The notes beneath the pieces are model-generated. The model had not been told where the DNA came from, did no database searches, and saw only the letters and a list, made by a program, of their open reading frames with translations. Below are positions 1 to 52,418 of a DNA stretch of 52,418 nucleotides, piece after piece; positions within the stretch are counted from its first letter, which is position 1; every line of letters begins with the position of its first letter. The DNA comes from Chloroflexota bacterium (GTDB taxonomy: Bacteria > Chloroflexota > Anaerolineae > Anaerolineales > UBA11858). The stretch is taken from assembly GCA_018648225.1 (NCBI GenBank), contig JABGRQ010000069.1, positions 1 through 52,418 on the forward strand, written 5' to 3'. The position numbers and the translations under genes are program-made.

Positions 1-2
1 GA

Positions 3-989
3 CACGAAGGCATGATGGAAGAAGCTCCTGCTGCTGAAGAACCGGCTATGGAAGAGGGCATGGCTGCCCCGACCTTTGATGGCACTTTCAAAGTTGCCAT
101 TGTAATGCCCAGCGCCATCACCGATCTGGCTTTCAGCCAGAGCATGTATGACGCCCTGCTCGCGGTTCAGGAATGGCTCGGCGGCGAAGCGGCAATGGAA
201 ATCGTCTACTCGGAAGGCATGTTCGTGGTGGATGACGCCGCGGCAGCGATCCGTGACTATGCTTCCGAAGGTTACAATCTGGTGATTGCCCACGGTTCGC
301 AGTACGGGTCCTCCTTGCAGGAAATCGCCCCCGACTTCCCCGAAACCAGCTTTGCCTGGGGCACCACGGTGGACACCTTTGATCTGCCCAATATTTTCGC
401 TTATGAAGCAGCTTCCCAGCAGGGTGGCTATGTCAACGGTGTGTTGGCAGCCAGCCTTTCTGAGAGCGGCGTGATCGGCGTAGTTGGGCCTATCGAAACT
501 GGCGATGCCAAGCTATATGTGGATGGCTTCGTGGCTGGCGCTCAGGCTACCAATCCGGATGTGCAGGTCAACGTGAACTATATCGGCTCGTTCTCCGATG
601 TGGCGCTGGCGGCTGAAGCAGCCAACACCCACATCGCAGCGGGTGCAGATGTACTCACCGGCACCGCCCAGATGGTTGTGGGCGCAATCGGTGTGGCTGA
701 AGAATCCGGCGTGCTGTGGTTCGGCACCCAGGCCTCGCAGACTGCTCTGGCTCCCGGGATTGTGGTTGCCAATCAGGTATACCACTGGGAAGTTGTCCTC
801 AAAGAAATGGTCTCCATGATTGCTGAAGGCACCTATGGTGGACAGGCTTTCGTGATTGACCTTGCTGGCGGCGGCGAAGTTCTGGAATACAACGCCGATT
901 TCGTATTGGCTGATGATGTCAAAGCTTTGGCAGATGGCACTGTCCAAGGCATCATTGATGGCAGCATCGTCATTGATCTAGGCGAGTAG
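3..989 (+). CDS. BMP-family nucleoside-type ABC transporter substrate-binding lipoprotein (5' end missing)
   Basis: This is a periplasmic-type binding protein of the Bmp/Med family (PF02608), which delivers nucleosides or related ligands to an ABC importer. The frame is open to the first base, so the start, signal peptide and lipobox lie upstream. The visible N-terminus is a low-complexity E/A/P linker (about 20 residues), as is common after a lipid anchor. The fold then begins with the family-type opening KVAIVMPSAITDLAFSQ, followed by VIAHGSQYG, a GVIGVVGPIETGD segment and GADVLTGTAQ. The C-terminus ends at a TAG at 987-989. The next gene on the same strand is a matching ATPase 303 bp downstream. 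The ligand is inferred from the family only; purine or pyrimidine nucleosides are the usual substrates, but other ligands are known. Confidence 0.85.
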   Translation, partial: HEGMMEEAPAAEEPAMEEGMAAPTFDGTFKVAIVMPSAITDLAFSQSMYDALLAVQEWLGGEAAMEIVYSEGMFVVDDAAAAIRDYASEGYNLVIAHGSQYGSSLQEIAPDFPETSFAWGTTVDTFDLPNIFAYEAASQQGGYVNGVLAASLSESGVIGVVGPIETGDAKLYVDGFVAGAQATNPDVQVNVNYIGSFSDVALAAEAANTHIAAGADVLTGTAQMVVGAIGVAEESGVLWFGTQASQTALAPGIVVANQVYHWEVVLKEMVSMIAEGTYGGQAFVIDLAGGGEVLEYNADFVLADDVKALADGTVQGIIDGSIVIDLGE

Positions 990-1001
990 TTTTACAGTCT
1001 C

Positions 1002-1042
1002 AAGACCTGGCAAGTTTTCATCATGGAGACTTGCCAGGTCTT
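1002..1042 (+). terminator. Perfect 14-bp stem after the binding-protein gene
   Basis: The arms AAGACCTGGCAAGT (1002-1015) and ACTTGCCAGGTCTT (1029-1042) are perfectly complementary around a 13-nt loop, 12 nt after the stop codon. There is no strong T-tract, so it could be a weak terminator, an mRNA-stabilising stem that lowers expression of the downstream ATPase relative to the binding protein, or a dispersed palindromic repeat. It shares the outer AGACCT/AGGTCT ends with the stem at 33124-33161. Confidence 0.55.
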
Positions 1043-1061
1043 CTCATCGAAATATGTTATT

Positions 1062-1130
1062 AGAACTTACGCAAAACGATGAAAAATATACCGAAAACAG
1101 GGGTGTCTTTTACGAAAATGCGTAAGTCCT
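1062..1130. repeat. MITE-like element with ACTTACGCA terminal inverted repeats
   Basis: ACTTACGCA (1065-1073) and TGCGTAAGT (1119-1127) are inverted copies near the ends of a roughly 69-bp AT-rich segment; with flanks the arms read AGAACTTACGCA and TGCGTAAGTCCT. Ends of the form GGACTTACGCA recur in small non-autonomous elements and some insertion sequences of other bacteria. No ORF lies inside. Confidence 0.45.
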
Positions 1131-1200
1131 GTTATGAAGAAACCAGGAGCACATGAAAGAGATTTCTTGTATTCCTGGATTCATCATAAATTCTAAGAAC

Positions 1201-1254
1201 AGATTTCCGAAGATGTGCAAAAGAACTTCAAGCGTGCAACGTCTTCGGAAATCT
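1201..1254. repeat. Palindromic element with 13-bp arms (TTCCGAAGA type)
   Basis: AGATTTCCGAAGA (1201-1213) and TCTTCGGAAATCT (1242-1254) form perfect 13-bp arms around a 28-nt spacer. Together with the two preceding palindromes it fills most of the 303-bp gap between the binding-protein and ATPase genes. I see no convincing promoter in this gap. Confidence 0.45.
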
Positions 1255-1292
1255 CCATGATGTCAATATAGTTCTGAGCGCAGGATGGTACC

Positions 1293-2858
1293 ATGACTGA
1301 AACGAACAAACTCCCTTCTGGACACACTCGCATTGACCATATGGAAATGCGCGGCATAACCAAGCGCTTTCCGGGCGTACTTGCCAGCGATAATGTCGAT
1401 TTCGATGTTCGTACTGGTGAAGTCCACGCCTTATTGGGAGAAAACGGCGCGGGAAAAAGCACGCTGATGAAAGTGCTTTATGGTATGTATCACCCGGATG
1501 AGGGCGAAATATGGCTCAACGGGAAGCGCGTAGATATTGCTTCGCCTACCGATGCCATCAACCTCGGCATTGGTATGATTCACCAGCATTTTATGTTAGT
1601 TGAAACTCTCACTGTCGCTGAAAATGTAGCGCTGGGAATGCCATCCTCACGTGGCCCACTCACCGACCTTGATAACGTCACCAAGCGTATTCTGGAGTTA
1701 GCCGATATTTATGGCCTGCAAGTGGACCCCCAGGCCTACATTTGGCAGCTTTCGGTGGGGCAGCAGCAGAAGGTTGAAATTATCAAAGCGCTTTATCGCG
1801 GCGCGGCTCTGCTCATCCTTGATGAACCCACCGCCGTGCTGACCCCTCAGGAAGTGGATGAATTCTTCGTCATCATGCGTCAGATGACCAAAGACGGCCA
1901 CGGGCTGATCTTCATCTCGCATAAATTGCATGAAGTCATTGAGATTTGCCAGCGTGTCACCGTGCTGCGTGATGGCCGTATGGTCGGCACTCGCCAAATC
2001 TCCGAAACCACTAAAGAAGATTTGGCTAGCTGGATGGTTGGTCGTGAAATTGGCTTTGCCCCCGACCGCGGCCATGCTGAATTAGGTGAAATCCGCCTGG
2101 AATTGAAGAACGTATCTTGTAAAAGCGACCGCGGCACTCCAGGTCTGAGCGATGTTGATCTTGAAGTGCGCTCTGGCGAAATTCTGGGCATTGCGGGCGT
2201 CTCCGGCAATGGGCAGCGTGAACTTGCCGAAGTCATCACCGGGCTGCGCAAAACCACACAGGGCGAGGTTTATCTGGAAGGTGAAGATATTTCGTCGCTT
2301 CCTCCCGGTGATCGCACCGACCGGATGCTTTCCTATATCCCTGAAGAGCGGATGCGTGACGGCATGATTCAGGACTTTACCATTGCTGAAAATATGATCC
2401 TGCGCGAGCATCATAAACAGCCCTTCTCGCGTTTTGGTTTTCTCAACCTGCGCCAGATTTCTCACCATAGTGAGCGGCTGATTGAGCAATTCCGCGTAAA
2501 AACCCCCTCGCAAGAAACGATGGCAAAAAGCCTTTCGGGTGGCAATATCCAAAAAGTTGTCCTGGCGCGTGAAATCTCGCGCCAACCGCGTGCCATTGTC
2601 GCCGCACAGCCCACGCGCGGCCTCGATATCGGTGCTACCGAATACGTGCGCGAACAACTTCTCGCCCAGCGTCGCAGCGGCACCGCCGTTCTGCTCATCT
2701 CTGAAGACCTCGATGAAATCCTGACCCTCTCCGACCGCATCGCGGTTATCTTTGAAGGGCAAATTATGGGCATTGTGCCCGCCGAAACCGCCACCCCCGC
2801 ACAGCTTGGTCTGCTGATGGCGGGCGTTACAGAAGAAGAAGGAGTACAAACTGCATGA
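1293..2858 (+). CDS. Nucleoside-type ABC transporter ATPase with two ATP-binding domains
   Basis: This 521-residue protein is two fused ABC cassettes, the form that partners BMP binding proteins and sugar or nucleoside permeases (YufO/RbsA type). The N-terminal cassette has a complete Walker A, GENGAGKST at residues 49-57, the signature LSVGQQQKVEI and Walker B LLILDEPTAVLTP. The C-terminal cassette has a degenerate P-loop (GVSGNGQREL), the signature LSGGNIQKVVLAREI and a degenerate Walker B (AIVAAQPTRGLD). This asymmetry is normal in the family, so one ATP site is expected to be catalytic. ATG 1293 follows a weak AGGATGG. The usual downstream permease genes are absent; the stop overlaps the thrC start by 4 nt (ATGA). 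The permeases are probably upstream of the window. Confidence 0.9.
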   Translation: MTETNKLPSGHTRIDHMEMRGITKRFPGVLASDNVDFDVRTGEVHALLGENGAGKSTLMKVLYGMYHPDEGEIWLNGKRVDIASPTDAINLGIGMIHQHFMLVETLTVAENVALGMPSSRGPLTDLDNVTKRILELADIYGLQVDPQAYIWQLSVGQQQKVEIIKALYRGAALLILDEPTAVLTPQEVDEFFVIMRQMTKDGHGLIFISHKLHEVIEICQRVTVLRDGRMVGTRQISETTKEDLASWMVGREIGFAPDRGHAELGEIRLELKNVSCKSDRGTPGLSDVDLEVRSGEILGIAGVSGNGQRELAEVITGLRKTTQGEVYLEGEDISSLPPGDRTDRMLSYIPEERMRDGMIQDFTIAENMILREHHKQPFSRFGFLNLRQISHHSERLIEQFRVKTPSQETMAKSLSGGNIQKVVLAREISRQPRAIVAAQPTRGLDIGATEYVREQLLAQRRSGTAVLLISEDLDEILTLSDRIAVIFEGQIMGIVPAETATPAQLGLLMAGVTEEEGVQTA

Positions 2859-4081
2859 CCCATTTTACTGGTTATAAATGTTCAGTCTGTGGGGCCGAAT
2901 ACGGTCCCACAGAAGTTACGTATACCTGCCCGAAAGATGGGGGTAATCTGGATGTTATTCTGGATTATGAAGCCCTAAAGAAAAAACCGGTGGATGCTCT
3001 GGTCGTCAAGGCCGAGGCATCCCTGTGGCGTTACCTGCCCCTCTTGCCGGTGCCCGACCCTGGGGGATACGGTACTCCGCTCCGGGCGGCTGGCTGGACC
3101 CCGATGTTTTCACCACCCGCGTTGGCGAAAAAACTTGATCTGAAACATCTCTACATCAAAGACGAGAGCAGCAACCCCACAGCATCTTTCAAAGACCGCG
3201 CCAGCGCTGTGCTGATTGGCCGCGCCCGCGAAATCGGCGCTGAAGTCGTCGTGACCGCTTCTACAGGCAACGCGGGAGCCGCTCTAGCAGGCATGGCCGC
3301 CGCTGTAGGGCATCAATCAGTGATCTTTGCGCCGAAAACGGCCCCCGCGGCGAAGATTGCGCAACTTCAAATTTTTGGCGCCAAAGTGATTTTGGTAGAC
3401 GATAATTACGACGCGGCTTTTAAATTATCACTGGAAGCCACCGCTGAATTTGGCTGGTACAACCGCAACACGGGCTATAATCCCTTCACTGCTGAAGGCA
3501 AGAAAACCGCCGCTTTTGAAATCTGGGAGCAGGTGCCAGTTGTCAATGAGCAGTTATCTGTTTTTGTCTCTGTGGGTGATGGCAACATCATTTCCGGGAT
3601 TCACAAAGGGTTCAAAGACCTGCTAGAACTAGGCCTCATCGAGGGGATGCCGCGCATCTTTGGCGTGCAATCCACCGGCTCGGCAGCCATCGCTAACGCC
3701 TTCAACGCGGGCAATGAGGAAATCATTGCCGTCAGCGCCACTACGCGCGCCGACAGTATCTCCGTCAATATGCCCAGCGATGGTTTGCGCGCTTTGCGGG
3801 CTGCCACGCACACTAATGGGGCCTATATTCTGGTTGAAGATGAAGCCATCATTGCCGCGATCGGTGAACTTGGCCCGGTGGGTATCTTCGCTGAACCGGC
3901 TGGCGCAACTTCCTACGCAGGGCTGGTAAAAGCCGTACAGGATGGCCTGATTAACTCAGACGATCCCGTAGTCGTCGTCAATACCGGCAGCGGCCTGAAA
4001 GATGTCAACGCCGCGATGATGGCCGCAGGCGAGGCGCCGGTTATTAAGCCAACATTAGATGCCGTTAAAGCATTGATTTAG
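2855..4081 (+). CDS. thrC: Threonine synthase
   Basis: PLP-dependent threonine synthase converts O-phospho-L-homoserine to L-threonine. The 408-residue protein opens with a zinc-ribbon-like segment (C9, C12, C25, then PKDGG, so the usual fourth Cys is Asp28) as in the archaeal/Chloroflexota-type enzymes. The PLP Schiff-base lysine is K113 in NPTASFKDRAS, followed by the phosphate-binding STGNAGAALAG loop and a late EPAGATSYAG segment. The start overlaps the end of the ABC ATPase gene (ATGA), which implies translational coupling although no metabolic link is obvious. The length fits the family. A diverged paralogue acting on another phosphorylated amino acid cannot be excluded, but threonine synthase is the strong first choice. 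Confidence 0.9.
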   Translation: MTHFTGYKCSVCGAEYGPTEVTYTCPKDGGNLDVILDYEALKKKPVDALVVKAEASLWRYLPLLPVPDPGGYGTPLRAAGWTPMFSPPALAKKLDLKHLYIKDESSNPTASFKDRASAVLIGRAREIGAEVVVTASTGNAGAALAGMAAAVGHQSVIFAPKTAPAAKIAQLQIFGAKVILVDDNYDAAFKLSLEATAEFGWYNRNTGYNPFTAEGKKTAAFEIWEQVPVVNEQLSVFVSVGDGNIISGIHKGFKDLLELGLIEGMPRIFGVQSTGSAAIANAFNAGNEEIIAVSATTRADSISVNMPSDGLRALRAATHTNGAYILVEDEAIIAAIGELGPVGIFAEPAGATSYAGLVKAVQDGLINSDDPVVVVNTGSGLKDVNAAMMAAGEAPVIKPTLDAVKALI

Positions 4082-4139
4082 GCAATGGCTAATTGTGGGG
4101 TAAATCCTCAAACTGGGCACAAAAAAATTGTATAGAGGC

Positions 4140-4160
4140 TTGCGCGGATTCTGGTAGAAT
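4140..4160 (+). promoter_or_regulatory. Possible extended -10 promoter for the AI-2E-family gene
   Basis: TGGTAGAAT (4152-4160) fits an extended -10 (TGN plus TAGAAT) 61 nt before the ATG at 4222. No good -35 lies at normal spacing, so the call is tentative. The rest of the 140-bp gap holds the start-proximal AGGAAAAGGAAAC. Confidence 0.35.
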
Positions 4161-4221
4161 GGTGATCTGGAAATCCGCGCGAGCTTTCTTGCTCTTGGGG
4201 ATTTGATCAGGAAAAGGAAAC

Positions 4222-5328
4222 ATGATGCAGCAGGAAAGATGGAGTAAAGAAGCGCGTTATGGCGCATTGGCTAGTCTGATACTTTTAGTGATCGGGGTGC
4301 TATGGTATTTTCGCGCGGTCATCAATCCGTTGATAATCGCGGCAATCATGGCGTATATCACTTACCCGATTGTGCGTTTTCTTTCCACACGTACACGCCT
4401 TTCACACGGGGCGGCAGTTGTGATTGTCTATATCCTGACCATACTTGTCATTGCTTCGGCACCGGCGATGATTACGCCGGTGATAGTGGGACAGGTGCGT
4501 TTATTTACGGTTAATTTCGAGAGCCTGGCAATCCACTATGCAGAATTACGCTCAACCCCGGTTCAGTTTATGGAGTGGGTTTTCTATCCGCAAGAATTTT
4601 TACCTGATGTGCCCCAGTTTTCTGCTGATATGCTCTCTCCCATTGCCGAGAGTGTCTTTGTCGTTGTTGGGGCGGTCACAAAGAATTTCATCTGGGTCAT
4701 GGTGATGATGATTAGCTGGTTCTATTTCTTGCACGATGGTCACCGTTTTGGGGAAGGCATTGTCAATATTGCCCCCGATAATTTGCAGGAGGATATTCGA
4801 AAATTATTAGGCCAACTCCGTTTTGTCTGGGCCGATTATATGCGCAGCCAGCTAACTTTTATGTTGGCCGTTGGGGTGATGGATTCGGTTGTCTGGCTAA
4901 TTGTGGGTTTGCCTGGAGCAGTCATGCTGGGATTTTTTACCGGCCTGACGAGTTTTGTACATGAAGTTGGCGCGATTGTATCGGGCGTTCTCTCGGTTGG
5001 GGTGGCCTTGCTCGAAGGTTCAGCCTACTTTTCTATGTCAAACTTCTGGTTTGCTATCCTGGTATTAGCTTTGTATCTGATTCTAACTGCGGTGAAAAAT
5101 TTCTGGCTGCGCCCTGTGATTGTGGGGCGTACCGTTCACATTCATCCGGGGATTGTATTGGTGTCGATTTTGGGAGCTTTGGTGTTGCACGGCGCGCTGG
5201 CTGCGTTTTTAGTCGTTCCAGTATTGCTCTCTTTGTGGATTTTTGCCAAATACCTGCGCTGTCGTGTGCTGGGATTACCTCCTTTCCCGGTTGATGAAGA
5301 GTTTCCTATCTCCGAGTTGAGTTCATAA
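4222..5328 (+). CDS. AI-2E family (PerM-type) membrane transporter
   Basis: This 368-residue integral membrane protein has the layout of the AI-2E/PerM family (PF01594): two to three N-terminal hydrophobic helices (from about residue 12), a long middle soluble stretch (VGQVRLFTVNFESLAIHYAELRST), and a C-terminal bundle rich in small residues. The stretch LPGAVMLGFFTGLTSFVHEVGAIVSG matches the conserved family core, and FWLRPVIVGRTVHIHPGIVLVSILGAL the second one (usually P-x-[IV]-[VM]-G...H). Substrates in this family range from autoinducer-2 export to Na+/H+ exchange, so none is assigned. ATG 4222 is immediately followed by a second ATG and preceded by a purine-rich AGGAAAAGGA. It is followed after 12 nt by a glycosyltransferase, probably co-transcribed. 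Confidence 0.85.
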   Translation: MMQQERWSKEARYGALASLILLVIGVLWYFRAVINPLIIAAIMAYITYPIVRFLSTRTRLSHGAAVVIVYILTILVIASAPAMITPVIVGQVRLFTVNFESLAIHYAELRSTPVQFMEWVFYPQEFLPDVPQFSADMLSPIAESVFVVVGAVTKNFIWVMVMMISWFYFLHDGHRFGEGIVNIAPDNLQEDIRKLLGQLRFVWADYMRSQLTFMLAVGVMDSVVWLIVGLPGAVMLGFFTGLTSFVHEVGAIVSGVLSVGVALLEGSAYFSMSNFWFAILVLALYLILTAVKNFWLRPVIVGRTVHIHPGIVLVSILGALVLHGALAAFLVVPVLLSLWIFAKYLRCRVLGLPPFPVDEEFPISELSS

Positions 5329-5340
5329 ACGAAGTTGGTT

Positions 5341-6291
5341 ATGAAATATTCTGTTATTGCGCCAATCTATAATGAAGTTGAAAATATCCTTGAGCTAACT
5401 CGCCGGGTACGCGTGGTGATGGAGCAAACCGGCGAAGCCTGGGAGTTATTGTTGGTTGATGATGGCTCCACAGATGGCTCTACTGAGCAGATTCAGCAAC
5501 TAGCTGAAAAAGACCCGCGTGTGGTGCCCGTGATCTTCGCGCGCAATTTTGGGCACCAGATTGCTGTCACCGCGGGGCTGGATTATAGTCGCGGGGAAGC
5601 GGTGATTATTATTGATGCAGATTTGCAAGACCCGCCTGAAGTGATGCTAGATTTAATTGCCAAATGGCGTGAAGGTTATCAGGTGGTTTATGCGGTGCGT
5701 TCCAAACGCGAAGGGGAATCCTGGTTTAAGTTATTCACCGCGGCGGCATTCTATCGCATTATCCAGCGCATCACCGATGTGAATATTCCTATGGATGCAG
5801 GTGATTTTCGCCTGATGGACCGTTCTGTCGTGAATGTGTTGAATTCAATGCGCGAGCGGCATCGTTTCTTGCGCGGCATGTCGGTTTGGGTGGGGTTTAA
5901 ACAGATTGGCGTTGAGTACGAACGCGCAGCCCGGTTATCTGGCGAAACCAAATATCCGCTTCGAAAAATGATCAAATTTGCCAGTGATGCGATTACTGGA
6001 TTTTCCTATTTCCCATTACAGGTAGCCATGTATCTGGGCTTTGCATCTGCTGGGATCAGCATTTTGGCGATTCCGGTAGTGATTGCGCTGCGTCTGGCTG
6101 GTTCGCAAGCTTTCTTTGGACAGGCATCCGCACTGATTGCGGTGTTGTTCCTGGGCGGGGTGCAATTGATTTCATTGGGCGTTTTGGGGGAGTATATTGG
6201 CCGTTTATATGATGAAGCCAAAGGCCGCCCGTTGTATATTGTCACCGAAGCCCCGCATAGTGATAATTCAATTGTCAGACAAGTTTCCTAA
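5341..6291 (+). CDS. GT2-family glycosyltransferase, GtrB/DPM1 type
   Basis: The protein (316 residues from the ATG at 5341) is a GT-A glycosyltransferase of family 2 in the polyprenyl-phosphate class (DPM1/GtrB/ArnC). It opens with [16 protein letters not shown], then [11 protein letters not shown], the metal-binding region [11 protein letters not shown] (DxD-like) and [10 protein letters not shown]. Two C-terminal hydrophobic segments (about residues 225-250 and 260-285) fit the two-helix anchor of GtrB-like enzymes, which load glucose or another sugar onto undecaprenyl phosphate for glycan modification. A TTG six bases upstream (5335) is in frame, but the ATG matches family N-termini better. 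The last codons overlap the first of two operator-like palindromes that serve the next gene. Confidence 0.87.
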
Positions 6292-6329
6292 ATATACATT
6301 TTGCGTTATAATCTAGTTGTCTGACAATT
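6270..6329 (+). promoter_or_regulatory. TATAAT promoter flanked by two TTGTCWGACAA palindromes
   Basis: TATAAT lies at 6307-6312, 65 nt before the PLP-enzyme ATG. The palindrome TTGTCAGACAA is at 6272-6282 and TTGTCTGACAA at 6317-6327; with flanks (AATTGTCAGACAA and TTGTCTGACAATT) the two form a perfect 13-bp inverted pair. Centres are 45 bp apart. The half-site pattern T-N-G-T-N3-A-C-N-A is the one known for FadR-subfamily GntR regulators. The -35 is poor. Two identical operators bracketing the -10 suggest repression, perhaps through looping. The regulator gene is not in the window. Confidence 0.7.
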
Positions 6330-6377
6330 TGATTCCACAAACGTATACCCTAATTCACCCCATATATCAGGAGACCC

Positions 6378-7841
6378 ATGTACACCATTGACCTGACCGT
6401 TTATGAAGATCGCCTGGAACGCGCCGTAAAGCGTGCCAAAGAGCGCAATATCATTATTCCGACTTTTGCGCAGATGAAAAACCCCGCGCTGATCCCCGAC
6501 AAATTCAAAGAAGAATTGGCTTCGATTGGTTTGTGGGATCTGCATCCCCGTAACCTGTTTCGCATTTCCTGGCATAATGAAGCTAAGGCCAGCGGCGGCG
6601 GATTCGGTGGTGTAAATTATCTGGAACTGCCCTCCAGCCTGACGGGTGTGGATGCCCGCATCGTTGTATTGGTAGGCAAGTGGTTCCCGACTGGCGCTCA
6701 CAAGGTTGGCGCCGCCTTCGGGTGCCTCGTCCCACGCCTGGTTACAGGTCAGTTTGACCCCACCACCCAGAAGGCTGTTTGGCCCTCCACAGGCAACTAT
6801 TGCCGCGGTGGGGCGTATGATTCGGCCCTCCTGGCCTGCGAATCGATTGCTATCCTCCCCGCCGAAATGAGCAAGGAACGCTTCGAGTGGCTGGCTTCGA
6901 TCGCCGGTGAGACCATCAAAACCCCGGGCAGCGAATCAAACGTAAAAGAAATCTTCGACAAATGCTGGGAATTGCGCGCCACCGGCGAAGACCTGATGAT
7001 TTTCAATCAGTTTGAAGAATTTGGTAATTATCTGTGGCACTACGAAGTTACCGGCCACGCCATGGAAGAAGTGCTCAAGCAGGTTATGGGCCCGAACGAT
7101 AATTACCGCGGCATGGCCTCGGCAACCGGCTCTGCCGGGACAATTGCCAGCGGCGACTACATGAAACAGATTTTCCCCGACAGCAAAATTATTGCCAGTG
7201 AAGCCCTGCAATGCCCCACGCTGTTAGAGAACGGCTACGGCGCGCACCGCATTGAAGGCATCGGCGACAAACACGTGCCCTGGATTCACAATTCCAAAAA
7301 TACTGATATGATCGTTGCGATTGACGACAACGCTGTGGTCAATATCTCGCGCTTGTTCAATGAGCCTGCGGGTAAGGCCTACCTGGCGCAGCAAGGGGTT
7401 CCCGAAGCCATTGTTGGGCAGCTTGATCTGTTGGGCTTCTCCGGCATCTCCAATGTACTTTCAGCGATCAAAGCTGCCAAGTATTATGAGATGGGTGAGA
7501 ACGACATCATGCTCACAGTTTTGACCGACTCAATGGAACTATATCAGAGTCGCCTAACAGAAATGCACGAAGAGTATGGCGAATACAAAGAAACCGATGC
7601 TGCCGCTGACTTTGCTCGTTGGTTGCAAGGTGAGAGTACAGACAATCTGGAAGAACTGCGCTATACCGACCGCCGTCGCATCCATCAGCTCAAATATTTT
7701 ACCTGGGTTGAGCAGCAGGCCCGCACCTATGAAGAAATTCAGGCGCAGTGGTATCAGCCCGATTACTGGACCAGCTTCCAGACTCAGATTGAAGAAATGG
7801 ATGAATTGATCGTCGCTTTTAACGAGAAAGTCGGTTTATAA
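6378..7841 (+). CDS. Uncharacterised fold-type II PLP-dependent enzyme (cysteine synthase/TrpB-like)
   Basis: This 487-residue protein has the cysteine-synthase/TrpB fold. The likely Schiff-base lysine is in WFPTGAHKVGAAFG (about residue 112), STGNYCRGGAYDSALLA provides a substrate/phosphate loop like the STGN of its relatives, and SATGSAGTIASGDYMK is the glycine-rich PLP-phosphate loop. Beyond about residue 370 there is a roughly 115-residue acidic, Tyr/Trp-rich tail (MHEEYGEYKETDAAADFARWLQGE...) not found in OASS or TrpB. It does not look like TrpB (no GRP-x-L start) or a standard cysteine synthase; β-elimination or β-replacement chemistry on an amino acid is the reasonable guess. It appears monocistronic, with its own twin-operator promoter and a 12-bp stem downstream. 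Confidence 0.75.
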   Translation: MYTIDLTVYEDRLERAVKRAKERNIIIPTFAQMKNPALIPDKFKEELASIGLWDLHPRNLFRISWHNEAKASGGGFGGVNYLELPSSLTGVDARIVVLVGKWFPTGAHKVGAAFGCLVPRLVTGQFDPTTQKAVWPSTGNYCRGGAYDSALLACESIAILPAEMSKERFEWLASIAGETIKTPGSESNVKEIFDKCWELRATGEDLMIFNQFEEFGNYLWHYEVTGHAMEEVLKQVMGPNDNYRGMASATGSAGTIASGDYMKQIFPDSKIIASEALQCPTLLENGYGAHRIEGIGDKHVPWIHNSKNTDMIVAIDDNAVVNISRLFNEPAGKAYLAQQGVPEAIVGQLDLLGFSGISNVLSAIKAAKYYEMGENDIMLTVLTDSMELYQSRLTEMHEEYGEYKETDAAADFARWLQGESTDNLEELRYTDRRRIHQLKYFTWVEQQARTYEEIQAQWYQPDYWTSFQTQIEEMDELIVAFNEKVGL

Positions 7842-7883
7842 TACTGGGGTATTTGGTAGACTGAAAATCCCCTTGGGGCTTAT

Positions 7884-7916
7884 AGGTGACTGTCATGCAC
7901 GAAGTGACAGTCACCT
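7884..7916. terminator. 12-bp perfect stem-loop after the PLP-enzyme gene
   Basis: AGGTGACTGTCA (7884-7895) and TGACAGTCACCT (7905-7916) pair perfectly around a 9-nt loop, 43 nt after the stop codon at 7841. It lies between two same-strand genes and has a weak T-containing tail. It may be a terminator or a dispersed palindrome. Any helicase start upstream of 7943 would lie inside this stem, which argues against it. Confidence 0.55.
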
Positions 7917-7942
7917 TGTCGCTTATTATCATAAGGCCAACC

Positions 7943-10900
7943 GTGAATTTCACCCTGCTTGATTTTTTAACCGAAAATGAACTGCGTGATATGGCGGGGC
8001 CAAACGTTTATCAGCGCGGTCATGCATATTTTCGCGCCAACCGAGTTTATGTTCAATCGGCAGACCTTCAGGAAGCCCAGTGCAGCGTTCGGGGCACACG
8101 GCTTTACAGGGTGGAATTGTGGGTGCAGAGTGATGAGTTAGATCTGGACTGCACCTGTCCACATGCTGAAAGCGGCTGGTTCTGCAAGCATATGGTGGCT
8201 GCTGGCCTGGCAGTTCATGCACATCTTGCGAAACTGGCTCCCAGCGCGTGGCGTTCGCGCTTTGATCGTATGTTGATTGAGCGCAAACCCGCGGCGAAAA
8301 AGGCTTCCAGCCCATACTGGATTTTTCTCAGTTTGCAGCCTGAAACCACGGGGTGGACGCTCGTTCCCTACCGCCTGTGGTTGGATCGCATTCCCGAAGG
8401 GGTGCTTCCCATCGGGGAGTTACCGCCTGAAAAAGACCTCCCCGAACTGGTCAAACACAATCAGTGGATGCTCAACGCCATTAAAGAGATTAGCAAGAAC
8501 TTTAATCCCCAGGGTGCGCTGAATTATTCCGCAGACGCGGATGCTTTTATTCGCCTGATTCAAAAGCAAACGCGCCGGGCGAGTTCTTACTATTACTACG
8601 AATCATACGATTTCCCCATCGCCGAAGATTTATCCTTATTGCGACATATACCACTGCCGATCTTTTTTGGGAGTTCCAGCAACCCCATGCGGCGGGCAGT
8701 GCAACTCATTCCTGAAAGCACAGAAATGCATCTGCGCCTGGAAAAAGACGCCGAATATATATCGATGCAGGCTGCCTTAAAGCATGGGGAAACGGATATT
8801 TCAATTCGTGATGTCAATGTGGATATTGTCAGCGTGAAAGAACCGATCTGGGCGTTGGTAGATGATAAACTGATTGAAATCGAAGCGCCCTATTCGATCG
8901 ATTTGTTGCATACATGGCTGCGCTCTCCCGAAGTCAAAATCACTGTCCATTACGAAGATGAGTTCCTTGAGAATTACTTTCCTGCATTGGCGGAACGCTT
9001 CCGTATCGAGAGCGACCTGATTTCGTGGGTAGATGCCGGTGGAGAACCGGCAAAGCGCCTGTATCTCACCGATGATGGTGGGGAATTCCAGGTGCAGTTA
9101 TTCTTTGGCTACGAAGAGTATGAAGTGCCCTATCAATCGCAACTTCCGGAGCAAACCATTCGCCGTACGCCGGGAACGTGGGAGTTGGTGCGCGTCCATC
9201 AGCAGCCCATTCAGGAAGAAGAAATTTACAGTTCGATTTCCTCGGCGCATAACGGTCTCAAATATGGCCGCGGCGATTACGATGATCATGTCTTTTTGCT
9301 GCGGGCGCGTGTTGACCCGATTGATTTTCTCATGCGTCACATCCCACGGTTAGCCGACGCCGGTTTTGAGATTTACGGTGAAGAAAAGCTCAAAACGGCG
9401 CGTGTCAATCGTAATGCGCCCACGCTTTCACTTAACATCAGTTCGGGGATCGACTGGTTCGACATCGAGGCAGTCATCACCTTCGGGGACGTAGAAACCA
9501 CCCTCAAGGAAGTCCGCCGCGCCCTGCGCAAAAAAGAAAAATACGTCAAGCTGGCTGATGGCACAATCGGCGAAATCCCAGACGAATGGATCGAGCGTTA
9601 TAAACATCTCTTTGGCCTCGGGGAGCAAACCGATGACGGGATGCGCCTCTCGAATCATCACATCGCCCTGATTGACGATCTGCTCGACAAAGTGGATCAA
9701 AACCAGATCGATGAAGAATTTCGTACCCGCCGCAAACGCTTGTTGGAATTTGAGGGCATTGAAGCCCAGGCATTGCCCGCGGGCTTTACCGGCGAACTGC
9801 GCCCCTACCAGAAAGCTGGTTACGACTGGATGCATTTTTTGCATGAATATCAGTTTGGCGGTTGCCTGGCCGATGATATGGGTTTGGGAAAAACAATCGA
9901 GGCGTTGGCCTTCTTGCTGTCGCTGCGGATCAGCGGCCATGCTCAGTCTGCCGACCTGATCGTGTTGCCGCGCTCTCTGTTGGTCAATTGGCAGCGCGAG
10001 GCGGCGCGTTTTGCGCCCTCGTTGCGTTTCCACGAATATTACGGTGCGGAGCGCGAAGCCGGGGCCGCTGTTTTCGATCAGTACGATCTGGTGTTGACCA
10101 CCTATGGCACGATGATGCGCGATATCGAGACTCTGCGTGAATATAAATTCCATTATGTTGTCTTGGATGAATCGCAGGCGATTAAAAATCCGCTGGCGAA
10201 AACATCGAAGGCGGCGCGTTTGTTGCGCAGTGACCATCGCTTGGTGTTGACCGGAACCCCGGTGGAAAATAATACCTTTGAATTATGGTCGCAATTTGCC
10301 TTTCTCAATCCTGGTTTGTTGGGCAGCCTCGAGTATTTCAAGCGCGAATTCAGTAACCCCATCGAAAACCGGGGTGATGAAACGGCAGCCCAAATGTTGA
10401 GGGCGCTGGTTTATCCCTTCATATTGCGGCGCACCAAAGCCCAGGTTGCACCCGAACTGCCGCCGCGCACGGAGCGAATTCTATATTGTGATATGGAACC
10501 CGCCCAGAAAAAACTATATGCCAAAACGCGCGACTATTATCGAGCCATGCTGCTGGGTATCATCGAAGAGCAGGGCATGAACGATGCCCGCATGAAAGTG
10601 CTGGAAGGCCTGTTGCGCTTGCGGCAAATTTCCAATCACCCGCGCCTCACCAAGGAAGATTTTCGCGGCGCCTCAGCGAAATTTGAATTGCTGGTGGAAA
10701 CGCTGGAAACGCTGCGCGCTGAAGGGCATAAAGCGTTGATTTTTTCGCAATTCGTGCAAATGCTCAAACTTGTGCGCGAGGAACTGGATGCCCGCAAAAC
10801 CCCCTATACATATCTGGATGGGCGCACGCGCAAACGCCAGGAATGCGTCGATACCTTCCAGAATGATCCTGAAATTCCCTTTTTCCTCATCTCGCTTAAG

Positions 10901-11179
10901 GCGGGCGGCGTTGGTCTCAACCTGACGGCTGCCGATTACGTCATTCATATTGATCCGTGGTGGAACCCCGCCGTTGAAATGCAGGCCAGTGACCGCACGC
11001 ATCGCATTGGCCAGGATAAGCCGGTGTTTGTTTATAAATTAATCACGCGTGACACGGTAGAAGAGAAGATATTACAATTACAGGAAAAGAAGAAAAAGCT
11101 CGTTGAACAACTCATCACTACCGAGAGCAGTTTCTTCAAAGGCCTGACCGCCGATGATGTGGAAGTTCTTTTCAGTTGA
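7943..11179 (+). CDS. SWIM zinc-finger, SNF2/RapA-type DEAD-like helicase (ATPase)
   Basis: A bacterial Snf2-family DNA translocase of about 1078 residues. Near the N-terminus is a SWIM zinc finger, CxC...CxH (C70, C72, C81, H83). A long middle region (about 100-600) matches the bacterial SNF2_N-associated segments. The ATPase core follows: Walker A DMGLGKT (about 645-651), DESQ in place of DEAH (about 742-745), TGTPVENN, then the second RecA lobe with LKAGGVGLNLTAADYVIHIDPWWNP and HRIGQ (about 1020). Such proteins remodel protein-DNA or polymerase complexes; the SWIM finger suggests nucleic-acid or protein binding. I chose GTG 7943 because AAGG lies 6-7 nt upstream and the product opens NFTLLDFL; an upstream GTG at 7886 sits in a hairpin. 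The exact target is unknown. Confidence 0.9.
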   Translation: MNFTLLDFLTENELRDMAGPNVYQRGHAYFRANRVYVQSADLQEAQCSVRGTRLYRVELWVQSDELDLDCTCPHAESGWFCKHMVAAGLAVHAHLAKLAPSAWRSRFDRMLIERKPAAKKASSPYWIFLSLQPETTGWTLVPYRLWLDRIPEGVLPIGELPPEKDLPELVKHNQWMLNAIKEISKNFNPQGALNYSADADAFIRLIQKQTRRASSYYYYESYDFPIAEDLSLLRHIPLPIFFGSSSNPMRRAVQLIPESTEMHLRLEKDAEYISMQAALKHGETDISIRDVNVDIVSVKEPIWALVDDKLIEIEAPYSIDLLHTWLRSPEVKITVHYEDEFLENYFPALAERFRIESDLISWVDAGGEPAKRLYLTDDGGEFQVQLFFGYEEYEVPYQSQLPEQTIRRTPGTWELVRVHQQPIQEEEIYSSISSAHNGLKYGRGDYDDHVFLLRARVDPIDFLMRHIPRLADAGFEIYGEEKLKTARVNRNAPTLSLNISSGIDWFDIEAVITFGDVETTLKEVRRALRKKEKYVKLADGTIGEIPDEWIERYKHLFGLGEQTDDGMRLSNHHIALIDDLLDKVDQNQIDEEFRTRRKRLLEFEGIEAQALPAGFTGELRPYQKAGYDWMHFLHEYQFGGCLADDMGLGKTIEALAFLLSLRISGHAQSADLIVLPRSLLVNWQREAARFAPSLRFHEYYGAEREAGAAVFDQYDLVLTTYGTMMRDIETLREYKFHYVVLDESQAIKNPLAKTSKAARLLRSDHRLVLTGTPVENNTFELWSQFAFLNPGLLGSLEYFKREFSNPIENRGDETAAQMLRALVYPFILRRTKAQVAPELPPRTERILYCDMEPAQKKLYAKTRDYYRAMLLGIIEEQGMNDARMKVLEGLLRLRQISNHPRLTKEDFRGASAKFELLVETLETLRAEGHKALIFSQFVQMLKLVREELDARKTPYTYLDGRTRKRQECVDTFQNDPEIPFFLISLKAGGVGLNLTAADYVIHIDPWWNPAVEMQASDRTHRIGQDKPVFVYKLITRDTVEEKILQLQEKKKKLVEQLITTESSFFKGLTADDVEVLFS

Positions 11180-11207
11180 CGTCCGACGTCCCGATGTCTG
11201 ATGTCAT
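11180..11207. repeat. Short GACGTC/GATGTC heptamer run
   Basis: After the helicase stop the sequence reads GACGTCC twice in succession and then GATGTC-type variants. A related GACGTCAGACGG stretch occurs at 24320-24333 before the pyrF-pyrE fusion. These look like short dispersed heptamer repeats with no visible coding role. Confidence 0.35.
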
Positions 11208-11222
11208 TGCGTTAGTCATCCA

Positions 11223-11768
11223 ATGATAAAATCCACTGATTTAGTCCTTGTTGTTTACACCCCCTCGCCGCGCGACCTCGAAATTGCCCGCGTGCTGGGT
11301 TGGTATCGCATTCCGTTTGCCACCGCGCCCAAAGTAGTTGCCGTGGATTATCTCGCTTTTTACCAACCGGCTTCTTTTGGGGAACATAAATGGCAGATTG
11401 AGTATCTGGCCCCCGTGCTGGGACATGAATTGACGACCCGCGCCGAAATATTGCAGGACGAGCCAGACCATCCCCGGGCTGGGGAGGCGTACTTCAAGAT
11501 TCAACTTGGCCCAATGGTGCCGCTGCCATACCCCATCCGCGCCAAAACCTGGAAGCGCCTGACCTTCCTCTACACCACTGGCGAATACCTTGCCAAAGCC
11601 GCAACGTTGGAAGACCTCAGCGTTCACTCCGATGAGCGCAAACTGCTTTGGCACGCCTTGCGCGAACGCGTTGAGAGTGACCACGGGTATGAAGTTCCTG
11701 AAGTCGATATCCCGCCGGAAGTGTTGGCGATGTTGTTGGGGATTCGAGGGGGCAAAGGAACCAAATGA
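11223..11768 (+). CDS. Conserved-looking protein of unknown function (181 aa)
   Basis: I do not recognise a family. The 181-residue protein opens MIKSTDLVLVVYTPSPRDLEIARVLGWYRIP, a hydrophobic β-strand followed by a helix, and has a regular α/β pattern with aromatic motifs (VDYLAFYQPASFG, KWQIEYLAPV, RAKTWKRLTFLYTTGEYLAKA). It lacks a signal peptide, membrane segments or recognisable nucleotide-binding loops. It ends with a basic tail GGKGTK, the last codons coming from a repetitive AACCAAA stretch that continues past the stop. It begins 43 nt after the SNF2 helicase on the same strand and may be co-transcribed; a nuclease-like or DNA-linked accessory role would be speculation. Codon use matches its neighbours. 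Confidence 0.65.
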   Translation: MIKSTDLVLVVYTPSPRDLEIARVLGWYRIPFATAPKVVAVDYLAFYQPASFGEHKWQIEYLAPVLGHELTTRAEILQDEPDHPRAGEAYFKIQLGPMVPLPYPIRAKTWKRLTFLYTTGEYLAKAATLEDLSVHSDERKLLWHALRERVESDHGYEVPEVDIPPEVLAMLLGIRGGKGTK

Positions 11769-11874
11769 ACCAAAGGGAGCAAAAGGCCAAAGGTTATCGT
11801 AGGCTCATCGAGCGCAAAAAATATTACCTCAGTCCCTTTGTTCCCTCTGTTTCTTTTAATTTGAAAGGAACACC

Positions 11875-13296
11875 ATGTCCAAAACTACTATTCTAAAAAA
11901 CGGAACCATCATCACCGCCTCGGATACCTTTAAAGCAGATATTCTCATCGAGAATGAAAAAATCCTGGCGATTGGCAGCCAACTCAACGCCGCGGATGCC
12001 GAAATCATTGACGCCGCGGGAAAGTTGATACTACCCGGCGGCATCGATCCTCATGTCCATCTGGCGTTGGAAATGTTCGATACGATTTCATCCGATGACC
12101 ATTACACGGGTCACAAGGCGGCGGCTTTTGGCGGCACCACCACGGTGATGGATTTTATCGTTCAGGAGCCGCAAGGTCTTGCGCATTCCGTTGAGCTTTG
12201 GCGACGCAAAGCCGAAATCGCGGCGATTGATTATGGCTTCCACATGAATATTACCCATTTTGACGAGAAAGTGGCCGCCGAAATTCCGGTCTTACTCGAT
12301 GAAGGCATTACCACTCTCAAGGTTTTCACAGCCTACAATGGCCGCTTGCGCTTGCAGGATGACGAAATTTTCCAGGTGATGCGCATCGCCAAAGAACACG
12401 GCATGTTGACCATGCTCCACGCTGAGAATGGCGATGTGATTGACGTATTGGTTGCGGAGGCACTGGCGGCAGGGCATACCAGCCCTGAGTGGCACGCCTA
12501 CACTCGCCCGGCCTGGGGAGCCGTGGAATCGGTGTTGCGCGCCTGCGCCCTGGCAGCTCAAGCCGATGCGCCACTCTACATTGTTCACATGAATACCGCC
12601 GGGGGCGTAGACCAAATTCAATACGCCCGCGCTCAGGGCGTTCCGGTGATGGGCGAAACCTGCCCGCAATATTTATTTTTCACCCAAGATGATTTGCGCC
12701 GCTCGGATGGTGCCAAGTGGATCTGCTCCCCCCCCATGCGCTCGCCCGCCGACAACAACCGCCTGTGGGAGGCTGTCTCGGATAGTACCATGCAGGTTAT
12801 GGGCACCGATCATTGCCCATTCTATTACGATGGCACTAAATCGATTATGTACGAAGGCCAGAAAATCGCTATTCCCGGCAAAGAGTTAGGGGCGCGTGAT
12901 TTTACGAAAATTCCCAATGGCCTTCCTGGTGTGCAAGATCGTATGCCCCTGTTATGGACCGAAGGTGTTGTCAAAGGGCGCATTACGCCCAATCAATTTG
13001 TCGCCATGACGAGCACCAACCCGGCCAAGATTTTTGGCCTGTACCCCCGCAAAGGCGCGCTCGTCCCCGGAGCCGATGCTGATATTGTAATCTGGGATCC
13101 GACACGCGTGGTTAACTACGGCGTTGGTATGTCTCATCATCGTACCGATTACAATCTCTACGAAGGTTGGCAGCTCACCGGCTACCCGGAAAAAGTCTTC
13201 TTGCGCGGCAATCTTATCGTTGATGGTGACGAGTGGTTGGGGCAGGCCGGTCAGGGACAATATCTGCATCGCAAGTCCCACGCCGAAGTTTTGTAA
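11875..13296 (+). CDS. Dihydropyrimidinase / D-hydantoinase
   Basis: A 473-residue cyclic amidohydrolase of the hydantoinase/dihydropyrimidinase group, which opens dihydropyrimidine or 5-substituted hydantoin rings. The binuclear metal site is complete: H60 and H62 (DPHVHL), the carboxylated lysine K149 in TTLKVFTAY with Y154 nearby, H182 in LHAENGD, H238 in IVHMN and D312 in GTDHCPF. These features, with length, separate it from the dihydroorotase (22170-23267) and from allantoinase (which has a different substrate loop). No β-ureidopropionase or carbamoylase gene is adjacent, so the in vivo pathway is open; pyrimidine degradation is plausible. ATG 11875 has GAAAGGAAC upstream. The 106-bp gap before it is purine/pyrimidine-repeat-like, with no clear promoter. 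Confidence 0.9.
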   Translation: MSKTTILKNGTIITASDTFKADILIENEKILAIGSQLNAADAEIIDAAGKLILPGGIDPHVHLALEMFDTISSDDHYTGHKAAAFGGTTTVMDFIVQEPQGLAHSVELWRRKAEIAAIDYGFHMNITHFDEKVAAEIPVLLDEGITTLKVFTAYNGRLRLQDDEIFQVMRIAKEHGMLTMLHAENGDVIDVLVAEALAAGHTSPEWHAYTRPAWGAVESVLRACALAAQADAPLYIVHMNTAGGVDQIQYARAQGVPVMGETCPQYLFFTQDDLRRSDGAKWICSPPMRSPADNNRLWEAVSDSTMQVMGTDHCPFYYDGTKSIMYEGQKIAIPGKELGARDFTKIPNGLPGVQDRMPLLWTEGVVKGRITPNQFVAMTSTNPAKIFGLYPRKGALVPGADADIVIWDPTRVVNYGVGMSHHRTDYNLYEGWQLTGYPEKVFLRGNLIVDGDEWLGQAGQGQYLHRKSHAEVL

Positions 13297-13577
13297 CGCC
13301 AATGCCCTAAAATGTCGATAAGTGTTTAAAATCGATCACGAATGAGAACGAATTGGTTGAACTTTGTAGCGGGCAATAAGATGTTGAATTTAGAATTACA
13401 TCACGCAACGGCGCTAAATTTTCTCTTCAAAAAATTTTTGCGCCTTCACGGCTTTGCGGGAAAACTGTTCAAAGTGATGTTGCCCATTACAAAATTTGTC
13501 GAATTTCACGAAGTTTTAACAATTTTCGAGTAAAATCATTTCTACCATCCTTTTGATAATCACAAGGAGTTTGACGC
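13297..13577. other. Intergenic region with no convincing gene
   Basis: This 281-bp AT-rich gap holds only a small ORF (13342-13533) lacking a ribosome-binding site and with no family character. A TAAAAT at 13531-13536 could be a -10 box for the next gene, but no matching -35 is seen. AAGGAG at 13563-13568 is the ribosome-binding site of the gene at 13578. Confidence 0.5.
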
Positions 13578-13997
13578 ATGACTGACCAGAAACAGCTCCA
13601 TTTTACGCCCGATCCCGATGCGGGCTATACGGTTGCCCGCCGTGAAGACGGTGGCATGAATTTGACCTTTACCCATATCAACGAGCATACCCTGGAACAC
13701 TGGCGCGATTTTTCGGCCGAACATCTGCTGGGCTCCGACCGCCTGACGCGCAATCTTTACGATCTGCGTCGGGTTGAACGTATCTCTGAACGAGCACTCA
13801 AATATGCCGTTGAACTTAACAGCGATCCGTCCACGCGCAATATTCGTCTGGCGGTTGTCGTTGCCGATGATATGGTGCGTGTGGCCGTGCAAAAAATTGC
13901 TGACCTCACCCCAGGTGGCGGCGCGCGCATGGCCATTTTTACCGATTTGGGTGAAGCAGAAGCCTGGCTTGCCCGTCCGATGGAATCAATGATTTAA
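13578..13997 (+). CDS. SpoIIAA-like (STAS-fold) protein
   Basis: A 139-residue soluble protein whose pattern fits the SpoIIAA-like/STAS-like family (PF11964): an N-terminal β-hairpin (YTVARREDGGMNLTFTHINEH), a conserved YDLRRVERIS segment, an amphipathic helix and a C-terminal ARMAIFTDLGEAEAWLARP, close to the family's R-x-AIFTD-x-x-EA-x-AWL ending. Such proteins are thought to bind lipids or partner proteins, and the biochemical role is usually unknown. It starts behind AAGGAG and stops 3 nt before folP, so the two are probably translated from one mRNA; no functional link to folate synthesis is obvious. I am unsure of the exact family. Confidence 0.65.
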   Translation: MTDQKQLHFTPDPDAGYTVARREDGGMNLTFTHINEHTLEHWRDFSAEHLLGSDRLTRNLYDLRRVERISERALKYAVELNSDPSTRNIRLAVVVADDMVRVAVQKIADLTPGGGARMAIFTDLGEAEAWLARPMESMI

Positions 13998-14000
13998 TCG

Positions 14001-14951
14001 ATGCTCACTGCGTTAGTTCTCGACCAGCATACTTTCAGTTGGGGTGCCCGCACATATGTGATGGGCATCCTTAACGTTACGCCCGATAGTTTCTCCGGGG
14101 ATGGTTTGATGTCTCCCTCGCCCTCCCCCCAGCCCCCTCCCTCTCCCAAGTTTGGGAGAGGGAGGGGGAGCGAGGCGGGGGTGGGTGAGGGCATCACCTC
14201 CGCTCTTGAGCAAGCCCGCCATTTCATTGCTGCCGGTGCTGATATTTTGGATGTGGGCGGCGAAAGTACGCGCCCTGGTGCAGAGCCAGTGGATGCCGCC
14301 GAAGAGTTGGCGCGCGTCATCCCGGTGATCCACGCCCTGACGGCTGAATTTCCCGACACGCTGATTTCGATTGATACCTACAAGGCGACCGTGGCCGAAG
14401 CGGCGTTGGAAGCCGGAGCGCATATTGTCAACGATGTGTGGGGGCTGCGCGCCGACCCGGAGTTGGCTGCCGTGGTCAAGCGTTTCAACGTCCCGGTGAT
14501 CCTCATGCACAACCGCAGCAACCCCAAAACTGCCGAAATCCGCGATCGTTTGGGGGGGCGCTATGTGGGTGTGGAATATGCTGATCTGCTGGAAGATGTG
14601 AAACGCGAATTACTCGAAAGTGTGGCGATTGCCAGAGCCGCTGGAATCCGGGATGAGAAAATTATCCTTGATCCGGGGATTGGTTTTGGCAAGACAATCG
14701 AACAAAATCTTGAATTGTTGAACCGGCTGGGGGAAATCCGCGCTCTGGGGTATCCGATTCTGCTCGGGCCTTCGCGCAAGTCATTTATCGGATACACCCT
14801 CGACCTCCCACCCGATCAGCGTGTGGAGGGGACTGCCGCCACTATTTCGGTAGGCATCACCCGCGGGGCAGATATTATCCGTGTGCATGATGTCCTCGAA
14901 ATGGCACGCGTTGCTCACATGACTGATGCCATCATTCGCCCACCGCGCTGA
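14001..14951 (+). CDS. folP: Dihydropteroate synthase with an in-frame repeat insertion
   Basis: DHPS condenses p-aminobenzoate with hydroxymethyl-dihydropterin pyrophosphate in folate synthesis. The TIM-barrel motifs are intact: MGILNVTPDSFSGDG (residues 21-35), DVGGESTRPGAEPV (84-97), IVNDVWG, ILMHNRSNP, ILDPGIGFGKT, GPSRKSFIG and a C-terminal IIRVHDVLEM. Residues about 36-65 (SPSPSPQPPPSPKFGRGRG...) are foreign to the family; they are encoded by a GC-rich palindromic element (14112-14191) sitting in the flexible loop right after NVTPDSFSGDG. Without it the protein would be of normal size (about 285 residues). The frame is kept, so the gene is probably functional. It lies 3 nt after the SpoIIAA-like gene. 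Confidence 0.92.
   Translation: MLTALVLDQHTFSWGARTYVMGILNVTPDSFSGDGLMSPSPSPQPPPSPKFGRGRGSEAGVGEGITSALEQARHFIAAGADILDVGGESTRPGAEPVDAAEELARVIPVIHALTAEFPDTLISIDTYKATVAEAALEAGAHIVNDVWGLRADPELAAVVKRFNVPVILMHNRSNPKTAEIRDRLGGRYVGVEYADLLEDVKRELLESVAIARAAGIRDEKIILDPGIGFGKTIEQNLELLNRLGEIRALGYPILLGPSRKSFIGYTLDLPPDQRVEGTAATISVGITRGADIIRVHDVLEMARVAHMTDAIIRPPR
14112..14191. repeat. REP-like palindromic element inside folP
   Basis: The element is C-rich on its left half and G-rich on its right. Its core has 17-bp perfect arms (14133-14149 and 14152-14168) around a 2-nt loop, built from CCCTCTCCCAA and TTGGGAGAGGG. Flanking CCCTCGCCC and GGTGAGGG complete it. A related element is in pyrC (22742-22777). CCCTCTCCC/GGGAGAGGG palindromes occur as dispersed repeats in many genomes. 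It is translated in frame here. Confidence 0.75.
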
Positions 14952-15091
14952 ACTCATTCTTCGTTTTCCAATTTAGACTTTACTGTAAACAGCGCCAGAA
15001 GGAAGGTTCCGGCGGGCATCTCGCTTAATAGCTTTGTGAAGTAGAGTCAATTTAGTAAATTTTAATTTTTTACCTGTAATAGGAGTATTAA

Positions 15092-17818
15092 ATGTCTCAA
15101 AATATCTTCAACGCCCGAGATGTGCTGCGAACTGCGCATGGCGAATACCTGATTTATCGGTTAGATCAACTTGAAAAAGATGGGCTGACGAAACTCAGCC
15201 GCCTGCCTTTCTCGATCCGCGTGATGCTGGAATCGGTGCTGCGCCAATGTGATGAGAAAAGTATTACCCGGCAAGATGTGATCAACCTGGCGGGTTGGAA
15301 GCCGCAAGCCGCGCAACGACCGGTGTTGCCTTTTCGACCGGGGCGCGTGGTAATGCAAGATTTTACCGGTGTACCCGCGGTAGTCGATCTGGCAGCCATG
15401 CGCTCGGCGATGGCGCGCCTGGGCGGCGATCCCCGAAAAATTAACCCGCATGTCAATGTGGATTTGGTGATTGACCACTCGGTGCAGGTCGATTTTTTCG
15501 CTAGCTCCGATGCGCTCAAACGTAATGCCGAGTTGGAATTCCAGCGCAATCGCGAACGTTATGAATTTTTGCGCTGGGGCCAGAAAGCTTTCGATAATTT
15601 CCGCGTGGTGCCGCCTGCTACGGGTATTATCCATCAGGTTAATCTCGAATACCTGGCTGATGTAGTGTTGGTTAAAGAAGTGAATGGCGAGCGGGTGGCC
15701 TTCCCCGATAGCCTGGTTGGCACCGACTCGCACACCACGATGATTAACGGTCTGGGCGTAGTTGGCTGGGGTGTGGGTGGCATTGAAGCCGAGGCCGCCA
15801 TGCTCGGCCAGCAGATTGACATGCTGACTCCGGATGTGGTTGGCTTCAAACTGTATGGCGATTTGCCGGATGGCGTCACAGCGACCGATTTGGTATTGCT
15901 TGTCGTGCAGATGCTGCGTGAAAAGGGCGTGGTCGGCAAGTTTGTGGAGTTTTACGGCCCCGGCCTGGATGTGCTCTCCCTGCCCGATCGGGCGACCATA
16001 GCTAACATGGCCCCCGAATATGGCGCCACGATGGGCTTCTTCCCCGTTGACGATGAAACCCTGCGCTACATGCGCCTGACCGGGCGCTCGGAAGAAGTTG
16101 TGGAGCGTGTGGAGAAATATCTCAAAGTGCAGCAACTTTTCCGCACCGCCGATAGCCCGGAGTCTGAGTATACCGATACGCTGGCGCTTGATCTGGGTGA
16201 AGTTACCCCCAACATGGCCGGGCCGACGCTGCCGCATCACCGTGTGGCGCTTAAAGATATGCAGGTGTCTTTCCAGGCGGCGCTGCGCAAGCCGGTTAGT
16301 GAGCGCGGTTTCGCCCTCGGTGATGAAACTGTGAAAACGAAGGTCAGCATTGGCACGAACGGTTCCAGCGCTGAAATGTCGCATGGCTCGGTGGTTATTG
16401 CCGCAATTACATCCTGCACCAACACCTCCAACCCCTCCGTGATGATTGGCGCCGGGTTACTGGCGAAGAAGGCTGTCGAGCGCGGTTTGCAGGCCCAACC
16501 CTTTGTCAAGACCAGTTTGGCGCCTGGCTCGCGCGTGGTTACAGAATACCTGCGCCAGGCGGATTTACTCGATCCGTTGGCGAAACTGGGATTTAATACG
16601 GTTGGCTATGGCTGTACGACCTGTATTGGGAATTCAGGCCCGCTGCCCAGTGAGGTGGTGCGCGGTATCAGTGAGGGTGATCTGGTCGCCGCGGCGGTTC
16701 TCTCTGGCAACCGCAACTTTGAGGGTCGTATCAGCCCGCACGTGCGCGCCAACTATCTGGCTTCACCACCCCTGGTGGTGGCCTATGCCCTGGCCGGTAC
16801 GGTGGATATTGACCTCGATACTCAGCCGCTGGGCACGGATAAAAATGGTCAACCTGTATACCTGAGCGATATCTGGCCCAGCACACAGGAGATTTTGGAT
16901 ACCATCGCCGAGAATGTGCGCCCGGAAATGTTCAAGAGCCAGTATGCTAATGTCTTCGCCGGGAATGAAATTTGGAACAAGGTTGCCAGCAGCGAGGGCG
17001 ATGTGTACGCCTGGGACGTAGATTCCACCTATATTCAGGAGCCGCCCTTCTTTGCAGAACTCACCGCTGATGTCCCGGATATCACCCCCATCGCTGGTGC
17101 GCGCGTCCTGGCCCTTTTGGGCGATTCGATCACCACCGATCATATTTCTCCAGCGGGCGCGATTCCTCCGGATGGTCCGGCAGGTAAATATTTGATTGGG
17201 CATGATGTTAAGCCCCGCGATTTTAATTCCTTTGGATCGCGCCGCGGCAACGACCGCGTAATGACGCGCGGCACCTTTGCCAATATCCGCATGAAGAATA
17301 AACTTGCCCCCGGAACCGAGGGGGGCTATACGGTCTATTTAGGACAACAACCGACCGACGACCGGCGGCAGTCAGCGGTGAGTATTTTTGATGCGGCCAA
17401 TAGCTACAAAGAACACAATATCCCCCTGATCGTTCTGGCGGGAAAAATGTACGGAACCGGCTCCAGCCGCGATTGGGCCGCCAAAGGCACGTTGCTACTG
17501 GGCGTGAAAGCTGTGATTGCCGAATCCTATGAACGCATTCATCGCTCCAATCTGGTCGGAATGGGTGTGCTGCCGTTGCAATTCAAGCAAGGGCAAACCA
17601 CTGAGAGCCTCGGGCTGGATGGGCACGAATCCTTCGACATCCTCGGCCTGAGCAACGATCTCGCGCCGCAAAGCGAAGTGCTTGTCAGGGCTGTCAAAGC
17701 CTACGGCAAAAGCACTGAATTCAAGGTCGAAGTGCGCCTGGATACAGCCATTGAGGTTGAATACTATCGCAACGGCGGCATCCTGCACACCGTGCTGAGG
17801 AATATGCTCACCGAATAG
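15092..17818 (+). CDS. acnA: Aconitate hydratase (AcnA/IRP type)
   Basis: A 908-residue aconitase of the AcnA/IRP1 class that isomerises citrate and isocitrate in the TCA cycle. The N-terminal domain carries [29 protein letters not shown] and the substrate segment [29 protein letters not shown]. The three [4Fe-4S] cysteines are in SCTNTSNP and [13 protein letters not shown]. The C-terminal swivel domain contains [36 protein letters not shown] and [13 protein letters not shown]. Length and motif order fit AcnA and not the mitochondrial/AcnB types. An AGGAG at 15081-15085 precedes ATG 15092. The 140-bp upstream gap is AT-rich and probably holds its promoter. A strong terminator follows at 17860-17907, so it is likely monocistronic. 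Confidence 0.95.
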
Positions 17819-17859
17819 ATTAGCAGCATGAATTACAAAGGCACAATACTCTGAAGGGC

Positions 17860-17907
17860 ATAAAGACACGAAAAAAAATCGAAATTTCGTGTCTTTATAT
17901 TTTTTTG
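17860..17907 (+). terminator. Intrinsic terminator after acnA
   Basis: ATAAAGACACGAAA (17860-17873) and TTTCGTGTCTTTAT (17885-17898) form a perfect 14-bp stem, followed by a run of seven T (17900-17906). It separates acnA from htpG. Confidence 0.85.
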
Positions 17908-17983
17908 GATGACATCATTTTCTTACATCAAATTAACATTCGCGCGGTAAAAATAGGAGTGGATAACACAAATGGAGGAACCT

Positions 17984-19843
17984 ATGACAGATACCAACCA
18001 ACCCATTGCCTTCAAGGCTGAAATTAAACAACTGCTCAATATTTTGATTCACTCGCTTTACACGGAGCGTGATATCTTTTTGCGCGAGCTAGTCTCCAAT
18101 GCCTCCGATGCCCTCACGCAGATGGATTTTGCCATGCTCACCGATCGCGATGTACTTGACCCCGAAGCGGAACTTGCCATCCGCGTCAGTGTGGATGAAG
18201 ATGCCAAAACCATCACCATCCGCGACAGCGGCGTCGGCATGACGCGCGACGAACTTGCCACCAATCTGGGTACGATTGCTCAATCTGGGGCGCGGGCTTT
18301 TCTGGATGCTGCCAAAGATAATAGTGACCAAAAACTGGCCGATGTGATTGGGCAGTTTGGGGTGGGCTTTTACTCTGTATTTATGGTCGCCGAATGGGTG
18401 CGCGTGACCTCCCGTTCGCATCAGAAAGACGCCCAGGCCGCGGCATGGTACGCTACCGGCGGCGACACCTTCACCATCGAAGATGCCGAACAAGAAACCC
18501 GCGGTACGACTATTGAAATCAAGTTAAAATCCGACGCCGAAGAATATGCCAGCGAGAGTCGTCTGCGCCAGATTATAAAGAAACACTCCGACTATGTGCG
18601 CTTTCCCATTTACGTGGGTGATGATGAAGAACAAACCAATCGCCAAACCGCCCTCTGGCGACAATCGCCGCGTGAAGTTGAAGATAGCGAATACAACGAA
18701 TTCTACAAGCACCTCACCCTCGAGTTTGAAGACCCCATCACCCGTATCCACTTCGTTGCTGATGCCCCTCTGCGCATTTTTGCCTTGCTCTACATCCCCG
18801 CCAAAGCCGAACGCGGCGTTTTTTCCCTGCGCAAAGAAGACGGTCTTAAACTCTACACTCGAAAAGTGCTGATTCAGGAATACACCACCGATCTGTTGCC
18901 GCCACACTTCCGTTTTATGCACGGCGTGGTCGATGCCGAAGACCTGCCGCTGAATGTCTCGCGCGAATCCGTGCAGGCCACCGCCCTCATGGCGCGCATC
19001 AAGAAAATCCTTACCAAGCAGGTCGTCAAGCAATTGGAAACCCTCGCCAAAGATCAGGCTGAAACCTACGCCAACTTCTGGCAGAATTTTGGCTTGTTCA
19101 TCAAAGAAGGCATTGCCTCCGACCAGGCCGATCGCGAGAGTCTCTACCCGCTGGTGCGCTTCCACACCACGCAACACAGCGAGAGTTGGGTTTCGCTGGC
19201 CGAATATGTTGAGCGCATGAAAGACGGCCAGGAAAAAATCTACTATATTCTTGGCGATGATGACCGCTCGGTCGCGCGCAGCCCGCACCTGGATTATTTC
19301 CGCAAGCACGGCTACGAGGTGATTACCCTCACTGATCCGATGGACTCGTTCATGTTATTGGGATTGCGCCAATTTGGGGACTATCAACTTCAAAATGTGG
19401 CTGCGCCCGATCTGGAACTCCCGGCTGTTGAGGCGGAACCCGAAGCTGAATCTGCTTCCGATGTGTTGCCAACCGACGATATTGCCGGGATCATCGAGCG
19501 CTTCAAGGCCCAGTTAGGCGAGCGCATCACCGATGCCCGCGCCACCGACCGCCTGACCGACTCCGTCGCCCGCTTGGTAGACCCCGAAGGCGCTATGGAT
19601 CAGGAAATGCAGCGCGTTTATCGCCTGATGGATCGGGATTACGAAGTCCCCAAGAAAGTCCTCGAACTCAATCCGCGCCACCCTATCCTGGCGCAGTTGA
19701 GCGGGTTGCCTGTCGAGGCACCTCTGGCCGAAACAGTTATCGAGCAAATCTACGAGAGCGCCCTGCTCATCGAGGGCCTGCACCCCGATCCGGCCTCAAT
19801 GCTGCCGCGCATCCAGGCATTGATGGAAGCGGCCTTGCGCTAA
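17984..19843 (+). CDS. htpG: Molecular chaperone HtpG (Hsp90)
   Basis: Cytosolic Hsp90-family ATP-dependent chaperone, 619 residues from ATG 17984. The GHKL ATPase domain shows FKAEIKQLLNILIHSLYTERDIFLRELVSNASDAL, then IRDSGVGMTRDEL, LGTIAQSGARAFL and GQFGVGFYSVFMVAEWVRVTSR. The middle domain includes LPLNVSRESVQ with the conserved catalytic Arg region, and the C-terminal dimerisation domain follows (NPRHPILAQL, about residue 560). An upstream in-frame ATG (17972) overlaps the ribosome-binding site GGAGG (17974-17978), so 17984 is preferred. It lies between two strong terminators and is probably a single-gene unit. A heat-shock element such as CIRCE is not visible upstream. Confidence 0.95.
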   Translation: MTDTNQPIAFKAEIKQLLNILIHSLYTERDIFLRELVSNASDALTQMDFAMLTDRDVLDPEAELAIRVSVDEDAKTITIRDSGVGMTRDELATNLGTIAQSGARAFLDAAKDNSDQKLADVIGQFGVGFYSVFMVAEWVRVTSRSHQKDAQAAAWYATGGDTFTIEDAEQETRGTTIEIKLKSDAEEYASESRLRQIIKKHSDYVRFPIYVGDDEEQTNRQTALWRQSPREVEDSEYNEFYKHLTLEFEDPITRIHFVADAPLRIFALLYIPAKAERGVFSLRKEDGLKLYTRKVLIQEYTTDLLPPHFRFMHGVVDAEDLPLNVSRESVQATALMARIKKILTKQVVKQLETLAKDQAETYANFWQNFGLFIKEGIASDQADRESLYPLVRFHTTQHSESWVSLAEYVERMKDGQEKIYYILGDDDRSVARSPHLDYFRKHGYEVITLTDPMDSFMLLGLRQFGDYQLQNVAAPDLELPAVEAEPEAESASDVLPTDDIAGIIERFKAQLGERITDARATDRLTDSVARLVDPEGAMDQEMQRVYRLMDRDYEVPKKVLELNPRHPILAQLSGLPVEAPLAETVIEQIYESALLIEGLHPDPASMLPRIQALMEAALR

Positions 19844-19846
19844 ATC

Positions 19847-19881
19847 AAAAAAGCCGGACTTCGTGCGAAGTCCGGCTTTTT
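19847..19881 (+). terminator. Intrinsic terminator after htpG
   Basis: AAGCCGGACTTCG (19851-19863) and CGAAGTCCGGCTT (19866-19878) form a 13-bp GC-rich stem with flanking A and T runs. The symmetric A/T flanks let it act for both htpG and the convergent lipoprotein gene. Confidence 0.88.
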
Positions 19882-19900
19882 ATTATGTTTAGCCTGAAAC

Positions 19901-20431
19901 CTATTCCACTGTCAACTCAAACTCAAACGGTACCGGTTGGGTCAGACCTATATATGCTGCGAACGTGACCAGGGCTTTGATTTTGATCACCTGCCCTTTT
20001 TCGAGCGGCATCTGAACCCTATAGAGCGTTTCTTGCTCCATGGAGATCGTGCTGCTGCCCTCCCCACCGCCACCGCCGCCAGCATACGGTTCGAAGACCA
20101 GGTCTTCGCCAGTCTCGATATTAGTGAAGGTTGCCTCGCTGAAGAGCGGCGGCGAATCGCCGAACATGTCGATAGCGCTCATGGCTTCAGCGGGCATTTC
20201 CGCGAGAATTGAGAAAGTAAATTCGGTTGTGCTGAGCGAAGCCGATGTTTCAAACGTCATGCCATTAACAGTAATTTTTGTAGGCGTTAGATATTCAAGG
20301 TCAGATTCGGGTTGATCGGCATCCTTGCCAACCGGCGAACAGCCAGCCCAGAGAAAAGCGGCGGCCAGGATGAAAATAATTGGTATGATCTTTTGAGGGT
20401 TGAATGTGTGGAAAGTGAACTTGTTAGCCAT
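19901..20431 (-). CDS. Small exported lipoprotein of unknown function
   Basis: A 176-residue protein with a clear lipoprotein signal: a short basic start (MANKFTFHTFNPQK), a hydrophobic core (IIPIIFILAAAFL) and lipobox WAGC, with the Cys at about residue 30, followed by an acidic tether. The rest is a β-rich domain (YLTPTKITVNGMTFETSAS, SMEQETLYRVQMPLEKGQVIKI) with a glycine run (AGGGGGGEGS) about two thirds along. No family recognised. ATG at 20431 is preceded on the minus strand by AGGAG at suitable distance; the ORF extends further upstream but without family support. It is convergent with htpG and shares the terminator at 19847-19881. Confidence 0.72.
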   Translation of the reverse strand: MANKFTFHTFNPQKIIPIIFILAAAFLWAGCSPVGKDADQPESDLEYLTPTKITVNGMTFETSASLSTTEFTFSILAEMPAEAMSAIDMFGDSPPLFSEATFTNIETGEDLVFEPYAGGGGGGEGSSTISMEQETLYRVQMPLEKGQVIKIKALVTFAAYIGLTQPVPFEFELTVE

Positions 20432-20580
20432 TGGGGAATACTCCTGAATGAAGAAGAATTTTCTGAGAATGGTGGTTAGGTGTCGTTGTGAAAGTTGCAT
20501 AGAATATTTTTTTCTAACTTTATCGTAGCATAAAATTTTCAAAAAACATATTTTGGAATCATGTAGTGGCTCTTGTGTAA

Positions 20581-20700
20581 AAAGTGTGCAAATCAAACAA
20601 TGTCATGCTGAGGCGCAGCCGAAGCATCCAGCGAAGCGCCTGCGCTGTGCTAGACCCTTCGCTATCGCTCAGGGTGACAAACAATATTTCTGCACACTTT
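20581..20700. repeat. MITE-like 120-bp element with imperfect long inverted repeats
   Basis: The ends AAAGTGTGCA (20581-20590) and TGCACACTTT (20691-20700) are perfect inverted copies. Inside, the two halves continue as imperfect inverted repeats (TGTCATGCTGAGGCGCAGCC against GTCACCCTGAGCGATAGCG in the opposite sense), giving one long hairpin. The CTGAGCG...GAAGGGTC type is a dispersed palindromic repeat common in environmental bacterial genomes. It sits against the 3' end of the MFS remnant. Confidence 0.7.
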
Positions 20701-21054
20701 CGCCCGATGAGCCTATGTGGTTTGTAGCCTTTTTTGCCGAGTTGTCCCCCGAACCAGAGCGCGGCAATGATGCCGAAAGCACCACCGCCGTACCAGATTG
20801 CATGGGGGTTGACCCAATCATTGAGTATGCCTCCCACCACCGGGCCGATTCCGGATGCCACCCCCCAGGTGAGCGCGAAAACACTCAAATAACGTCCACG
20901 CATATCGGTAGGAGCCAAATCCGCCGTGAAGGTGGTGCGGTGGAGACCAGTGTTAATTCGCCCATTGCCAATAGAACTATGCTGCCCCAAAAATTCACTT
21001 ATAGTTGTACCATCGCCTGAAATACTCAGGTATAATTGTCGCTTGGCTCTTGAG
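20701..21054 (-). pseudogene. Decayed MFS transporter remnant
   Basis: On the minus strand one frame encodes TADLAPTDMRGRYLSVFALTWGVASGIGPVVGGILNDW and two more hydrophobic helices, the C-terminal half of a major facilitator (the conserved ADLAP-x-D-x-RGRY loop). Just upstream the coding signal moves to another frame: VNFWGSIVLLAMGELTLVS is an MFS-like helix read around 20945-21000. A one-base indel near 20940-20955 would join them. The N-terminal half is missing and no start site is present, and a MITE-like repeat abuts the 3' end. I interpret it as a truncated, frameshifted pseudogene. Confidence 0.7.
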
Positions 21055-21200
21055 GTGCGACGCACTTCCGCAACTGCGCTGGTGCAGCGCCACAATTTAC
21101 CCAGTAATCTGAGCATCGGCTACGATTATCTCTAAAGTGCATTGCACCTTTGTAAGTGCAATTGCCCTACCTGTGAATTTACATCAAAAGAGAATTTTTT
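21055..21200. other. Gap before surE with short palindromes
   Basis: The gap contains AGGTGCGACGCACTT and AAAGTGCATTGCACCTTT, two related imperfect palindromes built on GTGC-N3-GCAC. A TATAAT lies at 21031-21036 in the pseudogene edge, far from surE. No gene is supported here, and no clear surE promoter is seen. Confidence 0.4.
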
Positions 21201-21977
21201 ATGACCCATATTTTAGTAACCAATGACGATGGCGTAACCGCTCCCGGCTTGCTGGCGTTGGCGCGTGAAATGCAGCAATTAGGGGATGTCACCATTTTAG
21301 CCCCCGACCGGAATTGGTCGGCGGCGGGGCATGTAAAAACCATGCACCGTCCCCTCCGGGTGAAAAGTGTTCAACTCGCCGATGACCTTCAGGCGCTCTC
21401 CAGCGATGGCGCGCCTTCAGATTGTGTAGCTCTGGCGATGATGGGTGTGGTGGAACGTAATATTGATCTGGTGGTATCGGGCATTAATCCCAATGCAAAT
21501 TTTGGTACGGATATAACCTACTCGGGCACGGTGACCGCGGCGATGGAGGCAGTTATTCAGGGTGGGGCTGGGGTTGCGGTTTCGCTGGATTCCCCTGAGA
21601 ATCACAATGGTCCGCTCGATTTTGGCCCTGCGGCGCGCTACGCCCGGCGGATTATCGCGGCCTTGCTCGAGGAGGGGATTCCTGAAAGAACCGTGATCAA
21701 TATCAATGTGCCCTATCTTACTTCGGAAGCCATCAAAGGTGTGCAGATTACCCGCTATGGCGCGCGCGTCTATAACGATGCGTTAGTGCGCCGTGAGGAT
21801 CCGCGCGGCAGACCCTATTACTGGGTTGGCGGCGACGTCCCCACAGGGATTCCTGATGAGGGCACGGATTATGGCGCGTTGAAAATGGGGTATGTCTCTG
21901 TCACGCCGCTCCAACTCGATATGACGAATTACTCTGCGATGCAGATACTTGAAAAATTAAATCTAAATGGCAGCTAG
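21201..21977 (+). CDS. surE: 5'/3'-nucleotidase SurE
   Basis: SurE is a metal-dependent survival-protein nucleotidase that dephosphorylates nucleoside 5'- and 3'-monophosphates. The 258-residue protein has the family hallmarks: MTHILVTNDDGVTAPG with the metal-binding DD at residues 9-10, LAPDRNWSAAGH, SSDGAPSDCVALA, the second metal/phosphate region DLVVSGINPNANFGTDITYSGTVTAAMEA, and NINVPYL. Its position just before the pyrimidine operon is suggestive for nucleotide balance, but a promoter at 21993-22020 makes the pyr genes independently transcribed. The ribosome-binding site is weak (AAAAGAGAA). Confidence 0.93.
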   Translation: MTHILVTNDDGVTAPGLLALAREMQQLGDVTILAPDRNWSAAGHVKTMHRPLRVKSVQLADDLQALSSDGAPSDCVALAMMGVVERNIDLVVSGINPNANFGTDITYSGTVTAAMEAVIQGGAGVAVSLDSPENHNGPLDFGPAARYARRIIAALLEEGIPERTVININVPYLTSEAIKGVQITRYGARVYNDALVRREDPRGRPYYWVGGDVPTGIPDEGTDYGALKMGYVSVTPLQLDMTNYSAMQILEKLNLNGS

Positions 21978-21992
21978 AATGGCAATCTACCC

Positions 21993-22020
21993 TTGACAGA
22001 TTTCGCAGAATCCATAGAAT
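21993..22020 (+). promoter_or_regulatory. Promoter of the pyr operon
   Basis: TTGACA (21993-21998) and TAGAAT (22015-22020) are separated by 16 nt. The expected start near 22027 lies 4-6 nt before the ATG of a leader ORF (22032) and about 143 nt before pyrC. It is one of the best promoter matches in the window. Confidence 0.75.
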
Positions 22021-22031
22021 ACTGTCCCGGT

Positions 22032-22166
22032 ATGAAAAATAGAAATTGTCCGCCAAAATATCATCAATGCCCCGGAGCTTTCGCTCCTGTGGGCGTTTTG
22101 TTGATTGGATCAAAACCGAGTAGAGCCTTTATGGCTCTATTTTTTTATGTCACAGGATTATCGTAG
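22032..22166 (+). CDS. Putative 44-codon pyr leader peptide
   Basis: The ORF starts with ATG 22032 (MKNRNCPPKYHQCPGAF...) and ends at TAG 22164-22166, in frame with and 3 nt before the pyrC ATG (22170). It covers three potential hairpins, including the terminator at 22121-22146, whose T-run encodes Phe-Phe. The predicted transcript start is only 4-6 nt upstream, so translation would be nearly leaderless; there is no ribosome-binding site. The arrangement resembles the E. coli pyrBI leader, where coupled translation prevents termination when UTP is low. Coding status is inferred from layout; the peptide itself has no recognised family. Confidence 0.5.
   Translation: MKNRNCPPKYHQCPGAFAPVGVLLIGSKPSRAFMALFFYVTGLS
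22069..22094 (+). promoter_or_regulatory. First leader hairpin of the pyr operon
   Basis: GCCC (22069-22072) pairs with GGGC (22091-22094) and the inner GGAGC (22074-22078) with GCTCC (22083-22087) over a TTTC loop. A second weaker hairpin, GTTTTG (22095-22100) with CAAAAC (22111-22116), follows directly. They could act as a pause site and an anti-terminator region. No PyrR-binding consensus is recognised. Confidence 0.5.
22121..22146 (+). terminator. Intrinsic terminator (attenuator) ahead of pyrC
   Basis: TAGAGCC (22121-22127) and GGCTCTA (22133-22139) form a 7-bp stem with a 5-nt loop, followed by seven T (22140-22146). It lies between the promoter and pyrC and inside the leader ORF, so it would stop transcription before the operon unless it is disrupted. 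Confidence 0.75.
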
Positions 22167-22169
22167 GCT

Positions 22170-23267
22170 ATGAACATAAAACTCCCCGGATTAATAGACG
22201 TACACGTCCATTTGCGCGAACCCGGCGCGACTCACAAAGAAGATTTTGCCAGTGGCACCGCCGCGGCTCTGGCAGGGGGTGTGACCACGGTATTGGCGAT
22301 GCCCAACACGCAGCCACCCCTGGTGGATGCTACTGCTTTTCAACTGGCACTCGACGCCGCGGCACAGAAAGCGCGCTGTGACTATGGTATTTATCTTGGG
22401 GCAAACCTCACCAACGCCGCCGAATTGCCCGTGCTGGCTGAAAAATCGGCTGGGCTGAAATTTTATCTCGATGCCACGTTTGGGCCGCTCCTACTCGATG
22501 ACCTCAACGCCTGGAGAGCGCATTTTGAACACTGGCCGCGCTCTATGCCCATTGTTGCCCACGCCGAAATGCAGACCTTGGCAGCATTGCTCTTTATCGC
22601 GGGGTTGTACGCGCGCCCTGTGCATATTGCCCATGTTTCGCGCAAAGAAGAAATACTGCTTATCCGCGCCGCCAAGGAAAAAGGCCAACCGGTGACGTGC
22701 GAAGTCGCCCCGCATCATCTTTTTCTTTCTACCGAGAATTTCCCCTCGCCCAATGGGAGAGGGGGCGGGGGTGAGGGTGAAGGCCGCATGTCCGTCCGCC
22801 CGCGCTTGGCAACCCCCGTAGATCAGCAAGCCCTATGGGACAACCTCGATGTGATTGACTGTTTCGCAACTGACCACGCCCCGCATACATTAGCCGAAAA
22901 AGACAGCGAAAACCCGCCCCCCGGATTCCCCGGCTTGGAGACAGCCTTGCCCTTGCTGCTGACCGCCGTCCATGCCGGGCGGATGAGCCTCGACGATATT
23001 ATTACACGTATGCACACCAACCCGCGCCGCATTTTCAACCTACCTGAGCAACCCGAAACCTGGGTCGAGATTGACCCCGATGCTGAATACGCAATCCGAG
23101 CCGCCAACACGCACACGCGCTGCGCATGGACGCCCTACGAAGGCTGGCAAGTCCGCGGCCGCGTCGAACGGGTGGTGCTGCGCGGACAAGTGGCCTATGA
23201 AAATAGTCAAATTTTGGCAAAACCCGGTTATGGTAAAAATGTTCGCAAGTTACAGGTTGAAGGTTGA
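22170..23267 (+). CDS. pyrC: Dihydroorotase, CAD-like, with an in-frame repeat insertion
   Basis: Dihydroorotase closes N-carbamoyl-aspartate to dihydroorotate. The 365-residue protein starts straight into the barrel ([14 protein letters not shown]12 and H14) without the long N-terminal part of typical bacterial class I enzymes. Other metal/catalytic residues: K97 in GLKFYL (probable carboxylated lysine), H131 in VAHAE, H155 in [13 protein letters not shown]235 in FATDHAPHT. The stretches [42 protein letters not shown] and NPRRIFNLP closely resemble the DHO domain of animal CAD. Residues about 192-206 ([15 protein letters not shown]) are encoded by a palindromic repeat. The final codons and stop lie in a TTGAAGG heptamer repeat. 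It is first in the pyr operon. Confidence 0.92.
22742..22777. repeat. REP-like palindromic element inside pyrC
   Basis: CCCCTC-G-CCC (22742-22751) pairs with GGG-A-GAGGGG (22755-22764) with one mismatch and an AAT loop, followed by GCGGGGGTGAGGG. It is of the same type as the folP element (14112-14191) and is translated in frame as a Gly/Glu/Arg-rich loop. Confidence 0.72.
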
Positions 23268-23316
23268 AAATTTAAATGCTTCAAGAACTTTCAACTTTAA
23301 ACTTGCAACCTGCACC
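23253..23316. repeat. TTGAAGG/CCTTCAA-type repeat between pyrC and pyrB
   Basis: AGGTTGAAGGTTGA (from about 23254) is followed by partly inverted TTTCAACTTTAAACTTGCAACC. The first part supplies the last pyrC codons (VEG) and its TGA stop at 23265-23267. Related heptamers occur at 25175-25202, 25788-25815 and 26451-26480. Confidence 0.55.
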
Positions 23317-23338
23317 CGAAAAATAGGAGTAAATGGAT

Positions 23339-24313
23339 ATGATGCCCCCACCCAGCCCGCACCTGCCCTTCGGCGATCAGCGCACTGCCCCCTGGTATGG
23401 TAAAGATATTCTTTCTGTGAAACAATTCAGCCGCGCCGATCTGGATTATATTTTTGAAGTTGCCCACGAAATGCGTATGATGGTCGAGCGTGTCGGCACT
23501 TTCGATTTGCTCAAAGGTAAAATTCTGACGAATTTATTCTACGAACCCTCCACACGTACCTCATCGTCTTTCACCGCCGCTATGGAGCGTCTTGGTGGCA
23601 GCGTCATTCCGATTAACGAAGTAAAATACTCATCTGTCTCCAAAGGCGAATCCCTGCCCGATACCGTGCGCTCCCTCGAGTGTTATGCCGATGTCATCGT
23701 GCTGCGTCATCCTGAGGTCGGCGCGTCGGCGCTGGCGGCAGAATATGCCCGTAAACCGGTCATCAACGCCGGGGATGGAGTCGGCGAGCATCCTACGCAG
23801 GCGCTTCTCGATCTTTTTACCATTCTCGAAGAGCTCGGTTACGCCGATGGCATCACTGTTACCATGCTGGGCGATCTCAAATATGGCCGCACGGTTCACT
23901 CGTTGGCGCGCCTGCTCTCGCTTTTCGATGTCCATATTAATTACGTTTCCCCCGAAATTCTGCAAATGCCGCGTGAGATCGTTGCTGAACTCGATGAAAA
24001 AGGTGTGCCCCAAACCGAGTACTCTGCCCTTGAAAGTGCCCTACCCCAAACCGATGTTTTGTACGTCACCCGTGTGCAGCGCGAGCGTTTTCAAAATCCC
24101 GAAGATTACCAGAAAGTTAGCGGTGCGTATGTCATCACCCCTGAAACCATGCAAGTTGCCAAAGAAAAAATGATCGTGATGCATCCGCTGCCTCGTGTGG
24201 GTGAAATTAGCATGGAACTCGACAGCGATCCCCGCGCCGCCTACTTTCGCCAGATGGAATATGGCATGTACGTGCGTATGGCGCTGCTGGCGATGGTATT
24301 GGGAAAAGCGTAA
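23339..24313 (+). CDS. pyrB: Aspartate carbamoyltransferase catalytic subunit, CAD-like
   Basis: ATCase makes N-carbamoyl-L-aspartate, the first committed step here. From ATG 23339 it has about 324 residues. The carbamoyl-phosphate loop is [12 protein letters not shown], the 80s-type loop [16 protein letters not shown], followed by [29 protein letters not shown] and the aspartate-binding [10 protein letters not shown]. The sequence [11 protein letters not shown] region, [15 protein letters not shown] and [22 protein letters not shown] are very close to the ATC domain of animal CAD. The Pro-rich start ([10 protein letters not shown]) also recalls the CAD linker. ATG 23333 is only 3 nt from AGGAG, so 23339 fits better. 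No regulatory pyrI is present, suggesting a CAD-like trimer. Confidence 0.93.
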
Positions 24314-24340
24314 TGCGTCAGGACGTCAGACGGAGTCACC

Positions 24341-25792
24341 ATGACTTTTTTTGAATTTTTAGAAAACCGCGTAAACGAAGTTGATTCCCTGCTTTGTGTT
24401 GGCCTCGATCCGCACAGGAGCGACTTGCCTGAGTGGAGTGGGCGCGCCGCCGTGGAGTTTTGCCTGCGTCTCATCGAGGCGACTGCCGACCTGGCCGTAG
24501 CCTACAAGCCCAACGCGGCCTTTTTTGAGAGTCTTGGCTCCGAGGGCGTGATTGCTCTGCAAGAAGTGATCGCCGCCATCCCCGAAGGCATACCCGTGTT
24601 GCTCGATGCCAAGCGCGGCGATATCGCCTCCACGGCCCAGGCCTACGCCGATGCCGCCTTCGAGACCCTCGGCGCCGATGCCATTACACTCAGCCCCTAC
24701 CTGGGCCGCGATTCGGTGGAACCCTTCATCGCCGATCCCGAAAAGGGTGTTTTTCTGCTCTGCAAGACATCCAATCCCGGAGCGTCGGATTTACAAGACC
24801 TGATCGTGACCGGAGACCGAAGACTGGATGCCGATGAAACCCCTTTCTTACGTCCTCTGCCCCCCGTCCGCTTATACGAGCACGTTGCCCGCCTTGCCCA
24901 ATCCTGGAACACTAACGATAATATTGGTCTCGTTGTCGGCGCAACCCAACCCGAATCATTAGCGCGTGTGCGCGCCGCGGCCCCCGATCTGTGGATTCTG
25001 GCTCCGGGTGTGGGCGCACAGGGTGGGGATTTGCGCGCCGCGTTGAGCGCCGGTTTGCGCACCGATGGTTTGGGGATGCTGATCCCCGTCTCACGCGGCA
25101 TCTCCCGCGCCGATGATCCGCGTCAAGCCGCGTTGGAGTTTCGCGACGCTATCAATGCAGAACGAGCAAAGGCACAACCTTCAACCTTCAACCTTCAACC
25201 TAATAACTCGTTGGCCGATGGCCTGCTCGAGGCGGGCTGCATCCAGTTTGGCAGGTTCACGCTCAAATCCGGGACTGAATCGCCCATCTATATCGATCTG
25301 CGCCGACTGGTTGGTTATCCAAAACTGCTCTCACAGGTTGCATTGGCCTATTTGGATATTTTACAGAATGTGCGCTTTGATCATCTCGCTGCTTTACCCT
25401 ACGCCGCTATGCCGATTGCCGCGGCCATCAGCTTGCACGGTGACATCCCCATGATTTATCCGCGCAAAGAAACGAAAGCCTATGGCACCAAAGCCCAAAT
25501 TGAAGGTGTCTACGAGCCGGGTCAACGCGCCGTGGTGATTGACGATCTCATCTCAACGGGCGGTAGCAAGTTCGAAGGAATCGAAAAACTCGAATTTGCC
25601 GGACTGGAAGTGGAAGACGTGGTTGTGCTGATTGACCGCCGCCCCAACGGGCAAAACGAACTCGCCGAGCGCGGCTACAACCTGCACGCCGTCTTGACGA
25701 TTGCCAATTTACTGAATTATTACGCCGAATCCGGAAAAGTTACCGCAGAGAAAATTCGGGCCGCGCGAGAATTCTTTTCGGATGAAAGTTGA
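24341..25792 (+). CDS. Bifunctional OMP decarboxylase - orotate phosphoribosyltransferase
   Basis: The 483-residue fusion holds the last two steps of UMP synthesis. Residues 1 to about 272 are OMP decarboxylase (PyrF) of the longer subtype, with VGLDPH, AYKPNAAFFE and the catalytic DAKRGDI (D89, K91, D94). Residues from about 292 are orotate phosphoribosyltransferase (PyrE): GCIQFGRFTLKSGTESPIYIDLR and the PRPP loop VVIDDLISTGGSK. The linker (about residues 278-291, QPSTFNLQPNNS) is encoded by four CAACCTT-type heptamers. Order PyrF-PyrE is the reverse of animal UMP synthase but known in some bacteria and kinetoplastids. Its TGA stop lies in another copy of the heptamer repeat. Confidence 0.93.
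   Translation: MTFFEFLENRVNEVDSLLCVGLDPHRSDLPEWSGRAAVEFCLRLIEATADLAVAYKPNAAFFESLGSEGVIALQEVIAAIPEGIPVLLDAKRGDIASTAQAYADAAFETLGADAITLSPYLGRDSVEPFIADPEKGVFLLCKTSNPGASDLQDLIVTGDRRLDADETPFLRPLPPVRLYEHVARLAQSWNTNDNIGLVVGATQPESLARVRAAAPDLWILAPGVGAQGGDLRAALSAGLRTDGLGMLIPVSRGISRADDPRQAALEFRDAINAERAKAQPSTFNLQPNNSLADGLLEAGCIQFGRFTLKSGTESPIYIDLRRLVGYPKLLSQVALAYLDILQNVRFDHLAALPYAAMPIAAAISLHGDIPMIYPRKETKAYGTKAQIEGVYEPGQRAVVIDDLISTGGSKFEGIEKLEFAGLEVEDVVVLIDRRPNGQNELAERGYNLHAVLTIANLLNYYAESGKVTAEKIRAAREFFSDES
25175..25202. repeat. Four CAACCTT heptamers forming the PyrF-PyrE linker
   Basis: CAACCTT repeats at 25175-25181, 25182-25188 and 25189-25195, with CAACCTA at 25196-25202. Because 28 nt is not a multiple of three, net frame maintenance depends on flanking bases. 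The segment encodes the interdomain linker. Confidence 0.8.
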
Positions 25793-25815
25793 AGGTTTAA
25801 CTTTAAACCTTCAAC
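25788..25815. repeat. 13-bp palindrome at the pyrF-pyrE stop
   Basis: GTTGAAGGTTTAA (25788-25800) and TTAAACCTTCAAC (25803-25815) are perfectly complementary with a 2-nt loop. It contains the pyrF-pyrE stop TGA (25790-25792) and lies 20 nt before pyrD. It could form an intra-operon stem. Confidence 0.7.
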
Positions 25816-25834
25816 CTGCCAACTTGTATCCCGT

Positions 25835-26863
25835 ATGTACAGAAATTTCTTCCGCTCTCTACTTTTCCGCCTGGACCCCGAGCGCGCCCACGAACTCACG
25901 CTGGATGCGTTGCGTTTGGTTGGCGCGCTGCCTCCATTGCGGGCCGCGCTCCGCCGCGCTTTTGCTTTGCAAAACCAGTCACCGGTGGAAGTCTTTGGGC
26001 TGAAATTCCCGAACGCAGTTGGTCTGGCCGCCGGGTATGATAAAGACGGCCTGGCCTGGCGTGGACTTGCATCTTTAGGCTTTGGGCATATCGAAATCGG
26101 GACGGTCACGCCGCGGCCCCAGGCGGGGAATCCAAAACCGCGCGTTTTCCGCATCCCGGAGGAGCAAGCTGTCATTAATCGTATGGGCTTCCCTGGGCGC
26201 GGCGCGGAGTTTGTGGCGCAACAATTGGCGCCGGTCACCGCTCGTCGCTCGTCGGTCGTCATTGGCATCAATCTCGGCAAAAACAAAGACACTCCTAACG
26301 AGGAAGCCGCACAAGATTATCTTTATCTACTGGAAAAATTCTCTCCGCTGGCCGATTATTTGACGGTCAATATCAGTTCGCCCAATACGGTTGGCCTGCG
26401 CCGCCTGCAAGCCCGTGCTGCCCTCGAAGATTTATTGAGCCAGTTGAATGCTCAACGTTTAACCTTCAACCTTCAACGTCCAATCTTGGTGAAATTAGCC
26501 CCCGATTTAACGGATGAAGAACTGGACGATGCTCTTGACGCGATCACACGCACCGGCATGGAGGGAGTGATCGCCACGAACACGACGACCAACCGCGCGG
26601 GAGTCCGCTCGGCGCTGGCGCAGGAAAGTGGTGGACTGAGTGGCGCACCGCTGACGCGCGCCAGCACGACGATTATCCAGAAAATTTATCAACGCACAAA
26701 CGGGAAATTGCCCATCATAGGCGTGGGGGGCATCATGACTCCCGAAGATGCCAAAGAAAAGCTCGATGCCGGGGCGACGTTGGTTCAAATTTTTACTGGC
26801 CTGATCTACCGTGGACCAAAATTTGTTAAAGTAGTTGCGGAATATATATCGAGGAGAGCATGA
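25835..26863 (+). CDS. pyrD: Dihydroorotate dehydrogenase, class 2 (quinone-linked)
   Basis: A 342-residue flavoprotein that oxidises dihydroorotate and passes electrons to quinone at the membrane. The amphipathic N-terminus (YRNFFRSLLFRLDPERAHELTLDALR) and length mark class 2. FMN/substrate motifs are NAVGLAAGYDKDG, IEIGTVTPRPQAGNPKPR, NRMGFPG, INLGKNK and the base-serine loop VNISSPNTVGLR (residues 178-189, serine in place of the class 1 cysteine). The segment QRLTFNLQRP (about 207-216) comes from CCTTCAA heptamers just before the conserved ILVKLAPDL; the frame is intact. The 3' end overlaps the GNAT gene by 4 nt. It completes a pathway from carbamoyl phosphate to UMP in one operon. Confidence 0.94.
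   Translation: MYRNFFRSLLFRLDPERAHELTLDALRLVGALPPLRAALRRAFALQNQSPVEVFGLKFPNAVGLAAGYDKDGLAWRGLASLGFGHIEIGTVTPRPQAGNPKPRVFRIPEEQAVINRMGFPGRGAEFVAQQLAPVTARRSSVVIGINLGKNKDTPNEEAAQDYLYLLEKFSPLADYLTVNISSPNTVGLRRLQARAALEDLLSQLNAQRLTFNLQRPILVKLAPDLTDEELDDALDAITRTGMEGVIATNTTTNRAGVRSALAQESGGLSGAPLTRASTTIIQKIYQRTNGKLPIIGVGGIMTPEDAKEKLDAGATLVQIFTGLIYRGPKFVKVVAEYISRRA
26451..26480. repeat. CCTTCAA heptamers within pyrD
   Basis: CTCAACGTTTAACCTTCAA is followed by CCTTCAACG, a short copy of the same heptamer family seen elsewhere in the pyr operon. It is translated in frame as LTFNLQ in a surface loop of PyrD. Confidence 0.65.
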
Positions 26864-27330
26864 ACAAAATATCGCCAATCATAGATGTTGAAGTCAGCTT
26901 GCGTGAAGTCACAGAGGAAACAGTGCGGCAAATTTGCAGCCTTAGCGATACGCTTTCTGCACAGCAACAGCAAATGGTTGCTCCCAATGCCGTATCCATT
27001 GCGCAAGCCCATTTTTCGGATAAAGCCTGGTTTCGCGCCATTTACGTGGATGAAACACCGGTTGGTTTTTTGATGTTATATGATGATGTTGAGAAGTCGG
27101 AGTATTATTTGTGGCGCTTGATGATTGCCGGGCCGTATCAAAAGATGGGTTATGGACGCAGAGCGATTGAGTTGTTGCTGGAGTATGTGCGCGCACGCCC
27201 CGGCGCAACGGAATTGCAAACCAACTATGTTCCCATCGAAGGCGGCCCAGAAATGTTCTATAAGGGGATGGGTTTCGTCTCTACGGGTGAAGTGGATGGC
27301 GGCGAAGTTGTCTTGAGTTTGAAGCTATAG
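26860..27330 (+). CDS. GNAT-family N-acetyltransferase (BltD/spermidine-acetyltransferase-like)
   Basis: A 156-residue GNAT protein. It has a β-strand start (VEVSLREVTEETVRQICSLS), YVDETPVGFLMLYDD, the core YYLWRLMIAGPYQKMGYGRRAIELLLEYVR with the acetyl-CoA pyrophosphate loop Q-K-M-G-Y-G, and a C-terminal GGPEMFYKGMGFVSTGE. The pattern resembles BltD-type polyamine N-acetyltransferases. ATG 26860 overlaps the pyrD stop (ATGA), so it is translationally coupled to the pyr operon; I see no metabolic reason for that. Substrate is unproven. Confidence 0.85.
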   Translation: MNKISPIIDVEVSLREVTEETVRQICSLSDTLSAQQQQMVAPNAVSIAQAHFSDKAWFRAIYVDETPVGFLMLYDDVEKSEYYLWRLMIAGPYQKMGYGRRAIELLLEYVRARPGATELQTNYVPIEGGPEMFYKGMGFVSTGEVDGGEVVLSLKL

Positions 27331-27333
27331 GCT

Positions 27334-27816
27334 TCAAAATAATGCTTGTGTAATTGCCCCGGCCAGCAAGGGAACTGCCAACCCCAGTCCCCAGCGGATG
27401 GCAACAAAGCGCCAGCCCATGAAGGGGAGTTCAAACGTAATTGTGAGCAACGCCTGGGTTGCCCAACTGGTGACCAGCGTAACCACCGCGCCCAGCCCGG
27501 CTCCGGCGTTATGGAGGACGGCAATCAGCGGAAAGACGACATAGGGTCCGCCGGGCAATAGCATCCCGATAATTTCGGCCAGGAACAATCCTTGCCATCC
27601 CGAATCCGCCCCGATCCATTTTTGTACAAGTTCTGTGGGCGAGAGAATGTTGACATAGCCAACGATGATGAAGGCAATGATAAGCAGCGCTGCATTGCGG
27701 CGCGTGGTACTCCAGGCCAGTTGCAGCCCTTTGTTCAGGCTGTTATCGCGGCGGCGCCAGGCATAAACAAGCAGCGGAAGGGCAATAATCCACAGGGTTA
27801 TGGTTGCAGTGGTCAT
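27334..27816 (-). CDS. Half-size permease, ArsP/YraQ-like (second of a pair)
   Basis: A 160-residue membrane protein with about four hydrophobic helices. The segment VQKWIGADSGWQGLFLAEIIGMLLPGGPYVVFPLIAVLHNAGAGLG resembles one repeat of the DUF318/ArsP_1 permease family (PF03773). The neighbouring gene encodes the same motif (VERWLGAESGWRGIALACIGGALIPGGPYVYYP), so the two proteins are paralogous halves. Full-length family members carry both repeats in one chain. The start overlaps the previous gene's stop by 4 nt (ATGA). They probably assemble into one heteromeric transporter; substrates in the family include methylarsenite, but here unknown. Confidence 0.75.
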   Translation of the reverse strand: MTTATITLWIIALPLLVYAWRRRDNSLNKGLQLAWSTTRRNAALLIIAFIIVGYVNILSPTELVQKWIGADSGWQGLFLAEIIGMLLPGGPYVVFPLIAVLHNAGAGLGAVVTLVTSWATQALLTITFELPFMGWRFVAIRWGLGLAVPLLAGAITQALF

Positions 27817-28397
27817 AATGATTTTTCAGAGACTTCGGGTGTATCTATAACATCTGAAGTTTTTTTCATGGCAATTCGGATTTGGTGGATGGTTTTCCCA
27901 AACAGCGCTTCGGCCACGAAGCCCAACAGCGGCGGGATAACCAGCGTGACCAGAAACCGAATGATTGTGATACGCGGCCCGAGCAGGGCAATTTCTACTG
28001 GGATGCGCGAGATAGACCATAAACTCTTTGCTGTGACAAAAGCCACCAAAACCCCCAGCCCGGCCCCAGAGTGCAGTAAAGCTCCGGCGATGGGGTAATA
28101 GACATACGGCCCGCCCGGAATCAATGCCCCGCCGATGCAGGCCAGCGCAATGCCGCGCCATCCCGATTCGGCCCCCAGCCAACGCTCGACGGTTTCTTTT
28201 TTCACCAGGGCCTGGATCAGTCCCGCGGTCAGAAATGCGGCGATGAGCAGAGGCAACTCGTGCAGCAGTAAGGTACTGCCACTCTTTATGCCCGCAAAAG
28301 CCAGCTCGCTGCCGCCCTTGCGCCAGGCCAAAAATGCCAGCGCCAGAGCGATGAACAGAAGAAATATTGGCGTAAAATCAAGTTTGAGTTTTTTCAT
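27813..28397 (-). CDS. Half-size permease, ArsP/YraQ-like (first of a pair)
   Basis: About 194 residues from ATG 28397 (an upstream in-frame ATG at 28421 would overlap the preceding gene by 13 nt and has no better ribosome-binding site). Four to five hydrophobic helices surround the core motif W-L-G-A-E-S-G-W-R-G...PGGPYVYYP...AGLG. A soluble C-terminal tail (TIHQIRIAMKKTSDVIDTPEVSEKSL) extends past the last helix. It is the paralogue of the next gene and coupled to it by overlap. The preceding DUF3048 gene ends 11 nt upstream, so these four minus-strand genes are likely one transcript. Confidence 0.75.
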   Translation of the reverse strand: MKKLKLDFTPIFLLFIALALAFLAWRKGGSELAFAGIKSGSTLLLHELPLLIAAFLTAGLIQALVKKETVERWLGAESGWRGIALACIGGALIPGGPYVYYPIAGALLHSGAGLGVLVAFVTAKSLWSISRIPVEIALLGPRITIIRFLVTLVIPPLLGFVAEALFGKTIHQIRIAMKKTSDVIDTPEVSEKSL

Positions 28398-28408
28398 TCG
28401 CTTGTCTG

Positions 28409-29596
28409 CTATGGCGTCCAATGATGGAAACGCCAGTTGCCGCTGCCATCATCTGTGATCGTGGATGAAGCGCCCACCACCTGATACCAGGTGTTCCCCG
28501 GCTGGAGTGGGAAGCGCGAGCCATCGGGGTAGGTTACGGCAATCAGATCGCTCTCGACGGCACGCGCCCAACTGATTTCGTAGACTTGCCCATCGCGAAA
28601 GAGATACGCTTTACCATAGCCAAATAATTCAATTTCCCACACTTCTGGCTCGCGCGAGTAATAGGTGTGTTCGGTCAGCAGGATGACGATATTATCAGCC
28701 ATGATCGGCTGTTCAGTCAAACGGTCGGTGAGCAACTCAAATTCTTCAGCGTTGCCTGCCGGGTCGTCGTATTTATCTTCGTAGCGCAGATAGCGCCCAA
28801 TTTCCGGATCATATTCCCAACGATTGTAGAACGATTGGCTGTAGCGCGTGGTCACGCTTTCGCCGGGCGCGCTGCCCTCGGGGATATTCACATTGAAGTG
28901 CAGTCCGTCAAGGTACTGCCGCCCGTTGGCGATTCCCGCCGGGGTGAAGTGTTCACTGAGCAGGGCAGTATCGGCTACGAGGTGATTGTAAACGTTGGGG
29001 TCGGTGCGGCAGAGTGGATAATCTGCCGTTGCCGGGCAGGGATAATCGGAGAGAAAAATGAGCCGGTCGCTGAACTCGCTTACCCACAATTTATTGAGTA
29101 TGCGTATATCGGCACTGCCGAAGGCAAAAATCGCTTTGTACATGCGCACTAGGTCTTCATCGGCATAGCGCGCCGAGCGGATGGGGCCGACGATTTCAGC
29201 ATCGTTGCCATAGTAGATGGCGTTGAAACGTGTGCGCCCGACTTCGTGAAAATACTCAAAAACATGATCGGCTAGCGAAAGCCCCCATTGCGGGCGGACG
29301 CTGCGCGGCCCGTTGGATATTTTGATCGCCAATGGACGGCGGTTGAGTAGAGCAGAGTCGGCGACGGGCAGGCCGGTCAGCGGGTTGATATTTTCGGGGA
29401 AGTTGATTGGCCCATAGCCCTGGGTGGGGTAATCAGCGGGAGTGCCGGGAGTGGGCGTGGCGGGGGCAGTAGATTGCCCGGGGGCGGTATTTCCCTCGAG
29501 GGGTGAACCCACCCGACTTAAGTTCGCTGCGCCGCTTGGGGTGTACGCAACCAACGCAACCGTCAGTATCAGCATAAAGGCCAAAAAATATCTCAC
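28409..29596 (-). CDS. DUF3048 (YerB-like) exported protein
   Basis: A 395-residue secreted protein with an N-terminal hydrophobic signal (MRYFLAFMLILTVALVAYTPSG) lacking a clear lipobox, then a Pro/Thr-rich linker (QSTAPATPTPGTPADYPTQG). The body has the DUF3048 hallmarks: INPLTGLPV, RRPLAIKISNGPRSVRPQWGLSLADHVFEYFHEVGRTRFNAIYYG, GPIRSARYAD, and a C-terminal domain with YLFRDGQVYEISWAR and FPLQPGNTWYQVV. The family is widespread in Gram-positive and Chloroflexota cell envelopes; its function is not established. It overlaps the second DUF3048 gene upstream by 4 nt, a tandem duplication. Confidence 0.85.
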   Translation of the reverse strand: MRYFLAFMLILTVALVAYTPSGAANLSRVGSPLEGNTAPGQSTAPATPTPGTPADYPTQGYGPINFPENINPLTGLPVADSALLNRRPLAIKISNGPRSVRPQWGLSLADHVFEYFHEVGRTRFNAIYYGNDAEIVGPIRSARYADEDLVRMYKAIFAFGSADIRILNKLWVSEFSDRLIFLSDYPCPATADYPLCRTDPNVYNHLVADTALLSEHFTPAGIANGRQYLDGLHFNVNIPEGSAPGESVTTRYSQSFYNRWEYDPEIGRYLRYEDKYDDPAGNAEEFELLTDRLTEQPIMADNIVILLTEHTYYSREPEVWEIELFGYGKAYLFRDGQVYEISWARAVESDLIAVTYPDGSRFPLQPGNTWYQVVGASSTITDDGSGNWRFHHWTP

Positions 29597-30900
29597 TCTT
29601 CTTCCTCCGGCTCTGGGTCTGGCGGACGGGCGAAGTCGAAATACCAGGTTGCTGAATCATACTGCCCGACTTCTGAAGTGGTGTTGATAACCTGGAAAAA
29701 GGTTGTGCCCGGTTTGAGCGGGAAAGGCCTGCCGTTGGTATCCAGAATAGCGAGGGGCTGGTTTTCAGCGAAACGCTGCCAGCGCGCTTCAAAGGCCTGA
29801 TTATCGCGGAAAACATAGGCCGTGCCGGTGCCGGTGAGGTCCATTGTGAAAACTTCGGTATCGGATGATTTATGGAAAAATTCGTGTGGCACCATCAGGA
29901 TGATGACATTGGAGGCGGTAAGGGGCTGGCCGGTGAGCGAATCCATGTGCATTTCGTATTGTGCGCTGTTACCATCCACGTTATCGGTGTTGCCCTGGTA
30001 ACGCACATACAGCCCGGAGCCATCGTGATAGCGCCAGTAGGCGTAATTGGCATACGAATAAGTGATATGCACTTCCGCACCGATGGGAGCTTCCAGATTG
30101 TTGAGCGATGAGAAGAAATTGCCCGATAGATCGCGGCGGTCATCGGCGACGCCGCGGGTTTGGACAAAATCGTGGACAGCGCTGGTATTGCCGAACAGGT
30201 TATTATAACTGTTGATACTCTCATCGCGGCACAGTGGCGGACAACGCTGGTCGAGGGCGAAATAGCGTTGATCGAGTTCGATCTCCTCAAAATAATCTAA
30301 AGTGCGATCATCGGCGTAGTTGAAGACGAAAATGCCATTGTACATGCGCATAATATGCGCGTCGAAAACGCGCCCGGAACGGATCGGCCCAAACCGCTCG
30401 GCATCGTTACCGTAGAAAACGGCCATAAAGCGCGTCAACCCCCACTCGAGATAGTATTCGTAAATATGGTCGGCCAGCGAGATGCCCGCTTGTGGGCGTA
30501 CACTATGCGGATAATTGGGGATTTTAGCTACAATTGGGCGGCGGTCGAGCAGGGCTGGGTTCGGTACGGGTAGGCCCGTTAGCGGGTTAATATAATCGGG
30601 GAAATCATCGGGGCCAACGCGCATAATGCCTGCATCGGGCACCGCCGACGATGACTCTGGTATTGCTGTTGGCGTAGCAGCTTGTGCGGTATCGCTGGGT
30701 GACGCCTCTATTACACTTGTGGTGGCGGTTGTTGAGGTAGCCGGTGCCATGTCGGGTATGCTGGCCGGTTCGGCTGTATTTTCGGCAGTCGCGATCGATT
30801 CAATCTCTGGGGTTTCATCCGTAAAAAACGGTAATGAGCCACAGGCTAGCATGAGCAAGCTGACCAGGAGAGCGAGTAAAAATAACGGTTTGGGTTTCAT
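29593..30900 (-). CDS. DUF3048 (YerB-like) lipoprotein
   Basis: A 435-residue lipoprotein with signal MKPKPLFLLALLVSLLMLACGS; the lipobox Cys is at about residue 20. A Thr/Ser/Ala-rich linker of roughly 75 residues follows, then DUF3048 motifs INPLTGLPV, RRPIVAKIPNYPHSVRPQAGISLADHIYEYYLEWGLTRFMAVFYG and GPIRSGRVFDAHIMRMY; the C-terminus has YVFRDNQAFEARWQRF and FPLKPGTTFFQVI, ending in an acidic PEPEEEE. It is the first gene of the minus-strand unit with a promoter at 30951-30979. The paralogue downstream has diverged substantially, which suggests an old duplication with two roles. Confidence 0.86.
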   Translation of the reverse strand: MKPKPLFLLALLVSLLMLACGSLPFFTDETPEIESIATAENTAEPASIPDMAPATSTTATTSVIEASPSDTAQAATPTAIPESSSAVPDAGIMRVGPDDFPDYINPLTGLPVPNPALLDRRPIVAKIPNYPHSVRPQAGISLADHIYEYYLEWGLTRFMAVFYGNDAERFGPIRSGRVFDAHIMRMYNGIFVFNYADDRTLDYFEEIELDQRYFALDQRCPPLCRDESINSYNNLFGNTSAVHDFVQTRGVADDRRDLSGNFFSSLNNLEAPIGAEVHITYSYANYAYWRYHDGSGLYVRYQGNTDNVDGNSAQYEMHMDSLTGQPLTASNVIILMVPHEFFHKSSDTEVFTMDLTGTGTAYVFRDNQAFEARWQRFAENQPLAILDTNGRPFPLKPGTTFFQVINTTSEVGQYDSATWYFDFARPPDPEPEEEE

Positions 30901-30950
30901 AAGGGGTGTGTGGTTTCCGAATAAGAAAGCCGATTTGTTATGAAGTGCTT

Positions 30951-30979
30951 ATCATACCGCACTTGGAGAGCCTTGCCAA
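30951..30979 (-). promoter_or_regulatory. Promoter of the DUF3048/permease unit
   Basis: On the minus strand TTGGCA (30974-30979) and TATGAT (30951-30956) are separated by 17 nt. The start near 30944 would leave a 44-nt leader before ATG 30900. Confidence 0.6.
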
Positions 30980-31036
30980 TTCGCGGAATACCAGATAAAG
31001 GGTTGAATAGGTAGATGCCTCAGGCTTTTTATCCGG

Positions 31037-31042
31037 TATAAT
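31037..31042 (+). promoter_or_regulatory. TATAAT box 7 nt before the DUF2085 start
   Basis: TATAAT ends 7 nt before ATG 31050, so transcription would begin at or within one or two bases of the start codon, giving a leaderless mRNA. A -35 is poor. The surrounding CCGGTATAATT recurs before the gene at 49092. Confidence 0.5.
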
Positions 31043-31049
31043 TCGGCGT

Positions 31050-31880
31050 ATGATTGGTATCCGAAAAATTCTAGAATCACAATTATTACGCTCGATCTCC
31101 TGGCAAAAAATCACATATCTGGTTTTAGGGATTATCATCCTGGCGTGGTTGTTCAACACCCCGGCTGGACTGCTCGGCAAAGCCGATGCGGTTGGTTATG
31201 CGGTTTGCCATCGCATTGATGCGCGCTCTTTCCACATTGGGATACGTCAGTTTTCATTCTGTGCGCGCTGCACCGGGCAATATCTGGGCGTGGTTTTGGG
31301 CATGGTCTATCAGCTTGTGCTTGGCCGCCGCCGGAGTGGACGACCCTCTTGGGGGCAAATAGTTGTTTTGGGCGTGTTGGTGCTGGCTTATGGCCTGGAT
31401 GGATTTCACTCGTACCTGCATCTCCTACCCGGCAATCTGATCCATTTTTATGAGCCAAGTAATACCTTGCGAGTGTTGACTGGAACCGGTCTGGGAATTG
31501 GCCTCAGCGTGATGGTTTTGCCGGCTTTTCATCAGACGATGTGGAAGGTGCAAGATCGTCGCCCAGCTCTGGGTGGGTGGCTGCAATTTGGCGGATTACT
31601 GCTCCTGGGTTTATTGTTGGATATCCTGGTGCTGAGCGAAAATCCGCTGATTTTGTATCCCCTGGCATTGCTCAGCGCAGCGGGGGTGCTGATTGTGCTC
31701 ACCCTGGTATACACAATGGTTTTTGTAATGCTCTTCCGCCTGGAGAATCGTTTTGAACGCTTCGCTGATTTAACCTTCCCCCTGGCATCTGGTTTTATCA
31801 TCGCCCTGTTACAAATTGCTGCCATCGACTTTTTACGTTACTGGTGGACGGGTACTTGGGAAGGCTTCCATTTTGGCTGA
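31050..31880 (+). CDS. DUF2085 membrane protein
   Basis: A 276-residue polytopic protein. The signature is AVCHRIDARSFHIGIRQFSFCARCTGQYLG (about residues 50-80): a His/Cys cluster typical of DUF2085 that could bind a metal. Seven or so hydrophobic segments follow the N-terminal helix. FHSYLHLLPGNLIHFYEPSNTLRVLTGTGLG is a second conserved stretch. The function of the family is not established. It appears to be the first of four short membrane-protein genes on this strand, with a TATAAT so close that the message may be leaderless. Confidence 0.82.
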   Translation: MIGIRKILESQLLRSISWQKITYLVLGIIILAWLFNTPAGLLGKADAVGYAVCHRIDARSFHIGIRQFSFCARCTGQYLGVVLGMVYQLVLGRRRSGRPSWGQIVVLGVLVLAYGLDGFHSYLHLLPGNLIHFYEPSNTLRVLTGTGLGIGLSVMVLPAFHQTMWKVQDRRPALGGWLQFGGLLLLGLLLDILVLSENPLILYPLALLSAAGVLIVLTLVYTMVFVMLFRLENRFERFADLTFPLASGFIIALLQIAAIDFLRYWWTGTWEGFHFG

Positions 31881-31929
31881 AGAAGTGATATTCTTGTCAA
31901 TAAATACCCCAATTGAGTAGAGACGAATT

Positions 31930-32472
31930 ATGGATATTTTTACCGCATTTGGATTATCAGCCAGCGCTGGATTGAACGCCTACATCCCCTTGTTAGTGGT
32001 CGCATTTGTGGCTCGTTTTACCGATGTGATCGAATTGAGCGAACCCTGGAATACCATGGAGAACTGGTGGGTGATTGGCGTATTGATTGCCCTCTCGTTG
32101 GTTGAGTTCTTCGCCGACAAAATTCCGGCTGTTAATCACGCCAATGATATTATTCAAACTTTTATTCGCCCGGCGGCAGGAGCAATTGTCTTTGCGGCGA
32201 GTTCTAATGTCGCCGAGGTTCATCCGGTGTTAGCGATGGCGGCTGGGCTGTTGGTTGCAGGCACGATACACGCCGCTAAATCGGTTGTCGCTCGCCCAAT
32301 GGTTACGGCCACCACCGGCGGCGCGGGGAATGTTCCGGTAAGTATTTTAGAAGATGTGGTTTCTACGGTATTATCTATTCTAGCAATCCTGATTCCCGTG
32401 TTGATCGCCGCCGTGGTGATATTAGTGGTATCGTGGATTGTATGGCGTATGTATCGCAAAGCGTATCAATAA
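31930..32472 (+). CDS. DUF4126 membrane protein
   Basis: A 180-residue membrane protein with the DUF4126 pattern: an opening FGLSASAGLNAYIPLLVVAFVARFTDVIEL, an EFFADKIPAVNHANDIIQTFIRPAAGAIVFA core and the loop HAAKSVVARPMVTATTGGAGNVPVSILEDVVS, followed by a C-terminal helix and basic tail (WRMYRKAYQ). It has five or so helices. Function unknown. It lies 49 nt after the DUF2085 gene and 16 nt before the DUF4190 gene, in a run of small envelope genes. Confidence 0.82.
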   Translation: MDIFTAFGLSASAGLNAYIPLLVVAFVARFTDVIELSEPWNTMENWWVIGVLIALSLVEFFADKIPAVNHANDIIQTFIRPAAGAIVFAASSNVAEVHPVLAMAAGLLVAGTIHAAKSVVARPMVTATTGGAGNVPVSILEDVVSTVLSILAILIPVLIAAVVILVVSWIVWRMYRKAYQ

Positions 32473-32488
32473 AGAAGGAGAATGAATA

Positions 32489-32827
32489 ATGTCTGATTAT
32501 TATGGACCGCCTGCCTCTGCACAAAATAGCTCGATGGCTGTGATCAGCCTGATCGCCGGGATTCTTGGCCTGACGCTGTTCCCTGTTTTGGGGAGCATTA
32601 TCGCTGTGATTACCGGTCCAATGGCGAAGAAAGAAATCGCTGCCAGTGCGGGGACATTGGGTGGCGAGGGCTTGGCTCAGGCCGGAATGATCCTGGGCTG
32701 GATTGGGATTGGCCTCTCGGTGTTAGGGGTGTGTATTGGCGGCGTGCTGATCGTTGTGCCGTTTTGTATCGCCTTTAGCGCTGGAGAGTGGAGTTCACTT
32801 TTCCCCTTGTTGCATAGTTTGATTTAA
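32489..32827 (+). CDS. DUF4190 small membrane protein
   Basis: A 112-residue protein with two hydrophobic segments around a GPMAKKEIAAS loop: SSMAVISLIAGILGLTLFPVLGSIIAVITGPMAKKEI and GLAQAGMILGWIGIGLSVLGVCIGGVLIVV. This is the DUF4190 arrangement (PF13828), often attached to other domains but here alone. AAGGAGAATGAATA lies just upstream of ATG 32489. Role unknown. Confidence 0.8.
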   Translation: MSDYYGPPASAQNSSMAVISLIAGILGLTLFPVLGSIIAVITGPMAKKEIAASAGTLGGEGLAQAGMILGWIGIGLSVLGVCIGGVLIVVPFCIAFSAGEWSSLFPLLHSLI

Positions 32828-32919
32828 TGGCTCTTTAGGAATACCGTAAACAATCGCCACGGGGATTCCCAGATGCCTGGATTGATCAATACATTTTTCT
32901 AAATTATTTGGAGGTTATG

Positions 32920-33108
32920 ATGGAAGAACAAACGTTTGTAGATGAAACTGGCGCAGAAAAGAATAACAAGCTATGGATTATCCTGGCTGTTGTTGCGGTC
33001 GTGCTGTGCTGTTGCTGTGTTGTCGCAGGGGCTGCTGGCATGTATCTATGGAATAATGGTGATGCACTTTTTGGCCTGACATCCAAACTGGTTTTTAACT
33101 TGCTTTAG
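32920..33108 (+). CDS. 62-residue single-pass membrane protein with a CCCC motif
   Basis: The short ORF (from ATG 32920, behind TTGGAGG; a second ATG sits at 32917 and a TTG at 32908) encodes an acidic N-terminus (MEEQTFVDETGAEKNNK), a hydrophobic helix LWIILAVVAVVLCCCCVVAGAAGMYLW containing four consecutive Cys, and a short tail. No family recognised; the cysteines within the helix could be acylated or simply be packing residues. It is followed by a strong stem at 33124. Confidence 0.6.
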   Translation: MEEQTFVDETGAEKNNKLWIILAVVAVVLCCCCVVAGAAGMYLWNNGDALFGLTSKLVFNLL

Positions 33109-33123
33109 GAACTGCTTTGCTCC

Positions 33124-33163
33124 AGACCTCCGAGATTTTCTGTAAAAAATCTCGGAGGTCTTT
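33124..33163. terminator. Strong 16-bp stem-loop between convergent units
   Basis: AGACCTCCGAGATTTT (33124-33139) and AAAATCTCGGAGGTCT (33146-33161) form a perfect 16-bp stem with a 6-nt loop. It lies between the small membrane genes (+) and the 3' end of the thiamine operon (-), so it likely ends transcription in both directions. Confidence 0.75.
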
Positions 33164-33165
33164 GT

Positions 33166-33615
33166 TTAACGAAAGCGTGCCTGTAATTCTAATAATGCTC
33201 TTTGCGCTTTGTGCTTTTGGACTTGTGTCAGCGGTAGATCGTCAAATTCATCCTCATCCAGCACCAATTGCCGCCCATCGGGGAAAACCAACAAATCCAA
33301 AGCCAGATCGCGGTAACTCACATAGCGCCCATCAAATTCTGCCGGGGAAGCCACATTGCAATACCAGCCGCGTAGCTGATCATTTTCATGAGCACGAATT
33401 TCAAAAATATTGTACCAATGCTCGAAATAATACGTCTCCAGAAAACGGTCTCCGCGACGCAGCCACATACCGTGAAAGCGCATATCCTCGCGGTCAAAGA
33501 AAGCTTCCACCACCAGATGATCTTCGGTACGGGTGATAACCTTGCCGTCGTAGCGCCAGACTTCGGCGCCGGTGTGATTTTGTTTGATGACGGTTATGGG
33601 GTGTGTTTCAATCAT
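33166..33615 (-). CDS. DUF402 protein (FAU-1/Ntdp-like) at the end of the thiamine operon
   Basis: From ATG 33615 the product has 149 residues and the DUF402 fold: GAEVWRYDGKVITRTEDHLVVEAFF, YFEHWYNIFEIRAHENDQLRGWYCNVASPAEFDGRYVSYRDLALDLLVFPDGR, with D/E residues (YRDLALD, LDEDEFDDLP) in metal-binding positions. Family members include nucleoside di/triphosphatases and a domain of RNase E/G-like FAU-1. The start lies inside the 3' end of the ABC ATPase gene (8-nt overlap), so it is translationally coupled to the thiamine genes. A role in hydrolysing thiamine phosphates would fit but is unproven. Confidence 0.8.
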   Translation of the reverse strand: MIETHPITVIKQNHTGAEVWRYDGKVITRTEDHLVVEAFFDREDMRFHGMWLRRGDRFLETYYFEHWYNIFEIRAHENDQLRGWYCNVASPAEFDGRYVSYRDLALDLLVFPDGRQLVLDEDEFDDLPLTQVQKHKAQRALLELQARFR

Positions 33616-34642
33616 CTTTAAAAAATTGAAGGCTCTCCTCAGGGTCATAGCTCAGGAGGATGGTTTCCCCAACCTGGGGGAGATTCTTCTGTTGAGATGG
33701 GAAATCGGCGCGCAATGTAGTTTCGTGGATCGTCAGTTCGATGTGGCAAACACTGCCCCGGAACGAGCGCCCGGTGACGCGGCCCTTAAGCTGGTGAGGC
33801 CCCGAAGCGCTGATTCTAAACCCGTCAGGGCGGATAAGTAAGGTGACATCGCCATTCATTTGCCTCGGAGCTGGGAACTCCCCAAATTCGGTCTGGATCA
33901 CCCCTCCCCGCGCGCGCGCCGCGTAGAGATTCTCAAATCCCAGAAAGCGCGCCACGAAGGGAGAATCTGGCTGGCGGTAGATCGTCTCCGGTTCGCCAAT
34001 CTGGGCGATTTGACCCTTTTGCATAATTACCACGCGGTTTGCCAGGGCGAAAGCCTCTTCCTGATCGTGGGTCACATAAAGTGTGGTTTGGCGGGTTTTT
34101 CGCAAGATGTATTTAAGTTCGTTGAGCAATTGCTCGCGCAACGTCCGGTCGAGCGACCCCAGAGGCTCATCGAGCATCAGCAGGCGCGGCGCGGGTGCCA
34201 GCGAACGTGCCAGAGCCACACGCTGCTGCTCCCCTCCGGAAAGTGTGGCGATATTGCGTTGCGCATAGCCGGTTAATCCTGTAAGTGCCAATAATTCATT
34301 CACCCGTGTCTGAATTTCATCCGGCGCGGCCTTTGCCATTTGCAGGCCGAAAGCGATATTTTCAAAGACGTTCTTGTGTGGGAAGAGCGCGTAATCCTGA
34401 AACATGAGGCCAAAATTGCGCTGGTGCGCGGGCGTGTTACCAAGCGAATTCCCCTGCCAGCGAACTTCGCCCTGATCGGGCGCTTGCAGCCCGGCGATGA
34501 TGTCTAACAGCGTGGATTTCCCGCAGCCGCTGGGGCCGAGCAAGGCCACGATCTCGCCCGCGTGGATGTCAAATTTAACCCCGCACAGCGCGCAAGTTTT
34601 GTCGAAGGATTTGTGTATGTTTTGAATGCTTATTACAGACAT
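33608..34642 (-). CDS. Thiamine-type ABC transporter ATPase with TOBE domain
   Basis: A 344-residue ATPase: Walker A GPSGCGKST (about residues 34-42), Q-loop GLMFQDYALFPH, signature LSGGEQQRVALARSL, Walker B LLMLDEPLGSLD, H-loop TLYVTHDQEEA. After about residue 240 there is a TOBE-like regulatory domain (RPDGFRISASGPHQLKGRVTGRSFRGSVCHIELTI). This is the spermidine/iron/thiamine class of ATPases. Thiamine is inferred from its operon with thiN and the TPP riboswitch. It is longer than enterobacterial ThiQ, which lacks the TOBE part. It overlaps the DUF402 gene. Confidence 0.88.
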   Translation of the reverse strand: MSVISIQNIHKSFDKTCALCGVKFDIHAGEIVALLGPSGCGKSTLLDIIAGLQAPDQGEVRWQGNSLGNTPAHQRNFGLMFQDYALFPHKNVFENIAFGLQMAKAAPDEIQTRVNELLALTGLTGYAQRNIATLSGGEQQRVALARSLAPAPRLLMLDEPLGSLDRTLREQLLNELKYILRKTRQTTLYVTHDQEEAFALANRVVIMQKGQIAQIGEPETIYRQPDSPFVARFLGFENLYAARARGGVIQTEFGEFPAPRQMNGDVTLLIRPDGFRISASGPHQLKGRVTGRSFRGSVCHIELTIHETTLRADFPSQQKNLPQVGETILLSYDPEESLQFFKDD

Positions 34643-34650
34643 AATGGAAT

Positions 34651-36342
34651 TTAAAACTCACCAATTTCAGCTACGCGTAGCTTTTCAATCGCCAGCATTC
34701 CGCCAATACTGGTCAGCATCAGGATGGTGCTTAATGCCAACGCCTGACCGTAGTTTAGCGCGCCGGGGCGCGAAAGCAATCGGTAGATCGTTACCGGCAG
34801 GGTAGGATATTCCGGACGTGAGAGCAGGGAGGTTGCGCCGAACTCGCCAATAGAAATTGTGAAAGCGAAGGTAGCCGCCACCAGTGCGGCACGGCCGATC
34901 AGCGGCAGATCAACGTGGCGAATGACTTGCACGGGGGTTGCGCCCAGCGTGGCCGCGGCCTGCCGCAGGCGCGGCTGAATACTCTGCAAGGCGGGAACCA
35001 GACTGCGCACAACGAAGGGAAAGGCTACCAGGGTATGTGCCAGGGGAATCAACAACGGTGAGGCGCGTAAATCCAGCGGGGGCTGTGCTAACGCAATGAT
35101 AAACCCTAATCCCAGTGTCACAGAGGAAGTGCCCAGGGGCAGCATTAGCAAAGCATCCAGCAAACGGTTGAGAGGCGCTGTGCGGTCGCGTGAGAGCGCC
35201 CAGGCCGCCGGGAAACCCAATCCCAGCGCGAGCAGCACTGTCAGGGTGGCGTAGGCCAATGATAACCCCATCGCGGTAGATGGGGCTGCATAAAAGAGAG
35301 AACCTTGACGGTTGAGCCATAATTCACGGTAAAAGGTTAACGTAAAGACGCGCAACCCTTGTCCCTCGAATGAAACCACCGATTGAGTTGCCAAAGCCAA
35401 TAAAGGCATGATTGTGATCGCCAGCAGCAGGCTGATCCAGAGGTTGGCGAACAGGCGTGTCTCGAAGCCGCGGATACGTTTTTGAATTTGTTGGCTGGCG
35501 CGCAAATTTAGCGGCTGACTCAATTGAGTTGCAAGCCGCGAGTAGAGTAGGGTCATCGCCAGGGAAATAAGCAATTGAATAATCGAGAGTACCGCGGCCA
35601 GCGGCAGGTTGAATAAGCTGATGGTCTGATAGAAAATCTCGACTTCCAAAGTAGCAAAGGTTGGCCCGCCGAGCACCAGAATCACCCCGAAGGAAGTGAA
35701 ATTAAAGATGAACACCAGCAAAGCCGCCGCGCTGATTGCTGGGGTAAGTAGGGGCAGGGTGATACGCAAGAAAGCCTGACTTCGATTGGCGCCCAGCACT
35801 CGGGCAGCATCGACCAGATGAGAGTCCAGATGCCCCCAGAAATCACCCACCATGCGCAACACAATCGTCAGGTTATAGAAAACATGCGCGCAGAGAATAG
35901 CTGTAAAGGTGTGGAGAAATGTGATGGGGGGTGCATCCAGCGCCAGGATGCGCATGAACAGTAGATTGATCAAGCCACGCGGCCCTAATAGCGCGCTGAA
36001 GGCTGTCGCGACCACCAATGTTGGCATCACAAAGGGGACACCCGTCAGGGCGCGCAGCAGCGATTTGCCGCGAAACTTGTAACGCGCTAATAAATAGGCT
36101 CCGGGCAGCCCGATGAGCAGCGTCAATAAAGTGGACAGACCTGCCTGCCAGAACGTGAAACTAATCACGCCATGCAGTGCGGGTGACGTGACAGCCTCGA
36201 TAAAAGGCGCGCTATTCTCTGGCGTGCGCGTCAAACTAAAATGCAACATCCTCCCTAGCGGATAAAAATAGAATATCACCAGGAATGTGAGTGGAGCTAA
36301 CCAGAGCAGGGTTGTATGGCTGTACTTGCGCGGCATAATCAT
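34651..36342 (-). CDS. Thiamine-type ABC transporter permease (fused double permease)
   Basis: A 563-residue membrane protein with about 12 helices in two homologous halves, as in ThiP/FbpB. Each half has an EAA-type cytoplasmic loop (DAARVLGANRSQAFLRITLPLL about residues 180-200, and QAAATLGATPVQVIRHVDLPLI about 470-490). This gives a complete pore in one chain. The start is ATG 36342, or 36336 six bases later. An intergenic MITE-like element (36352-36494) separates it from the upstream binding-protein gene. Confidence 0.88.
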   Translation of the reverse strand: MIMPRKYSHTTLLWLAPLTFLVIFYFYPLGRMLHFSLTRTPENSAPFIEAVTSPALHGVISFTFWQAGLSTLLTLLIGLPGAYLLARYKFRGKSLLRALTGVPFVMPTLVVATAFSALLGPRGLINLLFMRILALDAPPITFLHTFTAILCAHVFYNLTIVLRMVGDFWGHLDSHLVDAARVLGANRSQAFLRITLPLLTPAISAAALLVFIFNFTSFGVILVLGGPTFATLEVEIFYQTISLFNLPLAAVLSIIQLLISLAMTLLYSRLATQLSQPLNLRASQQIQKRIRGFETRLFANLWISLLLAITIMPLLALATQSVVSFEGQGLRVFTLTFYRELWLNRQGSLFYAAPSTAMGLSLAYATLTVLLALGLGFPAAWALSRDRTAPLNRLLDALLMLPLGTSSVTLGLGFIIALAQPPLDLRASPLLIPLAHTLVAFPFVVRSLVPALQSIQPRLRQAAATLGATPVQVIRHVDLPLIGRAALVAATFAFTISIGEFGATSLLSRPEYPTLPVTIYRLLSRPGALNYGQALALSTILMLTSIGGMLAIEKLRVAEIGEF

Positions 36343-36351
36343 CCGTTAAAC

Positions 36352-36494
36352 TCAGTAGATCACGATTTTGCGTCATTGCGAGCGCAGCGACCTGTGCCCT
36401 TTAGGGTCAGCAATCTGCTGCCATATCTGGGGGATTGCTTCGGCAAAAAACGCCTCGCAATGACAGTGAAATTCAGAAAACTGTGATTTACTGA
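36352..36494. repeat. MITE-like palindromic element in the thiamine operon
   Basis: Ends TCAGTAGATCAC (36352-36363) and GTGATTTACTGA (36483-36494) are inverted with one mismatch. Inside, CGTCATTGCGAG and CTCGCAATGAC, then AGCAATCTG and GGATTGCTTC, are inverted in turn, so the whole 143 bp could fold into one hairpin. TCATTGCGAG...CTCGCAATGA cores are known dispersed repeats. It fills the gap between permease and binding-protein genes. Confidence 0.7.
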
Positions 36495-36510
36495 AACTAA
36501 CATACGCCAG

Positions 36511-37545
36511 TTACCTCAGTACCAACTTCGTCCAATCTGCAATCCATTGCTCGCGTCGGGCGCTAATATCTTCAGGAGCGAGAAAAGCAGGCGCATCCGG
36601 TGTGAAGAGATATTGTTCGAAGGTTGCATCTAGTTTGGTGTTGGCGTTCACCGGGAAAACATACATTTGCATGGGAATATCAGACTGAAATTCCGGAGAG
36701 AGCATGAAATCGATCCATTTTTCGGCCAGTTGGCGTTGCACGGTGCCTCGCAGAATACCGACAAATTCAATCTGTCGGAAGCAACTTCCCGCGCCGATCA
36801 CGGCGGCCGTCGTCGGCGCATTCAGGGGTTCTTCGGCAAATAAATACTCAAAGACCGGGCTGGAGCCATACGAGACCACAATCGGGTATGTGCCGCCCCA
36901 TTGGCTGAACTCACTATAATAGGCCGATTCCCAGTCATTGACGACTTTTACATCATTATCGACCAACCCCTGCCAGAAATCGAGATAACCATCTTCACCA
37001 AAATGTCCGACGGTGGCAAACAGAAACGCCAGTCCTGGTGAAGATGTGGCTGGGTTTTCAACTACGACCAGCCCGCGGTATTCGGGCTTGAGCAAATCTT
37101 TGAGCGTTTTCGGTGGGGCCAGACTATTCTGCACAAAGTAGGCAATTTCATAATTCAGGCAAACATCGCCATAATCTACCGGCAAGGCGCGTTGCTCGGA
37201 GTCTAGTTCAAATTCATCGGGGATGTCGGCCAGCAAGGGCGAAGCATACGATTCAAAAATACCCTCCTCCAATGCCCGGCTCAAGAAAGTGTTATCCACG
37301 CCGTAGAAGACATCTGCCAAAGGCTTATCGCCAGCCAATATGGCTTTGTTGACGGCTGTGCCGGTATCGCCCGCGCCGATAAACTGAACATCAACATTGT
37401 GTTCGGTTTCAAACGCTAGCACCAACGCCTCAGATATGGCAAATGAATCGTGGGTCATCACCGTCAGCGTTTGTGGCCCTTTTTCGGTGGCGCAGGCCGA
37501 CAGCAAGGCTGCGAGGATAAGTAGCAAAAAGAAGTTGTGTTTCAT
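36511..37545 (-). CDS. Thiamine-type ABC transporter substrate-binding lipoprotein
   Basis: A 344-residue extracellular binding protein of the ThiB/TbpA type. Signal MKHNFFLLLILAALLSAC gives the lipobox Cys at about 18. The mature part opens TLTVMTHDSFAISEALVLAFE, close to ThiB (V-x-T-Y-D/H-S-F), and contains GDTGTAVNKAIL, ADVFYGVDNTFL, VDYGDVCLNYE, NPATSSPGLAFL and QWGGTYPIVVSYGSSPVFE, the ThiB-like pattern. The ATG at 37545 has GGAG 6 nt upstream; a TTG at 37557 is less likely. It follows thiN by 18 nt. Confidence 0.9.
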   Translation of the reverse strand: MKHNFFLLLILAALLSACATEKGPQTLTVMTHDSFAISEALVLAFETEHNVDVQFIGAGDTGTAVNKAILAGDKPLADVFYGVDNTFLSRALEEGIFESYASPLLADIPDEFELDSEQRALPVDYGDVCLNYEIAYFVQNSLAPPKTLKDLLKPEYRGLVVVENPATSSPGLAFLFATVGHFGEDGYLDFWQGLVDNDVKVVNDWESAYYSEFSQWGGTYPIVVSYGSSPVFEYLFAEEPLNAPTTAAVIGAGSCFRQIEFVGILRGTVQRQLAEKWIDFMLSPEFQSDIPMQMYVFPVNANTKLDATFEQYLFTPDAPAFLAPEDISARREQWIADWTKLVLR

Positions 37546-37563
37546 CAGTTTCTCCAAACATAG

Positions 37564-38217
37564 TTAATGCTGAGGCGCAACGGAGCCGTCCTGCCGAATA
37601 TGTACCACCAGCAACAACCCCCTGCGCAATGTTATTGTTGCCCGTGTATCATATAAAACATTGCTTACCCCCCGCGCCGCGCCAAATATCAGCGTATCAC
37701 CTTCTAGGGCGTATTCCAGCCCATGTGTGCTAACGCCAACCGCATCGCCGCGCAATGGAATCAGCGAAAGCGTATCGCCAGGCGCGCCATCAATTTGCAT
37801 GTGCTGACCGCTTTGCAATACGCGTAATTCTTGCGTGCCATCTATCAGGCGAGTGTTGAATTCACTCAGCGCCGGATGCGCCAGTAATAATAGATTGGCG
37901 AAGGTCATATCCCAACGGGCACCCAGTGCGGCGTAGATTACGATTTCCTCGGGCTGGAACCCCCTGGCTTTGTGCAGGGCCAGCTCAAGGTCGGTTTCAT
38001 CTTTGCGGGTGGGGTAGGTGATCAGTTTTGCCCCGGCATCTTCGAGCGCAACGCACTCAGGGGCAGTCAGCGAGTCCATGTCGCCAATCACCCACCCTGG
38101 GGTGAGTCCGAGTTTCATCAAGTGACGGGCGCCCCCATCGGCGGCAATCAGCACATCTCCAGGCAGAATATCCTGGGGTAATAAAAAATCTCCATTGGCA
38201 AAAATAATCACACGCAT
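37564..38217 (-). CDS. thiN: Thiamine pyrophosphokinase
   Basis: A 217-residue kinase that makes TPP directly from thiamine and ATP. Motifs: FANGDFLLP, LIAADGGARHLMKLGLTPGWVIGDMDSL (the catalytic Asp cluster), YPTRKDETDLELAL, YAALGARWDMTFANLLLLAHP and the C-terminal thiamine-binding part with LSLIPLRGDAVGVSTHGLEYAL. It is first in the operon after the TPP riboswitch. Its GGAGGG ribosome-binding site lies in the riboswitch expression platform, 8 nt before ATG 38217. Uptake plus pyrophosphorylation, with no thiamine-synthesis genes here, points to thiamine salvage. Confidence 0.92.
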   Translation of the reverse strand: MRVIIFANGDFLLPQDILPGDVLIAADGGARHLMKLGLTPGWVIGDMDSLTAPECVALEDAGAKLITYPTRKDETDLELALHKARGFQPEEIVIYAALGARWDMTFANLLLLAHPALSEFNTRLIDGTQELRVLQSGQHMQIDGAPGDTLSLIPLRGDAVGVSTHGLEYALEGDTLIFGAARGVSNVLYDTRATITLRRGLLLVVHIRQDGSVAPQH

Positions 38218-38222
38218 AAGAA

Positions 38223-38247
38223 AACCCTCCGTCAGGAGCGGAGGGTT
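38223..38247 (-). promoter_or_regulatory. Riboswitch expression platform: stem hiding the thiN ribosome-binding site
   Basis: On the minus strand AACCCTCCG (5' arm, 38239-38247) pairs with CGGAGGGTT (3' arm, 38223-38231), a 9-bp stem with a 7-nt loop. The 3' arm contains the GGAGGG ribosome-binding site. The 5' arm can pair instead with GCGGAGGG inside the aptamer (38268-38275). A short TTTTC follows, so some termination is also possible. Confidence 0.72.
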
Positions 38248-38257
38248 AATTTCTTGT

Positions 38258-38354
38258 GGGCTGCCATCCCTCCGCCGGTATGATCCGGATCAGGTAAACG
38301 GGTCGAGCGCTTTTGGCGCTCCTCTCAGCCCGGCAGTACCAGGCTCCCCGTGCA
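38258..38354 (-). ncRNA. TPP riboswitch (THI element)
   Basis: Read on the minus strand, the conserved THI blocks are all present in order: GGGGAGCC (38342-38349), GGCTGAGA (38323-38330), a variable GC hairpin (38305-38321), GACCCG, CCTGATCCGGATCATACC (38277-38294) and GGCGGAGGGATGG. It sits between a TTGACA/TATACT promoter and thiN, so it should bind thiamine pyrophosphate and repress the five-gene operon. Confidence 0.95.
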
Positions 38355-38374
38355 GAATATCAATTGTGTTCAGG

Positions 38375-38403
38375 AGTATAACGACAGCGCGCTAACCTGT
38401 CAA
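38375..38403 (-). promoter_or_regulatory. Promoter of the TPP-riboswitch operon
   Basis: On the minus strand TTGACA (38398-38403) and TATACT (38375-38380) are 17 nt apart. The start near 38368 is about 14 nt before the aptamer. The -35 overlaps the ribF stop codon. Confidence 0.8.
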
Positions 38404-39323
38404 GCGGCGAGGATCTTACGGGCCTGTTGGCTATCCCGGTCGATTTGATGGATGAGTGCATCAACATCTGAGAAGCGTTGCTCGCCGCGCAGCCGCTGGA
38501 TAAATTCAAGCTGGACGGATTCGCCATAGATATTCTCGGCGAAATCGAGCAGGTGTGCTTCCACACGGGGACGCACGGGGCCGCTCTCGAAGGTGGGGCG
38601 CACACCGATATTGGTAACTGCCCCCCAGGTTTGGCCGCCGAAATGGGCGCGGCACACATAAACACCCGCCGCGGGGATAGCTTGTTCTGCCCAAATCTCC
38701 AGATTAGCCGTTGGAAAACCGAGGCTGGCACCGCGCTGATCGCCAAGCACAACCTTGCCCTCAATAGCGAAATTTCTACTGAGCAGGGAGGCGGCTTCAG
38801 CTACTTGTCCGGCCCCCAGCAAAAAGCGGATGCGGCTGGATGAAACTACCTGCCCATCGGAGTTGAGCGGATTCGTGCGCCGTACAGAGAAACCCATCGT
38901 CGCGCCCATGCTACTGAGGGTTTCAAAATTCCCATCCCGATTTTTGCCCAGCGCAAAATCGTACCCAATTTGCAAATGTTGAATATGCAGGTGTTGGTTC
39001 AGCTTGTTCATAAAATCTTGCGCGGCGGTGGCGGCAATAGCTTTGTTGAAAGGATGCGTAATGACAACATCAATGCCGAGTTTGCCGAGCAGATGTGCTT
39101 TTTCGTTGGGTGGGGAGAGGTAAAAGGGGTAATCATGCCCGCGCAGGACGATTGCGGGGTGAGGATAGAAAGTAAGCACAACGGCTGGCATACCTTGTTG
39201 ATGTGCGCCAGCCGCCAATTCACGCAACACTTTCTGGTGCCCGATGTGGACACCATCAAAAGAGCCGATGGTTAACCATGCGTTATCCAACCGGATTTCA
39301 TCGAGAGACCAGAAATGCTGCAT
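38400..39323 (-). CDS. ribF: Bifunctional riboflavin kinase / FAD synthetase
   Basis: A 307-residue RibF that converts riboflavin to FMN and FAD. The N-terminal adenylyltransferase has LTIGSFDGVHIGHQKVL, TFYPHP and a later SSSRIRFLLGAGQVAEAASLL. The C-terminal riboflavin kinase has GKVVLGDQRGASLGFPTANLEI and the metal/flavin segment GVYVCRA...TNIGVRPTFE, ending with VQLEFIQRLRGEQRFSDVDALIHQI. It is last in the nusA-infB block, a common bacterial arrangement with truB. No terminator is obvious before the thiamine-operon promoter, which overlaps its stop codon, so read-through into the riboswitch is possible. Confidence 0.93.
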   Translation of the reverse strand: MQHFWSLDEIRLDNAWLTIGSFDGVHIGHQKVLRELAAGAHQQGMPAVVLTFYPHPAIVLRGHDYPFYLSPPNEKAHLLGKLGIDVVITHPFNKAIAATAAQDFMNKLNQHLHIQHLQIGYDFALGKNRDGNFETLSSMGATMGFSVRRTNPLNSDGQVVSSSRIRFLLGAGQVAEAASLLSRNFAIEGKVVLGDQRGASLGFPTANLEIWAEQAIPAAGVYVCRAHFGGQTWGAVTNIGVRPTFESGPVRPRVEAHLLDFAENIYGESVQLEFIQRLRGEQRFSDVDALIHQIDRDSQQARKILAA

Positions 39324-39342
39324 TAGCGATCGTTAAAATACC

Positions 39343-39387
39343 ATTGGGAGTAATGGCGAGGACGCGGCCTTGTCCATTACTCCCAAT
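39343..39387 (-). other. 14-bp stem-loop between truB and ribF
   Basis: ATTGGGAGTAATGG and CCATTACTCCCAAT form perfect 14-bp arms (39343-39356, 39374-39387) around a 17-nt loop. On the minus strand the stem is followed by GGTATTTT, so it may cause partial termination or RNA processing between truB and ribF. Confidence 0.5.
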
Positions 39388-39398
39388 AGGCATATGAT

Positions 39399-40316
39399 TT
39401 AGGTTTGGAAGAATACTTTCTTCGGGAACCATTCGCGCTTATTCTCGTCGAAGCTCATCAAAGCAACCAAATCGCCTTGTTCGCTGACTGCGCGGGTCAT
39501 GCCTTCTTCAGTCATTTCAGGGTTCGGACCTGCAGGAATGCGATGACCAAAAGCAACTTTTTCAACGGTTTCGTAGTCCAGTTCAACCGTTGGCCAGTCG
39601 GGAAGTAATTCCGCAGCTGGGATCAGGTGCCGATACCAGTCACCGGTGAGGAAAGCATCTTGCAGATCACGCAGGCGCACAGCATGGCGCAGGGTGAAAA
39701 ATCCGCTTTTGGTGCGACGCAATCCGATTAAGTGTGCACCGGTTTGCAGGTCTTCACCGATGTCATTAGCGAGCGAGCGCACATACGTACCCGACGAACA
39801 ATATACATCAAGAACGGCTTCGGGCGGCGCCCATTCGAGTAAGTCCAGTGTGTAGACATCAATCTCGCGCGGCTCGAGTTCAACTTCTTCGCCATCGCGG
39901 GTACGTTTATAGGCAGGTTTTCCCTGTACTTTGATCGCGGAATATGAAGGCGGGGTTTGCAGAGTTTTGCCCTCATAACTTTTAAGCAAGGTGAGAAATT
40001 GATCTTCGGTAATGTGTGCAAAAGGGGCTGTACGGGTGATGCGCCCTTCAGCATCATATGTGTCTGTTGATGCGCCCAGTTTTACGGTGGCCTGGTAGCG
40101 TTTGTCGTCTGCGGCTATAAATTCGCTCAGGCGAACAGCAGGGCCAACCAGTACAACCAGCACACCCGATGCACGCGGGTCAAGCGTGCCGGTGTGCCCG
40201 GCACGACGAATATTGGTACCACGCCGGACAATTTTTACGACATCGTGCGATGTCAAACCGACGGGCTTATCAATAACCAAGGCTCCAGATACGACGTTTT
40301 TTATATGACCTTCCAT
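39399..40316 (-). CDS. truB: tRNA pseudouridine-55 synthase
   Basis: TruB makes pseudouridine 55 in the T-loop of tRNA. From ATG 40316 it has about 305 residues. Key motifs: GALVIDKPVGLTSHDVV, RRAGHTGTLDPRASGVLVV with the catalytic Asp in TLDP, KRYQATVKLGASTDTYDAEG, PSYSAIKVQGKPAY and VYCSSGTYVRSLANDIGEDL; the C-terminal PUA-like region follows. An upstream in-frame ATG (40325) is directly against GGGGAG, so 40316 with a 9-nt spacing is the better start. A strong stem upstream (40439-40471) separates it from nrnA, so truB-ribF may have their own promoter. Confidence 0.94.
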   Translation of the reverse strand: MEGHIKNVVSGALVIDKPVGLTSHDVVKIVRRGTNIRRAGHTGTLDPRASGVLVVLVGPAVRLSEFIAADDKRYQATVKLGASTDTYDAEGRITRTAPFAHITEDQFLTLLKSYEGKTLQTPPSYSAIKVQGKPAYKRTRDGEEVELEPREIDVYTLDLLEWAPPEAVLDVYCSSGTYVRSLANDIGEDLQTGAHLIGLRRTKSGFFTLRHAVRLRDLQDAFLTGDWYRHLIPAAELLPDWPTVELDYETVEKVAFGHRIPAGPNPEMTEEGMTRAVSEQGDLVALMSFDENKREWFPKKVFFQT

Positions 40317-40424
40317 AGTGTTCATCTCCCCGGTATAGGTTGTGTGAGATATGTAAATTGTACTTGATTCATAAGATTTCAACTTGAGATTTACATGTGA
40401 ATTTTATTTAGACTTGCCATGAAA

Positions 40425-40471
40425 AAACCTGAAAAACTGGGGGAGTGGGTTATCTTGCAACCCGCTCCCCC
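40425..40471 (-). terminator. Intrinsic terminator between nrnA and truB
   Basis: GGGGGAG-T-GGGTT (40439-40451) pairs with AACCC-G-CTCCCCC (40459-40471), 13 bp with one T-G wobble. On the minus strand the stem is followed by AGTTTTTC and then a TTTTTT run. It divides the long minus-strand block into nusA...nrnA and truB-ribF. Confidence 0.8.
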
Positions 40472-40510
40472 TTGAATTCCGATATTTTGTAAGACAAATC
40501 CCTCATTCTA

Positions 40511-41467
40511 TTACTGTGTCAGCATTTGTGTGGCTGTAATTACCTGTTTCTTGACATCATCGAGTGCCCCTTCGATCGTAGCTCCAGAAGCAGCTTTGTG
40601 TCCGCCGCCGTCAAACTGAGCCGCAATTTTCGAAGTATCGTAGCCGGGTCTGGCGCGCCAGCTTACTTTGATCATCCCGTTGGGTTGTTCAATAAAGATT
40701 ACCGCGACAACGGCGCCATCTACTGAAGCCAGCAAGCTCACCAGGTCGGCATCATCCTTACCGGGGTAGTTGCTAGTTTCCCGGTCGGCGTTGCTCAATG
40801 TTGTCCAGATGATCTGATTTTCCATCTCAATGTGATTTAATCCAGCGCCCCAATACCGCACCGCTTCAAAAGATCGCTCATGCAATGCTTTTGTATACAA
40901 CTTGGGCATGTCAACACCTAATTCCATCAATGCCGCTGCGGTGCGTAATGTTTGTGGTTGCACATTGGAGGTACGAAACCCGAGCGTATCGGTGATTATT
41001 CCGGTAAGCAATGCTTCGGCGACGATTTGGGAGATATCTAAACCCCATTGGGGCAAGTAACGTGCCAGCATTTCTGCCGTTGATGGCGTTGTGCTTTCAA
41101 CCAGGTTAATATGGGCGAAATTAAGATTGGTGATATGGTGGTCTATATTCAGGTCTGGTTTTGGATACTCATCAAGAGCCGTGCCAACCCGGTCCAGTCC
41201 TGAGCAGTCTACGACAACAATCAGATCAAAGACACCAGAAGGCTTTTTTTGAATCTTCTCGCTGTTTTTGAGATGTCGTAGCGCGCGCGGCACACCATCG
41301 GCAAGCACCATTTGAACATCTTTCCCGGCTTCTTGCAGCGCCAAACCGAATGCAAGTGTTGAACCAACTGCGTCGCCATCGGGGCGAACGTGCGAGGTAA
41401 TCAGGATGCGATGTGCGCTTTGAATACGGCTTCTGATTTCTTTTAAATCTTTACTCAATGTCGTCAT
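40511..41467 (-). CDS. nrnA: DHH/DHHA1 phosphoesterase (nanoRNase NrnA-like)
   Basis: A 318-residue DHH phosphoesterase. Motifs: ILITSHVRPDGDAVGS (DxD), VVDCSGLDRVG, the DHH in LNIDHHITNLNF, a TGIITDTLGFR region with its Asp, and DGGGHKAASGATI from the DHHA1 domain. Such enzymes degrade nanoRNA and pAp or cyclic dinucleotides. In many bacteria this gene follows rbfA in the infB operon, as here. The start ATG 41467 lies within the 3' end of rbfA (17-nt overlap); a longer upstream frame has no family similarity. Confidence 0.9.
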   Translation of the reverse strand: MTTLSKDLKEIRSRIQSAHRILITSHVRPDGDAVGSTLAFGLALQEAGKDVQMVLADGVPRALRHLKNSEKIQKKPSGVFDLIVVVDCSGLDRVGTALDEYPKPDLNIDHHITNLNFAHINLVESTTPSTAEMLARYLPQWGLDISQIVAEALLTGIITDTLGFRTSNVQPQTLRTAAALMELGVDMPKLYTKALHERSFEAVRYWGAGLNHIEMENQIIWTTLSNADRETSNYPGKDDADLVSLLASVDGAVVAVIFIEQPNGMIKVSWRARPGYDTSKIAAQFDGGGHKAASGATIEGALDDVKKQVITATQMLTQ

Positions 41468-41849
41468 TAAGTGAGCTTTCTTCCGTATCCGAAACTGGTT
41501 CGTCACTAATATCCAATGAAGCCAGAAGTTGTTCAATGCGGTCGGCGTGTTCAGGGCTGTGGTCCCAGTAGAAGCGCAGGCGCGGGAAATGGCGTAGTTC
41601 AACCCGCCGCGCTAATTCGCTGCGCAGATACCCTCCAGCGTGCTGCAAACCAGCGAGAATCTCCTCAGCCTCCGAACTGCCCATCAATGATGAGACATAG
41701 ACATTGGCAAATGAGATTTCGCGGTCCACGCGGACCTTGGAGATATTTACATTTGACAATCGCGGATCGGCTGTTTCCATCAAAAGCAAGGTAGAAAGCT
41801 CTTCGTGAATTCGGTCCGCGATCCGTTTGGCGCGTAGTTCAGATGGCAT
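41451..41849 (-). CDS. rbfA: Ribosome-binding factor A
   Basis: A 132-residue KH-fold 30S maturation factor. It has SELRAKRIADRIHEELSTLLL, DPRLSNVNISKVRVDREISFANVYVS and the ending VELRHFPRLRFYWDHSPEHADRIEQLL, all standard for RbfA, followed by an acidic tail. It sits 13 nt after infB and overlaps nrnA. Confidence 0.94.
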   Translation of the reverse strand: MPSELRAKRIADRIHEELSTLLLMETADPRLSNVNISKVRVDREISFANVYVSSLMGSSEAEEILAGLQHAGGYLRSELARRVELRHFPRLRFYWDHSPEHADRIEQLLASLDISDEPVSDTEESSLNDDIE

Positions 41850-41862
41850 GTTTTGTTCCTGA

Positions 41863-43656
41863 CTAGAATACTTTTACTTCTTCAATCTTGTAGCATACTA
41901 CTTGATCGCCGTCTTCAAAATCGTTGAAGCCTTTCATGCCAATGCCACACTCAAAGCCTTCGCGCACTTCACGCACATCTTCTTGATGCCGCTTGAGAGA
42001 AGCCGCTTCACCTTCAAAAACGGCTTCATCGCCGCGCATCACTCGCATGAATGCATTGCGAAACAGGGTGCCTTCAACCACACGGCAACCGGCGGCTTTC
42101 CCGATCTTGGAGGCAGAAAATACAGCCAGTACGTTCGCGCGTCCCAAAACCACTTCTTTTTGTTCCGGGGCCAATAAGCCTTTTAGCGCCTTATCGATAT
42201 CTTCGGTGAGCCTGTAAATAATATTATACGAGCGAATTGATACTTTTTCGGTGTCGGCCAATCGCCGCGCGGGCGGGTCGGGGTTGACATTGAAGCCGAT
42301 AATGATCGCGTCGGATGAAGATGCCAGCATGACATCATTTTCAGAGACATTCCCGGTATCAGCATGCAAAATATTGACTCGAATATCTTCTACCTGCATC
42401 TCTTCAAGTGAAGAAACAATCGGCTCCAATGAACCTTGTACATCGGCTTTAATAATCAGGCGTAGTTCTTGTGCTTCGCCAGATTGTACCCGGGCAAATA
42501 GCTGTTCGAGGGTCATGCCCGCGTGTTTGGCTGCGCCCGATTGTTCACCCTGAAGTTGGCGGTCATGCACGATGGTACGCGCAACTTTGGTAGACTCAAC
42601 AACTTTGAAGATTTCGCCCGCCGCGGGGATTTCATCCAAACCCATAACGGAAATAGGAGAGGATGGTGGCGCTTTCGTGATGGCGACACCCTGGTAGTCA
42701 AACATGGCTTTGATACGACCGTGGGATTGTCCCGTAACGACCACATCTCCGGTTTTGAGTGTGCCATTTTGCACCAGCAGGGTAGCGACCGCGCCGCGTC
42801 CACGCTCTTGGCTGGCTTCAATAACTGTGCCGAATACTTCCCCATTGGGGTTAGCATAAATCTTGGTATTGTCGGCAACCAACAAAATCGCCTCGAGAAG
42901 GTCATCCAGACCCTGTTGTTCTTTCGCCGATATCGGAATGACCAAGGTATCCCCATCCCATTCATCAGGAACCAGGCCAATTTCAGCAAGCTGTTGTTTT
43001 ACTTGGTCGGGAACTGCGTTTGGGCGGTCAATTTTGTTCAAAGCAACGATGATGGGAACCTGGGCAGCCTGGGCATGGGCGATAGCTTCGCGAGTTTGCG
43101 GCATCACGCCATCATCTGCGGCTACCACCAGAACGACAATATCTGCCCCTTGAGCGCCGCGCGCTCGCATGGCGGTAAAGGCCGCGTGTCCGGGGGTGTC
43201 AATAAAACTGATGAAGCGATCGTTGTGTTTGACTTGATAAGCGCCAATATGTTGGGTAATTCCACCAACTTCGCCTCCGGCAACATTGGCCTCACGGATA
43301 GCATCCAGCAAAGTAGTTTTCCCGTGATCAACATGGCCCAAAATACCAATAACAGGAGGGCGTGGTTCCAGATTTTTAGACGTTTCTTTGGCAATCCACT
43401 GTCGCCAAAGCGGAATTTCGGAAATATCCTTACCGCTTTCTGCCTCGCTGATTTCGAGTTGTGCATCGAAGCCCAGTTCAGCCGCGATTATCGCGGCGGT
43501 ATCAAAGTCGATCTCCTGATTAATATTTGCCATTACGCCATTCGCCATCAATGTTTTTATCACATCGATAGGGCTGGCTTGTAAGTGTTCAGATAATTCG
43601 CGTACGGTTATGCTGCTGGGGAGTTCAATTGGTTTTAATTCGCCATTATCGCTCAT
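41863..43656 (-). CDS. infB: Translation initiation factor IF-2 (short form)
   Basis: A 597-residue IF-2, shorter than the E. coli type because the long N-terminal extension is missing. An IF2_N domain ([35 protein letters not shown]) leads into the GTPase: G1 [10 protein letters not shown]3 DTPGHAAF, G4 NKID; then EF-Tu-like domain II, IF2 domain 3 and the C2 domain ending [35 protein letters not shown] at 43665 overlaps the AAGGAG; ATG 43656, 8 nt after AAGGAG, is better. It is preceded by a 174-nt gap after ylxR. Confidence 0.95.
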
Positions 43657-43839
43657 AGTGGTCACTCCTTCTAGGTTCTCAACTGCAGCTGGTAGATGTG
43701 AACCATCGGTACCGCTTGCTTTGAGCAGAGGTTGTCAAGTTGAACACCCTAATGAGTTGGCGAGAGCAGGCTGACTTCGGTTAGTACAGGATGATGGCTC
43801 GCGGGCCAGTTGGGTGTTGTTTGGTTATGTGGCTGTGAT
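43657..43839 (-). other. ylxR-infB gap with nested inverted repeats
   Basis: No gene is seen here. The gap contains AACACCC (43743-43749) paired with GGGTGTT (43812-43818) and an inner GCGAG (43760-43764) paired with CTCGC (43798-43802). It is unusually long for this operon and may be a structured infB leader. Confidence 0.4.
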
Positions 43840-44130
43840 TCATTTCGTTGCTGGCTCAGCTTCTATGGGGAGTTCTTCCATGAACGCCTTGAGTAACTGA
43901 TGATCTTCAGCGCTGATTGTGGTTTTAAGGGCGCGGGCCAATGAGCCTCTTATCCCTTTTCCCCAACAGTCACGTTTCTGATGTATATAAGCGCCGCGTC
44001 CGGTGAGTTTGCCCGAAGGGTCAATTTTCACACCTTCAGCGGTGCGTACTATGCGGATCATCGAACGTTTGGGGAGTACAGTCCGACAGCCTACGCATGT
44101 GCGTTGGGGGATGTGTTTTTTCTTCCTCAC
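43840..44130 (-). CDS. ylxR: YlxR/RnpM family RNA-binding protein
   Basis: A 96-residue protein with the family motif HIPQRTCVGCRTVLPKRSMIRIVRT and the GRGAYIHQKRDCWGKGIRGSLARALK signature. The family modulates RNase P in Gram-positive bacteria (RnpM) and is nearly always between nusA and infB. Here it follows nusA by 40 nt. Confidence 0.93.
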   Translation of the reverse strand: MRKKKHIPQRTCVGCRTVLPKRSMIRIVRTAEGVKIDPSGKLTGRGAYIHQKRDCWGKGIRGSLARALKTTISAEDHQLLKAFMEELPIEAEPATK

Positions 44131-44170
44131 TGTAATTTAATAGTCAGATGAGATGCCGGGGACTGGTAGT

Positions 44171-46168
44171 TTAAAAATCCCACTCTTCATCATTCCATTC
44201 ATTCCATTCTTGTCCTGATTTCTTGCGTTTTTTACGGTAAATCGTGACATCGCGATCAGGGTCGTATTCGATTTCAACGTATTTTTTACGTTTCTTGCCT
44301 TTATCATCTGTGCTTTCGTCGCTGGCAAGCTCATCAAAATCGAGCATTTCTGGCTTGAGCTTGAAGATTTCTTCCATTGATTTGGGTAACTCTTCATCGG
44401 GTGCGCCAGCTTTCTCGGCGGGCGCTTCGGCTTTTGCTGCATCTTCGACCACAGCCTCAACCGATTCTACTTCATCGCTGGCTACTTCTTCAACAGAGTC
44501 TTCAGTCTCTTCGGCTACTTCTTGAACAGATTCGTCTTCGGTCGCCTCGTCAACTTCAGCAATGGCTTCCGTTTCGGTCGCCACTTCGCCTTCGCTGGCC
44601 GTTTCTTCAGATTCCTGCATTGCTTCAACTTCTTCAACAGGGGCTTCTTCTGTAATCTCAACCGGAGTAAGCGAGGTTGCCATTAATTTCAATGCCGCTT
44701 CGATCTCTTCCATAGCTTTGGGGCCGATACCATCAACTTCTCGAATAGCCCCTGGATCAAAGTTATATGCAAACATTAACTCTCCAACATTGGATACTTC
44801 CAGATTGTCTTCTAATAATGATGTGAGATGATCTGAAAAACCAAGGGTCGGTAGGGGAAGTTCGTATGCCCCTGCGGGAACATCTTTGCGGGCATTTTTT
44901 AGGCGGTTGGCATGTTCCTGTTTGCGCTCTCGAATGCTGTCAATGAGTCCACGCTCGATGCGCGTGGTAAAGGCGTGCATTTCTTGGAAGTCTTCCGGGG
45001 TGATCGGCCGCCCCTCGGCCTTCTTTTTCATCAGGGCTTCAACGCGCGGAGTATTTTCGCTTTCAATTTCCTTATATTCAGCGTAAGCGGCATTATTCTT
45101 GAGTTTGAAAAGCGTTTCAGATGTGGCTTCAATCAGGCTCTTGATGTCGATGCGCCAGCCAGTGAGTTTGGCGGTGAGACGGGCGTTTTGCCCATCGCGC
45201 CCGATAGCCAAACTGAGTTGGTCTTCAGGTACGACTACGGTAGCCGTCTTTGGCCCATTATGCTCTTCCAGAAAGACGCTTAAAACGCGCGCCGGGCTGA
45301 GAGCTTTGGCAATATACGCTTGGGGATCCGAGTTCCACTCAATGACATCGATTTTCTCATCACTTAGCTCGCGCACAATGGTTTGAATACGCACACCGCG
45401 GATGCCGACACAGGCTCCAACCGGGTCTACGCCGGGCTGGAGTGCCGCCACAGCTACTTTTGAACGTTGGCCTGGTTCGCGCGAGATGGAGCGAATTTCT
45501 ACCAGCCCCTGGTAAATTTCTGGAACTTCATTTTCAAGTAAACGTCGCAAAAAATCGGGATGAGCGCGCGATAGAATGATCTTTGGTCCGCGGTTGGAAT
45601 CTTGTACTTCAAGCAAGAGCGCACGCACCCGATCGTGAACGCGGAAGAATTCGCGTGGAATTTGGTGGCGGCGCGGCATTATCCCCTCGGCTTTTAAATC
45701 CAGCCCCAGGCTGATTTGTTTGGCATTGATGGCTTGCACAACGCCACTAATAACATCGCCAGCCTGATTAGCATAATAAGCGTGCTGGGCATCTCGCTCT
45801 GCTTCGCGAATGCGTTGTTGAATTACCTGACGAGCTGTTTGGGCAGCCACGCGCCCGAAATCAGTCGGGGTGCTTTCCACAATGACCATATCGCCATATT
45901 CAGCTTCAGGATTTACCTCTTTTGCTTCTGCCAGAATGACCTCGGTGCGGTCGTCTTGAACTTCGTCAACGACCTCTTTTTCCGCGGAAATCGAAACCGC
46001 GCCGGTAATCGGATCAATTTTTGCCTCAACATGCTGCGCGGTAGAAGCGCGAACGGCGCGTCGGTACGCAGATACCATCGCATCCTCAATAGCAGCTATA
46101 ACAACATCCTGGGGTAACCCTCGATCATCGAGGACTTGTTTTAAGGCCAGAGCAAAATCATTCTTCAT
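44171..46168 (-). CDS. nusA: Transcription factor NusA with a long acidic C-terminal extension
   Basis: A 665-residue NusA. The N-terminal RNAP-binding domain ([35 protein letters not shown]) is followed by S1 and two KH domains ([84 protein letters not shown]). The usual protein ends near 360. Here a KH-distal linker, then a helix-hairpin-helix-like segment ([22 protein letters not shown] type, about residues 465-490), a stretch of about 90 residues very rich in Glu/Asp/Ala/Val, and a basic-aromatic end ([21 protein letters not shown]...[11 protein letters not shown]) are added. It is first in the operon, behind a predicted promoter and a folded leader. Confidence 0.93.
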
Positions 46169-46192
46169 ATCTCTATATCTCCATCAATAACT

Positions 46193-46266
46193 GGGTGGTT
46201 GTCTATCAGACACAAAGAAAAGTGGGGGTTGCCCACTTTTCGCTGACAGCAGTATTGCTACCACCC
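46193..46266 (-). ncRNA. Putative cloverleaf leader RNA upstream of nusA
   Basis: Read on the minus strand, four helices fit without overlap. Closing stem: GGGTGGT (46260-46266) with ACCACCC (46193-46199), 7 bp. Arm 1: AGCA-ATAC-TGCT (46248-46259). Arm 2: AAAAGTGGG-CAACC-CCCACTTTT (46218-46240). Arm 3: TGTCT-GAT-AGACA (46200-46212). Arms 1 and 3 abut the closing stem; linkers are 7 and 5 nt. It resembles a tRNA in outline but lacks a T-loop, a CCA end and an anticodon loop of seven. It starts about 6 nt after the predicted transcript start. Confidence 0.5.
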
Positions 46267-46278
46267 TATAGCGTCAAA

Positions 46279-46307
46279 ATTCTAGCACGCTTTGTTATTT
46301 GTGGCAA
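46279..46307 (-). promoter_or_regulatory. Promoter of the nusA operon
   Basis: On the minus strand TTGCCA (46302-46307) and TAGAAT (46279-46284) are separated by exactly 17 nt. The start near 46272 would give a leader of about 100 nt before nusA ATG 46168. Confidence 0.72.
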
Positions 46308-46372
46308 GACTGTGAGCGTAAAAATTAGCACGATTGATTTGATATTGTCTCAGTATATGGCAAAAATCTGAG

Positions 46373-48964
46373 TTAATTATTTGCTACGATCAATTGATCG
46401 CGCAGGCGAATTTCTTCTTCCACGGAGGTGATTTTCTCATCCAACCAGGCGCTGCGCAGGTCTTCGAGAATTTGTGCGTAAACCGGTCCAGGAGCCAGCC
46501 CCATTTCTTTGAGATCGTGACCTGTGGTAACAGGCTTGATCTCTCGCCATTTTTGTGCGAATTGGAATAGGCACTGACGCACTTTCTCGTCGTTGGTTGC
46601 ATGGTAGAGGCCGTAAATTGCCAGTGGTGGGGTTTTTGCACAACGCCGGGTAATTTCACTGGGTTCTTGGTCTACAAGGTTGGGGAGATCGTGCCAGATG
46701 AAACACGCCGCGCGGATGGTTCCGGTGAGGGCGGCAGGTAATTTCAAACGTTTAATCACGCCCTGAATGCGGTAGATGGGGGTGGGAATCAGCCACAGGA
46801 TGTAGGCTAAAGCTCGTTTCAGGCGCGCCCCTTCCATGTCTGGTGAGAGATTCCAGATCGAGTCTGGTGTATGTGCCTCGAGGGTAGAAATTTGCCTGGC
46901 AATTTCAGGATTCCACTTTAGGTCTTTGTGGATTTCACTGAGCAAGTCGAGTTCGTTTAAGCGATCCAGCATTTGGATGGCATTTTCCTCATCGAGAATA
47001 TTGTCCAGTTCATGCCGGATGCGGTCGCCAGAGATGCGGTTCATCAGTGAGCGTGCTTCTAGTAAGAGTTGATAGCTGCGCTCGCTGATGGCGAAGTTAT
47101 AGCGTTTTTCGTAACGCACTGCGCGCAAAATGCGTGTGGGGTCATCGACAAACGAAAGCGAGTGCAGTACGCGGATTTTTTCGTCTTGCAGATCATTCAG
47201 GCCGCCCCAGTAATCATGGAGTTCGCCGTAATGATGTCCATCGAGACGCAGTGCCAGCGTATTGATGGTGAAATCGCGGCGGTGCAGATCGAGCTTGATG
47301 CTGCCGCGTTCCACGGTGGGTAGCGCGGTGGGGTGGGTGTAAAACTCCGTGCGTGCAGAGATGAAATCGAGCGAGGCAGGCAGGTTGCCTTGTTGGAGGG
47401 TGCTTTCTTCTAGCAGCCATTTGGCCGTGCCAAAGCGTTTATGTGTGGTAACACGCCCGCCAAATTGATTACCTAGCGCCTGTGCCAATTCAATCGCGTC
47501 GCCTTCCACGACCAGATCAAAATCGAGGCTGGGGCGGTTGAGCAACAGGTCGCGCACAAAACCACCAACAATGAAGAGTGCGGCGTTCTGGCTTTTGGCC
47601 GTTTCGGCAATCATATGGAGTAAATCTAATCGCTCTGGGGGCAATGCTTGGTTGAGTTTTTCGTTCAGGTTGCGCGGCGCGGCGCGGGTGGGTTTGGTGG
47701 TGAGTATTTTGAGTAAATCGGTACGGGTGACGATACCGATAATCTGATGGCTGCCACGCTCGACGACCGGGATTTGACCCCAATCGGTATCCGTCATAAT
47801 GTTTTGGAGATATTCGATGGAATGATCGGGATGAACGTGTGTATTACCAGCTTTCATCAGACTCGATGCAGGCAGGTTGAGCTTGTGTGAAAGAGCGCGG
47901 TCCACGGCGCGGCGGGTGAGTAAACCTACGATGGTATTATTCTCGACTACCGGATAGCCTTCGTAACCGTAACGCTGCATACGCTGGGAGGCTGCTTCTA
48001 CCGGGGTGTCGGGTGTGAGTACTTGTGGCGCGCTCGACATAATTTCGCCAACCGTCACAGACGGTTGGACGTGGTGGGGTAAGATGGTCTTGAGTTCAGC
48101 ATATACATCTTCGAGAGTACGATTCTTAATCAACCCTGCGGCAGCGCGGGGATGCCCGCCGCCGCCGAAATGCGCAGCAATTTGGGCCACATCGATATTA
48201 TCGCTGGTAGAGCGGCAGATCAGTTGTACGCCCCCGCGGGTCTGGATGACTAAAATCAATGCTTCGGGGTCGAGCAGATCGCGTAGTTTATGGGCAATTG
48301 TGGAGAGTTCCTCTTCGGATTCCTGCGCGTCACCGGTAGCCAGCAATACAGCCAATCCATGAACATCCATGCTTTCTGCGTTCGCTTGCAAGCTGCGGTA
48401 AATGGCTTGCTGTTCTAATGAGAGCGGATGGTTGAGAAAATCATTCGCGATCGATAAATTGGCGCCTTCTTCCAGCAGATAAGCCGCGGCGTGCACATCG
48501 CGCGGAGTGGTGCGGCTATATGTTAAAGAGCCGGTATCCTCATAGATGCCCAGAAGCAACAGCGTTGCTTGAACCATGTTGAGATGCTGACACCTTTCTT
48601 GAATGGCCTCAACGAAAATAGTCGTATTGGCTCCGGTCTGATCAGAGATGAACTCCCACTCCGGGGGGAGATTCGGCTTGGGGTTGTGGTGGTCCACTAC
48701 CTTGATGTGTGTCTCACCCCCCATGCCTTTTACACTGACCAAAGACTGCGTATCCACGAGGGTAATCATCTCGATAGGCTCACCTGGCATATCGCGCGGA
48801 TCAATAAAAGGGAGTTCGGCGCCATAGAGCGTGAGAAAACCGCGCACATTGCGATTGATGCGCCGTGGCAGCACCGGGATAGCATTTTCGTCGATCAAAT
48901 TTGCTCCCAGCAGGGAGGCGATGCCGTCGAAATCGGTTTGTTCGTGGGTAAGAATAATCCGCAT
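46373..48964 (-). CDS. DHH phosphoesterase - CBS pair - poly(A)polymerase/CCA-type nucleotidyltransferase fusion
   Basis: An 863-residue multidomain protein. Residues 1 to about 310 are a DHH/DHHA1 phosphoesterase (DFDGIASLLGA, VVDHHNPKP, GIYEDTGSLTYS, FGGGGHPRAAAGLI). Residues about 315-430 are two CBS domains (VLTPDTPVEAASQRMQRYGYEGYPVVENN...; IEYLQNIMTDTDWGQIPVVERGSHQIIGIVTRTDLL). From about 450 it is a class II nucleotidyltransferase: LFIVGGFVRDLLLNRPSLDFDLVVEGDAIELA (GG plus DxD), DFTINTLALRLDG and FVDDPTRILRAVRYEKRYNF. Such fusions occur in several phyla; some related enzymes are A-adding partners in split CCA synthesis. Tail reactions and RNA turnover in one chain are the likely role. 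Confidence 0.92.
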   Translation of the reverse strand: MRIILTHEQTDFDGIASLLGANLIDENAIPVLPRRINRNVRGFLTLYGAELPFIDPRDMPGEPIEMITLVDTQSLVSVKGMGGETHIKVVDHHNPKPNLPPEWEFISDQTGANTTIFVEAIQERCQHLNMVQATLLLLGIYEDTGSLTYSRTTPRDVHAAAYLLEEGANLSIANDFLNHPLSLEQQAIYRSLQANAESMDVHGLAVLLATGDAQESEEELSTIAHKLRDLLDPEALILVIQTRGGVQLICRSTSDNIDVAQIAAHFGGGGHPRAAAGLIKNRTLEDVYAELKTILPHHVQPSVTVGEIMSSAPQVLTPDTPVEAASQRMQRYGYEGYPVVENNTIVGLLTRRAVDRALSHKLNLPASSLMKAGNTHVHPDHSIEYLQNIMTDTDWGQIPVVERGSHQIIGIVTRTDLLKILTTKPTRAAPRNLNEKLNQALPPERLDLLHMIAETAKSQNAALFIVGGFVRDLLLNRPSLDFDLVVEGDAIELAQALGNQFGGRVTTHKRFGTAKWLLEESTLQQGNLPASLDFISARTEFYTHPTALPTVERGSIKLDLHRRDFTINTLALRLDGHHYGELHDYWGGLNDLQDEKIRVLHSLSFVDDPTRILRAVRYEKRYNFAISERSYQLLLEARSLMNRISGDRIRHELDNILDEENAIQMLDRLNELDLLSEIHKDLKWNPEIARQISTLEAHTPDSIWNLSPDMEGARLKRALAYILWLIPTPIYRIQGVIKRLKLPAALTGTIRAACFIWHDLPNLVDQEPSEITRRCAKTPPLAIYGLYHATNDEKVRQCLFQFAQKWREIKPVTTGHDLKEMGLAPGPVYAQILEDLRSAWLDEKITSVEEEIRLRDQLIVANN

Positions 48965-49055
48965 AATGTGCTTATTGTACTGTATTTCTATGAGGAAACC
49001 AGGAGGCTATGAGATTTTCGATGTTTTCTCACCAAGCTGTGAAAACCATAAGTTT

Positions 49056-49083
49056 TTGAGAAGATACGAATCTCCGGTATAAT
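49056..49083 (+). promoter_or_regulatory. Promoter directly before the MazG-like gene
   Basis: TTGAGA (49056-49061) and TATAAT (49078-49083) are 16 nt apart. TATAAT ends 8 nt before ATG 49092, so the transcript would start at or next to the start codon, implying a leaderless mRNA. It shares CCGGTATAATT with 31033-31043. Confidence 0.65.
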
Positions 49084-49091
49084 TTGCGTTT

Positions 49092-49388
49092 ATGGATATT
49101 CGTGAACTTACGGAACATATGCACAATTTTGTGCGTGCCAAAGCCTGGTATGAAGCCGACAGCCCGCGCCCGCAGACGTTGCGGAATTTGGCGATTTCGC
49201 TAAACCTCGAAGCGGCGGAAGTCTTAGAATATTTCCAATGGGATGAGCAAGCTGAGAACCTGAATGGGCTGGCCGATGAATTAGCCGATGTGGCTTTGTA
49301 TCTGCTGCAAATTGCGAGTATTGCAGAGATTGATATTGAACAAGCTATGCTGGCGAAGCTAGAACGAAATTACAAGCGAGACTGGTAG
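49092..49388 (+). CDS. MazG-like nucleotide pyrophosphohydrolase
   Basis: A 98-residue all-α NTP-PPase of the MazG/dCTPase-like superfamily, which hydrolyses (d)NTPs to NMP plus PPi. ISLNLEAAEVLEYFQWDEQAE carries the ExxE metal motif and LADELADVALYLLQIASI the ExxD half. The size fits a single-domain housecleaning enzyme. It is followed without a gap by the LOG-like gene (TAG at 49386-49388, ATG at 49389). Confidence 0.88.
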   Translation: MDIRELTEHMHNFVRAKAWYEADSPRPQTLRNLAISLNLEAAEVLEYFQWDEQAENLNGLADELADVALYLLQIASIAEIDIEQAMLAKLERNYKRDW

Positions 49389-49931
49389 ATGAAACGAATT
49401 ACAGTTTTTGGTGGATCAAAACCGAAACCGGGCGAACCGGCCTATCAGCAAGCATATATTCTCGGGCAACTGCTTGGTGGGCAAGGGCATACTGTCCTCA
49501 CCGGAGGCTATATTGGCACGATGGAAGCCGTTTCGCGTGGCGCGGCAGAAAGAGGCGCGCATGTTATCGGTGTGACCTGTGATGAGATTGAAGCCTGGCG
49601 GCCAGTAAAGCCCAATCCGTGGGTGCTGGAAGAGATGCGCTATCCAACCTTACGCCAGCGCCTTTACGCGCTGATTGACGCATGTGACGCTGCGATTGCC
49701 TTGCCCGGTGGGATTGGCACATTAGCGGAAATCGCTGCCATGTGGTCTCAGCTACAAACCGGGGCTTCTGCGCGGCGTCCCCTACTGTTAATTGGAGCCG
49801 GTTGGCAAGTTGTTTTCGAACGCATGGCAGAAACGCTTGGCGCATATATGGCCGAAAAAGATCGTCAATTGATTACATACGCTATTGATGAGTATCAGGC
49901 AATTGATTTTTTGCCAACATTATTTGAATAA
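49389..49931 (+). CDS. LOG family protein (nucleoside-monophosphate phosphoribohydrolase-like)
   Basis: A 180-residue Rossmann protein of the LOG/lysine-decarboxylase-like family. It has ITVFGGSKPKPGEPAYQQA, the phosphate loop VLTGGYIGTMEAVSRGA, and the catalytic ALPGGIGTLAEIAAMWSQLQ (PGG-x-GT-x-x-E). Members cleave NMPs (or cytokinin monophosphates) to a free base and ribose 5-phosphate. It is directly adjacent to the MazG-like gene whose product would be an NMP, so a two-step nucleotide-disposal route is plausible. The exact substrate is unknown. Confidence 0.87.
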   Translation: MKRITVFGGSKPKPGEPAYQQAYILGQLLGGQGHTVLTGGYIGTMEAVSRGAAERGAHVIGVTCDEIEAWRPVKPNPWVLEEMRYPTLRQRLYALIDACDAAIALPGGIGTLAEIAAMWSQLQTGASARRPLLLIGAGWQVVFERMAETLGAYMAEKDRQLITYAIDEYQAIDFLPTLFE

Positions 49932-49936
49932 ATCTT

Positions 49937-50749
49937 ATGCCTGCTATTCAACCTGTGCGACTTTCTGCTCAAATTGATGAGTTGGTGTCAACATTTGATG
50001 ACCCCTTGGCTTTTTCACGCGCCATGCACGCATTGTTAAATTTCTATGCCGATCGCACTTTGCGTTCCAGCCAGGTGATCGAAGCGGCGCCCTTGCTTCA
50101 CAGTTATCGGATAGCACCGCCCGTAATGCGCCAGATTGAAAAGACACTTCAGGCGCGTGTTGACGATGCTCCCGAACAGGCGTTGATTCTCGCCGACCAA
50201 CTTTGGTCAGAGCGATGGCTGGAGACTCGTCTTTTGGCGATAGCAATTGTGGGTAATCTTTCAGGAGAGTTTAAACAAGAGATCATTTCACGGATCACAG
50301 CCTGGGGTATGGAATGTAAAGAAGATAAGGTGCTGCGATCCTTGTTGTCAAAAGGCCTGGCGCATATACGGCTGACCGCATTTGATGAGTATTTGGCCTT
50401 GCTGGAAAGCTGGTTGCTTTCATCGGATCCTGCAAAGGTCTATTTGGGTATCCACGCACTCCCCGCATTGTTGAAGATTAAATCATTTGAAAATTTGCCG
50501 TTGATATTTCGCTGGTTGATGCCCCAAGTGCGGGAGATTAATTCCACCCATAAAAGCGATTTGATTTATGTAATTCGTTTGTTGATCCAACGTTCCCCCC
50601 AGGAGACGGCTTATTTTTTGCGTCAGGCGCTAAATGTCACCGTTGATAAGCAAACGAGTGCTTTGATTCGCCGTGTATTGGATGATTTCCCCGAATCTTT
50701 GCGACAAACTTTGCATGAAACGTTGCGAGCGTCTCGCCTTCAACCGTAG
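49937..50749 (+). CDS. α-helical repeat protein, possibly AlkD/HEAT-like
   Basis: A 270-residue, almost wholly α-helical protein with a repeated Trp/Arg/Leu pattern (ADQLWSERWLETRLLAIAIVGNL; ITAWGMECKEDKVLRSLLSKGLAHI; LLESWLLSSDPAKVYLGIHALPALLKI). Each roughly 35-residue unit resembles a HEAT or ALK repeat of DNA-alkylation-repair AlkD-like proteins, but I see no confident active-site aspartate pair. It starts 5 nt after the LOG-like gene and probably shares its transcript. Function not assigned. Confidence 0.7.
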   Translation: MPAIQPVRLSAQIDELVSTFDDPLAFSRAMHALLNFYADRTLRSSQVIEAAPLLHSYRIAPPVMRQIEKTLQARVDDAPEQALILADQLWSERWLETRLLAIAIVGNLSGEFKQEIISRITAWGMECKEDKVLRSLLSKGLAHIRLTAFDEYLALLESWLLSSDPAKVYLGIHALPALLKIKSFENLPLIFRWLMPQVREINSTHKSDLIYVIRLLIQRSPQETAYFLRQALNVTVDKQTSALIRRVLDDFPESLRQTLHETLRASRLQP

Positions 50750-50769
50750 AATATTCATTTGGCTTATGT

Positions 50770-50806
50770 AAAAAATCTCCGCTCTATTCCGAGCGGAGAT
50801 TTTTTG
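50770..50806. terminator. Bidirectional terminator between the helical-repeat gene and lexA
   Basis: AAAAAATCTCCGCTC (50770-50784) and GAGCGGAGATTTTTT (50791-50805) form a perfect 15-bp stem with a 6-nt loop and A/T flanks, suitable for both converging genes. Confidence 0.9.
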
Positions 50807-50825
50807 TTACGCGAGTTGAATATTG

Positions 50826-51542
50826 TTAGTGCGCTTCTAGTTGACGTACTACCATCACAACTTTACCATGTACTTCAACGGTACTGCGGTCATTGATATA
50901 AATTGGATCCATGGTGGGGTTTGCGGGTTGCAAGCGGATATGGTCTCCATCATCAAAGAAATATTTGAGAGTGGTTTCATTATTGTCATTGAGCCAGATA
51001 GCAACCATTTCACCATTATGTGCTTCTTGCGTTTTCTTAAGAATAACAATATCGCCGTCGTTTACCATAGCGTCAATCATCGAATCTCCACGGACTTCCA
51101 TAGCAAAAAGATCACTTATATTCCTCCCTGGGTCAGGGAGCATATCCCTGGCGATATTAATCATCGATGACTCTGCATCATAGGGATTGAAGTCACTATC
51201 CGGGAAGGGGATCGGCTTGCTCGCTACGATACGACCAACCAACGGGATTTGCAATAATTCGTTGATCGTGTCTACAACGTGTTCAGCAGTTGCGGTTAGC
51301 GCCTCGCCATATTGTTTGATGATACGTAAACCGCGCGAAACGCCGCGGTCGCGTTCAATATAGCCTTTTTCTTCGAGCTGGTCCAGATAATAGTTCACCA
51401 CTGATGTGGATGAGAGAACGGCACGTTCCATAATTTCTCGGATGGTGGGTGGGTATCCGAATTTGGTGGAATAGCTCTCGATGATTTGGAGAACTTTGAC
51501 ATGTTTTTCATTCAACCCGGCTGCTTTTTTTCGTGCCATCAT
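50826..51542 (-). CDS. lexA: LexA repressor
   Basis: A 238-residue SOS repressor. The N-terminal winged helix (LQIIESYSTKFGYPPTIREIMERAVLSSTSVVNYYLDQLEEKGYIERDRGVSRGLRI) is joined to an S24-type self-cleaving domain: catalytic S154 in VRGDSMIDAM and K193 in TTLKYFF. The cleavage region IPLVGRIVASKPI has Ala107-Ser108 where Ala-Gly is usual. The C-terminus continues to VMVVRQLEAH. ATG 51542 has GGGAG upstream and is followed by a second ATG. A Gram-positive-type box GAACATTCGTTC sits in its promoter, so it is probably autoregulated. Confidence 0.93.
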   Translation of the reverse strand: MMARKKAAGLNEKHVKVLQIIESYSTKFGYPPTIREIMERAVLSSTSVVNYYLDQLEEKGYIERDRGVSRGLRIIKQYGEALTATAEHVVDTINELLQIPLVGRIVASKPIPFPDSDFNPYDAESSMINIARDMLPDPGRNISDLFAMEVRGDSMIDAMVNDGDIVILKKTQEAHNGEMVAIWLNDNNETTLKYFFDDGDHIRLQPANPTMDPIYINDRSTVEVHGKVVMVVRQLEAH

Positions 51543-51613
51543 AAGCTTTTCTCCCGAACGGATACTTGTGTGTGCAGCACCTTATATATAGATAGAATAT
51601 TTGTGCTAAGGTA

Positions 51614-51642
51614 ATATTACTTGAACATTCGTTCTGTGTCAA
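51614..51642 (-). promoter_or_regulatory. lexA promoter with an SOS box in the spacer
   Basis: On the minus strand TTGACA (51637-51642), a 17-nt spacer and TAATAT (51614-51619) form a strong promoter. The spacer holds GAACGAATGTTC (51623-51634), a GAAC-N4-GTTC LexA box as in Bacillus-type systems. Bound LexA would block RNA polymerase, giving autorepression. Confidence 0.85.
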
Positions 51643-51708
51643 GGAGAATTTTCTTGATATTGGACGAAGAAATATGGCAAATTTGCCCGCGCAGCTTGGT
51701 TGCGGTAT

Positions 51709-51745
51709 AAAAAAAGCCCGACCAAGTATCTAAATCTAGCCGGGC
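51709..51745 (-). terminator. Intrinsic terminator after the response-regulator gene
   Basis: On the minus strand GCCCGG (51740-51745) pairs with TCGGGC (51716-51721) over a long loop, followed by a run of seven T (51709-51715). It lies 20 nt after the response-regulator stop. Confidence 0.7.
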
Positions 51746-51765
51746 GACAACTAAGAAAAAGTTTC

Positions 51766-52317
51766 TTACCCTTTCGAGAAAAATGATTCTTCCATCGCAA
51801 GGATACCCAATTTTCGGGCTTTTGAAATCGCTGCCGGACGGTTGTGAACATTCAGGCGTACATAAGCGCCGGAGAGTAAGTTGCGCATTGTGGAATTTGC
51901 TACATTGAGAATCCGGGCTAACTCAGCGGTAGTCTTATCTGGATATGCAGCACAGAGTGATATTGCCTCAAGTTGACGCGGTGAGAGCGCATCACCTGGG
52001 GAAATTTTTCTATTGAGTTGTTCCAATGCCATCCGGCTAAAGTGGATGCTTCCACTGGCGATTGCACGCACCACCGAAGGTAATTCCATAATGGTTTGGC
52101 GGTCATCCTTCAGAATATACCCACTGGCTCCGGCGCTGATAATATTCTTGATTATAGTGGGCTGACTGTGCATTGAGATCACCAGGATGGCCATATTGGG
52201 GTAGTGATCAATAAGTTTGGGAATTAGATACAGAATTGGATAGATATTGTTGTTTTCTGCTGATGTTGGAACACTGATATCTAACAAGAGCACATCTACT
52301 GCATGCTCTTTCAGCAT
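51766..52317 (-). CDS. NarL/LuxR-type response regulator (5' part incomplete or frameshifted)
   Basis: The 183 visible residues hold most of a receiver domain (VDVLLLDISVPTSAENNN with the phosphoacceptor Asp, ILVISMHSQ, SAGASGYILKDD) and a LuxR-type helix-turn-helix (DALSPRQLEAISLCAAYPDKTTAELARILNVANSTMRNLLSGAYVRLNVHNRPAAISKARKLGIL). The ATG at 52317 lies inside the domain: ITIVATISYGEELEP, the normal β2 region, is open upstream to 52386, then a TGA blocks it. The first β strand with its Asp pair is missing. The gene thus either has a frameshift near 52360-52390 or continues in another frame beyond the window. Two-component role; partner kinase not visible. Confidence 0.75.
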   Translation of the reverse strand: MLKEHAVDVLLLDISVPTSAENNNIYPILYLIPKLIDHYPNMAILVISMHSQPTIIKNIISAGASGYILKDDRQTIMELPSVVRAIASGSIHFSRMALEQLNRKISPGDALSPRQLEAISLCAAYPDKTTAELARILNVANSTMRNLLSGAYVRLNVHNRPAAISKARKLGILAMEESFFSKG

Positions 52318-52418
52318 TGGTTCTAATTCTTCACCGTAAGAAATCGTGGCAACAATCGTTATATTACTAACCTTGCACTTTAAGAATCAGAAAGAGCCAA
52401 TTGGCTGCAAATTTGTTC

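Follow-up and report, generated by a model that had tools for sequence, protein, structure and literature searches.

The leader of the nusA operon in this Chloroflexota bacterium is a rimP-less variant of a known attenuator. Its anatomy, together with the analogy to systems described in other phyla, makes it probable that the leader is autoregulatory, with NusA limiting its own production through predicted termination at a conserved hairpin close to the promoter. In the window (the whole stretch of DNA analyzed, 52,418 nucleotides), the leader is read from the minus strand, and the fold that first drew attention to it sits in the 5' leader of nusA, between nusA and an upstream nucleotidyltransferase gene. 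The features are as follows.

46279..46307, minus strand: promoter-like site TTGCCA-17-TAGAAT with an extended -10 (TG before the -10), from sequence
46260..46266, minus strand: GGGUGGU, 5' strand of the outer stem P1, lineage-specific
46253..46257, minus strand: CAAUA motif, 21 nt 5' of GUGGG, order-specific, picked after inspection
46248..46259, minus strand: 4-bp arm P2 (AGCA/UGCU), overlapping the CAAUA motif, from the fold and eight relatives
46217..46241, minus strand: core hairpin, a predicted terminator, GAAAAGUGGG-CAACC-CCCACUUUUC, conserved across the class and beyond
46214..46221, minus strand: interrupted U-tract UUUUCUUU, whose first five bases double as the end of the hairpin 3' arm
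46200..46212, minus strand: 5-bp arm P4, not conserved (63.9% of cells paired)
46193..46199, minus strand: ACCACCC, 3' strand of the outer stem P1, about 10 nt 5' of the ribosome binding site
46179..46182, minus strand: ribosome binding site GGAG, from sequence
44171..46168, minus strand: nusA, first gene of the operon
43840..44130, minus strand: rnpM, 3' of nusA in the same operon
41863..43665, minus strand: infB, 3' of rnpM in the same operon
37564..38217: thiamine diphosphokinase, after a TPP riboswitch
36511..37557: thiamine ABC-transporter substrate-binding protein, after the TPP riboswitch
34651..36342: ABC permease, after the TPP riboswitch

The gene adjoining nusA upstream (46373..48964, minus strand) encodes a tRNA nucleotidyltransferase-like protein of the A-adding kind with DHH and CBS regions, and it scores below the curated cut-off for the A-adding tRNA nucleotidyltransferase family. 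Elsewhere on the window, a TPP riboswitch (38249..38360, minus strand) scores above the Rfam threshold just 5' of the thiamine diphosphokinase gene.

The predicted cloverleaf and its central hairpin

A preliminary description had seen a cloverleaf of four helices beginning shortly after a good promoter. The promoter is borne out (46307..46279, minus strand), with a predicted start site near 46272, and the structure begins closely 3' of it. Minimum-energy folding of 46272..46193 (minus strand) gave -32.9 kcal/mol (z -4.69; 0 of 200 shuffles equally stable). The four helices stand as a prediction (7 bp, 4 bp, 10 bp plus 3 bp past a 1x1 internal loop, and 5 bp), but the central one is longer than the 9 bp claimed and the fourth arm is not kept in most relatives. 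With the hairpin fixed and the flanks alone shuffled, z was -2.83 and 13 of 1000 shuffles were as stable; the same shuffling produced an uninterrupted closing helix of 7 bp or more in 107 of 500 cases and this helix plus a four-way junction in 13 of 500. The earlier statement that chance alone rarely gives a closed four-way junction was too strong, because the central 10-bp arm supplies most of the stability of the fold. Given the hairpin, the junction is a few-per-cent event, unusual but not extraordinary.

Across eight close relatives, 100% of cells are paired in the closing stem and in the 4-bp arm, 97% in the central hairpin and 63.9% in the 5-bp arm. The changes in P1 are one-sided only (U-A to U-G), P2 shows hardly any variation and is weakly tested, and full pairing of P4 is limited to the window species and one near-identical sister; variation within the genus is too small to prove P1 and is evidence against P4. 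Two other group members whose folds were inspected (G003 and G012) form nested stems and no cloverleaf. The four-way cloverleaf is not conserved; the central hairpin is the conserved part, which the cloverleaf surrounds as an incidental or lineage-specific frame. A regulatory role for the complete cloverleaf, in which a protein or ligand would bind the structured RNA and the junction would be its functional unit, is very unlikely: the low folding energy, the pairing of P1 and P2 in 8 of 8 close relatives and P1-like duplexes in some other lineages would fit such an RNA, but the fourth arm fails in most relatives, the G003 and G012 folds are not four-way, the outer stem is absent from most of the class, and the junction arises as often as noted above once the hairpin is given. 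For the original claim this is a caution: what looked like a striking cloverleaf in a single sequence was, for the most part, one conserved hairpin framed by paired flanks.

A tRNA identity is not supported for the leader, with no tRNA gene found by ARAGORN and no tRNA covariance-model match in Rfam; the Rfam search likewise returned no known riboswitch there. The suggestion of a degenerate tRNA is equally unsupported. E. coli has the metY tRNA and the rimP leader as distinct elements, and it is to the rimP leader that the hairpin here corresponds. A processing signal, also suggested earlier, found no support.

Conservation of the hairpin and its linkage to nusA

Upstream regions of nusA were gathered from the family, the order and the class, comprising 197 nusA genes of the class. 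The hairpin G(A/G)(A/G)AAGUGGG-loop-CCCACUUUUCUU, followed by an interrupted U-tract, precedes 185 of them, a count that partly builds in the stem sequence because the search demanded the letters [GC]UGGG (together with at least 5 pairs). Positions outside the search string, namely the AA 5' of it and the U-run 3' of the stem, are also strongly conserved. The 12 exceptions include contig ends, short contigs and variant stems. Leaders of the cultured relatives Bellilinea and Ornatilinea have the hairpin too. The stem is held to a nearly fixed sequence, more strictly than a terminator requires: GGG and CCC hardly change, and c is the commonest letter after GGG (59% in the order, 45% in the rest of the class), while g before CCC is not. 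Where the stem does vary, compensatory changes keep the pairing (GAAACGUGGG/CCCACGUUUC and GAGAACUGGG/CCCAGUUUUC); two relatives have an AACUGGG variant, and three species of family f52 (L365, L366 and L181) have a different stem, AACAGUCGG/CCGACUGUU, in the same place and architecture. A covariation test in relatives, which the preliminary description had proposed, has a mixed outcome: the central stem covaries across the class, complementary changes in the outer stem occur only between a few lineages, and the fourth arm fails.

Loops range from 4 to 13 nt, and a C interrupts the U-tract in 68% of leaders in the order and 62% in the rest of the class (family-weighted). The spacing from the -10-like hexamer to the hairpin is near-fixed in 173 leaders (median 39 nt from -10 to GUGGG), and the distance from the hairpin to the start codon varies greatly. 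A search of the leaders for an antiterminator found none, with mean z of -0.04 and 0.03. From these sequence features, we infer that the hairpin is a promoter-proximal intrinsic terminator at which termination is predicted, and the conserved C would fit a suboptimal terminator that needs help. Primary work in B. subtilis is said to have identified weak terminators as the main targets of NusA. The hairpin could instead be a pause, because the U-tract is short and interrupted. A near-invariant inverted repeat just 3' of a promoter might also be the DNA operator of a dimeric repressor and not an RNA element, but a loop of 4 to 13 nt alters the spacing and phase of the half-sites, compensatory changes alter the letters while keeping the pairing, and the U-tract is one-sided and conserved, all of which leave an operator with very little credibility.

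A context-blind scan of 84,980 genomes with the pattern GAAAAGTGGG-N3-12-CCCACTTTT found at least 118 stretches. Among the 118 listed, 75 lie directly 5' of nusA, 14 lie at 454-691 nt from nusA, and 29 have no nusA link within the flanking DNA examined. A RimP-sized ORF intervenes in 13 of the 14 distant stretches (RimP domains in 6 of 6 tested); the fourteenth, L230 from Anaerolineales, has a long leader with no RimP shown. By record titles, the stretches come from Neomarinimicrobiota, Calditrichaeota, Planctomycetota, Armatimonadetes, Rokubacteria, Proteobacteria and others. A shorter pattern occurs once in the window's genome. When 201 genomes of the phylum were scanned, 54 gave a match to the real pattern and 0 to a reversed control. 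That the hairpin is an ordinary terminator of the upstream gene, unrelated to nusA control, is most improbable: the upstream gene, which ends at 46373, does share the strand of nusA, but the hairpin lies 3' of the nusA promoter at near-fixed spacing and is found in several phyla ahead of nusA or rimP-nusA. With the collection gathered here, the reason for a near-invariant GUGGG stem across phyla becomes testable.

RimP_N had no match in any of 21 genomes (G000, the window's own, and 20 relatives), and 10 of 10 control bacteria were positive. Several of the 21 are incomplete assemblies, but gaps can hardly account for an absence common to every one of them, and rimP appears to have been lost in this group. 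Since the hairpin stands before rimP-nusA elsewhere and is kept here without rimP, its distribution argues that nusA (or infB) is the gene it regulates. The original description of this attenuator left undecided whether RimP or NusA reads it; a group in which the hairpin is kept and rimP was not found speaks against RimP and is a natural setting for testing NusA.

The outer stem and the CAAUA motif

Within the order, 22 of 111 leaders have a duplex between their 5' and 3' parts in the best 5% of shuffles, although these are not independent tests because the leaders are related, and several of the duplexes had been spotted by eye before the test. Most frequent in the window's genus (71%) and in family f8 (47%), such duplexes occur in 0 of 16 leaders of f10 and 0 of 15 of f64; outside the order, the class shows no more than chance (3 of 54 leaders). 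P1-like sequences differ between lineages yet are complementary and similarly placed; they end near the position of CAAUA and near the ribosome binding site. There is moderate support for P1 as a putative lineage-specific addition in this genus and a few others. In one nusA leader (L048 / L003, G004), the hairpin is separated from the ribosome binding site by about 95 extra nt, yet just 5' of that site lies a strong P1 partner, GCUGCCGCCCU, with a duplex of -24.2 kcal/mol.

CAAUA, with one mismatch allowed, is found about 21 nt 5' of GUGGG in 7.88 of 17 family groups by weight in the order, compared with 0.81 in shuffles, a significance that is post hoc because motif and position were chosen after viewing the sequences. 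Other offsets in the same sequences yield almost nothing, and elsewhere in the class the motif shows no enrichment (2.23 versus 2.29 expected). It seems order-specific at fixed spacing and resembles a sequence of the M. tuberculosis rRNA leader near where NusA binds. Most leaders here have CAAUA alone in common with the M. tuberculosis boxC; those of f10 (e.g., G168 and G333) read GAACUCAAUA, to be compared with ACUCAAUAG in M. tuberculosis. NusA bound to RNA is seen in the crystal structures PDB 2ASB and 2ATW. ACUCAAUAG, which shares CAAUA with the nusA leaders, occurs in the M. tuberculosis region before rrs (PMC7399025), and NusA binds a boxC-like element in that rRNA leader, according to PMC6614801. 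The idea that CAAUA is a copy of an rRNA-leader boxC found no support, as the rRNA leaders of the order have no evident CAAUA. Upstream of 16S rRNA in this order (L351-L359 and L361), a boxA-like stretch near CUUAACAACUGAA is followed by GUGAUAGGAA, recurring with variation across families. A tentative and rather unlikely extension is that the Anaerolineales attenuator gained a NusA-recognition tag, in which CAAUA would be bound by the NusA KH domains as the RNA emerges and the outer stem would present the tag in some lineages. If so, NusA would read its own message by sequence as well as via the polymerase.

Proposed mechanism and comparison with known systems

In the autoregulatory attenuator that we favor, RNA polymerase would transcribe a hairpin with a suboptimal, interrupted U-tract some 30-60 nt after the promoter, and NusA on the polymerase would stabilize that hairpin. 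When NusA is abundant, most transcripts would end there at about 60 nt; when it is scarce, readthrough into nusA-rnpM-infB would follow, and no antiterminator structure would be required. In the window's genus, the outer stem would pair the start of the transcript with the segment immediately 5' of the ribosome binding site, forming only after readthrough and probably affecting the stability or translation of the full mRNA. For this leader, we infer termination, its stimulation by NusA and the role of the outer stem alike; NusA termination has been demonstrated in other phyla, and we found none in the literature for Chloroflexota. The earlier suggestion of a regulatory RNA for NusA autocontrol is the option that the evidence supports, although the conserved element is the terminator hairpin and not the cloverleaf. 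Some other factor could read the terminator (NusG, IF2, or an RNA-binding protein now lost or still unknown), in keeping with a stem more conserved than termination needs and with infB in the same operon, but NusA autoregulation via leader termination is established in B. subtilis and nothing here singles out a factor other than NusA, so that we regard another reader as improbable.

In S. agalactiae, transcription of the same operon terminates within the leader, 31 nt past the start (PMC4448216). According to PMC12288461, NusA of B. subtilis controls its own synthesis by stimulating termination in the leader of its gene; the anatomy here matches that account. The window leader does not match the covariance model of Rfam RF01770 (rimP, Gammaproteobacteria), relatives gave sub-threshold matches only, and among the matches listed in G000 none is the nusA leader. 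That model spans 102 nt and has a second, upstream terminator, unlike the leader here, but the E. coli leader ends in AACUGGGC-loop-GCCC-U7 before rimP, like the AACUGGG variant found in our set. The closest description is the rimP-leader, a conserved stem with no antiterminator for which NusA was proposed as the regulator (Naville & Gautheret 2010, PMC2965389). Both have a short terminator hairpin with a G-rich 5' arm and a C-rich 3' arm, GGG and CCC among its stem letters and a downstream U-run, and no conserved antiterminator was found in either. The rimP-leader precedes rimP-nusA-infB, whereas here rimP is missing and nusA comes first in nusA-rnpM-infB; its stem reads GGGc/gCCC and ours GUGGG/CCCAC, and to this the leaders described here add the order-specific CAAUA and the lineage-specific outer stem.
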